This document shows positions 1 to 64,000 of a stretch of 64,000 bases of DNA, in pieces. Every line of letters begins with the position of its first letter. The first letter of the stretch is position 1. The translations under genes were made by a program, and so were the position numbers. Origin of the DNA: Chryseobacterium tructae (GTDB taxonomy: Bacteria; Bacteroidota; Bacteroidia; Flavobacteriales; Weeksellaceae); NCBI RefSeq assembly GCF_030409875.1, contig NZ_JAUFQR010000003.1, positions 1 to 64,000 of the forward strand. Reading direction: 5' to 3'. The notes below the pieces were generated by a model, which ran no database searches, was not told where the DNA came from, and saw only the letters and a list, made by a program, of their open reading frames with translations.

Positions 1-62
1 GGGTGTATGAAAGAGTTGAATATTAAAATCTTTAGTCACATAAATATGCTTTCAAGGGTGGA

Positions 63-107
63 TAAAAAAATTCCGTAAGAATCCTTAGAGTAGGCTTCTT
101 ACGGAAT
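63..107 (-). terminator. Intrinsic terminator of cysS
   Basis: A perfect 12-bp inverted repeat (ATTCCGTAAGAA at 70-81 and TTCTTACGGAAT at 96-107) is followed on the minus strand by a seven-T run. It lies 25 bases beyond the cysS stop codon, the expected place for a Rho-independent terminator. The bases before it (1-62) show no gene. Confidence 0.85.
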
Positions 108-132
108 GATTGTAAAACCGAGGTTTCTATTT

Positions 133-1599
133 TTAGTTCAGAACGTAGGATGTTCCGTCTCTTCCATCTTTTAATTCTATCCCTTCAGCTAGTAGTTTAT
201 CTCTGATCTGGTCTGAAAGTTCGAAGTTTTTGGATTTTCTTGCTTGATTCCTAAGTTCAATCAAAACTTTTAGGGTCTGATCTAATTTTTCATTATTGTT
301 TTCTTCTACTGCCTGTAATCCTAACACGTCAAAAATAAATGCATTCAATGTTAATTTCAACTCTTCAAGATCTGATGTTGAAATTGTTTCTTTACCATCA
401 TTTAAAGCAAAAATGTATTTTACGGCTTCAAATAAGTGAGCGATCAGAATTGGAGAGTTGAAATCATCTGTTAATGCGTCATAACATTTATCTTTCCACT
501 CTGTAAGGCTGAATGTTGATTGTTTGTTATCATCAGGAGTAATAGAATTCAATACTTTCACGGCTTCCATCAATCTGATAAATCCTTTTTCACTGGCAAT
601 CATAGCATCATTGGAAATATCCAAAACACTTCTGTAATGTGCCTGTAGGAAACAGAAACGTACAATTGACGGGTGGAAAGATTTTTCAAAGAAATCATTA
701 TCTCCTGTTACCAACTGCATCGGAAGGATATAATTTCCTGTAGACTTACTCATACGTTGAGAATTCATGGTCAACATATTGGCATGCATCCAGTAATGTA
801 CTGGTGCAGCTCCATTGCAAGCTTTTCCTTGGGCAATCTCACATTCGTGGTGTGGAAATTTCAAGTCCATTCCTCCTCCATGAATGTCAAAGGTTTCACC
901 TAAATACTTAGTACTCATCGCTGTACACTCAAGGTGCCATCCTGGGAATCCTTCTCCCCAAGGAGAATTCCATCTCATGATGTGAGCTGGAGATGCTTTT
1001 TTCCAAAGAGCAAAATCCTGTGGATTCTTCTTTTCGCCTTGCCCATCAAGATCACGGGTATTGGCAAAAAGTTCTTCTATATTACGTTTTGAAAGTTCAC
1101 CGTAGTTCAGTCCTCTTCTATTGTATTCTAATACATCAAAATATACAGAACCATTGCTTTCGTAAGCAAAACCTGTATCTATTAATTTTTGAGTAAGCTC
1201 GATTTGTTCTACAATATGTCCTGTTGCTGTAGGCTCGATATTAGGAGGAAGCAGATTAAACATCTCTAGAACTTTATGGAAATCTACAGTGTATTTTTGT
1301 ACAATTTCCATGGGTTCCAATTTTTCAAGACGAGTTTGCTTAACGAATCTATCATTATTTACGTCTCCGTCATCAGTAAGGTGCCCTGCATCGGTAATGT
1401 TTCTTACATATCTTACCTTATATCCTAAATGCATTAGGGTACGGTAGATAAAATCGAAAGACAGGAAAGTTCTTACGTTTCCCAAATGCACATTGCTGTA
1501 CACTGTGGGTCCGCAGACATACATTCCTACATTTCCTTCTAAGATGGGTTTGAATATTTCTTTTTCCGCTGTAAGCGAGTTGTATATTTTTAGTTGCAT
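133..1599 (-). CDS. cysS: Cysteinyl-tRNA synthetase
   Basis: Charges tRNA-Cys with cysteine in the cytoplasm. The 488-residue product has the full class I synthetase layout: the Zn-ligand Cys29 in MYVCGPTVY, the HIGH-type signature HLGN at about 38-41, further zinc ligands in WHLECTAMS and [17 protein letters not shown], and the KMSKS loop as [10 protein letters not shown]. The C-terminal anticodon-binding part ends in [18 protein letters not shown], which is typical of CysS. Length matches the family. The ATG start is followed directly by the usual [10 protein letters not shown] opening. It is monocistronic or first in its own unit, since a strong terminator follows and 123 AT-rich bases without visible features separate it from the next gene. 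Confidence 0.98.
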
Positions 1600-1722
1600 T
1601 TATTTTTTATTAAAAGATTCAATAGTTTTAAGATTCAAAAATTAGTTAAAATAAAAATCTGTCACAACAAATAATTGTCGTGATAAAAATTTTATGTGAA
1701 ACTTTTTTAAATTTTATCATAA

Positions 1723-2154
1723 TTAAATCGATTCTAAATGATGCTGCAAATGATCTACATAATCCTTAATCAGAAATTCTAGTGTAAAACTTTGAGGTTC
1801 TGTTTTGGTTGTATCACAAGTTCTCTGTAATGCTTCATCAGGAATATTTTCAACGATATGAACAACCTGGTAGTTTAAGGCTTTCCAAAGACCGATCACA
1901 TCAGCCGTTGGAATATTCTGATAGTTCTGAGCTTTTACCCAGGCATTCTGATCGTATACGATATTCTCGTTCTCTTTATATTGAGTGACTACAAATCTAC
2001 GGATATTTGTAAAAGCACTGTCACAAAGATGGCCAATTATTTCTTTTTTTGACCATTTTTCCGGTGTTACTTTGTAAGTCCATTCTTCTTCAGAAATTGT
2101 CTGGAATCTCTGAAGCTCTGCATCTACAATATTTTTTAAGACATGGCAGTTCAT
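1723..2154 (-). CDS. DinB-like four-helix metalloenzyme-fold protein
   Basis: This 143-residue protein resembles the DinB/YfiT superfamily of small four-helix-bundle proteins, many of which bind a divalent metal through three histidines and some of which act as thiol-dependent transferases. Visible markers are WSKKEIIGHLCDSAFTN near residues 34-50, which carries the first His, and DYVDHLQHHLESI at the C-terminus, with the usual paired histidines. No specific substrate can be read from the sequence. Its start lies only 3 bases beyond the folE stop, so the two are probably cotranscribed with folE first. Confidence 0.8.
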   Translation of the reverse strand: MNCHVLKNIVDAELQRFQTISEEEWTYKVTPEKWSKKEIIGHLCDSAFTNIRRFVVTQYKENENIVYDQNAWVKAQNYQNIPTADVIGLWKALNYQVVHIVENIPDEALQRTCDTTKTEPQSFTLEFLIKDYVDHLQHHLESI

Positions 2155-2157
2155 TAA

Positions 2158-2823
2158 TTAATCTAGTTTTGCATGGCTTCCTACATAATGTAAGAACTCT
2201 TGTCTTGTAATTGGATTGGTTCTGAAGATTCCACTTAATTCTGCTGTAATAGTAGAACTTGCGGTGTCTTTAATTCCTCTACAGTTTACACAAAGGTGTT
2301 TGGCATCAATGATACATGCTACATTTTTTGTTCCTAAAGCTTCTTTCAGAGCTTCTACAATCTGCATTGTTAATCTTTCCTGAACCTGTGGTCTTTTTGC
2401 ATAATAATCCACAATTCTGTTAATCTTTGAAAGACCAATTACTTCTCCATTAGAGATATAAGCAACGTGTGCTCTTCCTATGATAGGTAAGAAGTGGTGT
2501 TCACAAAAAGAGTATACCGTGATATCTTTTTCCACCAACATCTGACGGTATTTATATTTATTGGAAAATGTAGAGATACCCGGTTTATTTTCTGGAAGAA
2601 GTCCTCCAAAAATCTCGTTCACATACATTTTAGCAACACGCTTCGGAGAATCCTTTAGAGAGTCATCGGTCATATCTAATCCTAATGTTTCCATGATTTC
2701 TCCAAAAAGCTCAGTAATTTTCTCAATTTTTTCCTGTGGCGATTTATCAAAAGCATCTTCCCTTATAGGCGTATGTTCTTTTCCAGTGAAAATATCATCG
2801 TCGTTATCAGTAAAATCAACCAT
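2158..2823 (-). CDS. folE: GTP cyclohydrolase I
   Basis: Converts GTP to 7,8-dihydroneopterin triphosphate, the first step of folate (and pterin) synthesis. The 221-residue protein has the family hallmarks: the zinc/active-site segment YSFCEHHFLPIIGRAHVAYI, the QVQERLTMQIVEAL helix, and the second Cys motif KHLCVNCRGIKD with the catalytic zinc ligand. About 35 poorly conserved residues precede the core, as is common in Bacteroidota. A -7 type box lies just upstream. The downstream DinB-like gene follows after 3 bases. Folate supply links loosely to the MetF/MetH methionine genes nearby, but folE is outside that operon. Confidence 0.97.
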   Translation of the reverse strand: MVDFTDNDDDIFTGKEHTPIREDAFDKSPQEKIEKITELFGEIMETLGLDMTDDSLKDSPKRVAKMYVNEIFGGLLPENKPGISTFSNKYKYRQMLVEKDITVYSFCEHHFLPIIGRAHVAYISNGEVIGLSKINRIVDYYAKRPQVQERLTMQIVEALKEALGTKNVACIIDAKHLCVNCRGIKDTASSTITAELSGIFRTNPITRQEFLHYVGSHAKLD

Positions 2824-2840
2824 TTTTATTTAATTTGCAG

Positions 2841-2848
2841 CAAAAATA
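2841..2848 (-). promoter_or_regulatory. Probable promoter -7 box of folE
   Basis: On the minus strand this reads TATTTTTG, an exact match to the Bacteroidota -7 consensus TAnnTTTG, 17 bases upstream of the folE ATG. I could not place a convincing -33 element at the usual spacing, so only the -7 box is claimed. Confidence 0.5.
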
Positions 2849-2924
2849 CGGATAATATCGTTTCCATATATTTCAAATGGAGCGAAAATCATTATCTTTT
2901 ATAACCTACTCTGATTAAAACTAT

Positions 2925-4076
2925 ATGATTATTGTCGAAGAAGTACACAACAAAGACCACAAAAGGGAATTTCTGGAATTTCCCGCACAACTTTATCAAC
3001 ATGACAAAAATTATATCCGCCCTTTAGATCAGCACATTGAGGAGATTTTTAATCAAGAAAAGAACAAATTTTTCAGGAATGGAGAGTGTAAGAGATTTCT
3101 ATTTAAAAAAGATAGTAAAACGGTTGGAAAAGTAGCTGTGTTTGTCAACAACTGCTATGAGCAAAAGCAACTTACCGGAGGTATTGGCTTTTTTGACTGT
3201 ATTAACGATCAGGAAACCGCCAATTTCATTTTTGATCATTGTAAAAACTGGCTTCAGGAAAAAGGGATGGAGGCGATGGATGGTCCTATCAATTTCGGAG
3301 AGCGGGATAAGTTCTGGGGGCTTTTGATTGAAGGCTTTATAGAGCCTTTGTATGGAATGAACTATAATTTCCCTTATTACAAAGATCTTTTTGAAAATTA
3401 CGGATTTCAGATTTATTTTGAACAACTTTGTTTTACGAGACCTGTATTTGCAGAAGTTTCGCGCGTTTTTACCATTGCTCACGAGAAAAACAGGAGAAAT
3501 CCGGCCATTTCTGCACAACCTATGAAAAAGAATAATCTTCCTAAGTTTGCTAAAGACTTTACAGAGGTTTACAATAAAGCGTGGGCGGCTCATGGGGAAG
3601 GAAAGCAACTTGAAGAAGCCAAGGTTCTGAAAATGTTCAACACGATGAAACCTATTATGAATGAACATATCTCATGGTTTGTGTATGAAAATAATCAGCC
3701 TATTGCCATGTGGATCAATCTTCCGGATCTCAACCAGTGGTTTAAATACCTCAACGGAAAGTTTGGAGTTTTTGAAAAGCTTAAGTTTTTGTTTTTAAAG
3801 CGATTTAAGAAGAATGAAAAAATGGTTGGACTGGTGTTCGGTGTGGTTCCTGAATGGCAAAGGAAAGGGATTGATGGGTATATGATCTGGGAAGGCACCC
3901 AACATTTAAGAAAACACACGGATTTTACGATTACTGAGCTTCAATGGATTGGTGATTTTAATCCTAAAATGATTAAGATTGCGGAGACTCTTGATACTAC
4001 TGTGACGAGGAAACTGGCGACCTATCGATATTTATTTGATCGGGATAAGGAGTTTGAGAGGCATGTGATTCTTTAG
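2925..4076 (+). CDS. GNAT-fold protein, putative N-acetyltransferase
   Basis: A 383-residue soluble protein of a type common in Bacteroidota and usually called GNAT-family or hypothetical. The N-terminus (VEEVHNKDHKREFLEFPAQLY) is conserved in this group. The acetyl-CoA-binding signature appears late, around GVVPEWQRKGIDGYMIWEG (about residues 305-325), which resembles the Q/R-x-x-G-x-G/A loop of GNAT enzymes. No signal peptide or membrane segment is visible. The substrate is unknown. It is transcribed divergently from folE with about 100 bases between them. Confidence 0.7.
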   Translation: MIIVEEVHNKDHKREFLEFPAQLYQHDKNYIRPLDQHIEEIFNQEKNKFFRNGECKRFLFKKDSKTVGKVAVFVNNCYEQKQLTGGIGFFDCINDQETANFIFDHCKNWLQEKGMEAMDGPINFGERDKFWGLLIEGFIEPLYGMNYNFPYYKDLFENYGFQIYFEQLCFTRPVFAEVSRVFTIAHEKNRRNPAISAQPMKKNNLPKFAKDFTEVYNKAWAAHGEGKQLEEAKVLKMFNTMKPIMNEHISWFVYENNQPIAMWINLPDLNQWFKYLNGKFGVFEKLKFLFLKRFKKNEKMVGLVFGVVPEWQRKGIDGYMIWEGTQHLRKHTDFTITELQWIGDFNPKMIKIAETLDTTVTRKLATYRYLFDRDKEFERHVIL

Positions 4077-4206
4077 GGTAAGGAAGATGGAGGCTGGAAG
4101 ATGGGAGTTATTGAAGTCTGATGATTGACTAAAGGCTTAGTTTACTTCTTTTGGAGGCTGCAAATTATTTGATGCAAAGTTTTATTTGCGGCTGTGTTCT
4201 TTCTGA

Positions 4207-4232
4207 GCAGGTGTGTAACCTGCGGCTTTTTA
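4207..4232 (+). terminator. Possible terminator after the GNAT-like gene
   Basis: GCAGGT (4207-4212) and ACCTGC (4218-4223) form a six-pair stem with a five-base loop, followed shortly by a T run. It is 130 bases past the stop codon, so the link to that gene is tentative. The rest of 4077-4285 holds no credible gene; the GGAAGATGGAGGCTGGAAGATGGG stretch (4082 onward) is low-complexity purine sequence. Confidence 0.4.
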
Positions 4233-4285
4233 ATTTATCTGGATTTATCTTTGTAAGAATTTTCTATAACAGATCCGATTACAAT

Positions 4286-4313
4286 AAAAAGCCCTGTCGT
4301 TTAAGACAAGGCT
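4286..4313 (-). terminator. Intrinsic terminator of the methionine operon
   Basis: On the minus strand AGCCTTGTC and GACAGGGCT (arms at 4305-4313 and 4290-4298) pair with one G-U, followed by a T tract complementary to 4286-4290. It lies 23 bases after the metF stop. Confidence 0.75.
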
Positions 4314-4335
4314 ACTTTCATTTTTGGTACTTTTA

Positions 4336-5294
4336 TTAGAATAGCTCACCGGCTACTTTTTTGATGTTATCACTTTTCCCCATTGAGTAAAAGTGTAAAA
4401 CGGGAACTCCAAAATCCAGAAGTTCTTTGCACTGGGCGATGGCCCATTCTATTCCGATCTGCTTAACGGCTTCATTGTTTTTTGCGTTCTCCACTTCATT
4501 GATCAATTCTTCCGGAAGGTCTATTTTGAATACCTGAGGTAAGATTTTCAAGTGCTTTTTGGTGGCAATCGGCTTAATTCCCGGAATGATTGGAACCGTA
4601 ATTCCCATCTCTCTTGCTTTCTGAACGAATTCAATGTACTTTTTATTGTCAAAAAACATTTGAGTGACGATATAATCTGCTCCGGCATCTACTTTTTGTT
4701 TCAGCCATTTCAGGTCATAATTCATGGAAGGTGCTTCCATATGCTTTTCAGGATAGCCTGCTACTCCGATGCAGAATTTATTAAGTTCATCACAAACCTG
4801 CTCTTCGTTATGAAGATATTTTCCTCTTCCCAGATTGTTGATCTGGTTTACAAGATCCATGGCACTGGCATGGCCGCCTTGAGTAGGCTCGAAATACTGA
4901 TGTCCCTTCATAGCATCACCTCTTAGCGCCATCACGTTATCAATCCCCAAATACATACAGTCTACCAAAAGATATTCTGTTTCTTCTTTGGTAAAACCTC
5001 CACATAATAAGTGTGGAACGGTATCTACATTATATTTATGCTGAATGGCTGCACAAATTCCCAATGTTCCGGGACGCATTCTTGTGATACGGCGTTCCAT
5101 TAATCCATTTCCTTTATCTAGATAAATATATTCTTCTCTTGAAGTGGTAACATCGATGAATGGCGGTTGAATTCCATCAACGGGTCTATATTCGTATACA
5201 AGTCTTCAATACCAATCCCCTTTTGTGGCGGAACCACTTCTAAGGAAAATAAAGTTTTTCCGTTTGCGTTTTTTATGTGTTCTGTTATCTTCAT
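4336..5294 (-). CDS. metF: Methylenetetrahydrofolate reductase (apparent frameshift)
   Basis: Reduces 5,10-methylene-THF to 5-methyl-THF, the methyl donor for MetH. The gene begins at the ATG at 5294 with MKITEHIKNANGKTLFSLEVVPP, runs to NIDPLMEFN, then needs one added base at about 5165-5166 (a GG that should be GGG) to continue as PPFIDVTTSREEYIYLDKGNGL and join the 254-residue frame that reaches 4336. The repaired product is 319 residues, normal for MetF, with MERRITRMRPGTLGICAAI and VTQMFFDN typical of the flavin TIM barrel. It is the last gene of the SAM-riboswitch operon. The break is most likely a sequencing deletion, because an intact MetF is expected beside an intact MetH. Confidence 0.93.
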
Positions 5295-5396
5295 TTTATT
5301 ATAGTTGATGATTTTGAGTGAAGATTTTGGATTTTTAATTAAAATTAAATCTACCAGATTGAGGCTTCCCCATTCTCTCTTCTCTTGAATAAATCT

Positions 5397-5936
5397 CTAG
5401 TCTTCTTGAATACTCTTTAAATACCTTTCGGCTTCTACTATTTTTTGAGTTAAAAATTTATTTTGGGTATACGATTCCTTTCTTTTAAGATAAACTATTG
5501 TTTCTAACAATTCTTTTTCGTTCAGCTCTGATAAATCATAAAAATCACCTAAAGTAGTAACAGCAGAAAAATTACTATTTTGAATATCTGTAAATCTTGA
5601 TTTTTGGGTTTTCTTTATATCAACTACAATAAATTTTGCTGTGTCGAGCTCATTTCTACCAGTAATTTCTAAATAATCATCAATGACATTTCTGTCAATG
5701 AATATTTTACCTGAGCCACAAGAATGTCTATCATCTCCATTTTTCTTGATACCTGATACCCAAAAAACTTCATCTGTTTCAATATCCTGGCAATTTCCAT
5801 GACCATTTCCCATCAAGCATCTGTCATTAAAATAAATAGACTTTTTGCTTTTAGAAAATTCCACTTTTGCAATCCAGGCAGGGCCATCATCAGCAAAACC
5901 TGTTTTAAGTTCCAAATATTTAATTAAAAATCTCAT
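5397..5936 (-). CDS. Uncharacterised protein in the methionine operon
   Basis: A 179-residue soluble protein I cannot assign. Its first 90 residues form a compact conserved-looking block with YLELKTG, GPAWIAKVEFSKSKKSIYF, GNGHGNCQDIETDEVFWVSGIKKNG and SCGSGKIFID. From memory, a similar YLELKTG...GPAWI...WVSGIKKNG block recurs in short Bacteroidota proteins of unknown role. The C-terminal 60 residues are charged and helical (ELNEKELLETIVYLKRKESY). There is no signal peptide or TM segment. It sits 4 bases after metH and about 100 bases before metF, so it is probably cotranscribed, but that does not prove a role in methionine synthesis. Confidence 0.7.
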   Translation of the reverse strand: MRFLIKYLELKTGFADDGPAWIAKVEFSKSKKSIYFNDRCLMGNGHGNCQDIETDEVFWVSGIKKNGDDRHSCGSGKIFIDRNVIDDYLEITGRNELDTAKFIVVDIKKTQKSRFTDIQNSNFSAVTTLGDFYDLSELNEKELLETIVYLKRKESYTQNKFLTQKIVEAERYLKSIQED

Positions 5937-5940
5937 CGTA

Positions 5941-8601
5941 TTAATCTGCTAAATTTGGTGACAACCACTTTCTCGCTTCCTGTAAAGAAATTCCTTTTCT
6001 CTCTGAGTATTCTTTTAATTGGTCTTCTGCGATTTTTCCCAGTCCGAAATATTTTGCATGTGGGCTTCCGAAATAATATCCTGAAACAGCTGCTGTAGGG
6101 AACATTGCCAGACTTTCTGTCAAATACACTCCAATATTTTCTTCAACTTTCAATAAATCCCAGATCGCATGTTTTTCCAAATGGTCAGGACAAGCCGGAT
6201 ATCCCGGTGCTGGACGGATTCCTTTGTATTTTTCTGCAATCAGTTCTTCATTGCTTAAATCTTCCTGAACGGCATATCCCCAATATTCTGTTCTTACTTT
6301 CTTGTGTAAAAATTCGGCATAAGCTTCTGCAAAACGGTCTGCCAAAGCTTTTACCATGATCGCATTATAATCATCATTGGCTTTTTCATATTCTTCTGCC
6401 AACTCATCTGTTCCGAAACCTGTGGTTACACAAAATGCTCCCATATAATCTGTCTTTCCCGAACTTTGTGGAGCGATGAAGTCGCTTAATGCCAGATAAT
6501 CTTTACCTTTTGATCTTTGAGCCTGCTGTCTTAGGGTTAAAAACTTAACCTTTTCGTTATTATTTTCATCAAAAATCAGAATATCATCTGTTTCGTTAGA
6601 ATTGGCTTTAAAGATTCCGAAGATTGCCTTTGCCGTTAACAGCTTTTCATCCAAGATTCTCTTTAAAATAACCTGTGCATCTTTGAAGAGTTCTTTTGCC
6701 TGTACTCCTACCACCTCATCTTCTAAGATATTCGGGTATTTCCCATGAAGATCCCAGCTTCTAAAGAATGGTGACCAATCGACGAATGGTAATAATTCTC
6801 TTAAATCCTGATTTTCGATTACTTTTATACCTAGATTATTCGGAGTGAAGATTTCTTCGTTTTCCCAATCTATTTTGAAACGGTTCTCTCTGGCTTCTTC
6901 AATGGACACATAATCTTTATCCACTTGTCTGTTCAGGAATTTCTCTCTGAAATCAGAATAATCGTTCTTCAGGTCAGAAACATATTCTTTATTTCTGTCT
7001 CCCAATAATGAGCTTACCACGTTTACCGCTCTTGAGGCGTCATTAACGTGAACAACGGCATTTTTATATTTCAAATCGATTTTCACTGCGGTATGTGCCT
7101 TTGAAGTAGTAGCACCACCAATCAATAATGGAAAATCAAGGTTTTGTCTTTCCAATTCTGAAGCGATATATACCATCTCATCAAGACTTGGTGTAATCAA
7201 TCCACTTAATCCGATGACATCTACTTTTTCTGCAATGGCAGTCTGAATAATTTTTTCAGCTGGAACCATTACTCCAAGGTCTACGATTTCGTAGTTGTTA
7301 CATCCTAAAACTACGCTTACAATATTTTTTCCAATATCATGAACATCACCTTTTACGGTTGCCATCAAGATTTTTCCATTGGCTGGTCTTGATCCGTCTT
7401 TTTCAGCTTCAATATAAGGCTGTAAATAAGCGACAGCTTTTTTCATTACCCTTGCTGATTTTACAACTTGTGGAAGGAACATTTTCCCACTTCCAAATAA
7501 ATCACCCACAACGCCCATTCCTGTCATCAGATTGATTTCAATAACATGAAGGGGCTTTGCAGCTACCTGTCTGGCCTCTTCTACATCTTCTTCAATAAAA
7601 CGGTCAATTCCTTTTACCAAGGCATAGGTAATTCTTTCCTGCAAAGGATTGTTTCTCCATTCCAGATCTTCAACCTTTTCTTTCTTAACTGATTTATGTT
7701 TTTCGGAATAATCAAGAAGTCTTTCTGTAGCGTCTTCTCTCTTATCAAGGATTACATCTTCTACCAGCTCCAGCAATTCTTTATTAATCTCATCATAAAC
7801 TTCCAGCATCGCAGGATTTACAATACCGATATTCATTCCGGCCTGAATGGCATGGTAAAGGAATACGGAGTGCATGGCTTCTCTTACCGTATCATTTCCA
7901 CGGAATGAGAAAGAAACGTTGCTTACTCCTCCACTTACGGATGCATAAGGAAGATTTTGTCTTACCCAACGTGTCGCTTCTATAAAATCGATGGCATTTT
8001 TTCTATGCTCATCCATTCCCGTTGCTACCGGGAAGATATTTAAGTCGAAAATGATATCTTCTGCCGGGAACCCGATCTGGTTCACCAGGATATCATAAGA
8101 TCGTTTTGAGATTTCTATTCTTCGTTCAAAATTGTCAGCCTGCCCTACCTCATCAAATGCCATTACAATCATTGCTGCACCATATCTTTTGATGGCTTTG
8201 GCATGTTTGATAAATTCTTCTTCTCCTTCTTTTAAACTGATGGAATTTACCACACATTTTCCCTGTGCCACCTGCAGACCTGCTTCCAGGATTTCCCATT
8301 TGGAAGAGTCTACCATAATTGGAATTCTTGCAATATCTGGTTCTGATGCTATTAAGTTCAGAAATTTGACCATGCATTCTTTTCCATCAATTAATCCGTC
8401 ATCAAAATTGACATCAAGTATCTGTGCCCCTCCTTCTACCTGATGGCGGGCAATGTCTAATGCTTCAGAGAATTTCTCCTCTTTGATGAGTCTTAAAAAT
8501 TTTTTGGAACCGGCAACATTGGTTCTTTCACCAACGTTGATGAAATTACTTTCCGGTGTTATGATAAGAGGCTCAAGGCCTGATAATCTTAAATATTTCA
8601 T
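5941..8601 (-). CDS. metH: Methionine synthase, folate/B12/reactivation module
   Basis: This 886-residue protein is the C-terminal part of cobalamin-dependent methionine synthase, which moves methyl from 5-methyl-THF through cobalamin to homocysteine. Domains in order: pterin-binding TIM barrel (about 15-280, with [14 protein letters not shown] and MVDSSKWE), B12 cap helices (about 300-390), B12-binding Rossmann domain (about 410-530, with [19 protein letters not shown] supplying the cobalt-ligand His), and the SAM-binding reactivation domain (about 560-880, with [12 protein letters not shown]). The homocysteine/zinc domain is missing here and is encoded separately at 9778-10788. It overlaps or abuts its neighbours by 1-4 bases, which supports cotranscription. 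Confidence 0.97.
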
Positions 8602-8602
8602 T

Positions 8603-9694
8603 TTATTCTTCTAAAATATAGTAGGCATTATTTGCATTCTGCCTTAATAAGTCCCTGTGCTTGCCTAAAGCGGTGAACAGCGGAAATCTTTTGTATGCCA
8701 AGCCATGTTCTTTAGCAAATTCTTCGATCTCTTCTGTGATCTCATTGTAATACATATAACTGTAATTGGGGAAAAGGTGATGTGCCACATGGAAATTAAA
8801 ATTTCCTAATACATTTCTTACCCACCAGTTATTTTCTTTTAAATCATTGGTCACTTCAAACTGGTGATGAAGCCAGCTGAATGGAAGACCATTATCTTTA
8901 TTTAATCTTGGAAAGGCATTATCAGGAAGCGGATGCAGTGGCAATAAAACAAACAATGCAAAAATACTTGCTGCAATCACCTGTAAAAACCAAGCCCCTA
9001 AAGCCAAACCAATTGATACTTTAAAGAACACAACCGGAACTACAATTTGATAAAAAAAGTAAAATAGTTTATAACTCACCATTTTCACTTTCTCTATGAC
9101 AGGGATTCTTCCCTGCGTTTTCAAAATCACTCTTTCCTTGTCAAAGAAATCCCTGAAGTCTCTTATGAACATCCAATTGAATAAATACAGCGGATATACT
9201 AAAAAGAAAAACCTATGCTGATACTTCTGAACTCCTTTTGCCTTAATCCAAGGTACTATTAAAAGCAAACCACTCTGCTCAATATCGGTATCCCAGCCAT
9301 CCACATTCGGATAGGCATGGTGACTTGCGATATGTCTTTTCTTCCAGATATAGGAATTGGCTCCTATGAAATCAAAAATATGCAGCACCGCTTCATTCAG
9401 CCTTTTACTTTTAAAGATATTGTTGTGGGCTGCTTCATGGATCAGATTTAAATAAATTAAAACCAGGAAAATTCCCATTAAAACAAAACTCAGGATATAT
9501 ACCCAATGTCTTTCAGCATTTAATACAGCGAAGAAATATAAACCTACATAGATCAGTGGCAAAAGAATCGCTTTGATCTTGATATAAATATCCCTGTTTT
9601 CAGGAATGGCTTCTACCCGTTGGTTCACTTTCTTTCTCAGCTCATTAAATAACCTGGCATCATCTGAATCTTTTAAGTAACTCGGCTTTTCCAT
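8603..9694 (-). CDS. Membrane fatty-acid desaturase
   Basis: A 363-residue integral membrane protein of the di-iron fatty-acid desaturase/hydroxylase superfamily. All three histidine boxes are present: HEAAHNN (about residue 88), HIASHHAY (about 122) and HVAHHLF (about 308), which bind the two irons. Four hydrophobic segments flank them, for example [16 protein letters not shown] and [22 protein letters not shown]. The N-terminal 40 residues are cytoplasmic and charged. The acyl substrate and regioselectivity cannot be read. It lies between the two halves of methionine synthase, one base from the downstream metH module and 83 bases from the upstream one, so it is in the SAM-riboswitch operon. 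Confidence 0.92.
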
Positions 9695-9777
9695 TATATT
9701 AAATTTTGTGATTCACTTAAAGATAATATTTATAATCCAGCCTTCATTATTGATTTTAATTAAAAAAATCTATCTAA

Positions 9778-10788
9778 TTACACAAATTCCTTCAATTTTC
9801 TTGGCTCATATTTTTCTACCAGCTCGGCAATCGCCTTGATATGCTCCGGAGTTGTACCACAGCATCCGCCAATAATATTGATCAATCCTTTTTCTGCATA
9901 TTCTTTGATCTGTCTGGCCATATCTTCCGGTGTTTCATCATATTTTCCAAAGGCATTTGGTAAACCGGCATTCGGATACGCTGAAACATAGAATTCTGAG
10001 TTATGAGCCAAAGTTTCCAGGTAAGGCGTTAACTGGTCTGCTCCTAAAGCGCAGTTAAAGCCTACACTTAATAAATTCAGATGGGAAACAGAAATCAAAA
10101 AGGCTTCTGCTGTTTGTCCGCTCAATGTTCTTCCTGAAGCATCGGTAATGGTTCCAGAAACCATGATTGGAATTCTTATTCCTCTTTCTTCCTGAAGTTC
10201 ATCAATTGCAAACAATGCTGCTTTAGCATTCAGGGTATCAAAGATGGTTTCTACCAATAGAATATCTGAACCTCCATCTAATAAAGCTTCACATTGCTGT
10301 TTGTAAGCGACTCTCAGCTCTTCAAAAGTAATAGCTCTGTATCCAGGGTCATTCACATCAGGACTTAAGCTTGCTGTTCTGTTGGTTGGGCCTATTGATC
10401 CTGCTACGAACCTTGGTTTATCCGGAGTTTTGGCCGTGTATTCATCACAGGCTTTTCTGGCAATTTTGGCCGACTCATAGTTTAGATCGTATACCAGTTC
10501 TTCCATGTGATAATCAGCCATCGCAATGGTAGTTCCGGAGAAAGTATTGGTTTCAATAATATCAGCTCCTGCTTCCAGGTATTTCTTGTGTACTTCTTCA
10601 ATCGCGTGAGGTTGTGTTAGGGAAAGCAAATCGTTGTTTCCTTTTACCGGATGCTCCCAGTCTTTGAAACGTTCACCACGATAGTCTTCTTCTTCAAACT
10701 TGTATCGCTGAAGCATGGTTCCCATCGCTCCGTCCAGGACGAGGATGCGTTCTTTGAGGGCTTTGTTTAGTGATTCTATATTTGTCAT
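9778..10788 (-). CDS. Methionine synthase homocysteine-binding module
   Basis: A 336-residue stand-alone homocysteine S-methyltransferase domain equal to the N-terminal module of MetH. The TIM barrel starts with [14 protein letters not shown], and the three zinc-ligand cysteines are visible in [11 protein letters not shown] and in [19 protein letters not shown] and [20 protein letters not shown] are further family markers. It ends where the MetH linker would begin, and the folate/B12 module follows in the same operon after the desaturase. The two proteins presumably form a two-subunit methionine synthase, as known from other Bacteroidota with split MetH. Confidence 0.95.
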
Positions 10789-10832
10789 CTCTTTTATAGT
10801 TGTTGAGTGAGGATAGTTTGATAGTTGGTTGG

Positions 10833-10875
10833 ATAGGACTTCGTTCTATCTTTGGGTAAATCGCCCCGTTGGGGC
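10833..10875. repeat. Dispersed intergenic double-hairpin repeat, copy 1
   Basis: Two small hairpins in series: GATAGGAC-TTC-GTTCTATC (10833-10851, one G-U pair), then a GCCCC-GTT-GGGGC stem (10863-10875). A related copy lies at 23418-23460, with an identical first hairpin and a diverged second (TCCC-TTT-GGGA). Both copies sit between consecutive minus-strand operon genes. Confidence 0.75.
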
Positions 10876-10884
10876 TCTTTGTGA

Positions 10885-12044
10885 TTAATCTAAGGCTTGT
10901 TTCAAGTCTGCGATGATATCGTCTACATTTTCCAACCCTACTGAACAACGAACTAATCCTGCAGTAATTCCTACTTCGTTCTTTCTTCATCTGACAATTT
11001 AGAGTGCGTTGTAGATGCCGGGTGGGTTACGATCGTTCTTGTATCACCTAAGTTGGCAGACAATGAACACATCTGGATCTTATCTAAGAAGTTTCTTCCG
11101 CCTTCTATTCCTCCTTTTATTTCAAAAGCAACGATATTTCCACCAAGCTTCATCTGCTTTTTGGCAACTTCATAGTTTGGATGGGATTTCAGGAATGGAT
11201 ATTTTACAAGTTCTACATTAGGATGATTTTCTAAAAATTCAGCGACCTTTAATGCATTCTCACAGTGTTTTTCCACACGGATGGCTAATGTTTCAAGGCT
11301 TTTTGATAATACCCATGCGTTAAAAGGAGACAATGCAGGCCCTGTATTTCTTGCGAAAAGATAGATCTCTCTGATCAGGTCTTCTTTTCCTACTGCAATT
11401 CCTCCCAATACTCTTCCCTGTCCATCGATCAGCTTCGTTGCAGAATGTACAACAACATCCGCACCATATTTAATCGGCTGCTGAAGATAAGGTGTTGCAA
11501 AACAGTTATCTACAATAAAGATCAGATTATGCTTTTTAGCGATTTGTCCGAAAAATTCCAGATCCAAAATTTCAATCGCAGGATTGGTAGGGGTTTCAAG
11601 GTATAAAATCTTTGTATTCGGCTTTATATATTGTTCTACATTCTCTGCATCTCCTGCTTTGAAGTAAGTGGTTTCAATATTCCATTTCGGGAAATACTTG
11701 GTGAATAAAGTGTGAGTAGATCCGAAAACCGACTGGCAACTTACAATATGATCTCCTGCACTTAGCAAAGCTGCAAATGTAGAATAGATTGCTGCCATTC
11801 CGGTTGCAAAGGCATATCCTGCTTCAGCACCTTCCATTTTGGCAATCTTCTCTGTAAACTCAGATACGTTCGGATTAGAGAAACGGCTGTACAGGTTTTT
11901 AGGTTTTTCTTCAGCAAAGCTTGCTCTCATATCTTCAGCATCCTGAAAAATAAAGCTGGAGGTAAGGTATAATGGCGTGGAGTGCTCATCAAACTGAGAT
12001 CTCTCCGTTTGGGTTCTTATTGCTGATGTTTCGAAATTTTCCAT
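10885..12044 (-). CDS. metZ: O-acylhomoserine sulfhydrylase, MetZ-type (apparent frameshift)
   Basis: A PLP-dependent Cys/Met-metabolism enzyme that probably makes homocysteine from acylhomoserine plus sulfide. The PLP lysine lies in VVHSATKLIDGQGRVLGG, a form typical of MetZ; YSRFSNPNV and LYLETPTNPAIEI are other family signatures. The frame stops at 10971 after SDEERTK. One added T at about 10975-10976 restores VGITAGLVRCSVGLE and VDDIIADLKQALD and runs to a stop at 10885, giving 386 residues, a normal length. The carboxylate-binding Arg in LVRCSVG depends on this repair. No neighbour looks like a cystathionine lyase, which fits direct sulfhydrylation. A MetB-like activity cannot be excluded. 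Confidence 0.9.
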
Positions 12045-12067
12045 ATAGTTTTAATTTGTCTATGTAC

Positions 12068-12152
12068 CAATCTAACAGTGTAACAATGAGATTCTTCGCT
12101 TTGTTCAGAATGACAATGATAGCCATTGGTAAACTGATACATTGTTAGATTG
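12068..12152. repeat. Intergenic inverted-repeat element
   Basis: A perfect 10-bp inverted repeat, CAATCTAACA (12068-12077) and TGTTAGATTG (12143-12152), bounds an element that fills nearly the whole gap between metZ and the homoserine dehydrogenase. The interior contains AGATTCTTCGCTTTGTTCAG, a kind of sequence that recurs as small intergenic repeats in many bacterial genomes. On the transcript it would fold into a long hairpin within the operon. Confidence 0.65.
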
Positions 12153-12162
12153 TTACATTAAT

Positions 12163-13701
12163 TTATTTTGTTTCACTTAGTCTTAAAATATCACCGAATA
12201 CACCTCTTGCAGTTACCTGTGCTCCGGCTCCGGCTCCCATAATCACAATTGGATTTTCACCATAACTTTCTGTATAGATTTCAAAGATGGAATCTGAACC
12301 TTTCAACTGCCCTAAAGCAGAAGTTGCAGGAACAGAAATCAGTTTTACATCTAACTCCCCTTTGTCTTTCTGTAAATCGCCATGTAAATCTCCCACATAT
12401 CTCAATACATGACCAGGCTCCTGGTTTTCTTTGATCTTTTGGTATTCTTCATCCAGCTCGTCTAATCTTGTAAGAAATTCTGATTTTGAAACTTCAAGTA
12501 AGCTTTCCGGAACCAGATTTTGAATATTGATATCTTCAAATTCATTGATTAAGTCTAGTTCTCTTGCCAAAATCAATAGTTTTCTTGCTACATCATTTCC
12601 AGATAGGTCTTCTCTTGGATCCGGTTCAGTATATCCTTTTTCCAAAGCTTCATTGATAATTGTGGAGAATTTATCGTCTCTCAATGAAAAATTGTTGAAA
12701 ACATAGCTCAATGTTCCGGAAAAAACGCCTTTAATTCTGGTGATATTCTCTCCTGAAAGGTGCAATAATTTAATTGTATCAATTAACGGAAGTCCTGCTC
12801 CTACATTAGTTTCATACAGATAACGTCTGTTATTTTTACTCAACGTATATCTTAGTTTACGGTATTCTTCAATCGGAAGGGTGTTGAAGATCTTATTGGA
12901 AGAAACCAGATCGAATCCGTTTTCTGCTAATGCATGATAATTTTTAACAAAATCCTTACTTGCTGTATTGTCTACCACAATCAGGTTCTCTAATTGATTT
13001 TCATTGGAGAAATTGATGAGTTCCTGAACATCTGAAGAATGTTCTGCCGTTAACACCTCATCAGACCAATTACTATCAAATCCTTTTTTATTGAATGCTA
13101 TTTTCTTTGAATTGGCTACAGCAACAACTTTCAGATCTACTTTTTTACGTCTTTTAATTTCTTCCGAAGACTCAAGAACCTGTTCGATTAATGTTTTCCC
13201 TACATTTCCATGGCCAATAATAGCCAGATGAACGGTCTTCGGTTTTTTGAAGATCTCAGATTCTATAATGTTTCTGGTTTTTTCATCCTGTGAAGAAGTC
13301 ACTACAATGTTCACTCTGTTTTCACCGGCAACCTGATTGAGCAGCAATGGGAAAACATTGTTTCTAGCCAATTCTGCAAAGACTTTATTGGAATCTTCTG
13401 CTACAAAACCAATCACAGAAACATTGTTGATGCTATATATTTGAGATACTTTTCCTGATTTTCTTTCTGCTTCAAACTCATCAATAAGACAAGCTACTGC
13501 TTTTTCAGCATCGTTTTCGTGAACTAAAATAGAAATTCCGTTTTCTATGGCTTGCTGAGAGATTACTCCCACACTGATACGCGCTAAAGTAAGCGCTTTA
13601 AAAATTCGTCCGTCAATTCCGATTTCTCCTAAGAAATCTTCTCCTTCAAATTTGACAATTGATCTGTTCTTCAAAAATTTTATTTCTTTAGCATTTTTCA
13701 T
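12163..13701 (-). CDS. Homoserine dehydrogenase with N-terminal ACT domains
   Basis: Reduces aspartate semialdehyde to homoserine, the branch point to methionine and threonine. Residues about 1-160 match the regulatory tail of aspartokinases: paired ACT-like segments around FKALTLARISVGVISQ and INNVSVIGFVAEDSNKVF. No aspartokinase catalytic domain is present. Residues about 165-510 are the dehydrogenase: NAD(P)-binding LAIIGHGNVGKTLIEQ, then NKIFN, ETNVGAGLPLIDTI, GVFSGTLSYVFN, and GYTEPDPREDLSGNDVARKLLILARE with substrate-binding residues. It thus looks like ThrA without its kinase half. It starts 3 bases after metX stops, so translation is probably coupled. Confidence 0.93.
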   Translation of the reverse strand: MKNAKEIKFLKNRSIVKFEGEDFLGEIGIDGRIFKALTLARISVGVISQQAIENGISILVHENDAEKAVACLIDEFEAERKSGKVSQIYSINNVSVIGFVAEDSNKVFAELARNNVFPLLLNQVAGENRVNIVVTSSQDEKTRNIIESEIFKKPKTVHLAIIGHGNVGKTLIEQVLESSEEIKRRKKVDLKVVAVANSKKIAFNKKGFDSNWSDEVLTAEHSSDVQELINFSNENQLENLIVVDNTASKDFVKNYHALAENGFDLVSSNKIFNTLPIEEYRKLRYTLSKNNRRYLYETNVGAGLPLIDTIKLLHLSGENITRIKGVFSGTLSYVFNNFSLRDDKFSTIINEALEKGYTEPDPREDLSGNDVARKLLILARELDLINEFEDINIQNLVPESLLEVSKSEFLTRLDELDEEYQKIKENQEPGHVLRYVGDLHGDLQKDKGELDVKLISVPATSALGQLKGSDSIFEIYTESYGENPIVIMGAGAGAQVTARGVFGDILRLSETK

Positions 13702-13704
13702 TAC

Positions 13705-14679
13705 TTATAAAATGTTTTTTATGATATTATTTAATTGTTGATATTCCATTAGGAAGGCATCATGCCCGTGTATAGATTGGATCTCGTGATAAGAGACATT
13801 CTCCTTTTTCTTTTTCAGATTCTCAAAACACATTCGGATTTCAGAAGCCGGGAAGAATAAATCTGTATCTACGGAGATCATGTGCATTCGTGCTTGTATG
13901 CTCTCCAGAGCTATTTCATCAGCATTGATATTCATCAGCAAATGATTCATCAGTTTGTACGCCTGTAAACTAAACCTTTCGTTTAGTGCATTGCCATGAT
14001 AAACCAGCCAGTCTTCTGATTGTAAGCGTTGCTTTTCCTGATTGTATTTGTTTTGAAATCTGTCATTAAGTGATTCCGGAGTTCTATAACACAACATGGC
14101 GTGAATTCTAGCTTTTTGCAATGGTTCATCTTTATCATTCAATAAAAATTTCTGAACCAGACATTGTGCATGCAGCCAATCGTGTGTTCTATAATCACAG
14201 GCAATGGGAATAAAAATCTCGGCTAGCTTTGGTTGCTTTGCTAACATTTCCCATGCAATTCCTCCTCCAAGGGAGCCTCCAATAATGGCGTATAAATTTG
14301 TAATATGTAAAGCCTCTAATCCTTTCAGAAATATGTTCGCTATATCTGAAGGGGTGAAGTCTTCATAGTCTTCAATTAAAAAATGATCGTATCCGTTTCC
14401 GGGGATGTTGAAACACAGAACAGTATATTTGTCGGTATCAACGATCTGATTTTCGCCTACCAATTGTTTCCACCAGCCTTTTTCTCCGGATACGTTTGAA
14501 TTTCCGGTAAGGGCATGGTTGATTAAAATGACAGGGGCTGTAAACAGGTCTTTCCCGAAAAGCTCATAGCTCAACGAGATATTGTATTCCTTTTGGGAAT
14601 GAGTTTGATACGAAAGATTAATATAGTTTAGTTCTGTTTTCAATTCTATTATATATTTTAATACAATTGAAAATGCCAC
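13705..14679 (-). CDS. metX: Homoserine O-acetyltransferase family protein
   Basis: An alpha/beta-hydrolase-fold acyltransferase that activates homoserine for sulfhydrylation. Family features: NHALTGNSNVSG (oxyanion region), nucleophile Ser in IIGGSLGGGIAWE (about residue 140), Asp in MISVDTDLFFP and His in IHGHDAFLMEY. The 324-residue call uses a GTG at 14677-14679. A TTG twelve codons downstream (14641-14643, before KTELNYINLS) is an alternative, as the intervening residues are not obviously conserved. The acyl donor (acetyl- or succinyl-CoA) cannot be decided from sequence. It is the first gene of the operon and lies about 30 bases after the SAM riboswitch, which should repress it when SAM is plentiful. 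Confidence 0.92.
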   Translation of the reverse strand: MAFSIVLKYIIELKTELNYINLSYQTHSQKEYNISLSYELFGKDLFTAPVILINHALTGNSNVSGEKGWWKQLVGENQIVDTDKYTVLCFNIPGNGYDHFLIEDYEDFTPSDIANIFLKGLEALHITNLYAIIGGSLGGGIAWEMLAKQPKLAEIFIPIACDYRTHDWLHAQCLVQKFLLNDKDEPLQKARIHAMLCYRTPESLNDRFQNKYNQEKQRLQSEDWLVYHGNALNERFSLQAYKLMNHLLMNINADEIALESIQARMHMISVDTDLFFPASEIRMCFENLKKKKENVSYHEIQSIHGHDAFLMEYQQLNNIIKNIL

Positions 14680-14705
14680 AGGAAATGGCTGAAAAGAACT
14701 TCAGT

Positions 14706-14813
14706 AAGTTATCTGTCCAAAATAATTTTGGTAGAACGTAGCACCTTCTTTGCTTGCGCAAAGGGTTGCTAAGGTTTCATAGGGTCTAATCCCTCAACCT
14801 TTCTTGATAACAT
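14706..14813 (-). promoter_or_regulatory. SAM-I (S-box) riboswitch
   Basis: Reading the minus strand, the leader begins GTTATCAAGAAAGGTTGAGGG, continues ACCCTATGAAACC and TTAGCAACCC, then a GC-capped hairpin (TTTGCGCAAGCAAAG), AAGGTGCTACGTTCTACC and finally GATAAC. This is the S-box consensus in order: the K-turn AAGA, AUGAAACC, GCAACC and AAGGUGCUA. The P1 closing helix is perfect over six pairs, GTTATC (14806-14811) with GATAAC (14708-14713). No U-rich terminator follows before metX. A small GCCA...TGGC hairpin overlaps the metX GTG, which suggests translational rather than transcriptional control. Confidence 0.95.
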
Positions 14814-14840
14814 TTTCAATATTTGAATGAACGAATGGTG

Positions 14841-14870
14841 CAAAGGTAGTTCTTTTCTTTTAAAATCAAA
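14841..14870 (-). promoter_or_regulatory. Promoter of the methionine operon
   Basis: Minus strand: TACCTTTG (14841-14848) is an exact TAnnTTTG -7 box, and a TTG (14867-14869) lies 18 bases upstream as the -33 element. Transcription would begin about 30 bases ahead of the riboswitch. Confidence 0.75.
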
Positions 14871-14951
14871 AAAAAATTAATTTAATATTTTAAAAAGCCC
14901 TTAAAGACAAGTATTTCAAGGGTATATTAATTATTCTTCAGACAAAAACAA

Positions 14952-14982
14952 TTGGAATTATTTTGCAAAAAAGCTACCTTCG
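14952..14982 (+). promoter_or_regulatory. Probable promoter of the glucosidase gene
   Basis: TTG (14952-14954), a 20-base spacer and TACCTTCG (14975-14982) match the Bacteroidota TTG/TAnnTTTG pattern with one mismatch, 20 bases before the glucosidase ATG. Confidence 0.55.
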
Positions 14983-15001
14983 TATGGAAAAATGATGATA
15001 T

Positions 15002-17616
15002 ATGATCGCCGAAAAAGAAAGATTACAAGATACCAAATGGAAAAACTGGGGACCTTATGTAAGCAACCGGCAATGGGGAAATGTACGGGAAGACTATAGC
15101 CCGAACGGAAATGCATGGAACTACACCAATCATAATAATGCGGAAAGTTATACCTATCGCTGGGGTGAAGAAGGTATTGCTGGAATTTCTGATGTAAAGC
15201 AATTGTTCTGTTTTGCTCTTTCGTTTTGGAATAAAAGAGACAAAATCGTTAAAGAGCGTTTCTTTGGTCTGAGCAACCCTCAGGGAAACCATGGTGAAGA
15301 CATCAAGGAAATTTTCTATTATCTGGATAACACTCCTACTCATAGCTATATGAAGATGGTCTATAAATATCCGATTAATGAATTCCCTTATGATGAACTT
15401 GTTGCTGAAAACGGAAGACGCAGCAAACAGGAACCGGAATATGAGATCTTTGATACCGGAATATTTGATAATGATGCTTATTTTGATATTTTCATTGAAT
15501 ATTGTAAAGCAGATCACAATGATATTCTGGTAAGGGTTACGGTTTGCAACCGAAGCCAACAAGATGCTCCGATAGTAGTAGCACCAACAGCCTGGTTCAG
15601 AAACAACTGGAAATGGGGTTATAATACCTATAAAGGAGAAATGAATGCCTCCGATGACGGAAGTATTACTATTGGACACGACAGTATTTCCATCAAAAAG
15701 TTTTATTCAAGAAATGGAAATGCCCAAAGCGTATTCTGCGAAAATGAAACCAATACTCCAAAGCTGTATGGAGCACCACAGGCAGAAATACTTATTTTAA
15801 AGATGGGATCAATGATTTTATCGTCCATCATAGTAACACCGTAAACCCTGAAAAAAGAGGAAGCAAAGCTTCTTTTCTAATTGACGAACTCATTGGAGCC
15901 GGACAATCTCAGGTCTTTGAATTCAGACTATGTCCTGAGGAAAGTGATGAGCCTTTTGAAAATTTTGATAAAATCTTTGAAATCAGACAATCTGAAGCCG
16001 AAGAGTTCTATCATGAAATTCAGAATGATACCACCAATGAAGACGAAAGGAATGTGCAAAGACAGGCCTTCGCAGGCCTTCTATGGAATAAACAATTTTA
16101 TCACTATAATATCGGGAAATGGCTGAAAGGAGATCCTAATTTTGAAGCTCCAAGAAACTTTAATGACTATGTAAGGAATACCGAATGGAATCATCTTCAC
16201 AATAAGGATATTATTTCTATGCCTGATAAGTGGGAGTACCCTTGGTATGCAACCTGGGATCTTGCTTTTCATTGTGTACCTTTATCTATTATTGATGCAG
16301 AATTTGCTAAAGGGCAGCTTTTACTTCTTACCAAAGAGTGGTATATGCATCCTAATGGACAGCTTCCCGCCTATGAATGGAATATGAGTGATGTGAATCC
16401 ACCTGTACATGCATGGTCATGCTTCAGGGTTTTTAAAATTGATGAAAAAAACAATGGAAAACCGGATTTATTATTCCTTGAAAAGGTATTCCAAAAGCTG
16501 TTGCTCAACTTCACCTGGTGGGTAAATCGAAAGGATAAGAACGGAAAAAATATCTTTGGTGGTGGTTTTCTTGGGCTTGATAACATTGGAGCTTTTGACC
16601 GGAATATGGAGCTAAAAGAGGGACAGCATCTCGAGCAGGCAGACGGGACAAGCTGGATGGCGATGTATGCTTTAAATATGATGCGAATCGCTATGGAACT
16701 CGCTCAGTATTATCAGGTGTATGAAGATATGGCGATTAAGTTCTTCGAACATTATCTTTATATCGCAGAAGCTATGGAAAACCTGGGCGAAGGTACCAAA
16801 GGGCTATGGAATGAAGAAGACGGATTCTTCTATGATGTTCTTCAGCTTGGAAACGGAGATAGTGTTTCTTTACGATTGAGAAGTATTGTCGGGTTAATTC
16901 CTTTATTTGCTGTAGAAATTGTAGATCATCGCCTTCTGGAAAAGATGCCCAACTTCAAAACCAGAATGGAATGGATCTTAAAAAATAAACCTGAACTTAC
17001 TAAACTTGTTTCTCATTGGGATGAGGAAGGCCAGGGAAGAAAGCATCTGATGAGTATTCTCCGCAAGAACAGACTGACAAAGGTATTAACGAGAATGCTT
17101 GATGAAAAGGAATTTTTAAGTTCTTATGGTATCCGGGCAATGTCTAAAGTATATGAGGAAAATCCGTTTGTATTCTCTGTTCATGGCAATGAAAATATGG
17201 TGTATTATACTCCTGCAGAAAGTGATAGCAGAATGTTTGGCGGAAACAGTAATTGGCGTGGTCCCATCTGGTTTCCTATCAATTTCCTGATTGTGGAAAG
17301 TTTACAGCGCTTCCATTATTATTATGGAAACAGCCTGAAAGTAGAATTTCCAACCGGAAGTGGTGAGAAGAAAAACCTGGATGAAGTAGCTCAGAATATC
17401 AGCAAAAGGCTTTGTTCTATATTCTTAAAGGATGAACATGGCCAACGAGCTTTCAATGGTGGGAATCCAAAGTTCAATTATGATGAACATTTTAAAGATT
17501 ACATCACATTCTTCGAATATTTCCATGGTGATAACGGACGTGGCGTAGGGGCTTCTCATCAGACAGGATGGACAGCAACTGTGGCCAAACTTATAAAACC
17601 GAGATTGACATTTTAA
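15002..17616 (+). CDS. GH63-like glucosidase (apparent frameshift)
   Basis: A large cytoplasmic glycoside hydrolase of the GH63 (alpha,alpha)6-barrel type, expected to cleave alpha-glucosidic bonds. The first frame gives about 260 residues rich in Trp/Tyr (KWKNWGPYVSNRQWGNVREDYSP). At 15786-15788 one A is missing; restoring it reads AENTYFKDGINDFIVHHSN and joins the second frame without a gap to 17616, for 871 residues. The C-terminal half carries barrel motifs MPDKWEYPWYATWDLAFHC, DGTSWMAMYALNMMRIAMEL, NWRGPIWFPINFLIV and HQTGWTATVAKL, with acidic residues at expected catalytic positions. There is no signal peptide. It is monocistronic, with its own promoter and terminator. Exact substrate unknown. 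Confidence 0.88.
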
Positions 17617-17642
17617 AAAAAATAACGAATAATAAATCATAG

Positions 17643-17669
17643 ATGCCGGATGTTTCATTCGGCATTTTT
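17643..17669 (+). terminator. Terminator of the glucosidase gene
   Basis: ATGCCGGATG (17643-17652) and CATTCGGCAT (17656-17665) form a ten-pair stem (one G-U) with a TTT loop and a T run, 26 bases after the stop. The remaining 130 bases to the next gene are AT-rich with no clear promoter box. Confidence 0.8.
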
Positions 17670-17801
17670 CATTCTTCAAATTGATCAAAAAAATAGAAAT
17701 CAGCGAATTACAATAAAAAAAGCATCAAACATTAACAAAAACTCCATTTCATATTTCTCTTTATTTTATTAGATTTACTTAATTAAAAAAAACAAACAAA
17801 T

Positions 17802-20228
17802 ATGAAAACAAAATTATTTTTGTTTGCCTCCCTTGTATGTACACTAGGGATGCAAGCGCAGATCGTTGATATTCCTGATACCAATTTAAAAACATTCCTT
17901 CTATCATCATCTCCCAGTAATACGATTGCTAAAAACCTAAATGGGAATTATTTTGCAATCGACAGTAATAATGATGGTAACATACAGCAAAGTGAGGCAG
18001 ATCAGGTAGGCTCATTGGAAATCATCAATCTGGATATCAATGCAACAGGAAATAATCCTATCCAGAATTATCAAGGTGTCTTATCTTTTACCCATATTAA
18101 AAATATAAAAATTGATTACTGGAATGTTCCAACTCATCCATTTACGATCAATAACCTTCCTACTCTGGAAAATCTAGAGGTTTCTTTTAATAATTCTGAT
18201 CCCGGAAATGCATCAATAACCCATTGTTCTAATCTGAAAAACCTTTCTATAAAAGGAATTTATCTACAAAATTTCACAAACAATCCTGCACTTAAAAATT
18301 TAAATATTGGATTTACTTCTACTACTTATCAGAATGTCTTATCCACTATTGAAGGGTTATCACAGCTGGAAACTTTGACTTTACAAGGATATTTTTTCAC
18401 TTCAGGAACAACATCAGGAACTTTAAATCTAAGTCATCATCAATCTTTAACACAGGTTACCATCAATTCTTTAGGATTATCTTCTCTCGATGTAAGCCAT
18501 TCTAATCTGCTGAATTCGGTTAATATCAATATGGGAGATACATTTCCCGGTTCCTCGCCTAAATATTTTGGAACTCTGAATATAAGCGCTTGCCCTCTCA
18601 TTACGAACCTAAACATTAATGAAAACTCCAATATAACAGGTCTTATTGCCGAATCTTCACCTAATTTGCAAAGCATTGAGTGTTATTCTAAATATTTAGG
18701 AACCTTAAATATCAATAGTTCTCCTGTTTTGCATTCTGTAAAACTTGCTGGCAACGAAGTATTGCTGATGAATAATACTCCGGCTCTAAAGGATATTAAA
18801 ATTACCAAATATTCAGGAACATCTTTCGATGCTACCAATGCCATAAATCTTGAAAACCTGGAATTAGGGTATTTTGCTTATACCACAGCTCCTATTAATC
18901 TTTATGGAAATCTTCAGAATCTAACCATTAATAATAATCTGAAGTTGAAAAAGCTTATTATTGATAACCATACCTTAACTCAATTTGCAATTAATGGATT
19001 ACCTCAATTGGAAAGCCTATTCATCAGTGCAGGGTATTTTAATGTTAATAATAGTCCTATTCCTGATTTTAATACAGAATTTCTGCAATCAGTAAACATT
19101 CAAAATTGCCCTGCGCTTGCTAACGCTTCTTTTAACGGGCAGGAAGGTTTAAAATCCATTGTAATAAAAAACTGTCCTGTTTTACAGGATTTAAATCACA
19201 GTAGTTCTACCAATAATTTCACGAATGTTCCCATCTGGGCGTTAAACAGCTTAGAAGTGGAAGACTGTGCTTCTCTTCATTCAGTAAATGTAAGTTATAA
19301 TACACTGAATCATTTAAAAATTAAAAATTGTCAGAACTTAGAATCTATCGATGTCAGAAGAAATGAATTAACAGCCTATGAGTTCATCAATACCAACAAA
19401 CTTAAAAATTTAAAATTAACAGGTAATAAATTTACCCATTTGGATATATCCACAATACCAAGTGTTGTGTCATTAGATGGAGCATTTAATTCGTTGCAAA
19501 CCATTACGGGAACTTCATCCAATCTTAAAAATTTAGGGCTTTTCAGTAACCATCTCACCACTTTGAATATTCAGAATTTCCCTAATCTTGATTCCTTGAT
19601 TATTGGAAGAAACCGAATGGTAGATGTAGATTTCAGTGGTCATGCTAAAATCAGAATGATCTATGAACATGATCCTGATTATGCTTACAGTAATCTGAAT
19701 CTCCCTTATGCTAATACACCTAATTATACAAAAACGTTTAATGTAAATAATTGTATCAATTTACAATTAGTTGCTTTTTCGTCATCGACACTGGAAAAGA
19801 TATATGCCAAAAATGGGGCTAACGAATCGTTATCACTTCCTTATAATGCTTCCAACCTCCAGTATATTTGCTGTGATGCCAGCCAAATCCAAAATGTACA
19901 AGACGAGCTTGATATGGGGGGTATAACAGGATGTACTGTAAACAGCGATTGTCCCATTGATAATCTAGTATTGGCAACTTCTACTGCACAGGAAAAATTC
20001 TCTGTCAAAATATCTCCTAATCCTACAAAAGGAAATCTTTCTATTAGCTCTGATCAAAAAATATCTTCTATAGAAATCTATGACAGACTTGGAAAATTGA
20101 TTCAAAAGCAGTCAGGGATCAATGCTGAGACGGCTCAGCTTTCTATCCAACATATACCTTCAGGAGTATATATTGTAAAGGTTATCACTGATAAGGAAAC
20201 TTTAATAAAGAAAATAATTAAAAATTAA
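17802..20228 (+). CDS. Secreted leucine-rich-repeat protein with type IX sorting tail
   Basis: An 808-residue secreted protein. Residues 1-19 (MKTKLFLFASLVCTLGMQA) are a signal peptide. An EF-hand-like DSNNDGNIQQSEA sits near residue 55. From about residue 80 to 690 there are irregular repeats of roughly 20-25 residues of the form LxxLxIxxNxLxxLDI (for example LKNLKLTGNKFTHLDISTIPSV), a leucine-rich-repeat solenoid rich in Asn. The last 75 residues (ISPNPTKGNLSI, IEIYDRLGKLIQ, SGVYIVKVITDKETLIKKIIKN) are a type A C-terminal sorting domain for the type IX secretion system. It is probably surface-anchored or released; a binding or adhesion role is likely but not shown. Confidence 0.9.
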   Translation: MKTKLFLFASLVCTLGMQAQIVDIPDTNLKTFLLSSSPSNTIAKNLNGNYFAIDSNNDGNIQQSEADQVGSLEIINLDINATGNNPIQNYQGVLSFTHIKNIKIDYWNVPTHPFTINNLPTLENLEVSFNNSDPGNASITHCSNLKNLSIKGIYLQNFTNNPALKNLNIGFTSTTYQNVLSTIEGLSQLETLTLQGYFFTSGTTSGTLNLSHHQSLTQVTINSLGLSSLDVSHSNLLNSVNINMGDTFPGSSPKYFGTLNISACPLITNLNINENSNITGLIAESSPNLQSIECYSKYLGTLNINSSPVLHSVKLAGNEVLLMNNTPALKDIKITKYSGTSFDATNAINLENLELGYFAYTTAPINLYGNLQNLTINNNLKLKKLIIDNHTLTQFAINGLPQLESLFISAGYFNVNNSPIPDFNTEFLQSVNIQNCPALANASFNGQEGLKSIVIKNCPVLQDLNHSSSTNNFTNVPIWALNSLEVEDCASLHSVNVSYNTLNHLKIKNCQNLESIDVRRNELTAYEFINTNKLKNLKLTGNKFTHLDISTIPSVVSLDGAFNSLQTITGTSSNLKNLGLFSNHLTTLNIQNFPNLDSLIIGRNRMVDVDFSGHAKIRMIYEHDPDYAYSNLNLPYANTPNYTKTFNVNNCINLQLVAFSSSTLEKIYAKNGANESLSLPYNASNLQYICCDASQIQNVQDELDMGGITGCTVNSDCPIDNLVLATSTAQEKFSVKISPNPTKGNLSISSDQKISSIEIYDRLGKLIQKQSGINAETAQLSIQHIPSGVYIVKVITDKETLIKKIIKN

Positions 20229-20248
20229 TGATGTAAAACTATAAAAGA

Positions 20249-20279
20249 GAAAACCGGATGAAACATCCGGTTTTCTTTT
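20249..20279 (+). terminator. Terminator of the leucine-rich-repeat gene
   Basis: GAAAACCGGAT (20249-20259) and ATCCGGTTTTC (20265-20275) form a perfect 11-bp stem with a GAAAC loop, followed by TTTTC. From 20280 to 20457 I see no gene; TTTGTGCATCCGTGGTAAAA resembles a degenerate intergenic repeat sequence common in flavobacteria. Confidence 0.85.
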
Positions 20280-20457
20280 CTTGTACACAATCTTTTTTTG
20301 CCATAGATGCAAGCATATTTTTTTATTTGCATAAACTGGGTTAGAAAAATTAAACCACATAGTCCAATAGTTCTTAGACTGTATAATGCTCATGAATTAT
20401 TTTATTTGTGCATCCGTGGTAAAATAAAAAATGAGACCCTCAAGCCTCACTATAATT

Positions 20458-20877
20458 TTAAATCTTTTCTCCGTTTACCCATACTTCATACCCGATTTCT
20501 ACATTCGGTTCTAATGTTTTTGATACGGAGCAGTATTTTTCGAAAGATAATTCTGCTGCTTTTAAAGCTTTCTTAGGATCAATTTCTCCTTCTAAAAGAA
20601 ATTTCACTTGCATAGATTTAAAAGGTTTTGCTTCATCTACCTGAACTCTCTCCCCTTCTACTTCTGCCTGAAAGCTTTTGATTTCCTGACGTTGCTTCTT
20701 TAAAATAGAAACTACATCTATTCCACTGCATCCGGCTACCGCCATCATGACACTCTCCATTGGGGAAACACCTTTGGCTCCCGGCTGTGATGTATTATCT
20801 AAAAGAATGGAATTTCCTTGACTATTTGTACATTCAAATAAAAAATCGTCGTTGATTCTATTAAGTGTTATTTTCAT
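20458..20877 (-). CDS. OsmC family peroxidase-like protein
   Basis: A 139-residue OsmC/Ohr-superfamily protein, a cytoplasmic dimer that reduces organic or hydroperoxides using two cysteines. Both are present: Cys in VAGCSGIDVVSILKKQR and Cys in FEKYCSVSKTLEPN, and GVSPMESVMMAVAG precedes the first, as in the OsmC rather than the Ohr group. I chose the ATG at 20877 (MKITLNRINDDF). The frame stays open to an upstream TTG, but those residues are only the translation of a seven-base tandem repeat (QQATSNKQQAT). It follows the DUF58 gene after a gap made almost entirely of that repeat. Confidence 0.92.
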   Translation of the reverse strand: MKITLNRINDDFLFECTNSQGNSILLDNTSQPGAKGVSPMESVMMAVAGCSGIDVVSILKKQRQEIKSFQAEVEGERVQVDEAKPFKSMQVKFLLEGEIDPKKALKAAELSFEKYCSVSKTLEPNVEIGYEVWVNGEKI

Positions 20878-20911
20878 TGTTGCTTGTTGCTTGTTGCTTG
20901 TTGCTTGTTGC
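20878..20911. repeat. Heptanucleotide tandem repeat abutting the osmC-like start
   Basis: Four and most of a fifth copy of TGTTGCT (plus strand) fill 20878-20911, ending directly against the start codon where the ribosome-binding region should be. A unit of seven is not a multiple of three, so copy-number change would alter the frame of any upstream start. Confidence 0.85.
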
Positions 20912-20915
20912 AAAA

Positions 20916-22238
20916 TTATAAAATTCCTCTGGCTTTTATCTCCAAATATTTATTGATAACATCGATATTCAAATTCTCAGGAAGTGTATAGACTGTATAA
21001 ATACCGTATTTGCGAAGTTCCTGAATGATCAGTTTCTTTTCAAATTCGAATTTTTCTGCAACGATCTCATCATAGATTTCCTGCATATTTTCTGGATTCT
21101 TATTGATTAAGGTCTGCAATTCTGAGTTTTTGAAGAATACCACTACCAATAAGTGATTTTTAGCAATTCCTCTAAGATATTTCAATTGACGGTTTAATCC
21201 GTCCAACGTTTCAAAATTCGTAAATAACAGGATCAGACTTCGTTGGTTGATAGAGTATTTTACATCCTGATATAATCTATTGAAATCACTTTCAAAGAAG
21301 TCTGTTTTAATATTATAAAGCGATTCTGATATTTTTTTAAGCTGCCCGGATTTATTCTCAGCCGCAATTTTATTTTCAGCCTTTTTAGAGAAAGTCATCA
21401 TTCCCGCCCGGTCTCCTTTTCTAAGAATAATATGGGATAAAGCCATCGTTGCATTGATGGAATAATCTAAAAGACTCAACCCTTTGAATGGCATCTTCAT
21501 GGTTCTTCCTTTATCAATCAACATGAAAATACGTTGTGATTTTTCATCCTGAAATTGATTGACCATCAAACGATTGGCTTTGGATGTCGCTTTCCAGTTA
21601 ATCGTTCTGATATCATCTCCCGGCACATACTCTTTAATTTGTTCAAATTCCATGGTATGTCCCAACTTTCTCACCTTTTTGATTCCACCTAACATAAATT
21701 CACTCTGCAAAGCCATCAATTCATATTTTCTTAAATGAATAAATGATGGATATGAAGGCAACATTGCATCTTTCTGGAAATTGAACCTTTTTGAAATTAA
21801 TCCCAGCGGCGATGAAGCATAAATATTCAAACTTCCGAAATGATATTCTCCTCTTTCCTTAGGCTCTAAGCTATACTGAAAGAATGTATTGGCTCCGGAG
21901 CTTATTGTCTTTTCTATCAAAAAGTCTCTTTTCTGAAACTGAAAAGGTATTTCATCAATAACCTTAGTTTTGATCTTAAAGCTGTAGTTATTTTTAATAT
22001 CAATCTTCACAAAGTTCTCGTCACCATTAGACAGTTTTTCCGGTAATATTCTTTGCGCCTGAATTGCATTTTTTTGATTAAAAATCAGCAAATAGTCAAC
22101 CATAACTGCAAGAAAGCATAACAATAGTACAATGTGGGCTGCCCACATCAACACCGGGAAGAAAAATGCCAGGACATACAGTATTCCCACTCCGATGAGT
22201 GTAAAGAAGAAACGTGTATTGATGTATAAGTTTTTCAT
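20916..22238 (-). CDS. DUF58 domain protein
   Basis: A 440-residue protein with two N-terminal membrane helices (residues about 10-55: FFFTLIGVGILYVLAFFFPVLMW, AHIVLLLCFLAVMVDYLLIF), then a beta-rich segment, then DUF58 (about 195-240, with GGIKKVRKLGHTMEFEQIKEY and GDDIRTINWKATSKANRLMVNQFQDEKSQ) and a von Willebrand A-like remainder (IFMLIDKGRTM resembles a degenerate MIDAS DxSxS). Such proteins are regularly paired with MoxR AAA ATPases and may serve as client or metal-dependent adaptor at the membrane. The MoxR gene is immediately upstream, 128 bases away. Confidence 0.9.
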   Translation of the reverse strand: MKNLYINTRFFFTLIGVGILYVLAFFFPVLMWAAHIVLLLCFLAVMVDYLLIFNQKNAIQAQRILPEKLSNGDENFVKIDIKNNYSFKIKTKVIDEIPFQFQKRDFLIEKTISSGANTFFQYSLEPKERGEYHFGSLNIYASSPLGLISKRFNFQKDAMLPSYPSFIHLRKYELMALQSEFMLGGIKKVRKLGHTMEFEQIKEYVPGDDIRTINWKATSKANRLMVNQFQDEKSQRIFMLIDKGRTMKMPFKGLSLLDYSINATMALSHIILRKGDRAGMMTFSKKAENKIAAENKSGQLKKISESLYNIKTDFFESDFNRLYQDVKYSINQRSLILLFTNFETLDGLNRQLKYLRGIAKNHLLVVVFFKNSELQTLINKNPENMQEIYDEIVAEKFEFEKKLIIQELRKYGIYTVYTLPENLNIDVINKYLEIKARGIL

Positions 22239-22366
22239 TGTTTAGGTGGCAGGTAGCAGTTTATAGGTTTTAGATAGGCATTCATTAACTTCATGGTAAG
22301 GGTTATTATTGTAAGGAGTTAATTAAACCATTCAACATTTTTGTTATTTCAATAATGACCTATACC

Positions 22367-23398
22367 CTATCTTGGAATCTCTATGCCTTCTAAGATTTGA
22401 CGGATAATTTCATCAGCAGTAAGACCTTCCATCTCTCTTTCTGGAGAAACAATTACTCTGTGCCTTAAAACAGCATAACTTGCTTCTTTAATATCTTCCG
22501 GCGTGACAAAGTCTCTCCCTCTCAATGCTGCAAAAGCTTTAGAAGCGGTAAGCAGTGCTAATGATGCTCTTGGTGAAGCTCCGAGATACAGGAACTGGTT
22601 TTCTCTGGTATTGATAATAATCTTAGCAATATATTCCATCAGCTGGGCTTCAACAATGATTTCCTTTACCAAATGTTGATAACTTTTCAGCTGTTCTGCC
22701 GTAATAACATGATGTACACCTTCTGTTTTATCTTCTTTCTTGCTTTCATGCTGATTTTTAATGATCGCAATCTCCTGTTCAAGGTTAGGATATCCTACAT
22801 TAATTTTGAACAAGAAACGGTCTAGTTGTGCTTCAGGAAGTCTGTATGTACCTTCATGCTCTATTGGATTTTGGGTAGCTACCACCAGAAATGGCTCATC
22901 CATAATGTAACGGGTACCATCCATTGTAATCTGCCTTTCTTCCATTACTTCAAATAAGGCGGCCTGAGTTTTTGCTGGTGATCTGTTGATCTCATCAATT
23001 AATATAAAGTTGGAGAAAATAGGCCCTTTTTTAAATTCAAATTCAGAATTTTTCACACTGAAAACTGAGGTTCCCAGAATATCGGAAGGCATCAGATCCG
23101 GCGTAAACTGTATCCTGCTGAAACCAACATCCACCGTTTTGGCTAATAGTTTTGCTGTAATCGTTTTGGCAACCCCGGGAACACCTTCAATCAAAACGTG
23201 TCCGTTGGAAAGTAATGCTGCCAGTAAATGTTCTATCATTTTCTCCTGCCCTACAATTACTTTTCCTATTTCTGCCTTTACTTTATCCAGGCTTGCACGA
23301 AGCTCAATCATATCAATTCTTGACTGAAACTGATCTTCACTTTTATTAAGATCTATAGAAGGTTGATTTTCTATGTTCGGGTTATCAATATTTTCCAT
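22367..23398 (-). CDS. MoxR family AAA+ ATPase
   Basis: A 343-residue AAA+ ATPase of the MoxR clade, thought to act as a chaperone-like machine on VWA/DUF58 proteins. Visible: about 30 variable N-terminal residues, Walker A as HVLIEGVPGVAKTITAKLLA (the usual GK(T/S) is AKT), Walker B NFILIDEINRSPAKTQAALFEVMEE, sensor 1 FLVVATQNPIEHEGTYRLPEAQLDRFLFKI, and the lid domain with SPRASLALLTASKAFAALRGRDFVTPEDI. It lies in a run of membrane genes, with DUF58 downstream and DUF4350 upstream, as in the MoxR clusters of many bacteria. Confidence 0.95.
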   Translation of the reverse strand: MENIDNPNIENQPSIDLNKSEDQFQSRIDMIELRASLDKVKAEIGKVIVGQEKMIEHLLAALLSNGHVLIEGVPGVAKTITAKLLAKTVDVGFSRIQFTPDLMPSDILGTSVFSVKNSEFEFKKGPIFSNFILIDEINRSPAKTQAALFEVMEERQITMDGTRYIMDEPFLVVATQNPIEHEGTYRLPEAQLDRFLFKINVGYPNLEQEIAIIKNQHESKKEDKTEGVHHVITAEQLKSYQHLVKEIIVEAQLMEYIAKIIINTRENQFLYLGASPRASLALLTASKAFAALRGRDFVTPEDIKEASYAVLRHRVIVSPEREMEGLTADEIIRQILEGIEIPR

Positions 23399-23417
23399 AA
23401 TTTTTTTCTTTGGTTTT

Positions 23418-23460
23418 GATAGGACTTCGTTCTATCTTTGGCTAAATTGTCCCTTTGGGA
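23418..23460. repeat. Dispersed intergenic double-hairpin repeat, copy 2
   Basis: Second copy of the element at 10833. The first hairpin, 23418-23436, is identical over its 19 bases; the second is TCCC-TTT-GGGA (23450-23460). It occupies the gap between DUF4350 and moxR. Confidence 0.75.
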
Positions 23461-23463
23461 TTC

Positions 23464-24621
23464 TTATTTTAATATTTCGTCTAGTAATTTATTGATTCTT
23501 GCCAAATCTTCCTTCATTACACTGGCATAAGGATCTTGGGCTTTTTTAATCAGACTAATAGCCTCATTAATCATTTCTATAGGTTTTCCCGTTTTCAGTT
23601 GTAGTTTTTTAGCAAATTCCTCATCTAAATTCTGGGTATCAATCAGAAGATCCAGTCTTACTTTATTCAGGAAGTACTGAGCTTTTTTAGCCATCATATC
23701 ATGAAAATCGCCTTCCTGAAGATATAAATTCCCTATGCTTTTCACAAAATCCAGAGATGTATTCCTCAATGGTTCTATAACGGGCACTATTCTTTGTTTC
23801 CTTTTTGCATTAAAGAATATAAAAAGAATAAGTCCCCCAAGGAATACCCACCAAGCATATTTCAAAGCTGGATTTCCTAATACAAATCGCATAAAGAAAT
23901 GTGAAACATTGGCATTATTCTCCACAAACCAAATGGTTTCCCTATCCTGAAGATAAGAAAATACATCCTGTGCATATTTTACATTGCCTGGTTTCAGCAA
24001 ATAATAATTAGTGAGAAAAAGAGGTTCACTATGAATATAGAAATTTCCTTTTCCAAATTTTACTTTGATAAAGTTTGCTTGATCCGTATTTTTCTTCTCT
24101 ACTGTTTTCCCTAGAACTTCTATACCCGGCTTGATAAATGAAAAGCCTTTTCCTGAAGGAAATTTATCTAATTGTATGAAATCATTCTGGTATTTCTTAT
24201 CTGTAAACTTTAATACATTTTCATCCTCAAATGAAATCTCTGAACTATGAAATCCGATACTGTCTGCAATTTCCTTAGGCATAAGATTCATGATCACCAT
24301 AGCATCCGAACCTTTTGAAACCTGATCCATAATTTTCTTCCAGGATTCTGTGTCAATATCAGTTTCAATAACAACAATATTATGGGCTTCTTTTTTGTGT
24401 TGACTATAATATTCATAAGGAACCTGCTCAATCTTCTTTAGATGAGTTTTAAAAAGGTCTTTGGCTTCATTATTGAAAACAAACAGACCAAACGGTGATT
24501 TCTCATTGATATCAAAGTTTTTACGCCAATCGGTAGTTTCTTTTTTATTCACATCAAGCAACGCCAAAATAACCATCACAACGATGAAGATCACAGCATA
24601 TATTCTGAAAGTCTTATTCAT
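23464..24621 (-). CDS. DUF4350 domain membrane protein
   Basis: A 385-residue protein anchored by an N-terminal helix (IYAVIFIVVMVILALL, about 8-23) and a second helix at about 250-270 (YAWWVFLGGLILFIFFNAK). Between them is a DUF4350 region, a GATase/ThuA-like fold, with NIVVIETDIDTESWKKIMDQVSKGSDAMVIMNL and GKGNFYIHSEPLFLTNYYLLKPGNVKYA. The C-terminal 110 residues are cytoplasmic and helical (NLYLQEGDFHDMMAKKAQYFLNKVRLDLLID). It lies 11 bases after the DUF4129 gene. Function unknown; the family typically occurs with MoxR and DUF58. Confidence 0.88.
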   Translation of the reverse strand: MNKTFRIYAVIFIVVMVILALLDVNKKETTDWRKNFDINEKSPFGLFVFNNEAKDLFKTHLKKIEQVPYEYYSQHKKEAHNIVVIETDIDTESWKKIMDQVSKGSDAMVIMNLMPKEIADSIGFHSSEISFEDENVLKFTDKKYQNDFIQLDKFPSGKGFSFIKPGIEVLGKTVEKKNTDQANFIKVKFGKGNFYIHSEPLFLTNYYLLKPGNVKYAQDVFSYLQDRETIWFVENNANVSHFFMRFVLGNPALKYAWWVFLGGLILFIFFNAKRKQRIVPVIEPLRNTSLDFVKSIGNLYLQEGDFHDMMAKKAQYFLNKVRLDLLIDTQNLDEEFAKKLQLKTGKPIEMINEAISLIKKAQDPYASVMKEDLARINKLLDEILK

Positions 24622-24632
24622 GGTTAATGGGA

Positions 24633-25412
24633 TTAAGGTTTAAATGCCTGATATTTATTTTTAAATTTCTGATAGCTCTGCTCATCAATATTGAACTCTC
24701 CATACCAGACATAATCAAAAATATAAGAGAGATCAGAAAATTCACTTTTTAGATGCGTAACTTTTAATTCTGATACATAGTCTTTATTCGTCTTTTCAGG
24801 ATTCCAGTTAATCAGCTTTTTGTCACTCAATTTTTTAAGAACGAATAAGAACTGATAACGAACTGCTGAACGATAGTCTCCTGTAAGTTCAAATTTGGCA
24901 ATGCTCTCAGGAAAGTTTATTTCATGGATGTTTTCATGCAATTCTTCTACATTCAGATTCAACTTTTTATTCTTTTTACCAAAAATAAAATTCCCATCTT
25001 TTCCGAGAATATATTTAATGATAAAATAAAGAAGGAATCCTACTAAAATAATTGCAAAAAGGCGAATAACCACTCCTGTAAACTCAGAGGATTTTGTAAA
25101 AACCGTATCTCCAAAAATACTACGCAAAATTCGATCTACCTTCTTTAGAAGTTTTTGCCAGAATGATTCTCTGGGTTTTGAGACTGAATAATCAAATTCA
25201 TTTCCTTTGTATCTTGACGGAACATTTTGCTTAAATTCTTTAGGATAGACCGAGTTGTCTGAAACCGGATTCTTCACCAGCACAGAATCTGCACGCAGCA
25301 TATTATGATAATGTCCCGTTGTATAGAGTGAATCTTCCATATAACCATCATCCTGAGCCTTTACAAAGCCGAGGGAGAATAAAAACAATATGAAAAAAAG
25401 AATTCTATTCAT
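24633..25412 (-). CDS. DUF4129 domain membrane protein
   Basis: A 259-residue protein starting at the ATG at 25412 (MNRILFFILFLFSLGFVKAQ, a signal peptide); an in-frame TTG three codons upstream is less likely. A periplasmic segment of about 85 residues precedes a TM helix (VIRLFAIILVGFLLYFIIKYIL, about 115-137), then a cytoplasmic DUF4129 domain with LTGDYRSAVRYQFLFVLKKLSDKKLINWNPEKTNKDYV and SDLSYIFDYVWYGEFNIDEQSYQKFKN. DUF4129 is usually found at the C-terminus of transglutaminase-like membrane proteins; here it stands alone. Its start overlaps the stop of the upstream membrane gene by 8 bases once that gene is repaired. Confidence 0.88.
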   Translation of the reverse strand: MNRILFFILFLFSLGFVKAQDDGYMEDSLYTTGHYHNMLRADSVLVKNPVSDNSVYPKEFKQNVPSRYKGNEFDYSVSKPRESFWQKLLKKVDRILRSIFGDTVFTKSSEFTGVVIRLFAIILVGFLLYFIIKYILGKDGNFIFGKKNKKLNLNVEELHENIHEINFPESIAKFELTGDYRSAVRYQFLFVLKKLSDKKLINWNPEKTNKDYVSELKVTHLKSEFSDLSYIFDYVWYGEFNIDEQSYQKFKNKYQAFKP

Positions 25413-26366
25413 TGATTCCAATGGTATCTATTTCTTCAAGTTCTACTTTCTGATGAAGGTCTGTTCTGCTATCATAATACATCAATCCGGCATTTACATA
25501 CAGCAGATTCGAAAGGAAGAATGAAAGCAGCATTGAAATTCCGTAGAATACAAAAATGCAATCCCAAAAGCTCCGGTAAAAGGATTTTGCTCAAAATTAC
25601 CATCAGATGGTGACGTCAACACCGAACCATAAAAAAAGAGCATTGGGACATAGGTGAATACGGAACTTGCAATGGATATCACAATAAACATGACAAACGA
25701 TGCTGCCCAATATTTCCAGTATGGAGATTTCTCACTTCCATTGGGATAAGAAAACTGTGAACGGATAGAGTAACTCAGACTTTCCATGAAACCTCTCCCC
25801 GAATTAAAATAATCGTACATCAAAAATGTAACAACATTAAATAGGGTAGGATATACCAGCATTACAATAAAAATCCCGATAATAATAAAGATCAGAAGAT
25901 AAGAGAACCCTAATACGAATAAAGATAAAGGAGCTACAATAAACGTCACCCCAAGACACAGTTTAGCAATTCGGCCAGCGTTCTTTTTGAAGTCTCCTAA
26001 GATCTCATCTGTCTTTATGCTTTTTGCTCCCTGTGCAATTCTTTTCAGATAAAAAACAGGATAAAGATAATTGATAATAGCCAGTATCATCAAAAGTAGA
26101 AATGTGATGATTCCTACAACAATCAATACTCCAGCATTATTTGTAAAATATTGATCAAAATAATAGCTGTCACCATTTATATTAGATCCGAAAATCTGAG
26201 AAAAAAGTTCCCTGTATCCAAAAATAAAGACGGTTACCATTAAAATTAACAGCAAGCCATTGATCAGAATATAATTTTTAAAATAATTCTTTCCGTATAA
26301 TTTGAAAAAGTTGAAACTATCACTGATGAAAGTTCCAAAGTCTCTTTTTTTATAAAATTGTATCAT
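25405..26366 (-). CDS. Polytopic membrane protein of the MoxR cluster (apparent frameshift)
   Basis: A protein with about six hydrophobic helices and no function I can name. I start it at the ATG at 26366 (MIQFYKKRDFGTFISDSFNFFKLY); an upstream in-frame start would only add residues overlapping the SpoIIM gene. Helices include YILINGLLLILMVTVFIFGYREL, LIVVGIITFLLLMILAIINYLYPVFYL and LSLFVLGFSYLLIFIIIGIFIVMLVY. The frame garbles after GAFGIAFLY. Adding one base to the A5 run at 25552-25556 restores FFVFYGISMLLSFFLSNLLYVNAGLMYYDSRTD and ends at 25405, 320 residues. It overlaps its upstream neighbour by 17 bases and its downstream neighbour by 8, so it is translationally coupled. Confidence 0.82.
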
Positions 26367-27333
26367 TGATGTGTTTATTAGTTTTTTTATTGACAATGGA
26401 TGGATATACAAAATAGTAGAACCCTATAACAGCCATTGATCCCAGAATAATTACCAAATTTAGGATTACAGGCATTTTCAAAGCATGTCTTGTTACATAT
26501 CCTTCAATAATTCCGGCACAGATAGTGAAGGGAACAGTGCTTAAAAATATTTTAAAAGAATCTTTAAATCCTTTTTTAAAGGAATTAAATCTCGAAAAGG
26601 TTTTCGGAAACAGAATAGATGCTCCCAGAATCAATCCGCACATGGCTTCTACTACCATGGCAAAGATTTCAAATACTCCGTGAAGCCAAATCCCTCTTGC
26701 GCTGTCTTTTAAAGCTCCGTAATCATAGAAAAAGTATTGAAATGAGCCCAGCATTAAACTGTTAGAAAGCAAAGCAAATAAAGTCCCTACTCCGCCTGCA
26801 ATTCCATAGATATACAATTTAGCTCCAACCTGAATATTATTGAAAATAATTCCAATAGTAGTTCCCCAGGTTGTACCGCTCTGATACACCCCTACTGCGT
26901 TATTCTTTTTAATATTTTCAATCGTTTCATTGACATAGCTTTCTCCAAGAATAATATTAACAAATTCTTTATCGTAAGCTGCAGAAATTACTCCTATTAA
27001 AGTAAAAAGGACAAAGAATAAAAAGGCATACAGCAGATACCTCCGATACTGATACACAAGTAACGGAACCTCAGTTTTAAAGAAATAAACCAATCTGTTC
27101 TCCTCTACTCTTTTGGTTTTATAAATCTTTTGGAAGATTTGTGATGAAAGGTGATTCAGATAAACAGTTGTATTGCTTTTAGGATAATAGGTCTGAGCAA
27201 AAGAAAGATCATTGATCAGGTTAATATACAATGAAGACAGGTCATCAGGATTTTTTTTAATTTTCCCATCAATAACCTGTTCTATTCCCAACCATTTTTC
27301 TTTATTTTGTTTAATGAAATAAACTTCTCTCAT
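26350..27333 (-). CDS. SpoIIM-like (stage II sporulation protein M) membrane protein
   Basis: A 327-residue membrane protein of the SpoIIM/DUF95 family. In sporulating bacteria SpoIIM works in engulfment; in non-sporulating Bacteroidota the family is linked to MoxR clusters with unknown role. Opening MREVYFIKQNKEKWLGIEQVIDGK is typical. Helices begin at about residue 95 (YLLYAFLFFVLFTLIGVISAAYD), and the family core is NNIQVGAKLYIYGIAGGVGTLFALLSNSLMLG followed by GIWLHGVFEIFAMVVEAMCGLILGASILFP. It is divergent from the RDD gene across only 28 bases, so their promoters must overlap. Confidence 0.92.
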   Translation of the reverse strand: MREVYFIKQNKEKWLGIEQVIDGKIKKNPDDLSSLYINLINDLSFAQTYYPKSNTTVYLNHLSSQIFQKIYKTKRVEENRLVYFFKTEVPLLVYQYRRYLLYAFLFFVLFTLIGVISAAYDKEFVNIILGESYVNETIENIKKNNAVGVYQSGTTWGTTIGIIFNNIQVGAKLYIYGIAGGVGTLFALLSNSLMLGSFQYFFYDYGALKDSARGIWLHGVFEIFAMVVEAMCGLILGASILFPKTFSRFNSFKKGFKDSFKIFLSTVPFTICAGIIEGYVTRHALKMPVILNLVIILGSMAVIGFYYFVYPSIVNKKTNKHINDTIL

Positions 27334-27361
27334 AATTGTAAAGGCTAAAATAATAAAAATT

Positions 27362-28111
27362 ATGTCTCAGATCGCGATAAATACCTCACAAAATGTAAAT
27401 ATTAACTTCAATACTGCAAGTGTTGGAGAAAGAATGCTTGCATTTATCATTGATCTCCTGATAAGGGTTGCCTACATCCTTGTTGTCCTTTATTTATTTT
27501 TCAATATTCTTGATTTGGGATATTTATTGAACGGTTTAGACAGCTGGTCAGTGATGGCAGTGTATATCATTCTTACTTTTCCCACCTATATTTATCCCGT
27601 TGTTTTGGAAAGTTTAATGGAGGGGCAAACTCCCGGAAAAAAACTGATGAAGATCAGAGTAGTGAAAATCGATGGATATCAGGCCAGTTTCGGGGATTAC
27701 ATGATCCGTTGGGTGTTCAGACTTGTAGATGTCTCCTTTGCCGGTGTGGTAGGTTTAATTTCAATGATTGTTTCCAAAAATAATCAGCGTTTAGGAGATA
27801 TTGCTTCTGGAACAGCAGTAATTTCACTAAAAAATAACATTAATATTTCTCATACTATTTTAGAGAATATCAACGAAGATTATGTACCCTCATTTCCTCA
27901 GGTTATTGCTTTGAGTGATAATGACATGAGAATCATCAAGGATAATTATACCAAAGCTTTAAAAGCAGATGACCGACAAATTATCAGTAAACTTTCCGAT
28001 AAGATAAAAAGTATTCTGAAGCTGGAAATAGACCCAACAAAGATGACAGAAAGACAATTCATCAATGTTATTATTAAAGACTATAATTATTACACAGGAA
28101 AAGATAACTAG
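27362..28111 (+). CDS. RDD family membrane protein
   Basis: A 249-residue protein with an RDD domain (about 20-150), including the family signature around AFIIDLLIRVAYILVVLYLFF, an intermediate helix, and GQTPGKKLMKIRVVKIDGYQASFGDYMIRWVFRLVD, where the Arg and Asp residues that name the family occur. The C-terminal 90 residues are soluble and helical (YTKALKADDRQIISKLSDKIKSIL). RDD proteins are proposed transporters, some linked to Na+/H+ or osmolyte movement, but function here is unproven. It is divergent from the SpoIIM gene and regularly accompanies the MoxR cluster in Bacteroidota. Confidence 0.9.
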   Translation: MSQIAINTSQNVNINFNTASVGERMLAFIIDLLIRVAYILVVLYLFFNILDLGYLLNGLDSWSVMAVYIILTFPTYIYPVVLESLMEGQTPGKKLMKIRVVKIDGYQASFGDYMIRWVFRLVDVSFAGVVGLISMIVSKNNQRLGDIASGTAVISLKNNINISHTILENINEDYVPSFPQVIALSDNDMRIIKDNYTKALKADDRQIISKLSDKIKSILKLEIDPTKMTERQFINVIIKDYNYYTGKDN

Positions 28112-28200
28112 TACAAACTGCCAATAATTATGTAAGCTATCAATGTACTTTTTATTATTACTTTAATTTTGTATCTTTAAATTACAATAAACGTTCTATT

Positions 28201-28491
28201 ATGAAATTTGAAAACAACAGATCAGGAAATGGTGGAGTTCTTACGCTTAATAATGAAGTAAAGGAAGTAGGAAGATTAACCTATACCATTTTTCCGGAGG
28301 ATCAAAAACTGATTATTTCGTTTGTTCTGGTTCATCCTGAATTTGAAGGAAGAGGAATGGGAAAATACTTGGTAGAAGAAGCTATCAAATTTGCAAGGGA
28401 AAATAATTGGAACGTATATCCTCACTGTTCTTATGCCAGAGCGGTGATGATGAGAATGAATGATGTAGATGATATTTTACTAAAGAACTAA
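28201..28491 (+). CDS. Small GNAT-type N-acetyltransferase (YjdJ-like)
   Basis: A 96-residue single-domain acetyltransferase-like protein. The acetyl-CoA loop is clear in FVLVHPEFEGRGMGKYLVEEAIKFARENNWNVYPHCSYARAV. This is the short GNAT variant lacking the N-terminal strands; its HPEFEGRGMG and C-x-Y-A motifs match the YjdJ-like group. Substrate unknown. The 3' end overlaps the convergent glycosyltransferase gene by 12 bases. Confidence 0.85.
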   Translation: MKFENNRSGNGGVLTLNNEVKEVGRLTYTIFPEDQKLIISFVLVHPEFEGRGMGKYLVEEAIKFARENNWNVYPHCSYARAVMMRMNDVDDILLKN

Positions 28492-29451
28492 GACTTCATT
28501 TACCAGAATTTCTTCAATATTATCCGGGTAATCCACTTCCAGATGATGGTCAGATGCTACCCATTCCATAATTTCCTGAAGTTTTAATACTTTAGAATTA
28601 GGAATCCCCATTTTATCCAAAGCACAAGCATTACATTCCTGCTCATATTGATTGTGAATAGGGATCACGAATACTTTTTTATCCATGAAAAGAGCTTCAG
28701 CTGGAGTTTCGAAGCCTGCGTTACAAAGAATACCTTCACAACCTTCAAAATATTTCAGATATTGAATTTCATCAATAGGAAATACTTCCACATTTTTTAC
28801 CTTAACCTGTACTTTACTATATTTTGAAAAGACCTTCCACTCTACCGGAATCTTTCTTAAAACCTTAATGATATTTTCATCTGCAAAACTTGGAAGGTAG
28901 ACAAGATAATATCCTTTCTTATAAGGATTAAGGTTTCGGATCTTTCTTCGGATTACAGGTTTTTTAATTTGAGGATGATAATTTTCAAAATGAAAGCCAA
29001 TCTTTCTTTCGCTGGGAACATAATACTTCAAAATCATTTCTCCCAGAAAATCTTTTTTATCAGGTTTAGGAGTTTCAGAAAAACTCATCGATGCCTGATG
29101 GCTAAGTTCAATCATTGGAAGCCTCTTCAACTTAGATGCCCAACCCGTTAAAGGTTCATAATCATTGATGATTAAATCATATTGAGATAGCTCTAAATTC
29201 TTAATTGTTTTAGCAGCATCAATAAATTTATTATCTGTGAACGTTTTACGATAGGATAAACCGCCCGTTTTGTTATAAAGAAGGGAAATACCTCTATGCT
29301 GAAAATTAATGTCAAAATCAGCTTTTAATTGCGATTGATGCCCACTAATGAGTGTATCTACCGAAGCATACTTTTTGAGTATCGGAATAATCTCCTGTGC
29401 CCTGGCTACGTGTCCGTTCCCGGTACCCTGAAATGCGTACAAAATTTTCAT
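28480..29451 (-). CDS. Glycosyltransferase, GT-B type
   Basis: A 323-residue protein resembling MurG/UDP-glycosyltransferase-like GT-B enzymes. The opening KILYAFQGTGNGHVARAQEIIPILKK is the glycine-rich N-domain loop with the GHxxR motif. The C-domain nucleotide-sugar site is NAGFETPAEALFMDKKVFVIPIHNQYEQECNA, with the expected G-x-x-x-x-E and Q/E residues. No TM segments. Acceptor unknown; a lipid acceptor is plausible. Its start shares one base with the stop of the upstream phosphoesterase (TAATG), so the pair is translationally coupled. Confidence 0.85.
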   Translation of the reverse strand: MKILYAFQGTGNGHVARAQEIIPILKKYASVDTLISGHQSQLKADFDINFQHRGISLLYNKTGGLSYRKTFTDNKFIDAAKTIKNLELSQYDLIINDYEPLTGWASKLKRLPMIELSHQASMSFSETPKPDKKDFLGEMILKYYVPSERKIGFHFENYHPQIKKPVIRRKIRNLNPYKKGYYLVYLPSFADENIIKVLRKIPVEWKVFSKYSKVQVKVKNVEVFPIDEIQYLKYFEGCEGILCNAGFETPAEALFMDKKVFVIPIHNQYEQECNACALDKMGIPNSKVLKLQEIMEWVASDHHLEVDYPDNIEEILVNEVLVL

Positions 29452-30275
29452 TAAGTAAAATTAGTTACGATTTTTAAAAGTTCAGAATTATCCATCTCCT
29501 GAATTTCTTCTGCTTCATCATCTTTCAACAAATGTTTGTGGTCATCATAATAAAAAATCTTCCATTCTTTATCATGATATTCCAAAGCTGATAGATTTTC
29601 GATCCAATCACCAGAATTCAGATAAGTACAAGATCCTTTTTTATTAACCACTTCCCGAATCTGCGGCTGATGAATATGTCCACAAACTACGTAGTCATAT
29701 TGATTATCAATAGCCAATTCGGAAGCTGTAAGTTCAAAGTCACCGATATACTTTACCGCTTTCTTCACATTATTTTTAATTTTTTTTGAAAATGAATATT
29801 TTTCTTTGCCCATTTTCTCCAAAAACCAATTCACTACATTATTGATGATGATTAAAAGGTCATATCCCTTTCCGCCAAGTTTGGCAATCCATTTAGAATG
29901 CTGGACTGATGCATCGAAAACATCCCCATGAAAGATCCAGGTTTTTTTCTGGTCAATTGTCAGACAGATTTTATTACAAACTTTGAGTTTTCCCAATTCA
30001 AAGTCGGTAAACTTACGGAACATTTCATCATGATTACCTGTAATATAATAAACATCCGTATTCTTAGTAGCCAATGAAAGGATCTTTCGGATCACTTTCA
30101 AATGAGGTTTAGGGAAGTAAGACTTTTTGAATTGCCAGATATCAATGATATCACCATTCAAAACCAAAGTTTTAGGCTGAATAGAATTGAGGTATCTCAG
30201 CAATTCCTTAGCCTTACATCCATAAGTTCCCAAATGAACATCCGATATGACAACTAACTCAACGTTTCTTTTCAT
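29451..30275 (-). CDS. Metallophosphoesterase, UDP-2,3-diacylglucosamine diphosphatase-like
   Basis: A 274-residue calcineurin-like phosphoesterase. All five metal motifs are visible: VISDVHLG, LNGDIIDIW, YITGNHDEMFR, WIFHGDVFD and VVCGHIHQPQI. The length and the HxxNxDW-like YLNSGDWIEN resemble LpxH/LpxH2-type enzymes that act on UDP-diacylglucosamine, but other phosphodiester substrates are possible. It is coupled by a 1-base overlap to a GT-B glycosyltransferase, suggesting joint action on a glycolipid or nucleotide-sugar intermediate. It is preceded by 139 bases that hold no gene. Confidence 0.85.
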   Translation of the reverse strand: MKRNVELVVISDVHLGTYGCKAKELLRYLNSIQPKTLVLNGDIIDIWQFKKSYFPKPHLKVIRKILSLATKNTDVYYITGNHDEMFRKFTDFELGKLKVCNKICLTIDQKKTWIFHGDVFDASVQHSKWIAKLGGKGYDLLIIINNVVNWFLEKMGKEKYSFSKKIKNNVKKAVKYIGDFELTASELAIDNQYDYVVCGHIHQPQIREVVNKKGSCTYLNSGDWIENLSALEYHDKEWKIFYYDDHKHLLKDDEAEEIQEMDNSELLKIVTNFT

Positions 30276-30414
30276 CCGTATATTTTTCAGCTTTTTAATT
30301 TGCCGGATGGAACACCTTCTATTTCTTCAATATCAAAAATACATCAAGGCGTTTCATAGTTTTTTACAAAGAAACTAATTGAAAGTTAACTGTATATGAA
30401 TGCTATATTATTTT

Positions 30415-31155
30415 TTATAAAGAGTTCATCAGCTCTTCAGTGATTTCCATGTTGTGGTAAACGTTCTGAACATCATCGTCATCTTCGAAACGCTCAAGCA
30501 TTTTCATATTAGCTTTGAACTGATCTTCGTTTACTTCTTTTGTATTATTTGGAATTCTTTGTAATTCTGCACTTTTTGCTTCAATTCCCAGTTCGTCTAA
30601 TTTGTGAGATAAAGAACCGAAATCTTCAAAAGCGGTCGTAATCATTACTTCTTCTTCATCTTTTTCCACATCTTCTGCTCCTCCATCAATCATTTCCATT
30701 TCGAAATCATCCCAATCCATTTTTACCTGTGCCAAATCGATGGTGAAAATTCCTTTTCTGTCGAAGATAAATGCTAGCTCACCATTTTTACCAAGGTTAC
30801 CATCAAACTTATTGAAAATAGCTCTTACATTCGCTACGGTTCTTGTTGTGTTGTTTGTAGTACATTCTACAAAAAAAGCAACACCACCTTGTCCATATCC
30901 TTCATAAGTAACTTCTTCATAGTTTTCAGCATCAGCACCGCTTGCTTTTTTGATCGCTCTTTCTACATTATCCTTAGGCATGTTTGCCCCTTTCGCATTC
31001 TGGATACATCTTCTTAATGCCGGGTTAGCTTCAGGATCTGTTCCCCCTGCTTTTACTGCTAATGCAATATCTTTACCTATTTTAGAGAAAGTCTTAGCCA
31101 TTTTATCCCATCTGGCCATTTTAGAAGCTTTTCTATATTCAAATGCTCTTCCCAT
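30415..31155 (-). CDS. YebC/PmpR family regulatory protein
   Basis: A 246-residue YebC/TACO1-family protein. It starts MGRAFEYRKASKMARWDKMAKTFSKIGKDIALAVKAGG, the family N-terminus with the positively charged helical region, followed by AEDLE-like acidic domains (DNVERAIKKASG, YEEVTYEGYGQGGVAFFVE). Members are described as DNA-binding transcription factors or translation-associated proteins; which applies here cannot be told. It stands alone on the minus strand between other operons. Confidence 0.95.
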   Translation of the reverse strand: MGRAFEYRKASKMARWDKMAKTFSKIGKDIALAVKAGGTDPEANPALRRCIQNAKGANMPKDNVERAIKKASGADAENYEEVTYEGYGQGGVAFFVECTTNNTTRTVANVRAIFNKFDGNLGKNGELAFIFDRKGIFTIDLAQVKMDWDDFEMEMIDGGAEDVEKDEEEVMITTAFEDFGSLSHKLDELGIEAKSAELQRIPNNTKEVNEDQFKANMKMLERFEDDDDVQNVYHNMEITEELMNSL

Positions 31156-31196
31156 TTTTAATTTTTAAATTTCAACAAAAATACTTAAAAGTCTAC

Positions 31197-31231
31197 AAAA
31201 AAAAAATACCTCCAAAAAAATTGGAGGTATT
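31197..31231 (-). terminator. Terminator of the OmpA-family gene
   Basis: ATACCTCCAA (31207-31216) pairs with TTGGAGGTAT (31222-31231), followed on the minus strand by a long T run. It lies just after the stop codon. Confidence 0.85.
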
Positions 31232-31250
31232 CATTATTTAGAAAAATTAA

Positions 31251-32762
31251 TTATTTTTTCTTTTTAGCTGGAGCTTTTTTCTTAGCTGGAGCTTTACCTT
31301 TCTTCACTACAGTCTTCTTCACTACTACGTCTAGATCAGATTTCTTAAGTGCATCCCAAGCAGCACCGTTGATAGCTTCAACAACTACTTTTCTGTCAAC
31401 CATTCTATCAGCGTCAGAAGCTTTTGCAGGAACTTGAGCATCTCTAGAACCAACACCAGTTGATTTTAACTGATTACCGTTAACTCCTCTAGCTTCAAGA
31501 GCACCTACTACAGAAGCAGCTCTTTCTCTTGAAAGTTTCAAGTTGTAAGCAGCAGCACCTTTAGCATCAGTGTGACCTGTTACTAAGAAAGTACCATCTT
31601 TAGACTCATTAATAATTCTAGCAGCTTCATCTAACTTAGTGTTAGATTCTGGTCTGATAGTCGCTTTGTTAAAGTTGAACAAGATACCTTTAAGAGCACC
31701 TGTAGCATCTTTAGCAATTACGTCTTTTGGTTTAGGACATCCGTTGTATTCTGGAAGACCTGGAACAGTAGGACAAGCATCGTCTTTATCAAGGATACCG
31801 TCACCGTCTGTATCTGGCCAAGGACAACCTTTGTTTTCAGCAGGACCTGCTACAGTAGGACAAGCATCATCTTTGTCGATAACACCATCACCGTCTGTAT
31901 CTGGCCAAGGACAACCGTTGTTTTCAACTGGACCAGCTACATCTGGACATTGATCGTCTTTATCTGGAACTCCGTCACCGTCAGTATCAGGACATCCTTG
32001 GAATTCTGGAAGACCTGGTGTATCTGGACAAAGATCGTCTTTATCTAGGATACCATCCTTATCTCTGTCTCTGTTTCCAAATCTGAATAAGATAGATGCA
32101 GAAGCTTGCCAGAAGTTAGCAACTGTAGACTTATCACCTGGAGTTGATACATAATCTCCTTGGACACCAAGACCGAAGTTTTTAGTTACCCAGAAGTTAG
32201 CACCAGCACCAGTAGCCACTGTAAAGTGGTTAGCTTTACCAGCCTCGTTACCATCTTTTCCGTTAGGAACAGCTCTATCTAGTACATTACCATTAGCATC
32301 AAGACCATTTTGTGGGAAAGATTGCCCAGTATAGTCATGTCTAAGGTAGTTAGCACCAACTCTTAAATATGGATCAAACCAAGATTCTTCGTTCCATAAA
32401 AGACCTGCTGCGTGAGCCTGGAAACCAAGACCTGTCATTAGGAAAAATTCTTTCCCCATGTTGAATCTTTTGTTTTCAACATTTCCAACAGAAGTTTGCC
32501 AGTCAATAACTAAACCTTTACCAACGTTTCTAGCAACTGTTAACTTAGATAGTGGAGGTGTAATAGAATAACTGTTCATGTTGAACAGGTTCTTTGTCAA
32601 ATTTTTCGCAGAGAACGTGTTACCGAATGAAGATCTTGCTGCTACGTGGTTTTCAGCGTGAGCACCAACTCCGATTAACCACGGATTGTTGGTAGTCTGT
32701 GCGAAAACAGTAGAGGCAACGGTAAGCGCCAATGCTGAAATTCCTAATTTTAGATTTTTCAT
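31251..32762 (-). CDS. OmpA family outer-membrane protein with thrombospondin-3 repeats
   Basis: A 503-residue outer-membrane protein. Residues 1-21 (MKNLKLGISALALTVASTVFA) are a signal peptide; about 25-230 form an N-terminal beta-barrel ending FRFGN. Four or five calcium-type repeats follow (DKDGILDKDDLCPDTPG, DTDGDGVPDKDDQCPD, and others, about 235-335). Residues 350-460 are an OmpA peptidoglycan-binding domain (ILFNFNKATIRPESNTKLDEAARI, VTGHTDAKG, LSRERAASVVGAL). The last about 30 residues are unusually rich in Lys and Ala (KKTVVKKGKAPAKKK), beyond the usual OmpA end. The gene is likely highly expressed and has a strong terminator. Confidence 0.93.
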   Translation of the reverse strand: MKNLKLGISALALTVASTVFAQTTNNPWLIGVGAHAENHVAARSSFGNTFSAKNLTKNLFNMNSYSITPPLSKLTVARNVGKGLVIDWQTSVGNVENKRFNMGKEFFLMTGLGFQAHAAGLLWNEESWFDPYLRVGANYLRHDYTGQSFPQNGLDANGNVLDRAVPNGKDGNEAGKANHFTVATGAGANFWVTKNFGLGVQGDYVSTPGDKSTVANFWQASASILFRFGNRDRDKDGILDKDDLCPDTPGLPEFQGCPDTDGDGVPDKDDQCPDVAGPVENNGCPWPDTDGDGVIDKDDACPTVAGPAENKGCPWPDTDGDGILDKDDACPTVPGLPEYNGCPKPKDVIAKDATGALKGILFNFNKATIRPESNTKLDEAARIINESKDGTFLVTGHTDAKGAAAYNLKLSRERAASVVGALEARGVNGNQLKSTGVGSRDAQVPAKASDADRMVDRKVVVEAINGAAWDALKKSDLDVVVKKTVVKKGKAPAKKKAPAKKKK

Positions 32763-32839
32763 AGAATTAAATGATTAAATAATTGATAATGCAAAATAAA
32801 TATAATTTTTCTTTATATACAAAGTTTTTCAAATGATTT

Positions 32840-33301
32840 TTAACTTTTCTTTAATATTCTGTCCAGGTTCCGCTTATTTTCTCTATCTTTAATGGCCTCC
32901 CTTTTATCGAAAAGCTTCTTCCCTCTACCCAGCGCTATCAGCACCTTTGCTTTCCCTCGATCAGTGATATATAATTTCAAAGGTATAATCGTGTTCCCTG
33001 CATCCTTTAACTTTTTTTCAAGTTTCTGCAATTCTTTTTTGTGCAAGAGCAATTTCCGTTCCCTTTTTGTTTTATGATTGTAAAAAGTTCCCAATTTATA
33101 CTCATCAATCATCATGTTGATGATGTATAACTCCCCATCAATAAACTGACAGAACGATTCTGTGATGGATGCTTTGGAAGAACGTAAAGATTTTATTTCC
33201 GTACCCGTTAAAACCATCCCGGCTTCATATTCTTCAAGAATTTCATACTCAAAACGGGCTCTTTTATTTAATATGTTAACTGTTTTCTCAATCTTCATCA
33301 T
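32840..33301 (-). CDS. smpB: SsrA-binding protein SmpB
   Basis: Binds tmRNA and brings it to stalled ribosomes for trans-translation. The 153-residue protein has the SmpB core: LNKRARFEYEILEEYEAGMVLTGTEIKSLR, SITESFCQFIDGELYIINMMI, KRERKLLLHKKEL, PLKLYITDRGKAKVLIALGRGKKLFDKREAIKDRENKR. The C-terminal helix that mimics mRNA is basic (RNLDRILKKS). Two adjacent ATGs are available; the second (MKIEKTVNILNK) also fits. It is divergent from the ABC-F gene across 118 bases. Confidence 0.97.
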   Translation of the reverse strand: MMKIEKTVNILNKRARFEYEILEEYEAGMVLTGTEIKSLRSSKASITESFCQFIDGELYIINMMIDEYKLGTFYNHKTKRERKLLLHKKELQKLEKKLKDAGNTIIPLKLYITDRGKAKVLIALGRGKKLFDKREAIKDRENKRNLDRILKKS

Positions 33302-33347
33302 TTTAAAATTTCGTTAATGAAATATATAAAAAATACGATACATTTAA

Positions 33348-35042
<1,695 letters not shown>

Positions 35043-35063
35043 TATAATACATTTAATGAATAT

Positions 35064-35098
35064 AAAAATACCTCAAAGCAATGCTTCGAGGTATTTTT
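35064..35098. terminator. Bidirectional terminator between convergent genes
   Basis: AAAAATACCTC (35064-35074) and GAGGTATTTTT (35088-35098) form a perfect 11-bp stem, extended inside by AAGC/GCTT. The A and T tails allow termination in both directions. Confidence 0.88.
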
Positions 35099-35120
35099 GT
35101 TTAAACAATAAATAAAATAA

Positions 35121-35936
35121 TTATTTTGTAAGTTTCGTTGTTGGAAGAGCCACAGTACCAGGATCTTTCCATAACCCGTCTTTTTCTGCTCTCTTCTTGA
35201 TTGCCTGGGCTCTTTTTTCACTATCCGGGTGAGAGTTGAACATCTTTTCAAAACCGGATTGTGTACTTCCTCCTGATAGTAAAGCTAGTTTCTTGAAAGC
35301 AGTATAAGCCCCTACTACATCATACTTATTAGCTTTCATAAAATCATAAGAATAGGTATCTGCCTCAGATTCTTGCTTTTTACTGTGAGTAGCATCCAAA
35401 AATTCGTTTGCCATTTTTCCGATCTGGCTATCATTAAGAGTAGCTACTGCACCGGATGCTGATGAAGCGGCATCTAATGCTGCTGCTTTTAAATAAGCAG
35501 ATTTCATAGCATCTTTTGTATCTTCATTTTTAACGTGACCGATTTCGTGACCAATTACAGCCAACAGTTCGTTATCTGTCATGATATCCATCAAAGAAGA
35601 GAATACACGCACACTTCCGTCTGCACAAGCAAAAGCATTGATATCTTTTACTTTATAGACTTTATAGTTCAAATTCAGACCGTCTTGTGTTTTGTGTTTT
35701 CCAAACAATTTGTTCAATCTTACAGTATAAGGATCTTTTGGCCCTGCTACCTGATTGTTTTTATCCATCCAATCTACCGATTCTTTGGATAATTTAATAG
35801 CATCTTCGTTGGTAAATGTTAAAGCTTTTGCACCTTTTGAAACAACCCCGGCAGCTTTTCCGAGATTAAATTGTGCATTCATTGAATTCATTGCGCCTAA
35901 AAAAGTAAGGCATACGATAATTTTTTTCATAGTCAT
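35121..35936 (-). CDS. M48 family metalloprotease
   Basis: A 271-residue secreted zinc protease, similar in layout to YggG/LoiP. MTMKKIIVCLTFLGAMNSMNAQ is a signal peptide (the second Met, ATG at 35930, is an equal candidate start). The catalytic motif HEIGHVKNEDTKDAM is HExxH, and the third zinc ligand Glu lies downstream in SKKQESEADTYSYDFM. LNKLFGKHKTQDGLNLNYKVYKVKDINAFACADGSVRV is typical of the family. It has no lipobox and is presumably periplasmic. Monocistronic, convergent with the ABC-F gene. Confidence 0.93.
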   Translation of the reverse strand: MTMKKIIVCLTFLGAMNSMNAQFNLGKAAGVVSKGAKALTFTNEDAIKLSKESVDWMDKNNQVAGPKDPYTVRLNKLFGKHKTQDGLNLNYKVYKVKDINAFACADGSVRVFSSLMDIMTDNELLAVIGHEIGHVKNEDTKDAMKSAYLKAAALDAASSASGAVATLNDSQIGKMANEFLDATHSKKQESEADTYSYDFMKANKYDVVGAYTAFKKLALLSGGSTQSGFEKMFNSHPDSEKRAQAIKKRAEKDGLWKDPGTVALPTTKLTK

Positions 35937-36026
35937 TTAAATTTGGAGCACGAAGATAATCAATTTTTAACAATCTTTAAGTCAAAACTTCATTCCCTAT
36001 CCAATCAAAATGCTATTTTTTTTCCT

Positions 36027-36034
36027 TATTTTTG
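36027..36034 (+). promoter_or_regulatory. Candidate -7 box placing recJ nearly leaderless
   Basis: TATTTTTG matches TAnnTTTG and ends only 5 bases before the ATG at 36040. If used, the transcript starts at or next to the start codon, which argues against the longer frame from 36010. Confidence 0.45.
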
Positions 36035-36039
36035 TGAAC

Positions 36040-37752
36040 ATGAGTCAAAAATGGATTTACAAGCCCGAACCCGATGAGGAAGTTGTGGATGGACTAAGTT
36101 CGTCACTTGGTTTTGGCACTTTTGAATCTAAACTTCTCGTTCTAAGAGGAATTGACAATTATCAAAAGGCGAGAGAATTTTTCAAACCAAACCTTACCGA
36201 TATACACAGTCCGTTTTTAATGGCAGACATGCAAAAGGCTGTAGAGCGCATTGCCACTGCAATTGAAAACGGCGAAAAAATATTGGTATATGGCGACTAT
36301 GATGTGGATGGAACCACCGCTGTTGCCTTAATGTACCTTTACCTCAGCAAAATTGTTGAGAAAAAATATCTGGATTACTATATTCCTGACAGAAATTCTG
36401 AAGGATATGGAATTTCTACTGAAGGAATTGATTTTGCCAAAGAGAATGGGTTTTCGTTAATCATTGCGTTGGACTGCGGAATCAAGGCTCTTGATATGAT
36501 TAATTATGCTTCCAGTCTGGACATAGATTTTATTATCTGCGATCATCACCTTCCCGGTGAAGAGATTCCTGACGCTGCAGCTGTACTTGATCCTAAAAGA
36601 AGTGACTGCCGATATCCGTTCAAGGAACTTTCAGGATGTGGTGTAGGTTTTAAACTTTGCCAGGGACTGAATACCATTTACAAACTTCCGGATGCTGAAT
36701 TATTTGAGCTCACAGATCTTCTGGCTATATCCATCGCTGCAGATATTGTTTCGATGACCGGAGAAAACAGAGTTCTTGCTAAAATGGGATTAAAAACCCT
36801 TAGAAAAACAAGAAATCTTGGGTTAAGATTATTAATTCCGGAGGATAAACTGTCTCATTTCGAAATTTCAAATATTGTTTTTGAAATTGCACCTAAAATA
36901 AATGCTGCGGGAAGAATTTCCCATGGAAAAGCAGCTGTGGAACTTATGGTTTCTGAAAACCTGAAGCATGCCAACCAAATCGTGGGTGATATCATGAACC
37001 TCAACGATGAAAGACGCGAACTGGATATGAACTCTACTCTTTCGGCCTTGAATCAGATTATAGAATCTCAACAGGAAACAAAACATACAACCATTGTTTA
37101 TCACCCTGAATGGAACAAAGGAGTAATCGGAATTGTAGCCTCCAGACTGATCGAAACTTACTATAAACCTACATTGGTATTTACTGATGGAAATAATGGT
37201 GAAATGGTAGCTTCCGCAAGATCTGTATCTGATTTTGATGTGCATGAAGCGCTTGATATGTGCTCTGAATATTTTCTTAAATTCGGAGGGCATCACGCTG
37301 CTGCCGGGCTTTCAATGGAAAAGGAAAAGTTTGAGGCTTTCAAAGTTAAATTCGAAAAAATTGTTTCTGAAAAAATAAGGGAACACCAAAAGGAACCTTC
37401 AATTAGTATTGATTCTGAAATTAGGGTTGATGATATCAACAGAGAGTTTATCAATTTCCATAGAAAACTAGCTCCTTTCGGGCCTCAAAATATGAAACCG
37501 ATCTTCACCTTGTCTGATCAGAGACTTTCTGGTTATGTAAAAACAATGGGTAAAGATAACAACCATCTGAAGTTTTATATCAAACAGGAAGCTTCAGGAA
37601 GAAATATTGAGTGTGTCGGTTTTAAACTTGGACAGTTTGTAGAAGATTTTAAAAATAAAAATTTCGATCTTGCTTTTACCTTGGAGGAAAATCATTGGAA
37701 AGGCAATGTAACTCACTATCTTAACATAAAAGATGTAAAGTTCAGGGATTAA
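36040..37752 (+). CDS. recJ: Single-stranded-DNA exonuclease RecJ
   Basis: A 5'-to-3' ssDNA exonuclease of recombination and mismatch repair. The 570-residue product (from MSQKWIYKPEPDEEVV; the frame opens 10 codons earlier but that part overlaps the promoter box) has the DHH domain: EKILVYGDYDVDGTTAVALMYLY, IALDCGIKA, IICDHHLPGEEIPDAAAVLDPKR; and the DHHA1 domain WNKGVIGIVASRLIETYYKPTLVF with GGHHAAAGLSM, plus an OB fold (about 470-550). All metal Asp/His motifs are intact. nadD follows after 100 bases. Confidence 0.97.
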   Translation: MSQKWIYKPEPDEEVVDGLSSSLGFGTFESKLLVLRGIDNYQKAREFFKPNLTDIHSPFLMADMQKAVERIATAIENGEKILVYGDYDVDGTTAVALMYLYLSKIVEKKYLDYYIPDRNSEGYGISTEGIDFAKENGFSLIIALDCGIKALDMINYASSLDIDFIICDHHLPGEEIPDAAAVLDPKRSDCRYPFKELSGCGVGFKLCQGLNTIYKLPDAELFELTDLLAISIAADIVSMTGENRVLAKMGLKTLRKTRNLGLRLLIPEDKLSHFEISNIVFEIAPKINAAGRISHGKAAVELMVSENLKHANQIVGDIMNLNDERRELDMNSTLSALNQIIESQQETKHTTIVYHPEWNKGVIGIVASRLIETYYKPTLVFTDGNNGEMVASARSVSDFDVHEALDMCSEYFLKFGGHHAAAGLSMEKEKFEAFKVKFEKIVSEKIREHQKEPSISIDSEIRVDDINREFINFHRKLAPFGPQNMKPIFTLSDQRLSGYVKTMGKDNNHLKFYIKQEASGRNIECVGFKLGQFVEDFKNKNFDLAFTLEENHWKGNVTHYLNIKDVKFRD

Positions 37753-37853
37753 CTGATGCCCTACAGGATTTTGGTTTCTAAGCTTTAGACTTTGTAAAGT
37801 AAAAAACTAACTTCCTATTATAATTAAATACAACGCTCCCCTACTACACTGAT

Positions 37854-38438
37854 ATGAAAAAAATTGGTCTATTCTTCGGATCTTTTAATCCGATCCATAT
37901 CGGACATCTTATTTTAGCGAATTATATTCTGGAAAATTCAGATATGGATGAGCTATGGTTTGTAGTGAGTCCACAGAATCCTTTTAAAGACAAAAAATCT
38001 TTATTGAAGGATCACAACAGGTTGGATATGGTACAACTTGCAGTAAAAAATTATCCGAATATGCGGGCTTCCAATGTAGAGTTTTCTCTTCCGAAGCCAA
38101 GCTATACCATCGATACGCTTACTTATCTTCATGAAAAGCATCCTGATTATTCTTTCAGTCTTATTATGGGTGAGGATAATTTAGACAGTCTTCACAAATG
38201 GAAAAATTCTGATGCATTGATCAAAAATCATCATATCATTGTTTATCCAAGAGTATTTGAAGGGGAAAAGAAAGATTCTGAATATCTTCAGCATGAAAAT
38301 ATTTCTATGATAAAAGCTCCTGTGATCGAAATTTCTGCGACTGAAATCCGTAATATGATTAAAGAAGGAAAGAATGTAAGACCAATGTTACCGCCTGAAG
38401 TTTTTGAGTATTTGGATGGAAGTAATTTTTATCAATAA
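37854..38438 (+). CDS. nadD: Nicotinate-nucleotide adenylyltransferase
   Basis: Joins nicotinate mononucleotide and ATP to nicotinate adenine dinucleotide in NAD synthesis. The 194-residue protein begins KIGLFFGSFNPIHIGHLILANY, with the nucleotidyltransferase T/HxGH motif as HIGH. WFVVSPQNPFKDKKSL, FSLIMGEDNLDSLHKWKN and the C-terminal ISATEIRNMIKEGKNVRPMLP (ISxTxxR) are diagnostic of NadD. Two small secreted or membrane genes follow within 3-6 bases. Confidence 0.97.
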   Translation: MKKIGLFFGSFNPIHIGHLILANYILENSDMDELWFVVSPQNPFKDKKSLLKDHNRLDMVQLAVKNYPNMRASNVEFSLPKPSYTIDTLTYLHEKHPDYSFSLIMGEDNLDSLHKWKNSDALIKNHHIIVYPRVFEGEKKDSEYLQHENISMIKAPVIEISATEIRNMIKEGKNVRPMLPPEVFEYLDGSNFYQ

Positions 38439-38441
38439 GCA

Positions 38442-39242
38442 ATGAAACGGTACCTATTCTTATTCGCTATTTTTTTACAAAGTTTTTTATATGCTCAGGA
38501 ATCGACAGTTTTAAAAAGCGATTCTCTTCTAGAATGGAGAAAGAAGGCTTCTGAAGAAAGAATAAAGTATAATAAAGAACGATGTCGTGAAGATTCTATT
38601 AGAGCTGAATATGATTCAAAAATCCAAAATAAATATTATATCAACATTGCCGCTCCCTACGGTGATCATTTCTTACCTGGCACTGAGCTAAAGGAGATTT
38701 TAAAAAAGCATAACATTATTTGGGGCGGGGAATGGATGGGAAGTGATATTGGTGGTTATTCCGGAGGATGCTATTATTCAGGTATGGCTGAATGGACTGA
38801 AAAAAAATTCGGTAAAGAATTTGTTGATGACCTTATAAAAGAATCTGTCGCCCAATACGTAAAAAAACATCCGGGCAAGGTTTTTGATGCAGATGAACAT
38901 ACAGAGTGGACATATAAAGGAGTTTACCTTAGCTATATGAATGATAATGATCAGTTGAATAAAGATTTCTTCAGCAGCTTTGTTTATCCTGAAGGTTATC
39001 AGGATTATGATCTTTCTAAAAAATATCATTCATATTCTCGCGTTACTCTTCATTTGGATGAAAAAGGGAGGGTTTTAAAGGAAGAATTTAATCATACTAT
39101 TTATAATGAGCACAACCAGAAATCTATTCCTTATTTTGAAAAAGAAATCAAAAAGTTTATAAAATACACTAAATTTGACCCTGTAAAATACAGAGGCTAT
39201 CCAGTAAAAAGTAAAACCAGCTTCTTCATCTACTATAAATAA
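38442..39242 (+). CDS. Secreted protein of unknown function
   Basis: A 266-residue protein I do not recognise. Residues 1-19 (MKRYLFLFAIFLQSFLYAQ) are a signal peptide. The body is charged and Tyr-rich (GDHFLPGTELKEIL, WGGEWMGSDIGGYSGGC). The last 70 residues (SRVTLHLDEKGRVLKEEF to AYFEKEIKKFIKYTKFDPVKYRGYPVKSKTSFFI-like text) resemble the TonB/energy-transducer C-terminal fold, with LDEKGRV and a VKSK...F ending, but no TM anchor or proline-rich linker is present. It begins 3 bases after nadD. Confidence 0.75.
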   Translation: MKRYLFLFAIFLQSFLYAQESTVLKSDSLLEWRKKASEERIKYNKERCREDSIRAEYDSKIQNKYYINIAAPYGDHFLPGTELKEILKKHNIIWGGEWMGSDIGGYSGGCYYSGMAEWTEKKFGKEFVDDLIKESVAQYVKKHPGKVFDADEHTEWTYKGVYLSYMNDNDQLNKDFFSSFVYPEGYQDYDLSKKYHSYSRVTLHLDEKGRVLKEEFNHTIYNEHNQKSIPYFEKEIKKFIKYTKFDPVKYRGYPVKSKTSFFIYYK

Positions 39243-39248
39243 TTATAC

Positions 39249-39587
39249 ATGAACTTCATCGAAAAATTCTTCTCAAAATATTCTCAGGAAAAACTCATTA
39301 AATGGTTTAAACAGATCTGTCTGGCAGAGGCTATTTCATGTGTTTTATTGTATTGTGTTGCGATGATCTGGATTCGATATGATGAAAATTTATATTCTAT
39401 TATTTTTATCAGCGTGGTTGGTAGTTTGCACGGATTATTTTTTACGCTTTATCTTTTACTCTGCATTCCTGCAAGAAAAATTTACAACTGGGATGATGAA
39501 GATTTTGTGTTCGCTTTATTAGCAGCCTTTTTCCCTTTTGCTACGGTATGGGTAGATAAGTCTTTAGCCAAACAGGATCGTGAATAA
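39249..39587 (+). CDS. DUF3817-like small membrane protein
   Basis: A 112-residue protein with about three hydrophobic helices: IWIRYDENLYSIIFISVVGSLHGLFF-type segments at roughly 25-45, 50-75 and 85-105. The order of an acidic first helix (CLAEAISCVLLYCVAM), a G-x-x-H segment (VGSLHGLFFTLYLLLCI) and FALLAAFFPFATVWVDKSL fits DUF3817. Function unknown. It lies 6 bases after the preceding gene. Confidence 0.7.
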   Translation: MNFIEKFFSKYSQEKLIKWFKQICLAEAISCVLLYCVAMIWIRYDENLYSIIFISVVGSLHGLFFTLYLLLCIPARKIYNWDDEDFVFALLAAFFPFATVWVDKSLAKQDRE

Positions 39588-39590
39588 TAA

Positions 39591-39616
39591 AAAATGAGAC
39601 ATTGCTGCCTCATTTT
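39591..39616. terminator. Terminator between convergent genes
   Basis: AAAATGAG (39591-39598) and CTCATTTT (39609-39616) form an eight-pair stem between the converging DUF3817 and surface-protein genes; T runs are short on both sides. Confidence 0.7.
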
Positions 39617-39639
39617 ATTAGTATTACTTTAGATTATTT

Positions 39640-41316
39640 TTAGGGTATCTTTATAGCAGGAACCTGCTGGGAAGGTAATTTCGGCCCTAATTCCACACAT
39701 AAGAATTTTTTTGAATATTTATAAACAGATACACTGTTTACAGTAGATGAAGGTACCGGTGTATTGGCAGGACTTACCAATGATATTTCAACAGGTAATG
39801 TATAACAACCCGTGAAGCCATTCTGTACAAAATTTTCATACGTAACATTTCCGCCGGCAGATACTATTTTTAATCTGGCATTTACAACCGTACCTGCCAT
39901 TTTAAATTTCACTTGTCCTGTAAGCACTTCTTTATGAGGATTGCCAGGTACTACAACGTATTTTGTACAACAGACAGGACTGGCAGTAATATTTCCCGAA
40001 GACTGAGGCTGAGCCCCTTCTACAACCACTGTAAAACATCCAATTGAACAGATACTTCCTGTATATGGGCATTTTACATTGATACAGATTGTATTGGTGC
40101 CTACCTTCAAACTTGAAAAAGAAATCAATCTTACTGAAGGAGTAGATCCATTGGTATGGGTATATGGATTACCCCCTGAGCTAACGATAGCAGGAACTCC
40201 ATTGATAAGAATAGTAATCTCTGAAGCCCAAATTCCCGTATTGAGTGTATTGTATGGATGTGGAGAAGCTTCAACCCGTAAAAGTTTAGAAGAATTTGCT
40301 GCACTATACGGAATTGTCAAAGTTCCTCCCGGATTAATTGACGGACCGCTCACATTCGGAAATTGTATGGATGATGTAGGCGAACTGACGCAACTGCAAT
40401 TACCGGATGACTGTATCTGGTTGATATTGTCGACAGAAGCGGGTTCATAAGAAACTTTCTTAGAAAGAATACTTAAGATAATCCCTGCATTCATCGAAAA
40501 CGCATTAAACCTGTTCTTGGTTTCTATAGTCTGATATTTTCCGGACATCATCTGATCAATACTGTAAAAACCTTCACTATTAGGAGAACCACCAGGTATA
40601 AACGTTGTACTTGTATTCTTTACATTGGGTCCGGCAATATAACTTCCTTCTACAAAGAAGCCAATTCTTCCCGGGAAATAAGAAAATCTTATTTTGGGAA
40701 TCACACCAAGACCATCTGTTTTAGAAGTTAATCTTTTGAGCGTCTCAAAACTTCGGGTCTGTCCATTAACACTTGATGTCTGAACCGTAGAAAATTCACT
40801 TTCCCTTAAACTGACATAGGCCAGATTAAGAATTGGCGATACTGTAAACTTATTAAAAGAGATATTAGACTGGATTCCAGCTTCACCGATGAAGCCATTT
40901 TGCCTGCTTCTGCTTGCTTCTGTTTTGAGAGAAGGTGCTGAAGATTGTCCTGAAATATTATAGACCATCCCTTCAGCCTGAGATTCTTTTTTCATTCCGA
41001 AAAGGCCAAGTCCTCCATTCACACCGAATGAAGTATAATTCGTTTCCGTATTGCTCAATGTAACAAGAGGAGCATACAGGTTAATATTGCCGTTGAATGC
41101 ATTTCCGGTATGGCTGCTTTCACTGTAAGTTTTGCCCGGGAACAAACCTCCCCCACCCAAAGATATCAAAAGGTTTCCGCCCGGATTTTTCCCACCTTTC
41201 ACAATCACTCCTTTGATGGGCTGTCCCGGCCTTGTTTCCTGTGCTCCAGCATTGATACACAATAAGATCCATAAGAGGATCATGGCTTTTCTCATAAAAG
41301 TAAAATTCGTTTTCAT
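39640..41316 (-). CDS. Surface/outer-membrane protein next to a two-component pair
   Basis: A 558-residue secreted protein I cannot name. An ATG eight codons into the frame (MRKAMILLWILLCINAGAQ) gives a clean signal peptide and is the likely start at 41292. Residues about 40-290 look like an outer-membrane beta-barrel (alternating GVNGGLGLFGMKK, FSYFPGRIGFFVEGSYIAGP, FNAFSMNAGIILSIL). About 300-560 is a Cys-containing, beta-rich, Ser/Thr-rich region (NCSCVSSPTS, INVKCPYTGSICSIGCFTVVV, ASPVCCTKYVVVPGN). It follows the response-regulator gene with a palindromic site between them, so it may be its target. Confidence 0.72.
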   Translation of the reverse strand: MKTNFTFMRKAMILLWILLCINAGAQETRPGQPIKGVIVKGGKNPGGNLLISLGGGGLFPGKTYSESSHTGNAFNGNINLYAPLVTLSNTETNYTSFGVNGGLGLFGMKKESQAEGMVYNISGQSSAPSLKTEASRSRQNGFIGEAGIQSNISFNKFTVSPILNLAYVSLRESEFSTVQTSSVNGQTRSFETLKRLTSKTDGLGVIPKIRFSYFPGRIGFFVEGSYIAGPNVKNTSTTFIPGGSPNSEGFYSIDQMMSGKYQTIETKNRFNAFSMNAGIILSILSKKVSYEPASVDNINQIQSSGNCSCVSSPTSSIQFPNVSGPSINPGGTLTIPYSAANSSKLLRVEASPHPYNTLNTGIWASEITILINGVPAIVSSGGNPYTHTNGSTPSVRLISFSSLKVGTNTICINVKCPYTGSICSIGCFTVVVEGAQPQSSGNITASPVCCTKYVVVPGNPHKEVLTGQVKFKMAGTVVNARLKIVSAGGNVTYENFVQNGFTGCYTLPVEISLVSPANTPVPSSTVNSVSVYKYSKKFLCVELGPKLPSQQVPAIKIP

Positions 41317-41363
41317 ATCAATTAGTTTTAGAATTGTTGATCAAAATTCATTAAAAGCAGGAC

Positions 41364-41389
41364 ATAAAAAAATCCCTAATTGTAGGGAT
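41364..41389. promoter_or_regulatory. Palindrome between response regulator and surface gene
   Basis: ATCCCTA (41372-41378) ATTG TAGGGAT (41383-41389), with a seven-A run at 41364-41370 that would be a T tract on the minus strand. It could be the terminator of the response-regulator gene, an operator, or both; the same half-sites recur at 42090-42107. Confidence 0.6.
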
Positions 41390-41419
41390 CGCAAAATGAT
41401 ATGATACTGAATTCCAGAT

Positions 41420-42040
41420 TTACTCTTTTATATTTTTAAAGTACCAGGAAACCGCCTCACCCAAAGACGAAATATGAAGCTTGTTATAGATATGTTTAAT
41501 ATGGGTATTCACCGTGGAATAGCTTATTCCCAGTTGATCTGCGATCATTTTATAGCTCATCCCTTCGGCAAGCAGTTTCAAAACCTCCCGTTCTTTTTGT
41601 GTCAAAAGCTTCTGATCGGCTGTCGGCTGAAAATATTCCAGGACTCTTTTTGCAATAGCAGGATTCATGGATGCACCGCCTTCGTAAACTTCTTCAATCG
41701 CCTGAAGAATCCGTCTTGGAGTATCGCTTTTCAGGATATAGCCACTTGCCCCACCAGAAATAGATCGGAATATCTTTTCGCTATCATCAAAAGCAGTCTG
41801 TATCAAAACATTGATATGCGGGAATTTTGATTTGATTATTTTCAAACCTGCAATTCCATCTACAACCGGCATATTGATGTCCATCAAGACAACATCAGGC
41901 TGATAACTTTGCATTTCTACTTCTACATTTTCACAATTGAGTGCTTCACCGATATACTCCATATTTTCGGAAAGCTCAATTAAAATTCTGAGGCTTTGCA
42001 GTCGCTCGGGACTATCGTCATAGGCAAATATTCTGATCAT
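41420..42040 (-). CDS. NarL/LuxR-type response regulator
   Basis: A 206-residue transcription regulator. The N-terminal receiver (1-125) has acidic residues near position 9 (IFAYDDSPERL) and the phospho-Asp in DVVLMDINMPVVDG (about 56), then the Thr in NVLIQTAFDD and Lys in GYILKSDTPRRIL. The C-terminal LuxR helix-turn-helix is LTQKEREVLKLLAEGMSYKMIADQLGISYSTVNTHIKHIYNKL. It is encoded immediately after the histidine kinase at 42087 and is its obvious partner. A palindrome lies just upstream of its start and another after its stop. Confidence 0.95.
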   Translation of the reverse strand: MIRIFAYDDSPERLQSLRILIELSENMEYIGEALNCENVEVEMQSYQPDVVLMDINMPVVDGIAGLKIIKSKFPHINVLIQTAFDDSEKIFRSISGGASGYILKSDTPRRILQAIEEVYEGGASMNPAIAKRVLEYFQPTADQKLLTQKEREVLKLLAEGMSYKMIADQLGISYSTVNTHIKHIYNKLHISSLGEAVSWYFKNIKE

Positions 42041-42086
42041 GGTAAATACTTAGAGGGGTCAAAGTTAAATTCTTGCTGAGCAGTTA

Positions 42087-45000
42087 TCAATCCCTAAATT
42101 TAGGGATAAGGATTTTTATATAAGTTCCTTTTTGAGATTCAAGGTCAAAAGTTCCGTTCATTTCCAGGGTTCTTTTCTTCATATTACCAATCCCGTTTCC
42201 TTTTATTTCTGTCGGATTGAATCCTACTCCATTATCTTTTATTTCCATTATATGATTGCTCTCTTCTGTCTTAAGGTTAATAAAAACTTTATCGGCTTTG
42301 CTGTACTTTGCAATATTATTGAGGGCTTCTTTTACAATGAGAATTATGTTTTTTTTGATGCTGAAATCCACAATTTCATCATCAATGATTTCATCTATAT
42401 CGATTTTATAATCTATGTCTGTATTTCCCAGTATTTCACTGGCTATATTTCTGATTCTGGTAGAAAGGGTCATGAGAGAATCGGTATTGGGCTTCAGGCT
42501 CCAGACAATATCACTCATATTTTCAGAGAGTTTTCTGGATTGATTTTCTATATTTCTGAGGACTTTCTGGGCATCTTCTATTTTTTGTTTGCCTATAAGT
42601 TCTCCGGCCACTACAGAATTGATCTGTAAACTACTCAAGGTGGAACCGATGTCATCATGCAAATCTGCTGTAATTTTATTTCTCTGAGTTTCCAATGCCA
42701 TTTTTTCTTTGAATTCGTTTTGCTGCCTGATAAACTTCCATCGGCTCACTGCCATGATCAGGCCTCCGAAAATAAAACCTCCGATAATGACCCAAAATAA
42801 AAATGTCTGATAGAAAACCTTTGCTACGATTATGGTGATTGGTTTCTTATAAAAAACACTTCCTGTAAATTTATCTGCAATCCCGAATTCAATTTCATAT
42901 GTCCCCGGTGCAAGACTATTGAGATTAAGCGGAACTTTTTTAGACAAACTTTTCCAGACTTTATCAATATTTTTGATCCGATACATTATTTTTCTCTGTG
43001 AACCATATTCTAGATCTTTTATCAATGCCTTTATTGAGATATTATTTTCATTGTATTTAAGATGAAGTTCTTTCAGGGTATTAATTCCTTCTTTAGAAAC
43101 ATAGCGGTTATTATTCACTAGAATTTCATCAAAATAAATCTCAGGACGATAGAAAGAATTAAGCTTTAGTGGAGGTTTAAAATAATTAAGTCCTTTCACT
43201 CCTCCAAAATATAAGGTTCCATCTGAAGCTTTGAGAAATGCTCTGTTGTTGAAGTCCCAAAACTGAATACCATCTTCTTTATCATAATTGGTGATCATAT
43301 GGGTTTTGGTGTCAATACTTGACAACCCTCTCTGATGGCTGCACCAGAGTTTTCCAAAATCATCCAGCAGAAGTCCGTAGATATATGTTCCGGCAAGATG
43401 ATTATTACTATCAAATATTTTTATTGTTTTAAAATTCTTATCCAAGAGATGAACTCCCTGATTTGTACCTACCCAAAACTGTTTATTTTTTATATCTTCC
43501 TGTATATAGAAGCATTGTACATTCGGAAGGATTTTTCCAATGATCTTATATTGGTTCTTTCCTTCAATCTTTGCCAATATCATATCCCGGTTCAGATAGC
43601 TTATTGCTATCCTTTTGTTGCTCAAAATATTAATATAAAAACTATTCTGCCCCGGAATACTTTTAATCTTTTCGAATTGATCTTTTGCTTTATTAAAAAA
43701 ATACAATCCTGTAGAGAATGAAAATAATGACGTTGAATCCGGAAAACTTACCATACTCTGATGTTTTCCCATGATCTCATTATCAAAATTATAACCGGCT
43801 TTGAGCTTTAGATCTTTATTAAATATGATAATTTTCGACTGATCTCCGCTCAGATTATTTTCAACCATCCACAATTCCAGAGTATACGGATTTACATAGC
43901 TTTTGCTTCTGGAATTGGAATAATAACTGATCCTATCGGAGGCAAATTTTTGAGTGGAGAACGTTTTAGGATTAAAAATAGCCATTGAATTAACAAGGAT
44001 GGTATGATCCGGAAGTTCTATAATATCTGAAACTCCCCTGTCTCTGAAATACTGAAGGAGAATATCTTTACCAGCCAGAGTATTTTTGAGCATTGCTCCC
44101 CGAAAATCCATAATAACTTCTCCTTGCCCGTCATCACAAAACCATAACCTCCCTATTTTATCCAACTGAAGATTATAAATTCTTTCAAAGCCTTTGTGAA
44201 AAGCCCCACCGTTCTTAAACTGTTTATCATAAATGAAAAGAGAATTTCCACCCATCAAAGCTACTTTATCTTGATCCACTGCTATGCTTACAATTCTTTT
44301 GATAGCTGTCTGCCGATGATCTAAATCTCTGTAATTATTTTTCATGATCAACAATCCGTCATCCACTGTTCCCAGATACAACGCGTCATTTTCTTTGTCA
44401 TAAGCCGCTGACTGAAAAACTACTGAAGATCCAATCCCTAATTCCCGGCTGGGAAAGCCTATTTTCCCGGAATTCAGGTTGTAGGTTATCAGTTCTTTGG
44501 TTCCTACGAAACATATATTGCCCTGTTTATCAAAAAATGGCATTCTAAAATAGAAGACATTACCATCGATATTGTATATATGAACCGATTTCAGAGGTTC
44601 TATAGGAATTCTTGTTACCAGACTGATCTCTTTTGTTTCAATATCAAAACTCGCCAGCTGATACATTTCATTAAACAGCCATATTTTACCATCTGCAAAT
44701 CCAATAGGAATAGCCGTTTTACTATTGGAAATTTTTCCATAGATATCAATTAAGGTAAATTCGTCTAACTGATAGTCATAAATATATAAACCTCTTGTAC
44801 TACCGATATATAAATGATTGTTGTCTTCTGCAAATCCATATCCCTGCTGGAGTGTGGGGCAGTTTTTGAAAAAATATTTAAGGTTATAAACTTTTACTGA
44901 TGAGCCGTCATATCTGTTGAGAGCATCATTACAAGTAAGCCATATAAATCCCTTTCGGTCTTCAAACCAAAAATAATTGGAGCCCTGCGAAAGTCCGTCA

Positions 45001-45119
45001 TCCTGTGTTATGGCGGCCACAGAATAATTACCCAGATCTTGATTTTGGGAACTCAGTTTTACACTTCCGAATAATGCCAATATAGCGCAAAGTTTTAACA
45101 GAAGTTTCATGATTATCAA
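42087..45119 (-). CDS. Two-component sensor histidine kinase with periplasmic beta-propeller
   Basis: A 1010-residue sensor. An N-terminal signal (MKLLLKLCAILALFGSVKLSSQ; ATG at 45110 is the better start) is followed by about 650 residues of ligand-sensor propeller repeats (DDGLSQGSNYFWFEDRKGFIWLTCNDALNRYDG, IDKIGRLWFCDDGQGEV-type blades). A Y_Y_Y-type sandwich (about 690-770) leads to one TM helix (VFYQTFLFWVIIGGFIFGGLIMAV, about 775-800). The cytoplasmic part has HisKA_3 (MALETQRNKITADLHDDIGSTLSSLQ) with its phospho-His, and a HATPase_c domain (ALNNIAKYSKADKV, DNGVGFNPTEIKGNGIGNMKKRT). The arrangement suits sensing an extracellular polysaccharide or surface signal. Confidence 0.93.
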   Translation of the reverse strand: MIIMKLLLKLCAILALFGSVKLSSQNQDLGNYSVAAITQDDGLSQGSNYFWFEDRKGFIWLTCNDALNRYDGSSVKVYNLKYFFKNCPTLQQGYGFAEDNNHLYIGSTRGLYIYDYQLDEFTLIDIYGKISNSKTAIPIGFADGKIWLFNEMYQLASFDIETKEISLVTRIPIEPLKSVHIYNIDGNVFYFRMPFFDKQGNICFVGTKELITYNLNSGKIGFPSRELGIGSSVVFQSAAYDKENDALYLGTVDDGLLIMKNNYRDLDHRQTAIKRIVSIAVDQDKVALMGGNSLFIYDKQFKNGGAFHKGFERIYNLQLDKIGRLWFCDDGQGEVIMDFRGAMLKNTLAGKDILLQYFRDRGVSDIIELPDHTILVNSMAIFNPKTFSTQKFASDRISYYSNSRSKSYVNPYTLELWMVENNLSGDQSKIIIFNKDLKLKAGYNFDNEIMGKHQSMVSFPDSTSLFSFSTGLYFFNKAKDQFEKIKSIPGQNSFYINILSNKRIAISYLNRDMILAKIEGKNQYKIIGKILPNVQCFYIQEDIKNKQFWVGTNQGVHLLDKNFKTIKIFDSNNHLAGTYIYGLLLDDFGKLWCSHQRGLSSIDTKTHMITNYDKEDGIQFWDFNNRAFLKASDGTLYFGGVKGLNYFKPPLKLNSFYRPEIYFDEILVNNNRYVSKEGINTLKELHLKYNENNISIKALIKDLEYGSQRKIMYRIKNIDKVWKSLSKKVPLNLNSLAPGTYEIEFGIADKFTGSVFYKKPITIIVAKVFYQTFLFWVIIGGFIFGGLIMAVSRWKFIRQQNEFKEKMALETQRNKITADLHDDIGSTLSSLQINSVVAGELIGKQKIEDAQKVLRNIENQSRKLSENMSDIVWSLKPNTDSLMTLSTRIRNIASEILGNTDIDYKIDIDEIIDDEIVDFSIKKNIILIVKEALNNIAKYSKADKVFINLKTEESNHIMEIKDNGVGFNPTEIKGNGIGNMKKRTLEMNGTFDLESQKGTYIKILIPKFRD
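42090..42107. promoter_or_regulatory. 18-bp perfect palindrome before the response regulator
   Basis: ATCCCTAAATTTAGGGAT is a perfect palindrome inside the last codons of the kinase gene and 50 bases upstream of the regulator start. Its ATCCCTA/TAGGGAT arms equal those at 41372-41389. A candidate binding site for the cognate LuxR-type regulator. Confidence 0.6.
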
Positions 45120-45300
45120 TTTAAATAAAGTTAATCTTTTTTATGATTCTATAAATTTTCTCCTTTAAGATGTAACATTTAATGTTCTTCAGTTGTCTAA
45201 TTATACAGAAAGGTCAAACAATTCATTTTTAAATATAAATTTTTAGTAACTGAAAATCAATAACTTAAATTTAATTAAAAATATTTCTCAGTACTTTGTA

Positions 45301-45332
45301 TTGCATGATACTATATTTATTATATATCTTTG
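45301..45332 (+). promoter_or_regulatory. Probable promoter of the first TonB receptor
   Basis: TTG (45301-45303), a 21-base spacer and TATCTTTG (45325-45332) match the Bacteroidota promoter pattern, about 50 bases before the ATG. The rest of 45120-45300 holds no gene. Confidence 0.6.
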
Positions 45333-45381
45333 TAATGTAAAATAACAAACCATACAAGCTATTAATTAAAAAATAATAATC

Positions 45382-47656
45382 ATGAAAACTCAAATTCTCA
45401 TTGCAGCACTATTCTTCAGCGGACTGATTTCCGCTCAACAGAAGAAAGATAGTTTGAAAGTAAATGCTATTGAGTCAGTCAATATCAAGAAACAGGTTTT
45501 CAAAAAACAAGGAGACCGTCTTGTATATGATGTAGCAGCCTCTCCTATTGCCAAAGGCACCAATACTTTTAATCTTTTGAAGCAAACACCTATGATTTCC
45601 AGCATTGATGGGAAAACGCTGAAGATTCTTGGAAAGTCTGATGCCGTTATCTACATCAATAACAAAAAAACAAATATGGATTCTGAGGCATTAATTGAAA
45701 TGCTTAAGTCTACCCCATCGGAAGATATTCAGAAAATTGAAGTAATTACCGTTCCCGGAAGTGAATTTCAGGTGGAATCTAAGGAAGGGGTGATCAATAT
45801 TGTGATGAAGAGGAGTAAAAACAATGGTTACAATGGAACTTTGAAAATGCAGAATGAGCAAGCTTATTATAATAATCCATCAGCAGGTGCTTCTTTCAAT
45901 TTCAGACAGGGAAAATGGTCAGGAAATTCAAATTTCAGAATGGGCAGCTGGACTGAAAGACAAAGATATACTCTGTCTAACGGAGATTCCACTTTTAGAA
46001 ATGAATCTTATGGATCGAATGACGACCCCAATAAAAACTTCGGCGGCGGATTCAATATTGATTATGAGATCAGCAAGAAACAAAGCTTAGGACTGTCTTA
46101 TAATATGAGATACAACAAAAGTTTCGATTCTGTTCTGGACATGATGAACTGGCAAAATGGGCAATTATCCAACAGAACGATCAATAATGAAGATGCTCAA
46201 ACCAGAAATCACTCTTTTAATCTGAACTATGAAATAAAAACCGACTCTATAGGAAGTAAACTAACTTCTAATGTTTCTTATCTATGGTTTAACAGAGACA
46301 AAATGAGTTTCAATGAGAGCATTCCTTTGGATGTTCAGCCTTCAAGTGAAGCGTATAAAAAGAGATATTCTGCATTACACCAATCGGTACCTCAAATTAT
46401 CAATAATTATGCAGCTAATATAGATTATCTGAAAAAGACTACTAAAGGAGCAACGTGGCTAATGGGAGTGAGTTATAATTATACCAATACGGATAATGAT
46501 ACCAGACAAGATAAATTAATTGGTGATGAATTTGTAATGGATACGAAACAGACCAATCATTTCATTTATAAGGAAAACATTTTAGGAATTTACCTCAACT
46601 ATGAAAGAAAGCTAACCGAAAAGTTATCCGGAAAAATTGGAGCCCGCTATGAAATGACCAGAAGTACAGGAGATATTCTTGGAAAAACAGGGTTTGAAAG
46701 AAATTATAATAATCTGCTTCCTTATCTGAATTTAAATTATGCTATCAATTCTGACCATAACCTGAGTTATACCTTCTCCAGCAGAGTCAGAAGACCACGA
46801 TTCTGGGAGCTTAACCCATCAAGAACATATTTCACTCCTACCAATTATACTCAGAATAATCCGTTTGTATTGGCTGCTAAATTCTATAATCAGGAATTGA
46901 ATTATATGTATAAATGCGTTCTATGCGAATCTTAGTTATACTATGGTAGAGGATGCCTCTGCTTCTGATCTGCTTCCTTTACAAGGGATCTTAACGGCTC
47001 CAAAGAGAGATGAAAATGGTAATATCATATATGATAATGAAGGAAAAATGATCATGGAAAAAACTCGATTTCTAAGATATATAAGAACCAATTATGGAAA
47101 AAACAGGGAGTTGAGTTTAACTCTTGGAATGAACAAATCCTGGTTTAAAGATATCTGGACAACAAATTATTCTGTAAACCTTGGGTATAATACTTATACT
47201 GGAGGTGTATTTCAAGATCCTACTTCTCAATTAGGCCCCTATGAAACAGAAGATCTGGAGCCTTATATCATTGATGTAAAGAACTACAATATGTCTTTAA
47301 CTCTCAACAATATCGTTCGACTTTCTTCTAAAAAAGACTGGTTCTTAGGTGTTAATTACTTTTTCTCTAGTAAAGTAGCCATGGAAGGAGGTACAATCGG
47401 GGTAAGACAAAGCTTTGATATCAGTCTGAAAAAAATAATAGGCGACTGGACTGTGGTTGCGGAAGTGAATGACCTATTCAATCAAAGTTTTTACAGACTT
47501 AACAGCGTACAGCCTAATGGAAGTTACAATAATATCACCAACTTCAATTATCCACGATTACTGAATATTGGAGTAACCTACAACTTCGGAAATCAGAAAA
47601 TAAAAAAAGCAAGGGAAATGAAATCAGCAAATGATGCTGTAAAATCAAGAACCTAA
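45382..47656 (+). CDS. TonB-plug outer-membrane beta-barrel protein, copy 1 (apparent frameshift)
   Basis: A 758-residue (repaired) outer-membrane receptor-like protein. MKTQILIAALFFSGLISAQ is a signal peptide. There is no carboxypeptidase-like domain; the plug follows (about 30-145: VKSVNIKKQVFKKQGDRLVYDVAASPIAKGTN, IEVITVPGSEFQVESKEGVINIVMKRSK), then a 22-strand-type barrel ending in a Phe-rich beta-signal (VTYNFGNQKIKKA). The frame breaks at 46912-46914 (AAA); two added A residues give YMYKNAFYANLSYTMVED and join the next frame. It is about 45 bases upstream of its paralog. The paralog reads YMYKNSYF at the same point, supporting the repair. Confidence 0.88.
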
Positions 47657-47701
47657 TCTATAAAAACTTCTCTCTTTTAACCACTCTTAAAAAAAACAAA
47701 C

Positions 47702-49951
47702 ATGAAACGTATACTTTTGTCAATAGTAATCATATTCGGAACCTGCGCATTTGCTCAGGAGAAGAAATCTGATTCGACAAAGACTAAAAATATAGAAGGT
47801 GTTACCATCACTAAACAGATTTTCAAAAAACAAAGCGATCGTTTGGTGTATGATGTTGCTTCTTCACCTATAGCGAAAGGAAATACAACTTTTGACCTTC
47901 TGAAACAAACGCCATTATTGTCTTCAACGGATGACAAAACATTAAAGATTGCAGGAAAAAATAATGTATTAATCTATATTAACGGAAGAAAATCCAATAT
48001 GGATGCGGAGTCACTGGCTCAGTTCCTGAAAAACACTCCGGCTGAAAACATTCAGAAAATTGAAGTAATTACTGTTCCGGGAAGTGAATATCAGGTAGAA
48101 TCTTCTGACGGGATCATTAACATCGTTTTGAAGAAAAAAATGAGTGATGGTCTTAACGGGAATATGAGATTCTCTAATACTCAGGGTAAATACAATGCAA
48201 GCCAAGCCAGTTTCTCTGCCAATTACAGAAAAGATAAACTGGGAATAAGTGCCAGCCTCAGCGGCGGTGAAAATATTGAAGCTCAAACTTACACCCTGAA
48301 AAACAGCAGTGAGGGAGCTTCCAATGAATCAACCGGTAATATTGATGATCCAAACAAAAATATTGGTGGGTATCTGAATATCGATTATCAATTAAATGAT
48401 AAGAGCAATTTAGCATTATCCTGGAATACATGGGCCAACAAGAGTTATAACTCAACTGTCAACCTCTTCAATACAATTATCAGTACAAATGAACCAAGCT
48501 ATACATGGTCTAAAAACAAAGAGGATGCAAGAAGTTATAACAACTCACTCAATTTAAATTATGAATTAAAAACCGATTCTTTAGGCAGTAAACTGAATCT
48601 AAATGCAGCGTATCTGAACTATAAAAGGTTTCAATATACCAATAATATGACCTACCACTCTAATATCAACAGAGATGTACTAGGGGAAAGCACACAATTG
48701 TTGCAGGATCTACCACAGATCATTAACAATTTCTCAGGTATGGCAGATTATATCCAGAAGTTTAAGAATGACCTGACTATTTCTGTAGGTGGAAATTATA
48801 ATAAAACCAAAACAGATAACGATACTAAAAATGATTCTTATAATTTCGATACAGCAACTCCTGATGCTAAACCTAATCATTTTATTTATGATGAAAATAT
48901 TTATGGTCTTTACATCACTGCAGAGAAGAAATTTTCAGATAAATTCTCAGGGAAAGTGGGAACAAGATATGAGATTACCAACAGTCTAGGAACATCCGAT
49001 AACCCATCTTCAGAAGATCTTAGACGAATTGAAAGAAATTATAACAATTTACTTCCTTACTTAAGCCTGAACTATACCATTAATGATAAAAACAACATCT
49101 CTTATTCATTTTCAAGCAGAATGAGAAGACCAAGTTTCTGGGAAATAAATCCGGTAAAGAATAAACTGACGGATAATAATTATACTCAAAACAATCCTTT
49201 TGTAAAGGCTTCTTCTACTTATAATCAAGAGTTGATGTATATGTATAAGAATTCATACTTTGTAGTTTTAAATCATTCTTATATTAAAGATGCTATCACT
49301 CAGGTGCCTTTACAGGGTTACCCTCTACATCCTGACGGAACAGTAGGTGAAAATCTTGCCTTACGATATATAAGAACCAATTTTGGTGATAAACAGGAAA
49401 TGTCTGCGATGGTAGGAATTCAAAAATCTTTCTTTAAACAGTACTGGACTACCAACTCCAGCATTGGTTTTCAACATAACAGGAACAATGGAAGCCTTGC
49501 CGTGGATCCTACCACAGGAGACCGATTCATAGATAAAGATGGTAAAGATTTCGTCTACGTTAATACGACCAATTCTACCAGCATTTTGATCCAAACCAAC
49601 AATACGATCCGCCTTGATAAAGCAAAAACATGGTTCCTTGGGGTTAATTTCTTCTACATAGACAAGCAGCAGATAGAGCTGGGTATGCTACGAGGCTTAT
49701 CAAGTTTAGACCTTAGCATCAAGAAAAACTGGAACGACTGGACTTTTGCCTTGAATGTAAATGATGTTCTAAGAACCAATATTGTAGTCATTGATGATTA
49801 TCAAGCTAACGGAAACTACAATTATATTCATCAGAATCAATACAAAAGAAACTTAACTGTGAGCCTTACTTACAATTTCGGGAATAAAAAACTGAAAAAG
49901 ATAAGAGATATTGAAGGGGCTTCCGATTCTATCAAGAGTAGAACAAGATAA
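47702..49951 (+). CDS. TonB-plug outer-membrane beta-barrel protein, copy 2
   Basis: A 749-residue intact paralog of the preceding gene. Signal peptide MKRILLSIVIIFGTCAFAQ, plug SVTITKQIFKKQSDRLVYDVASSPIAKGNTTFDLLKQTPLLSS-like text at about 30-75, and PGSEYQVESSDGIINIVLKKK, then an extended barrel (NYNKTKTDNDTKNDSYNFDT, SYSFSSRMRRPSFWEINPV) ending VSLTYNFGNKKLKKIRDIEG. It belongs to the outer-membrane beta-barrel group of TonB-dependent-like proteins, but its ligand is unknown and no SusD partner is adjacent. The strong match in plug region and C-terminus to copy 1 shows a tandem duplication. Confidence 0.92.
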   Translation: MKRILLSIVIIFGTCAFAQEKKSDSTKTKNIEGVTITKQIFKKQSDRLVYDVASSPIAKGNTTFDLLKQTPLLSSTDDKTLKIAGKNNVLIYINGRKSNMDAESLAQFLKNTPAENIQKIEVITVPGSEYQVESSDGIINIVLKKKMSDGLNGNMRFSNTQGKYNASQASFSANYRKDKLGISASLSGGENIEAQTYTLKNSSEGASNESTGNIDDPNKNIGGYLNIDYQLNDKSNLALSWNTWANKSYNSTVNLFNTIISTNEPSYTWSKNKEDARSYNNSLNLNYELKTDSLGSKLNLNAAYLNYKRFQYTNNMTYHSNINRDVLGESTQLLQDLPQIINNFSGMADYIQKFKNDLTISVGGNYNKTKTDNDTKNDSYNFDTATPDAKPNHFIYDENIYGLYITAEKKFSDKFSGKVGTRYEITNSLGTSDNPSSEDLRRIERNYNNLLPYLSLNYTINDKNNISYSFSSRMRRPSFWEINPVKNKLTDNNYTQNNPFVKASSTYNQELMYMYKNSYFVVLNHSYIKDAITQVPLQGYPLHPDGTVGENLALRYIRTNFGDKQEMSAMVGIQKSFFKQYWTTNSSIGFQHNRNNGSLAVDPTTGDRFIDKDGKDFVYVNTTNSTSILIQTNNTIRLDKAKTWFLGVNFFYIDKQQIELGMLRGLSSLDLSIKKNWNDWTFALNVNDVLRTNIVVIDDYQANGNYNYIHQNQYKRNLTVSLTYNFGNKKLKKIRDIEGASDSIKSRTR

Positions 49952-49992
49952 AACAAACTTTCTTCACATTTAACCAATTATATTTTTTATTC

Positions 49993-50021
49993 AAACCTGT
50001 TGATTCTTCAGCAGGTTTTTT
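49993..50021 (+). terminator. Terminator of the receptor pair
   Basis: CCTGTTGA and TCAGCAGG (about 49996-50015) form an eight-pair stem with one G-U, followed by a T run, 45 bases after the second receptor. Confidence 0.75.
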
Positions 50022-50033
50022 ATCTTTAGTTAT

Positions 50034-50909
50034 ATGAAAAAAGGTTTCGTATTTAGCATCAGTTTTATCTTTATGCTTCTTTTGACAGCTTGTAAAAAGA
50101 ACAAGATCAATCTTACCAACAATATCCGCTTTTATAAAGAGGAAAATATTCATTATGGAAGTAGTACGGATCAGGTTCTGGATCTTTATACACCTGATAA
50201 AAAGCCTTCGAAGGAAAAAGAGGCCTTTATCATGATTCATGGTGGTGGCTGGCGTGGCGGTGATAAATCCCAACTCACTTTATTCATGTTTTCTATGATG
50301 GAGAAATATCCTGATCATATTTTTATTAACATGAATTACAGACTGGCATCTATTACTCAATATGGCATTCCTAATCAGACCAATGATATTAAAGATGCTA
50401 TTGCGTTTCTGAAAAACAAACTCAACTATAAACCTAGGCTTATTCTTCTGGGAAACAGTGCTGGCAGTCATTTATCTATGCTTTATTCCTATCATTTTGA
50501 TGCTGATAAAGACGTAAAAGCAGTGATCAATATCGTAGGTCCTGCTGATCTTTCGGATTCCGGATTTAAAAGCTATGAAGAGTATTCTTTTATAGAAAAA
50601 CATCTGATTGATCCCAAAATATTACCTGCCGGAGCTTCAACCATCACTTTTGCAAGTCCGGTACATTGGATCAACAAAACTTCTCCTCCTACTCTTTCTT
50701 ACTATGGAAAAACAGACCGTGTTGTCCCCTTAAGCCAAAATAGAGTTCTGGATTCTGCTTTGAATAAAAATAATATCACCCATGAATCTTATGAGTTCAA
50801 TGGCGGACATCTTGATTGGAATAGACTACCTAATACTACTTTCCTTATTGATAAAATTGAAATATTCCTGAAACAGCTTGATAAAAAACAGCACGCTTTA
50901 AATAATTAA
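50034..50909 (+). CDS. Alpha/beta-hydrolase esterase-like lipoprotein
   Basis: A 291-residue acetyl-esterase/BD-FAE-type hydrolase. MKKGFVFSISFIFMLLLTACKKNK is a lipoprotein signal with lipobox LTAC. HG-G-G oxyanion motif is IMIHGGGWRGGDK (about 75-87); nucleophile Ser is in LILLGNSAGSHLSML; Asp and His follow in YYGKTDRVVPLSQ and FNGGHLDW. A carbohydrate or xenobiotic ester substrate is likely, which fits the GH43 gene opposite it, but this is inference. It is convergent with GH43, sharing a terminator hairpin that contains its stop codon. Confidence 0.9.
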   Translation: MKKGFVFSISFIFMLLLTACKKNKINLTNNIRFYKEENIHYGSSTDQVLDLYTPDKKPSKEKEAFIMIHGGGWRGGDKSQLTLFMFSMMEKYPDHIFINMNYRLASITQYGIPNQTNDIKDAIAFLKNKLNYKPRLILLGNSAGSHLSMLYSYHFDADKDVKAVINIVGPADLSDSGFKSYEEYSFIEKHLIDPKILPAGASTITFASPVHWINKTSPPTLSYYGKTDRVVPLSQNRVLDSALNKNNITHESYEFNGGHLDWNRLPNTTFLIDKIEIFLKQLDKKQHALNN

Positions 50910-50924
50910 AGCGTGCTGTTTTTT
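50883..50924. terminator. Bidirectional terminator, esterase and GH43 genes
   Basis: A long perfect inverted repeat: AACAGCACGCTTTA (50887-50900) and TAAAGCGTGCTGTT (50907-50920) with flanking A and T runs, so the stem can reach 18 pairs. It contains the esterase stop codon and ends 14 bases before the GH43 stop. Confidence 0.9.
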
Positions 50925-50937
50925 ATATCTTTATTTA

Positions 50938-52691
50938 CTATTCAGACTTTACGATTTCTGTTCTTTCAGACATTCCATTGGCATTGAATGCTTCAATCTG
51001 GAAATAATAAGCGTCCGTTCTGTCAGCTCCTGTAAAGAAATATTCATTCTTTCCATACACCATGATGCTTCCGTATAATTTATCCGGGGATTTCCCCAAT
51101 AGATTACATAGCCGTCTGCTTCAGGATTTTGCTGCCATTTCATCCAGATACTTCTTCTTTCACCATATTTCTTAGGATCGGCTCTTAATGGGACAAAACT
51201 TTCTACTTTCCTGGGTTTTGCTCCTGCTCCTTTTCCAAATACCCTGAAACCACTCAATGCAAATTTTCCTGTTGGCATTTTTAGGTTTTCCATTTTAAGG
51301 AATCTTGCCGTTGCAGGTTTCTCAAGTTCAATATAGTCATGAGGAACATCTTTTGTGTTTTTGCTTTTATCCACAATGACGTTCCATCTTTTACCATCAT
51401 TTGATCCATAAATTTTGTATTGATGCATTTTACCTAATGTTTTTCCCATAAACTCTACGTCCTGGTCGGCATAATTAATCTGAATGGCATTGATGGTGGA
51501 TACCTCTCCAAGATCGGTCTGAAACCACTCTCCGGAATTTTCGGTTTTAGCACTCCAATAGGTCTTAATATCTTCATCTACGGCAAAATTAGGCTGATAA
51601 CTTCCCAGAGTAGATGAAACCTGAACAGGTTTATTGTAATTCAGCAGCATCCAACCAGCAAAAAGACCTTTTGAAAAGTCTTTCCCTTGTGCATATTGTG
51701 GCAGATAAGTCGGGTAATCTCCATATGCTGTATTGGTATACATGACATCATCTTTATCGAATCCTGCCGGCCATATTCCCAATCTCCTTTCAAAATTATT
51801 TTTTGTGGAAATAAAAATAGTGGAAACATGCCACCAATTTTTATAATTATCTTCAAAGGTAGCGCCATGTCCTGCTCCTCTTGCAAACCCTCCCGGTTTA
51901 TAGGAAAACGGATTGTGTTGTTGGTATTCAAACCCTTCCAAAGGATTTTTGCTTACGTATACACCATCTGAATAGCCACTAAATTCTGTTGCCGGAGCAC
52001 CATATTGCATATAATATTTTCCATTATGTTTGGTCACCCAAGCTCCTTCCACAAAAGGCTGAAGAAAAACATTATCGTTGTATTCCCCAAACCTTTCCCA
52101 ACCATGGTCTTCCGGTTTCAATCTAAGGATCGGTTTTACGAAGCCTTCAGACTGAAGGGTTTTCACTTTTACTTCTGTTCCCAACAAAGGCCATTCATTG
52201 CTGGAACCCCAGTACAGATACAGTTTATTTTTATCCTCATCATAATGGAATGCGGGATCCCAGGCACCTACTTTTAATGTATCTACTGCAATTTTCCAAT
52301 CATCTTGGGTAGGATTTGTACTTTTCCAGATGGGGAAATCCTGTTCCCAGGTGGAACCATACACATAGAGTGTATCTTTCATTGCCCATACTGCCGGGGC
52401 ATTGAGATCATGAATATATTTATTATCTCTGAGAAATTTTCTTTTGACAAACTTCCAGTCCAACATATTATCACTGTACCAATATCCTTCCTGATTTGTA
52501 GAAAAAAGGAACAATTTATTTTTAAAATTAACAATTACAGGATCTGCTGTAGCACGATGTTTTCCTTGTTTTGAAAAAACTTCAAAAGGAGTATATCCGT
52601 AATCTATATTGATTGGATTGCAAAACGTTTTCTGCTGTCCACCCACAAAAATTCCTAAGAGAATTGCTAAAGATAAAAAGTATTGTCTCAT
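50938..52691 (-). CDS. GH43-like glycosidase with discoidin domain (apparent frameshift)
   Basis: A secreted glycosidase. MRQYFLSLAILLGIFVGGQQ is a signal peptide. About 25-350 is a five-bladed GH43-type propeller (ATADPVIVNFKNKLFLFSTNQEGYWYS, DLNAPAVWAMKDTLYVYGST, VGAWDPAFHYDEDKNKLYLYWGSS, WVTKHNGKYYMQYGAPATE), with candidate catalytic Asp residues. About 370-490 is an F5/8 type C (discoidin) carbohydrate-binding domain (SSTLGSYQPNFAVDEDIKTYWSAK). About 500-584 is Fn3-like. After YVIYWG one base is missing at the T run 51091-51093; restored, it reads GKSPDKLYGSIMVYGKNEYFF and ends at 50938, 584 residues. Substrate unknown; arabinan or xylan side chains are typical for the family. Confidence 0.87.
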
Positions 52692-52719
52692 TTTCAGATT
52701 TTAAACATTCCAGACAAAG

Positions 52720-53745
52720 TTAGCTAACTTTTTTCGGTCTTCTCCAGATAAATCCATCCAAAAGATAATGGGTAAGCTGTGGAACTACCAATAAGGGAAC
52801 TAAAAACTGAAGAAAGTTTTCTGAAACGGATAAATCCAAGGAAAAGTGTTCGTTCCACACAAGCGTTTCCCACAAAAATTCTTCCAATAAAGCTAGTCCT
52901 AAAATAATCCCTACAAATAAAAAGATTCCGGAAAATGGCTTAAAAATCTGCATCCAATTCAGCTGGTGATGATCTTTTTGTCTAATCTCACGAATATAGA
53001 TCAAAGCGATATAAGGGATTCCATGAGAAACAACATTCAGAAAGGTAAAAAGCAGATCATTATTAAAATATACAATTCCAAAATACCAAGAAAGGAAAGT
53101 TCCTGTGATCAGTGCTATTTTAGGAATATTGATGGTTTTGGTTTTTATGGCTTCCACTAATGTTTTGATGATCCAAACCGCCACAATCAGAATATATAAA
53201 AATGTAATACCTCCTATATAATCCGGTATGTTTTTAAGCCATTCAAATTCATTGTCCACAAACCAGACAAAGGCACGCGGAGTCTGAAACCAATATAACA
53301 TTGGAAAAACGGTAGCTGAATATATTGCAACCTCATCTATTTTCTTGCTCCAGTTATCAGGTTCAAAGCGGGCATAGATTCTCATGAAGCCGTATTGCTG
53401 GCGGATAAAATGGAAAACAGCGATCAATGCCAGTACCGACCAGAAGGCCAAACTTCCAAACTGAAATAAAGCAATTCCTAAACACCAGCTTATGATGGGG
53501 ATTCCAAAATACAGCAGTTTTCTCTTTTGCACTTCAGCCTTTACAAAATACGTTTTAAACAACGTGGAATACACATGGGCAACATCTACAAAAACAATCA
53601 GAAAAAGCCATGTATAAAAGGAATAATGATTCTCTAACCCTTGAATCTGCTTCTGAAAAAGAAAAATAATTAACAATACCAGAAAAGGTGGGGATAAAAT
53701 AAACCACCAATCTGTTTTTGCATTATGTATCCATGGTTGTTGCAT
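52720..53745 (-). CDS. Polytopic membrane protein of the polyamine cluster
   Basis: A 341-residue integral membrane protein with about nine helices and no function I can name. It opens MQQPWIHNAKTDWWFILSPPFLVLLIIFLF. A distinctive His/Arg-rich motif occurs between helices 3 and 4 (IAVFHFIRQQYGFMRIYARFEPDN), and other conserved-looking pieces are DVAHVYSTLFKTY and VVPQLTHYLLDGFIWRRP. The histidines at helix ends could bind a cofactor or metal. It follows the FAD protein by 45 bases as part of the membrane polyamine run. It may be a desaturase-like or glycosyl-carrier membrane enzyme, but this is open. Confidence 0.8.
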   Translation of the reverse strand: MQQPWIHNAKTDWWFILSPPFLVLLIIFLFQKQIQGLENHYSFYTWLFLIVFVDVAHVYSTLFKTYFVKAEVQKRKLLYFGIPIISWCLGIALFQFGSLAFWSVLALIAVFHFIRQQYGFMRIYARFEPDNWSKKIDEVAIYSATVFPMLYWFQTPRAFVWFVDNEFEWLKNIPDYIGGITFLYILIVAVWIIKTLVEAIKTKTINIPKIALITGTFLSWYFGIVYFNNDLLFTFLNVVSHGIPYIALIYIREIRQKDHHQLNWMQIFKPFSGIFLFVGIILGLALLEEFLWETLVWNEHFSLDLSVSENFLQFLVPLLVVPQLTHYLLDGFIWRRPKKVS

Positions 53746-53790
53746 CTGTAGATCGTTATTTGTTTTTTTAATCGAGCAGCCTTGTCAAGG

Positions 53791-55404
53791 TCATATACCA
53801 TCATGGGTATTTGAAAGCATTTGTTCTGCGGTTCTTATTCCCTGATAAAAAGCTTCCTCAAAAATAGAAATTCCGGACAAATCGGAATGAGCAAAGAATA
53901 CTTTTCCATTGATCGATTCTTTTGCTGTTTTTCCATTCTCTCCAAAAATCTGATTGGGAGTAGGCGCAATCATCGCGTGACCAATTTTATGAAACTGCAT
54001 TTCCTGGATAAAATCCTCAATCATCGGATGGGCTTTCTTCAAATCTTCTAAAACTAAGTTTTTAAGTTCAGCGTCTTTCATGGAATACAGCTTTTGTCTT
54101 GCTTTTTTACAATCACCTGTTGAGAAACTTTTATAGTAGGTAATTACTTTCTCACCCATGATTTGATTGATATTTTGATGTTGATCAAATATATATCCTA
54201 ATCCTGATGATCCATAGATCACATTATCCCAGGCAAGCTCTTCATCTCCCCCAAATTCATTATCCAGGGTAATAGTCGTTAAAAGCCAGGGAACATAATG
54301 AAATGATGATGCTCTTTTATTGTTCAAAATTCTTTCATTGACAAATTGTGGTGTTGCAAACAAGACTTTATCCGCAATGATCTTTTTGGTCTTCTTCTGG
54401 GTATTATCAAAACTTAAAATCTCTACCTTTTCACCGATCTCAACATCAAAAACTAAATTCTTAGTTAACAATTTTTCTTTTGTATACTCTGAAAGATAAT
54501 GCGTTAGCTTTGCATTTCCTTCCGGCCATGTGAATACCTGATCTTTATATTTTTTGCTCCAATTATTTTTTCTACCTGCAAAATAATGGATTCCTGCCCA
54601 TGCAGAAACGTAATCAATTCCTAATCCATAATCGTCCCTGCAAGAATAATCTAGGAGCCAAAGAAGTTCTTCGGATTTGAAGTTCTGTAGTTTTAACCAA
54701 TCGGCAAAAAGAAGTTTTTCCAGTTTTATCACCTCATCTTCCCTACTGGAATCATGAACAGGAATGGCAAACCAATAGTTACCTTGCATATCTTTCTTTT
54801 GACGGAAACCGTCCATCATTTTAAAGAAACGATCAAGTTCTTTTTGCACGTCTTCTGAAATTCCTTTTTGGGGAACAATATCATTCTGCCACGAATTTTT
54901 ATAAAACAATCTTTCCTGCTGTGGAAAAGTCATCTGATATTCATCCAAAACAGGTTCTCCGTCTTCTTCTATTCCCTGGCAGATACCGCACTCTGTAAGA
55001 AATTTTATAATCTCTGTATTTTCTTTATTGGGTAAAGGCAAATAGTGGGCGCCCAACGGGAATTTTGAATATTTATTCTCTCCATTGGATGAATTTCCCC
55101 CCAAGTGATCTTCCATTTCCAGCAAAAGATAATCTTCCTCACCATTCTGGCGGAAATACCTACAAGCAGAAAGTCCGGAGATCCCACCACCCACGACCAA
55201 AAACTTAGTGTTAATAACTTCTGAAAATTGTGGAAAATCCTTTGCCCATAGTTTATGTCCCAAGACATGGTTGGTTCCTGTTATCTTTAGCAATAGAGAT
55301 TTCACCTTCTTTCCACAATATTGTAGAAAAGGTAACATCAGACTGCCCAGCAATACTGTTTTCAGGAAATCTTTTCTACTGAACCTTCCCCCACTCTTCA
55401 TCAA
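53791..55404 (-). CDS. FAD-dependent amine-oxidase-like oxidoreductase, exported
   Basis: A 537-residue flavoprotein. The N-terminus SRKDFLKTVLLGSLMLPFLQYCGKK resembles a twin-arginine signal with a lipobox-like Cys; the second Arg is Lys, so Tat use is uncertain. At about 65 comes the FAD Rossmann loop (FLVVGGGISGLSACRYFRQNG) and then LLLEMEDHLGGNSSNG. A C-terminal NAD_binding_8/amino-oxidase region reads KVFFAHSDLSGISIFEEAFYQGIRTAEQML. It sits next to a spermidine synthase fusion and overlaps its 3' end by about 28 bases, so a polyamine or an aminopropylated product is a plausible substrate. This is inference from context. Confidence 0.85.
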   Translation of the reverse strand: MMKSGGRFSRKDFLKTVLLGSLMLPFLQYCGKKVKSLLLKITGTNHVLGHKLWAKDFPQFSEVINTKFLVVGGGISGLSACRYFRQNGEEDYLLLEMEDHLGGNSSNGENKYSKFPLGAHYLPLPNKENTEIIKFLTECGICQGIEEDGEPVLDEYQMTFPQQERLFYKNSWQNDIVPQKGISEDVQKELDRFFKMMDGFRQKKDMQGNYWFAIPVHDSSREDEVIKLEKLLFADWLKLQNFKSEELLWLLDYSCRDDYGLGIDYVSAWAGIHYFAGRKNNWSKKYKDQVFTWPEGNAKLTHYLSEYTKEKLLTKNLVFDVEIGEKVEILSFDNTQKKTKKIIADKVLFATPQFVNERILNNKRASSFHYVPWLLTTITLDNEFGGDEELAWDNVIYGSSGLGYIFDQHQNINQIMGEKVITYYKSFSTGDCKKARQKLYSMKDAELKNLVLEDLKKAHPMIEDFIQEMQFHKIGHAMIAPTPNQIFGENGKTAKESINGKVFFAHSDLSGISIFEEAFYQGIRTAEQMLSNTHDGI

Positions 55405-56890
55405 AATAACGGACTAATATCTGGTTATCCAGACGGTTAACTTCTACGTCATTCACTTTCATATCTTTGCTGAAGTAAGATATTTTTGAGAAATCATAAT
55501 CATAATACTTCAAACCAGAAATTCTTCTGTAAACCTTATTGTTGACAGGCTCAAAGGAAGCCATTGAAAATCCCCATTCTCCAAATGAAGGAACATAGGT
55601 ATGATATGCAGAAGTAAAAGGAAAAATTTGATTAAGGGTTTTCTCTATACACCAGAAAGATTTCGGAGCAAAATAAGGAGAGGTAGTTTGTACTACGATT
55701 TTGGTATCCGGAGTCGTCAATCTCTCAAGCTCTTTATAAAACTGCAAAGAATACAGTTTCCCTAAGCTATAATTGGAGGGATCCGGAAAATCTATAATGA
55801 TAACATCAAACTTCTTTTTGTTTTCCTTTACCCAGATATAAGCATCCTTGTTGATAACTTCGACCTTTGGATTGGATAAAGAATTTTGATTCAATTTTCG
55901 CATGGTTTCATTGGTTTTGAAAAAGTCTGTCATTTCTCCATCTAAATCAACTAGCTGAATCTTCTTCACTTCTTTATACTTTAGTACTTCACGAACTGCA
56001 AAGCCATCACCACCACCAAGAATTAGGACATGATCAATATTTTTTGCCATTGACATCGCCGGATGTACCAAGGCTTCATGATAACGGTATTCATCAGTAG
56101 AGGAAAACTGAAGGTTATTGTTCAGATACAGCCTGAATTCCCGGTTATTTCTAGTTAAAACAATCCTTTGATAAGGAGAGCTTTTTGTATAAACAACATT
56201 TTCACCGTAAAGCTTCTCTTCGGAATAAGACAAGATCTTATCTGAAAAAATAAACAGCCCAACCAGCAAAATAAATGCAGCTATTGATTTTATCTTTAAT
56301 GAGAAAGGTTTTGATAATTCTTTTTCAAGATAAAAGCATAAAAAGATAGCAATGGAAATATTAATCAATCCAAAGAACAAAGGTGTCTTTACAATGCCCA
56401 GCTGCGGAATTAAAACCAAAGGAAAAAGAATAGAAGCCAGTAAAGCCCCGATATAATCAAAGGCAAAAACATTTGAAACTAAATCTTTAAACTGAACTTT
56501 ATCTTTTAAAATATTCATTAATAGTGGGATTTCCACACCTACCAGACATCCTGTAAAAAATACAAAAAGATATAGGACGCTCTCAAAATGTGCCAGCGTA
56601 TTAAACAATACAAACAGCACTACGGAACTTATCCCGCCCACAATTCCAACCAGGATTTCTATCTCTACGAATTTATCGATAAGATTTCCCTTAATGAATT
56701 TGGCCAGATAGGAGCCTACTCCCATTGAAAATAGGTAAACCCCAATGATAAAGGAAAACTGTTTTACTGAGTCTCCTAAAAGGTAACTCGCCAATGCTCC
56801 CGCCACCAGTTCATAAATCAATCCACATGTCGCAATAACAAATACCGAAAACAGTAAAAGCAGCTCAAGAGGAATCCTCTTCTTATCCAT
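55376..56890 (-). CDS. Spermidine synthase fused to a membrane domain
   Basis: A 504-residue protein starting at the ATG at 56890 (MDKKRIPLELLLL), which overlaps DUF350 by 8 bases; the frame's earlier ATG at 56902 is less likely. Residues about 10-225 are six or seven TM helices (LLLLFSVFVIATCGLIYEL, FIIGVYLFSMGVGSYLAKF). About 240-500 is a spermidine-synthase-like aminopropyltransferase: DHVLILGGGDGFAVREVLKYKEVKKIQLVDLDGEMTDFF (SAM/dcSAM site) and VIIIDFPDPSNYSLGKLYSLQFYKEL. The N-terminal membrane part is unlike soluble SpeE. With SpeD it can use decarboxylated SAM; the acceptor may be membrane-borne rather than free putrescine. Confidence 0.9.
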   Translation of the reverse strand: MDKKRIPLELLLLFSVFVIATCGLIYELVAGALASYLLGDSVKQFSFIIGVYLFSMGVGSYLAKFIKGNLIDKFVEIEILVGIVGGISSVVLFVLFNTLAHFESVLYLFVFFTGCLVGVEIPLLMNILKDKVQFKDLVSNVFAFDYIGALLASILFPLVLIPQLGIVKTPLFFGLINISIAIFLCFYLEKELSKPFSLKIKSIAAFILLVGLFIFSDKILSYSEEKLYGENVVYTKSSPYQRIVLTRNNREFRLYLNNNLQFSSTDEYRYHEALVHPAMSMAKNIDHVLILGGGDGFAVREVLKYKEVKKIQLVDLDGEMTDFFKTNETMRKLNQNSLSNPKVEVINKDAYIWVKENKKKFDVIIIDFPDPSNYSLGKLYSLQFYKELERLTTPDTKIVVQTTSPYFAPKSFWCIEKTLNQIFPFTSAYHTYVPSFGEWGFSMASFEPVNNKVYRRISGLKYYDYDFSKISYFSKDMKVNDVEVNRLDNQILVRYFDEEWGKVQ

Positions 56891-57098
56891 GAATTGCTGC
56901 ACTTATGATCATTGAAATACCGATAATAAAGGCTCCGAAAACAATAGCCAAAGCTATATTCTTATTTTGGGCAATTTCATGCCAAGTTTTTTCGGGTGTT
57001 AATTTTTCAATAATAAAATAACACACCAATAAAATAGCAATCCCTAAAAATGAATAAAGAACTGAATTGAATATGGGTAATAGATTAATGTTGTCCAT
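56883..57098 (-). CDS. DUF350 small membrane protein (YjfL-like)
   Basis: A 71-residue two-helix membrane protein from the ATG at 57098 (MDNINLLPIFNSVLYSFLGIAILLVCYFIIEKLTP); the longer open frame upstream overlaps another gene and has no family match. The second helix is NIALAIVFGAFIIGISMIISAAIHG. These features fit a half-size DUF350. DUF350 (E. coli YjfL) is known from PspA/envelope-stress operons, some of which also contain SpeD and spermidine synthase, as I recall from comparative studies. The gene overlaps the synthase start by 8 bases. Confidence 0.85.
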   Translation of the reverse strand: MDNINLLPIFNSVLYSFLGIAILLVCYFIIEKLTPEKTWHEIAQNKNIALAIVFGAFIIGISMIISAAIHG

Positions 57099-57111
57099 AG
57101 TTATATATTTT

Positions 57112-57303
57112 TTATTTGTGATAATATCTGTAAAATCCTGCTCTGGAATGACTTCTTGTAGTGCCATCACGATAGTTTTCTGTTTTAGCACAGTCACAGA
57201 ACTGATTCCCCGTAAACGTAAGATAAACAAACCAGCCCAGAAAAAATCCGCCAATGCCAAATAGCAACCAGTTTGTTCTGATATAAGTAATCATTTTTTT
57301 CAT
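57112..57303 (-). CDS. Small single-helix membrane protein of the polyamine cluster
   Basis: A 63-residue protein, MKKMITYIRTNWLLFGIGGFFLGWFVYLTF followed by GNQFCDCAKTENY and a basic tail (SHSRAGFYRYYHK). One TM helix (about 11-31) and a CxC motif just outside it. Nothing in known families comes to mind. It lies 13 bases upstream of DUF350 and 3 bases downstream of the DUF4178 gene, co-oriented and evenly spaced, which supports a real gene. The CxC could bind metal or form disulfides. Confidence 0.7.
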   Translation of the reverse strand: MKKMITYIRTNWLLFGIGGFFLGWFVYLTFTGNQFCDCAKTENYRDGTTRSHSRAGFYRYYHK

Positions 57304-57306
57304 GGC

Positions 57307-58787
57307 TTAATCGTTAGAATAAGGTGAATTGGAACTATTGCTCCATTTATTTGTTTCAAAAATACGTCCCATCCAATAGCTTATTCCGGCAAATAGTAAT
57401 AAGCAGGCTAATACAATCCCAAAATTCCAAAAGGAAACGGGTAACCAGGTTGCTTTAATATTCACTGACGGGTTCTTTTCACTATTTCCCTGTGAATAGC
57501 CATACTCCTGCGGCATATTGATAAGTATAGAATCTAATTTTCCTTCATTTTTTATATCGTTCTGAAGACCGGTTCTTACTATGACCTCATTTTTCAGCGT
57601 TTCTTTATCTCCATAAGTATTGATCGTTTGATCTTTATCATTTTTCAAAAAGAAACTCCCTACTTCATTTTTAATAATAGAGAAATCTGCTTTTTCCGGT
57701 CTGTAGCCAGATTTGAACGGATCTTTAATACCTCCTTCTTTTTCAGCTGAAATCAAAAAATGATAGGTGCCTCCAGGAATACCACACAAGTTGAAATCTT
57801 CTGTCTGGCTTCCTTCACTCCAGCTTTCACCTCCTTCAAATCCGGAATATTTCTCAATATCTTTAGAAGCATAAATAACTTCGTTGGTTTTTTCATTCAC
57901 AAGGCTCAATCCAATATTTGCCCAGGAATTATCTACATCAGAAAATGCGTGTACTTTTAAAGGGGCAGATCCGCCAGAAAGGGTAAAACTTTTACTTACC
58001 ATTTCTTTATCATTCACATCAGAAAAATTAATGCTTTGTTCAAAAACAGTCTGATTACTTCTTGAAATCACAACATACAATTGCAAGATACATATCAATA
58101 GCGCTGCAATAGCCAGGATATTGGTACTTTGTTTTATATTGATCCAAAATGGCTGAACGATACCTGTACCAAATCGATAAGGCATTTGACTGATTCCGAA
58201 TGCTTTTTTTATAGTATTTCCTGAAATATGATTTCCTTAAAGAATTGCTCGGAATTCCCAGACTCCTCCCGTGAGATCATTTCAGTTCCGTTTACGTATT
58301 CTTTATAGGTAGCTAATCCAAATGAAAGATTCTCTTCAAAAAATCCGGTAGCTGCATGAACGGAGCAGGGCGTAGTTTCATACCATCTGTAATTTTTGCC
58401 TCCAAATTCAGCATAGTATTGAAAATCTTTAATGTCAAAATCTACCTGGTTGATATTTACCTGATGAAGAAATACCCAGTGCCCGTCACTTTCACTTAGG
58501 TACACATTGTTTCCGGCGCGGTCTTTTAAGGAATATTCCCGCCAAAAAGTTTTTTTGCCATACTTTTTAATAACAATATTCATTACCCAGTACTCGGTAC
58601 CGTAGAGAACTCCCTTATGCCCAACTTCCAAGACAACGTTTTCCACAGGTTTATTAACAACCTTTCTCTGGGTAGCCTTTCCTACGATAATAAGACTTTT
58701 ACAATGACTACAAATAAATTCTTCAATGGCGAAATCTATGGCCAGTTGATTATTATGAGTCTTACAAATGGGACAAATGTGATCCAT
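57307..58787 (-). CDS. Zinc-ribbon DUF4178 membrane protein (apparent frameshift)
   Basis: I read this as one gene of about 493 residues. Residues 1-35 are a zinc ribbon (CPICKTHN, CSHCKS); about 50-180 are DUF4178 (GVLYGTEYWVMNIVIKKYGKKTFWREYSL, SDGHWVFLHQVN, NYRWYETTPCSVHAATGFFEE). The first frame stops at 58209 after EQFFKEII. One added base at the AA at 58237-58238 instead gives EQFFKGNHISGNTIKKAFGISQMPYRFGTGIVQPFW and continues in the next frame. That frame supplies a TM helix (LAIAALLICILQLYVVIS), a lumenal beta-domain and a final helix (FGIVLACLLLFAGISYWMGR). Two separate genes (58209-58787 and 57307-58185) are the alternative. DUF4178 recurs with SpeD and DUF350 in PspA-type clusters. 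Confidence 0.82.
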
Positions 58788-58790
58788 TTT

Positions 58791-59150
58791 CTATCTGTAA
58801 ATTTTGTGTTTCTGAATGGTTTTAGCTTTAAAATATTGAACAACCTCATCAGCAATCTCTTCTACTTTTGCTGTGTTGTCCTGGGTATAATTACAGAGAA
58901 AAACATCAAAAGTAAGTTGCTTAAATTCCGGCCATGTATGAATACAAAGATGCGATTCTTTAAGGCAAACAGCTGATGTAAAACTCTGATTTTCAAAAAT
59001 GTGATTGGTAATTCCTACAATCTCTACCTCTTTAGTTTTCAGAATGCTTTCTGTAAAAGCAAGAAAACCTTTACTGTCTATTAACAAATCTTCTGACTCT
59101 GTTTCCAAAGTCAGAAGAATATGTAAACCTTTATTTGATAATGGGTTCAA
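58791..59150 (-). CDS. speD: S-adenosylmethionine decarboxylase
   Basis: Decarboxylates SAM to the aminopropyl donor, dcSAM. The 119-residue prokaryotic-type enzyme has the pyruvoyl-forming site in AVCLKESHLCIHTWPEFKQLTFDVFLC: Ser after Glu becomes the pyruvoyl group, and the Cys in FLCN is the usual proton donor. Start is the TTG at 59148-59150 (MNPLSNKGLHILL); no ATG is nearby, and the length fits the family. It is 3 bases upstream of the DUF4178 gene and 20 bases downstream of the ctlX-like gene. Together with the spermidine synthase fusion it should supply and use dcSAM in this operon. Confidence 0.94.
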   Translation of the reverse strand: MNPLSNKGLHILLTLETESEDLLIDSKGFLAFTESILKTKEVEIVGITNHIFENQSFTSAVCLKESHLCIHTWPEFKQLTFDVFLCNYTQDNTAKVEEIADEVVQYFKAKTIQKHKIYR

Positions 59151-59170
59151 TTAATTTTTTCGTAAATATA

Positions 59171-60092
59171 TTATTTTTTTGGAAGAAAAACTTCTGCAAG
59201 CATACATCTTGCACTTCCGCCTCCGTTTACTTCGATCGTATTTAAATCAGAATAAATAATTTCACAATACTTTCGATAGCTGCTACTTGCTCTGAAGTTA
59301 AAGATTGATAAGCTGTCTGGCTCATCACAAGGAACTTTTCACCTTCTTTATTTTGAACCTGAAGCATATTTCCTGCAAATTGCTGCATTTGTTCTTCTGA
59401 AATTTCAACGATTTCTTTTCCTGAATTCTTGATGGTTTCAATCACTTTTTGTCTTTCCAGCTCATCATCAATACAATCAAGACAGATGACAACAAACTTA
59501 TCTGCTACACACATCATTACATTGGTATGATAAATAGGAAGTCTTTCTGTACCTACAGTCTGATAAGAGTGGAAAACAATAGGTGTAAAGTCATATTTTT
59601 CACAGAATTCTCTGAATAGATTTTCATCCAATCTCAAAGAAACGGATCCATAAGCAATCTTGTTATCGTGATCAAAGATCATACTTCCTGTTCCTTCCAG
59701 AAATGCCCCTGAGTTTCCGGAAATGACCAGTCATCAATTTCAGCCACTTCAAATCCCTGATCCTTGATGCTTTCAATAATATCATCTCTTCTCTCCACTC
59801 TTCTGTTGGAAGCGAACATTGGATATAAAACTACTTTTCCATCTTTATGGAAGCTTACCCAATTGTTTGGGAAAATAGAATCCGGGGTATGAGGATCTAG
59901 TGTATCTTTTATGGTAATTACATTGATTCCTTTTCCTCTCAGTTTTCCAACGAAGGTATTGAATTCTGCCAAAGCTTTTGACTGAATATCAGAACCTGTT
60001 TGTTCTACCTGAAAGTAATTGTTTTTTGCAGTTTCTGCGTTGTAACCGAATGCAATCGGTTCTATCATTAATACGGTATCTGTTGTTTGCAT
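59171..60092 (-). CDS. ctlX: Citrulline/arginine amidino-hydrolase CtlX-like (two apparent frameshifts)
   Basis: An amidinotransferase/ADI-fold protein, read as one 307-residue gene after two one-base repairs. It starts at the ATG at 60092 (MQTTDTVLMIEPIAFGYNAETAKNNYF); upstream in-frame residues are low complexity. SIFPNNWVSFH and VLYPMFASNRRVERR are typical of the CtlX group. At about 59700 one base restores GHFLEGTGSMIFDHDNKIAYGSVS. At about 59269 one base restores ESYCEIIYSDLNTIEVNGGGSARCMLAEVFLPKK, ending at 59171, which supplies the catalytic Cys (ARCMLAE). The His is in IYHTNVMM. The family hydrolyses citrulline or dimethylarginine-like compounds. It adjoins speD. Confidence 0.88.
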
Positions 60093-60176
60093 TTTTTTTT
60101 GATTAAAAGATTGAAAATTAAAAGATTGAAAGATTAAAACTCTTTCACTTTCAAACACTATAACTCTCCCACTCAA

Positions 60177-61091
60177 CTACTCTCTTACAAGCGGCATTGT
60201 AGAACATCTCAATAAACCACCCATTTTAGAGATTTCTCTGTAAGGAATTTCTTCAACGGTCATTCCCCATACATCCCTCAGGTGATTGTTCATTCTGGTA
60301 AATGCTTTATCTGAAACTACAATATCCGGGGAAATAGAGAAAATATTCGGGAACATTTCAAACATTTCTTCGTCGTTGATGTGGAAACAGTTTTCTTCTC
60401 CGAAAATATCGATGATCAAACGGTAGTCACTTTCGTCTACGAATCCGTTTTTGTAGATGATACATTTATCTTCTCCTACCGGATTGAAAGTACAGTCAAG
60501 ATGTAAGATCCCTTCAAACGGAACTTTATCATTTTTCTTCAATTCAAGATCAATGATTCTTTTCTTTGGAAAGTATTCTTTTAAAATTTCAATGGCATAC
60601 TCGTTCGTTCTTGCCGTTTTATAGTTTCTATAGTCTTCGCTGAAGCAGGTTCCGATAAAAATAAAGTCATTCCATACAATGACATCACCTCCTTCAATAT
60701 GAGCAGTTTCCGGAAGATTAATAATCTTTCTCCAGGCCACTTTTTCAAATACACTTTTGTATGCTTCCTGCTCATCAGCTCTATCAACAATCACATTGGA
60801 AATGATCATTTTATCATCAATTACAAATGCTACATCTCTTGAAAAGACCTGATTATAGTCTTGGATAATGCTTGGACGAAGTACTTCAACGTCATATTTT
60901 TTCAAAACTGCTTCGAAAGCGTTCATCTCATTGATGATATCCACTTCCTTAGGATAAATGTTGTGTTCGATTGAGTAATATGACTTGGCGTCATAACTTT
61001 CCTCTAGTGTGGGAACAGCTCCCAATGAATTAGGCTGGCCTAGAACTACTGACTTCAGCCTTCCCGTTTCGTTTTTAATGTTTAGTCTCAT
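60177..61091 (-). CDS. Arginine deiminase/dimethylargininase-like hydrolase
   Basis: A 304-residue guanidino-group-modifying enzyme. The ATG at 61091 gives MRLNIKNETGRLKSVVLGQPN. Family motifs are VFSRDVAFVIDD, TAHIEGGDVIVWNDF (the E-G-G-D substrate site), GILHLDCTFNPVG (catalytic His and Asp) and GGLLRCSTMPLVRE (the nucleophile Cys). It could be arginine deiminase, dimethylargininase or a related amidinohydrolase; the product would be citrulline in either case, which the downstream CtlX-like protein could act on. A TATATTTG box sits upstream. It opens a co-oriented run of genes that reaches the polyamine cluster. Confidence 0.92.
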   Translation of the reverse strand: MRLNIKNETGRLKSVVLGQPNSLGAVPTLEESYDAKSYYSIEHNIYPKEVDIINEMNAFEAVLKKYDVEVLRPSIIQDYNQVFSRDVAFVIDDKMIISNVIVDRADEQEAYKSVFEKVAWRKIINLPETAHIEGGDVIVWNDFIFIGTCFSEDYRNYKTARTNEYAIEILKEYFPKKRIIDLELKKNDKVPFEGILHLDCTFNPVGEDKCIIYKNGFVDESDYRLIIDIFGEENCFHINDEEMFEMFPNIFSISPDIVVSDKAFTRMNNHLRDVWGMTVEEIPYREISKMGGLLRCSTMPLVRE

Positions 61092-61110
61092 AAAGATTTA
61101 TGCAATACTA

Positions 61111-61118
61111 CAAATATA
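61111..61118 (-). promoter_or_regulatory. Probable promoter -7 box of the deiminase-like gene
   Basis: On the minus strand this reads TATATTTG (TAnnTTTG), 19 bases before the ATG at 61091. It would start the whole amidinohydrolase/polyamine run. Confidence 0.55.
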
Positions 61119-61311
61119 AGTAAAGGTCTCTATCTAGAAAATTTTTGGTTTATTTTATGCCTGAAATTTGCCGTCCTTAAGCTCCTTCTTTTAGCGAAAT
61201 TCTCCTCCTATTCAGCAAACCGTAGTATAAAGCATACAAAAACATCTACAACTTACTATATTTCATCTACATAAGTACGAAAAAAAAGATTTTTTTATAA
61301 TTTAATATCCT

Positions 61312-61360
61312 ATATTAGTGATATAATTTTCGCGAAATTATAGGTACTAAAACTTAACTA
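61312..61360 (+). promoter_or_regulatory. Conserved upstream region of peptide 1
   Basis: ATATTAGTGATATA (61312-61325), a TTTCGCGAAA palindrome just after it, GAAATTATA, then ACTTAACTATTAACATCAAA before the ATG. The same blocks, in the same order and nearly the same spacing, precede peptide 2 (61760-61808). The remaining 61119-61311 shows no gene. Confidence 0.65.
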
Positions 61361-61380
61361 TTAACATCAAAAACAAAGTT

Positions 61381-61542
61381 ATGAACAAGAACATTCAAGT
61401 GCTGAAAAAAGCACAAAAATTAGGTAGAGATCAACAAAAATCAGTAATTGGAGGAGCAATTGCAGGCAGAAGATGCTGCGAGTGGGATGATGTCACTGGA
61501 AAATGTTTCATCTGGACATGTGACAGATGTATGTGCCCATAA
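61381..61542 (+). CDS. Gly-Gly leader Cys-rich peptide 1 (bacteriocin/RiPP-like precursor)
   Basis: A 53-residue peptide. The leader, residues 1-25, begins MNKNIQVLKKAQKLGRDQQ and ends KSVIGG, the double-glycine site cut by C39-peptidase transporters. The 28-residue core has six Cys: CC at 32-33, then 42, 47, 50 and 52, in the order CCEWDDVTGKC-FIWTC-DRCMCP. Cys residues make up over a fifth of the core, so disulfides, metal binding or maturation are likely. Upstream bases match those of peptide 2, 450 bases away. A GCCG-stem terminator follows. No transporter or maturase is inside the window. The bacteriocin-type role is inferred from the leader. Confidence 0.85.
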   Translation: MNKNIQVLKKAQKLGRDQQKSVIGGAIAGRRCCEWDDVTGKCFIWTCDRCMCP

Positions 61543-61552
61543 AATATCCCAG

Positions 61553-61582
61553 GCCGTTTCACAGATTGTGAAGCGGCTTTTT
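61553..61582 (+). terminator. Terminator of peptide 1
   Basis: GCCGTTTCACA (61553-61563) and TGTGAAGCGGC (61567-61577) form an 11-pair stem with one G-U, then a five-T run, 10 bases after the stop codon. Confidence 0.9.
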
Positions 61583-61759
61583 ATTAATTTGGCACTAATC
61601 CTGTTCAACACAAAAGCCTGCTTTCTCATATTTCAGAGCCATGATAGATTTTTTTATTTTTATTTAAAAAAATAGTAAAATTCTACTTATTTCATTACAA
61701 CTTATTATATTCCAAACATATAATGATATTTTTTTCTTTTTAAAATAAAATAAATTCAT

Positions 61760-61808
61760 ATATTAGTGATATAGTTTCCGAGAAATTATATTGTTTACAA
61801 CTTAACTA
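61760..61808 (+). promoter_or_regulatory. Conserved upstream region of peptide 2
   Basis: Repeats ATATTAGTGATATA (61760-61773), TTTCCGAGAAATTATA and ACTTAACTATTAACATCAAA from the region before peptide 1. The palindrome is TTTC-CGA-GAAA here, with the TTTC and GAAA arms conserved. Confidence 0.65.
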
Positions 61809-61830
61809 TTAACATCAAAAAATCAAAATC

Positions 61831-61995
61831 ATGAACAAAGGCAATTCAGTGCTTAAAAACGCTAAAAAATTAGGCAGAGAGGAACAAAAATCAGTAATCG
61901 GAGGAGCCGGCCCTACTAAACCAAGATACTGTTGTGAGTGGAATCCCAATGGTAGCTGTAGAATCTGGACATGCGGTAACTGTGTTTGTCCGTAA
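61831..61995 (+). CDS. Gly-Gly leader Cys-rich peptide 2 (paralog of peptide 1)
   Basis: A 54-residue paralog. The leader MNKGNSVLKNAKKLGREEQ ends KSVIGG, as in peptide 1. The core begins AGPTKPRYCCEWNPNG and ends SCRIWTCGNCVCP; Cys at 34, 35, 43, 48, 51 and 53. Invariant against peptide 1 are CCEW, C-x-IWTC, C-x-C and the final Pro, while the loop between CCEW and the third Cys varies in length (8 versus 7). A terminator follows, convergent with the TonB receptor gene. Confidence 0.85.
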   Translation: MNKGNSVLKNAKKLGREEQKSVIGGAGPTKPRYCCEWNPNGSCRIWTCGNCVCP

Positions 61996-62002
61996 AAATA
62001 AT

Positions 62003-62026
62003 AAACCTGCTTTTTAAGCAGGTTTT
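62003..62026. terminator. Bidirectional terminator after peptide 2
   Basis: AAACCTGCTT (62003-62012) and AAGCAGGTTT (62016-62025) form a perfect ten-pair stem with a T run, between peptide 2 and the converging receptor gene whose stop is at 62030. Confidence 0.85.
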
Positions 62027-62029
62027 CTT

Positions 62030-64000
62030 TTATCTTGTTCTGTTTTCTTCCTCTGTTCTCTGAGTTTCTTTTGCCTGATATTTTGAGCCACCAAAACTAT
62101 AGCTCAGTGAAAAATAGAATCGGCTGTTATCCCACCTATGCTTAAAGCGATTGTCCATAATCTGTTTATGCCTGAACTCTAAACTCAGGTCATAAGAATC
62201 AAAAATATTATTATACCCAATCTTTGTACTAAGTTTATTATCCAGCCACGATTTTTGAAGAGATAAGTCTACGTTATAACGTGGTTTAATAATATAAAGA
62301 CTGTTTCCGGTTTTGGATTCATAATTAGCAAACAGATTAATCGTATATCCTTTGGGTAAAGTAAATACCTGATTCACTCTTATCTCATAATTATAAATTT
62401 CCAGTGCAAAAACCTGATCAAGGTAAGGTCTGAACTCATAATTATAATATCCTGCAATCTGGCTTGTCATATTCCACCACTTTGTAATTTTCACTGGAAA
62501 ACTTGTTTCCAAGACTGCAAAATTACGGTACGGAAGGTTGCTTCCCAGATATTCCAATACATTGGTTTTTGGATTATATATTGGATAGCGGGCCATGACA
62601 TCTTTTTCTTTTCCTATCGTAAAACTTGTGATCCAATTTTTATATCGGTAGGTTGCTTTGATCTGGCTGGTAAAAGAAGGCTGCAAATAAGGGTTTCCTA
62701 TCGAGTAATTCAAAGGACTGAAGTAATATCGAAATGGATTAAGTTGTGAAAAAACAGGCCTTGTTATTTTTCTGCTATAGGATAGTGAAAGTTCATTAGA
62801 TTTATTGAATGTATAGTTTGCACTGAAGGATGGTAGCCATTCCAGATAATTTCTTGAAACAATAGAATCTACAGTAACAGCATCAGAAATACTATTTGTA
62901 TTTTCAAGCCTTAATCCCGCATTGATCTGAAGTTTTCCAAATTTTTGTTTATATGCTAAATACCCTGCAAATATTTTCTCTTTATAGGAAAACAGATTAC
63001 TTCTATCAGGATCAAATGCAAACTGGTTATTCACAGATAAAGTATCATACCTGATATTGTTGTTGGTATCAGACTGGCTATATTTAAGTCCTGCCTCTAC
63101 CTCTGCATCCCCTATTTTTTGAGAGGCATCGATCTGCCCCGTATAAATATTTATTTTATTCTCAAGATCAGATCTCCAATAGGACAATACCTCCGAAGAA
63201 GCCTTATCTCTGTTAATAAAATCGTCTTTCTGTTTGTTTTTCACAGAGAGATAATTACCTAAAAAATTTATTTTAAATCCTTTACTTTGAAACGAATAAT
63301 CAGTAGTAATCCCATAATTGTTCTGGAAATAGTACATTAAATTTTCATTTCCGGTATTAAAAACAAGTTGTGTTTCACTTTTATCAGTAGTATATAATGA
63401 ACCTAAGCGCATCCGGTCAATATCCCTGAAACTGCCTCTGAGGTTCAGTCTTAGCCTATTTTTATCATTCAATCTAAAATCAGCTCCTGCCTGAATGTTG
63501 TACACATTTATTTGATCCTCCTGATAGGTTCCGGTTCTCATAACATTGGTATTAGCCAGCCGTTGTAGGGCATTGTATCGATAAAATGAGATTCCATCGT
63601 TATATCCTCCCTGCAAACTGTACGCTACTTTTTCTGTGTTATAAGTAAGGTTCAGAGTATTCTCCCGGGAATTGAACTTATATGCATACAGATTCCCGCT
63701 ATAATTTCCTTTCCAACCAAGATTGGCGTTTTTCTTCAGCTTAATGTCGATAATTCCTTTAAACTCTGCATCATATTTTGAAGATGGATTAGTGTTCACT
63801 TCAAGAGATTCTACCATTTCCGGCGATAAAGACCGCAAGTAAGCCTGTAACTCTTGATTACTCATTACAATAGGCTTACCATCAATGAATATGGCTGGGG
63901 TTACTCTTCCCCCAATAAAGATTCCGTCTTCCTGATCAACAGTAACTCCCGGTGTTCTTCTCAGTACATCAAGGAGATGAGTTGAAGTTTTAAAATCCTT
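62030..64000 (-). CDS. TonB-plug outer-membrane beta-barrel protein, partial
   Basis: The C-terminal 657 residues of an outer-membrane receptor-like protein; the 5' end lies outside the window. The open frame runs through the edge: before the internal Met at 63865 it reads KDFKTSTHLLDVLRRTPGVTVDQEDGIFIGGRVTPAIFIDGKP, a TonB-plug sequence. Then comes PEMVESLEVNTNPSSKYDAEFKGIIDIKLKK and a barrel (QLNPFRYYFSPLNYSIGNPYLQPSFTSQIKATY) ending FSLSYSFGGSKYQAK. It is related to the two receptors at 45-50 kb. It is convergent with the small peptides and lies only 35 bases from the end of peptide 2. Confidence 0.9.
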   Translation of the reverse strand, partial: KDFKTSTHLLDVLRRTPGVTVDQEDGIFIGGRVTPAIFIDGKPIVMSNQELQAYLRSLSPEMVESLEVNTNPSSKYDAEFKGIIDIKLKKNANLGWKGNYSGNLYAYKFNSRENTLNLTYNTEKVAYSLQGGYNDGISFYRYNALQRLANTNVMRTGTYQEDQINVYNIQAGADFRLNDKNRLRLNLRGSFRDIDRMRLGSLYTTDKSETQLVFNTGNENLMYYFQNNYGITTDYSFQSKGFKINFLGNYLSVKNKQKDDFINRDKASSEVLSYWRSDLENKINIYTGQIDASQKIGDAEVEAGLKYSQSDTNNNIRYDTLSVNNQFAFDPDRSNLFSYKEKIFAGYLAYKQKFGKLQINAGLRLENTNSISDAVTVDSIVSRNYLEWLPSFSANYTFNKSNELSLSYSRKITRPVFSQLNPFRYYFSPLNYSIGNPYLQPSFTSQIKATYRYKNWITSFTIGKEKDVMARYPIYNPKTNVLEYLGSNLPYRNFAVLETSFPVKITKWWNMTSQIAGYYNYEFRPYLDQVFALEIYNYEIRVNQVFTLPKGYTINLFANYESKTGNSLYIIKPRYNVDLSLQKSWLDNKLSTKIGYNNIFDSYDLSLEFRHKQIMDNRFKHRWDNSRFYFSLSYSFGGSKYQAKETQRTEEENRTR

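Follow-up and report, generated by a model that had tools for sequence, protein, structure and literature searches.

Two genes in the window (the whole stretch of 64,000 nt of Chryseobacterium tructae DNA that was analyzed) encode Cys-rich precursors with a CCEW motif and a Gly-Gly leader, which together with their relatives constitute an unnamed family of the genus Chryseobacterium. On the sequence evidence presented below, it is rather probable that these precursors give rise to a secreted, disulfide-bonded peptide of approximately 28 residues, exported and matured in trans by a C39-VKOR machine. In the pathway proposed here, each gene would be transcribed from its own promoter, consisting of a box and a hairpin (61307-61341 and 61755-61789), after which the precursor would be cut behind the Gly-Gly pair and exported in trans by a C39-ABC/HlyD system encoded on another contig. 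The VKOR-thioredoxin of the exporter operon would oxidize the six cysteines to generate three disulfides, and the same exporter would handle many unlinked Cys-rich peptides carrying a Gly-Gly leader.

Two six-cysteine precursor genes and their locus

The original prediction described two ORFs of 53 and 54 codons with leaders ending in KSVIGG and cores containing six cysteines, and the coordinates, lengths and Cys spacing all agree with this description (Table 1). Both ORFs start with ATG and lie on the same strand. That this architecture is more than a chance pattern is supported by its recurrence at 67 loci, where each of 86 copies has the Gly-Gly pair and 85 have the full six-Cys core. The two peptides were described as differing mainly in the loop between CCEW and the third Cys; the spacing indeed differs there (seven versus eight residues), but the peptides also differ between the Gly-Gly pair and the CC pair. 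Similarly, each ORF was stated to have its own terminator: a terminator-like stem is present 3' of each, but that of gene 2 also scores on the minus strand and is thus probably common to the convergent gene. As a terminator scan of positions 60000-64000 returned three stems against a shuffle mean of 1.8, these stems are by themselves weak evidence.

Table 1 Positions of the features of the CCEW precursor locus within the window.
Feature	Position	Strand	Basis and remarks
Arginine-deiminase-type (ADI) protein	60177..61091	-	Pfam ADI; fixed neighbor, outside the system
Promoter-like box of gene 1, TTC[CA]TAYMTTAGTGATATAATTT type	61307..61329	+	Pattern search
Hairpin/palindrome ataatttt[CGC]gaaattat 5' of gene 1	61323..61341	+	Conserved
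Precursor peptide 1	61381..61542	+	53 aa; class B, CDRCMCP end; ORF, orthologs at fixed locus
Leader of peptide 1, 25 aa, Gly-Gly	61381..61455	+	Alignment, position counts; predicted cut site
Core of peptide 1, 28 aa, six Cys	61456..61539	+	Alignment
Terminator-like stem 3' of gene 1	61551..61579	+	Terminator scan
Promoter-like box of gene 2	61755..61777	+	Pattern search
Hairpin/palindrome atagtttc[CGA]gaaattat 5' of gene 2	61771..61789	+	Conserved
Precursor peptide 2	61831..61995	+	54 aa; class A, CGNCVCP end; ORF, 69-83% identical relatives
Leader of peptide 2, 25 aa, Gly-Gly	61831..61905	+	Alignment; sub-threshold NF047798 leader_Chryseo match
Core of peptide 2, 29 aa, six Cys	61906..61992	+	Alignment
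Terminator-like stem 3' of gene 2	62003..62025	both strands score	Terminator scan

A Pfam scan of both peptides returned no family, and the three hits of a PDB sequence search were all polyubiquitin (E 0.19 to 1.2). AlphaFold modeling gave pLDDT values of 57 and 65, with two short strands at 33-37 and 43-47.

The genes are flanked on the minus strand by genes for the ADI protein, a DDAH-like protein, an AdoMet decarboxylase, a DUF4178 protein and a spermidine synthase. The DDAH-like neighbor, which we take to be ctlX-like, adjoins the peptide gene together with ADI in 67 of 68 named loci. In the window this gene (59242-60176, minus strand) is present as two overlapping frames, the split being a frameshift or an assembly error; in several relatives, the two matched ctlX/DDAH-like pieces share a frame and are separated by 12 nt. 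Scanning of ten neighboring proteins revealed no domain of a peptidase, transporter or maturase save a weak MFS match, which sits within the spermidine synthase protein. An outer-membrane beta-barrel protein is encoded convergently on the 3' side of gene 2 and was considered as a partner; a match was present in 47 of the 68 named loci (elsewhere in the locus in the case of L098), but also in five of 30 negative loci, and this candidate was rejected.

The family is conserved in the genus and probably inherited in place

A protein search started from a single sequence retrieved five relatives, and one based on a profile retrieved 60. All those with an organism given belong to Chryseobacterium, and nearly all are deposited as 'hypothetical protein' with one entry named 'RSAM-modified peptide', so that the peptides are not 'uncalled', as they had been described. 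Orthologs keeping both the leader and the Cys spacing were found in the genus: among 148 genomes sampled from the genus, at least 126 contain a peptide match at E<=1e-3 and at least 103 a strong match (defined as E<1e-20), the counts being lower bounds with 45 candidates scored. Across 346 genomes of the order, at least 34 match at E<=1e-5 (again a lower bound, at most 19 candidates having been scored per genome), 32 of which are Chryseobacterium while the other two, G191 and G310, are weak matches in one other genus.

The window and 66 of the 68 named loci together yielded 86 copies, with one copy at 54 loci, two at eight, three at four and four at one; L155, with a broken frame, yielded no copy, and L159, a contig-end fragment, was placed outside the count. 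The pattern CC-x(7,8)-C-x4-C-x2-C-x-C-P is kept in 85 of these copies, and a scan by the leader pattern alone likewise returned 86 matches, 85 with the six-Cys core; the named loci were retrieved by conserved leader or core words, and conserved copies are therefore favored in all such proportions. On the basis of the core, 38 copies were assigned to class A (CGNC/CGDC), among them peptide 2 of the window, and 43 to class B (CDRC and similar), among them peptide 1, leaving five copies outside both classes (class C).

The two peptides had been thought to differ in the manner of a diversifying toxin or signal, which is at odds with the pattern observed, in which constraint is stronger on the core than on the leader and the gene is kept at one locus. 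In class A (38 sequences), pN/pS is 0.10 for the core versus 0.29 for the leader, with the core pS of 0.79 being saturated, and in class B the corresponding values are 0.17 versus 0.23, where the core value was derived from the 24 of 43 sequences that are of modal length; the five class C copies were omitted. Diversifying selection as a rule was therefore rejected, Chryseobacterium sp. PMSZPI being a one-strain exception. In this strain the leader precedes dissimilar cores, one of which has an acidic tail, in one locus copy (L133:6001-6998) and in three further proteins, P0054, P0056 and P0057.

Of the genomes in which a strong match was lacking (45 in all), 30 had a locus that was read as a negative; none contains an intact peptide ORF, and one of them (G072) holds a decayed copy, a second broken copy being that of L155. 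When peptide presence was mapped on a tree of the ADI gene (96 rows, with L097 left out for its short match and L155 counted as positive), nine presence/absence changes were required versus 25.8 in shuffles, none of 500 shuffles being as low. The bootstrap had not settled; well-supported branches require at least four changes, and 52 positive rows fall in one weakly supported clade. We read this sequence-based pattern as a peptide gene that has probably been inherited in place and lost occasionally.

The leader compared with C39 substrates

The precursors were predicted to be of the Gly-Gly-leader type and probably cut by a C39 exporter, a view which is strengthened by the conservation of the leader and by the presence of a C39 exporter in the genome. 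Homologs lacking the Gly-Gly site were looked for and not encountered among the 86 copies, all of which have Gly-Gly at the leader end, Leu at -12 and Ile, Val or Leu at -4. The leader thus ends as that of a C39/PCAT substrate and shares its hydrophobic residues at -4 and -12; for the C39 protease LahT, the Gly-Gly, -12 and -4 positions matter according to the available part of the published work (PMC6363468). The Leu that the C39/PCAT motif has at -7 is replaced by Gln in 85 copies and by Lys in one. This Gln is the chief point against C39 cleavage: the same source, as far as it was accessible, indicates that in LahT substrates Leu at -7 matters, with Lys or Asp there being strongly harmful and Gln being absent from the reported set. 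At -3, where Ala is usual in LahT substrates but substitutions are tolerated (PMC6363468, available part), Ile, Met, Thr, Val, Lys and others occur and Ala occurs in none of the 86 copies.

The deviating Gln, together with the density of cysteines and the CxxCxC end, could also point to a metal- or redox-binding peptide that remains inside the cell or in the periplasm instead of leaving through a C39 system. We consider this quite improbable, given that the Gly-Gly pair is invariant, that the leader resembles those of 35 over-threshold leader_Chryseo peptides of the same genome, and that VKOR and a strong C39 match are present in every one of the 103 strong-peptide genomes described below.

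A VKOR-linked C39 exporter co-occurs with the peptides

The C. tructae genome contains two full-length C39-ABC exporters, in addition to a C39 match interrupted by an inner stop (G000:C1:4328140-4328574, in a decayed-looking region) and one partial match. Beyond the window, where a search for a C39 transporter had been proposed, the exporter at C2:128570 (C39 domain C2:128570-128935) was found to share its operon with genes for a VKOR-thioredoxin fusion, another Cys-rich Gly-Gly peptide and HlyD. The second exporter (L060:6177-10270) adjoins a Gln-rich Gly-Gly peptide and a 422-aa protein without a Pfam match. Given that the VKOR-linked exporter is not linked to the CCEW genes and that a second full-length exporter is present, the assignment of the cognate exporter is not fixed.

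Presence tables for the 148 genomes were compiled by hand from the search results. C39 matches are present in 145 genomes, of which 138 have a best E<1e-33 ('core-like C39', a cut set after the values were seen) and seven a best E of 4e-32 or weaker, leaving three with none. VKOR is present in 138 genomes, being the same 138 with a core-like C39. The strong-peptide genomes (at least 103) all fall within these 138 (Fisher p 3e-6, ancestry ignored), and no strong peptide match was found in the ten genomes without VKOR and with an absent or weak C39. Peptides matching leader_Chryseo (NF047798) at E<=1e-3 occur in at least 136 genomes, and nine of the 12 genomes without such a match are among the ten that lack VKOR; exceptions are three of the 148 genomes which have VKOR and C39 without a leader_Chryseo match, and one which has a match without VKOR or C39. 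Joint absence of VKOR, C39 and peptides is what a shared machine predicts, although some of the co-occurrence can be accounted for by common descent.

From the 17 strong-peptide genomes that have a single C39 match, ten were read, and in all ten VKOR-Trx, C39-ABC and HlyD are found together, with partial alignments for VKOR in L162 and for HlyD in L169. Gly-Gly peptides were recovered by regular expression in five of the ten.

Widely scattered over the C. tructae genome are 35 leader_Chryseo matches that exceed the cut-off, a number that rises to 60 at E<0.1; across the genus sample, up to at least 48 per genome were obtained at E<=1e-3 (56 candidates scored). Eight of 14 control genomes match at E<=10, which renders sub-cut-off matches less sure, while none does so over the cut-off and none at the setting of the genus survey. 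The leader_Chryseo peptides read in the C. tructae genome are mostly Cys-rich, with cores that are unlike one another.

A promoter-like box and hairpin upstream of the precursor genes

The box TTC[CA]TAYMTTAGTGATATAAT is located upstream of 80 of the 86 copies, with its TTAG positioned 57-70 nt from the ATG. The regular expression itself fixed TTAG.GA.AT; in the independent columns just upstream, T-C and T-A are kept in 80 of 80 copies and the first T of TTC in 70 of 80. From the six copies without a regular-expression match, two have a variant box and the other four are downstream tandem copies which may be co-transcribed. Bacteroidota promoters have a -7 element, TAnnTTTG, which the box resembles with an A in place of a T. 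When up to three mismatches were allowed, the pattern matched only these two genes in the C. tructae genome (one mismatch each), compared with three chance matches, each at three mismatches, for the reversed pattern; two matches were reached in five of 100 shuffles of the window. The box is absent from all 30 negative loci read. A sigma-70 consensus scan returned 16 sites versus 16.7 expected, the box not being among them.

The palindrome 3' of the box can form a hairpin of at least 7 bp in 65 of 72 distinct sequences versus 17% of shuffles, in which single bases after the seventh position were shuffled and relatedness was ignored; in some sequences both arms have changed. Rfam was searched for a known RNA family and gave only a Trp_leader match of 21.6 bits, below the gathering threshold of 41, and this candidate was discarded. 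The weak match, along with the order of a short ORF followed by a terminator, is what a Cys/Trp-rich attenuator leader peptide, not being a product in itself, might leave behind. We find this hardly credible in view of the sub-threshold score and of the amino-acid-level constraint throughout the core, and as the next long ORF 3' of gene 2 is convergent, there is nothing there to attenuate.

Comparison with known systems and possible role

One of the closest known families is NF047798 leader_Chryseo ('bacteriocin-like protein'), with which the precursors share the leader register KLxRExxKSVxGG and whose many scattered Cys-rich members are encoded in the same genome; the window peptides differ in having a 7-residue N-terminal extension and Gln at -7. 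Relative to its cut-off of 23.5 bits, peptide 2 scores 16.2 and peptide 1 gives no match, and among 16 diverse homologs, seven reach E<=1, the best of them having E 0.0088. NF047792, the CCPGW family putative bacteriocin, shows weak whole-length similarity (E 0.0019), but at 18.1 bits versus a cut-off of 80, and with CCPGW where the present peptides have CCEW.

Bacteroidetocins are, in the available part of their description, four-Cys peptides with a Gly-Gly leader, whose production involves a C39-type ABC transporter together with a thiol oxidoreductase and, as it seems, no immunity gene (Coyne et al. 2019, PMC6671954). The CCEW system is similar in its Gly-Gly leader, its cysteines, the C39-type ABC transporter, the thiol oxidoreductase and the fact that no immunity gene was found. 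According to the same partial source, it differs in leader length (15-16 aa in bacteroidetocins versus 25 here), in the core (42-48 aa with four Cys versus 28-29 aa with six), and in gene arrangement, bacteroidetocins having four clustered genes including one for a five-TM protein, whereas here the exporter is unlinked and neither a thiol oxidoreductase nor a C39 transporter was found among the ten neighbors. Since the NCBIfam scores fall below the cut-offs and the leader, Cys and linkage features of bacteroidetocins are not shared, the peptides belong to none of the families tested. By analogy, maturation may nevertheless follow the same route as in bacteroidetocin precursors or in those of class II bacteriocins.

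The product could accordingly be a bacteriocin of the bacteroidetocin kind, matured in the same manner and killing or inhibiting other Bacteroidota. The exporter operon is in part like that of bacteroidetocins, the nearest NCBIfam families are labeled 'bacteriocin-like' or 'putative bacteriocin', and PMSZPI shows diversified cores behind the same leader. We nonetheless regard this role as somewhat doubtful, as the core is near-frozen in 85 of 86 copies and the gene is found at one locus, whereas bacteroidetocins are strain-restricted, their first two regions occurring in few strains and one on an ICE as far as the accessible text goes (PMC6671954). A nearly frozen core in a gene that stays put suggests a conserved job involving a fixed partner more than warfare between strains, and a role of the secreted signal type, which is a reasonable possibility if short of a probable one, is placed slightly ahead of the bacteriocin role. 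Lack of an immunity gene cannot decide between the two, given that bacteroidetocins are also without one found.

Were the cysteines modified by an enzyme whose gene lies elsewhere, through radical SAM, MNIO/DUF692, ATP-grasp or lanthionine chemistry, the product would be a modified RiPP. One homolog is deposited as 'RSAM-modified peptide', the C. tructae genome has one MNIO gene (C1:3068954), and SPASM is slightly more common in strong-peptide genomes (58 of 103 versus 17 of 45, Fisher p 0.049); both graspetides and a RiPP produced with DUF692 are on record for Chryseobacterium, as judged from the accessible parts of that literature. We deem such modification unlikely. A SPASM match at E<=1e-5 is absent from the C. 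tructae genome and from 45 of the 103 strong-peptide genomes, which implies that SPASM modification is not general, and the ten neighboring proteins scanned contain no maturase domain. ChrA, the precursor of the chr DUF692 RiPP, is likewise a Cys-bearing precursor from the same genus, but, in the portion of its description available, has a C-terminal CPACGMG motif and a clustered DUF692 enzyme (PMC10214503), whereas the present cores lack this motif and end in C-x-C-P, with no DUF692 among the ten neighbors.

The preferred reading, in which disulfides are formed by a VKOR-linked exporter acting in trans, can be extended to a broader picture, which we put forward tentatively: a single core-genome VKOR-thioredoxin/C39/HlyD machine may fold and export dozens of unlinked cargos, among which the CCEW peptides would be a conserved, privately regulated and genus-wide extracellular peptide signal or effector of Gram-negative bacteria, with its own box and RNA hairpin. 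If true, a widespread environmental genus would secrete a whole set of disulfide-rich peptides through one exporter, with one member conserved enough that it probably does something general, and the private box would provide a handle on the timing of its production. Prochlorosin precursors are scattered. ProcM is a promiscuous enzyme acting on many precursors, with up to 79 for SyncM, as stated in the available parts of two reports (PMC10783134, PMC9872173), and the likeness lies in one machine serving many precursors; according to the same partial sources, prochlorosins differ in employing a lanthionine synthetase and Nif11 leaders, whereas VKOR-linked disulfides are proposed here and the core of this member is conserved rather than variable. 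In PMC titles and abstract openings, mostly excluding subscription papers, no description was found of the family or of a VKOR-linked exporter with scattered Gly-Gly peptides in Chryseobacterium.

Further Cys-rich peptides were observed outside the six-Cys set. The C. tructae genome encodes two four-Cys paralogs (C1:660986 and C1:661360), and a four-Cys relative of the core is present in another family of the order (G191, L213:3832-3996). In G310 (L214:355-1555), a Cys-rich Gly-Gly peptide is encoded directly 3' of an ORF that matches thioredoxin below threshold and, by eye, looks like VKOR.
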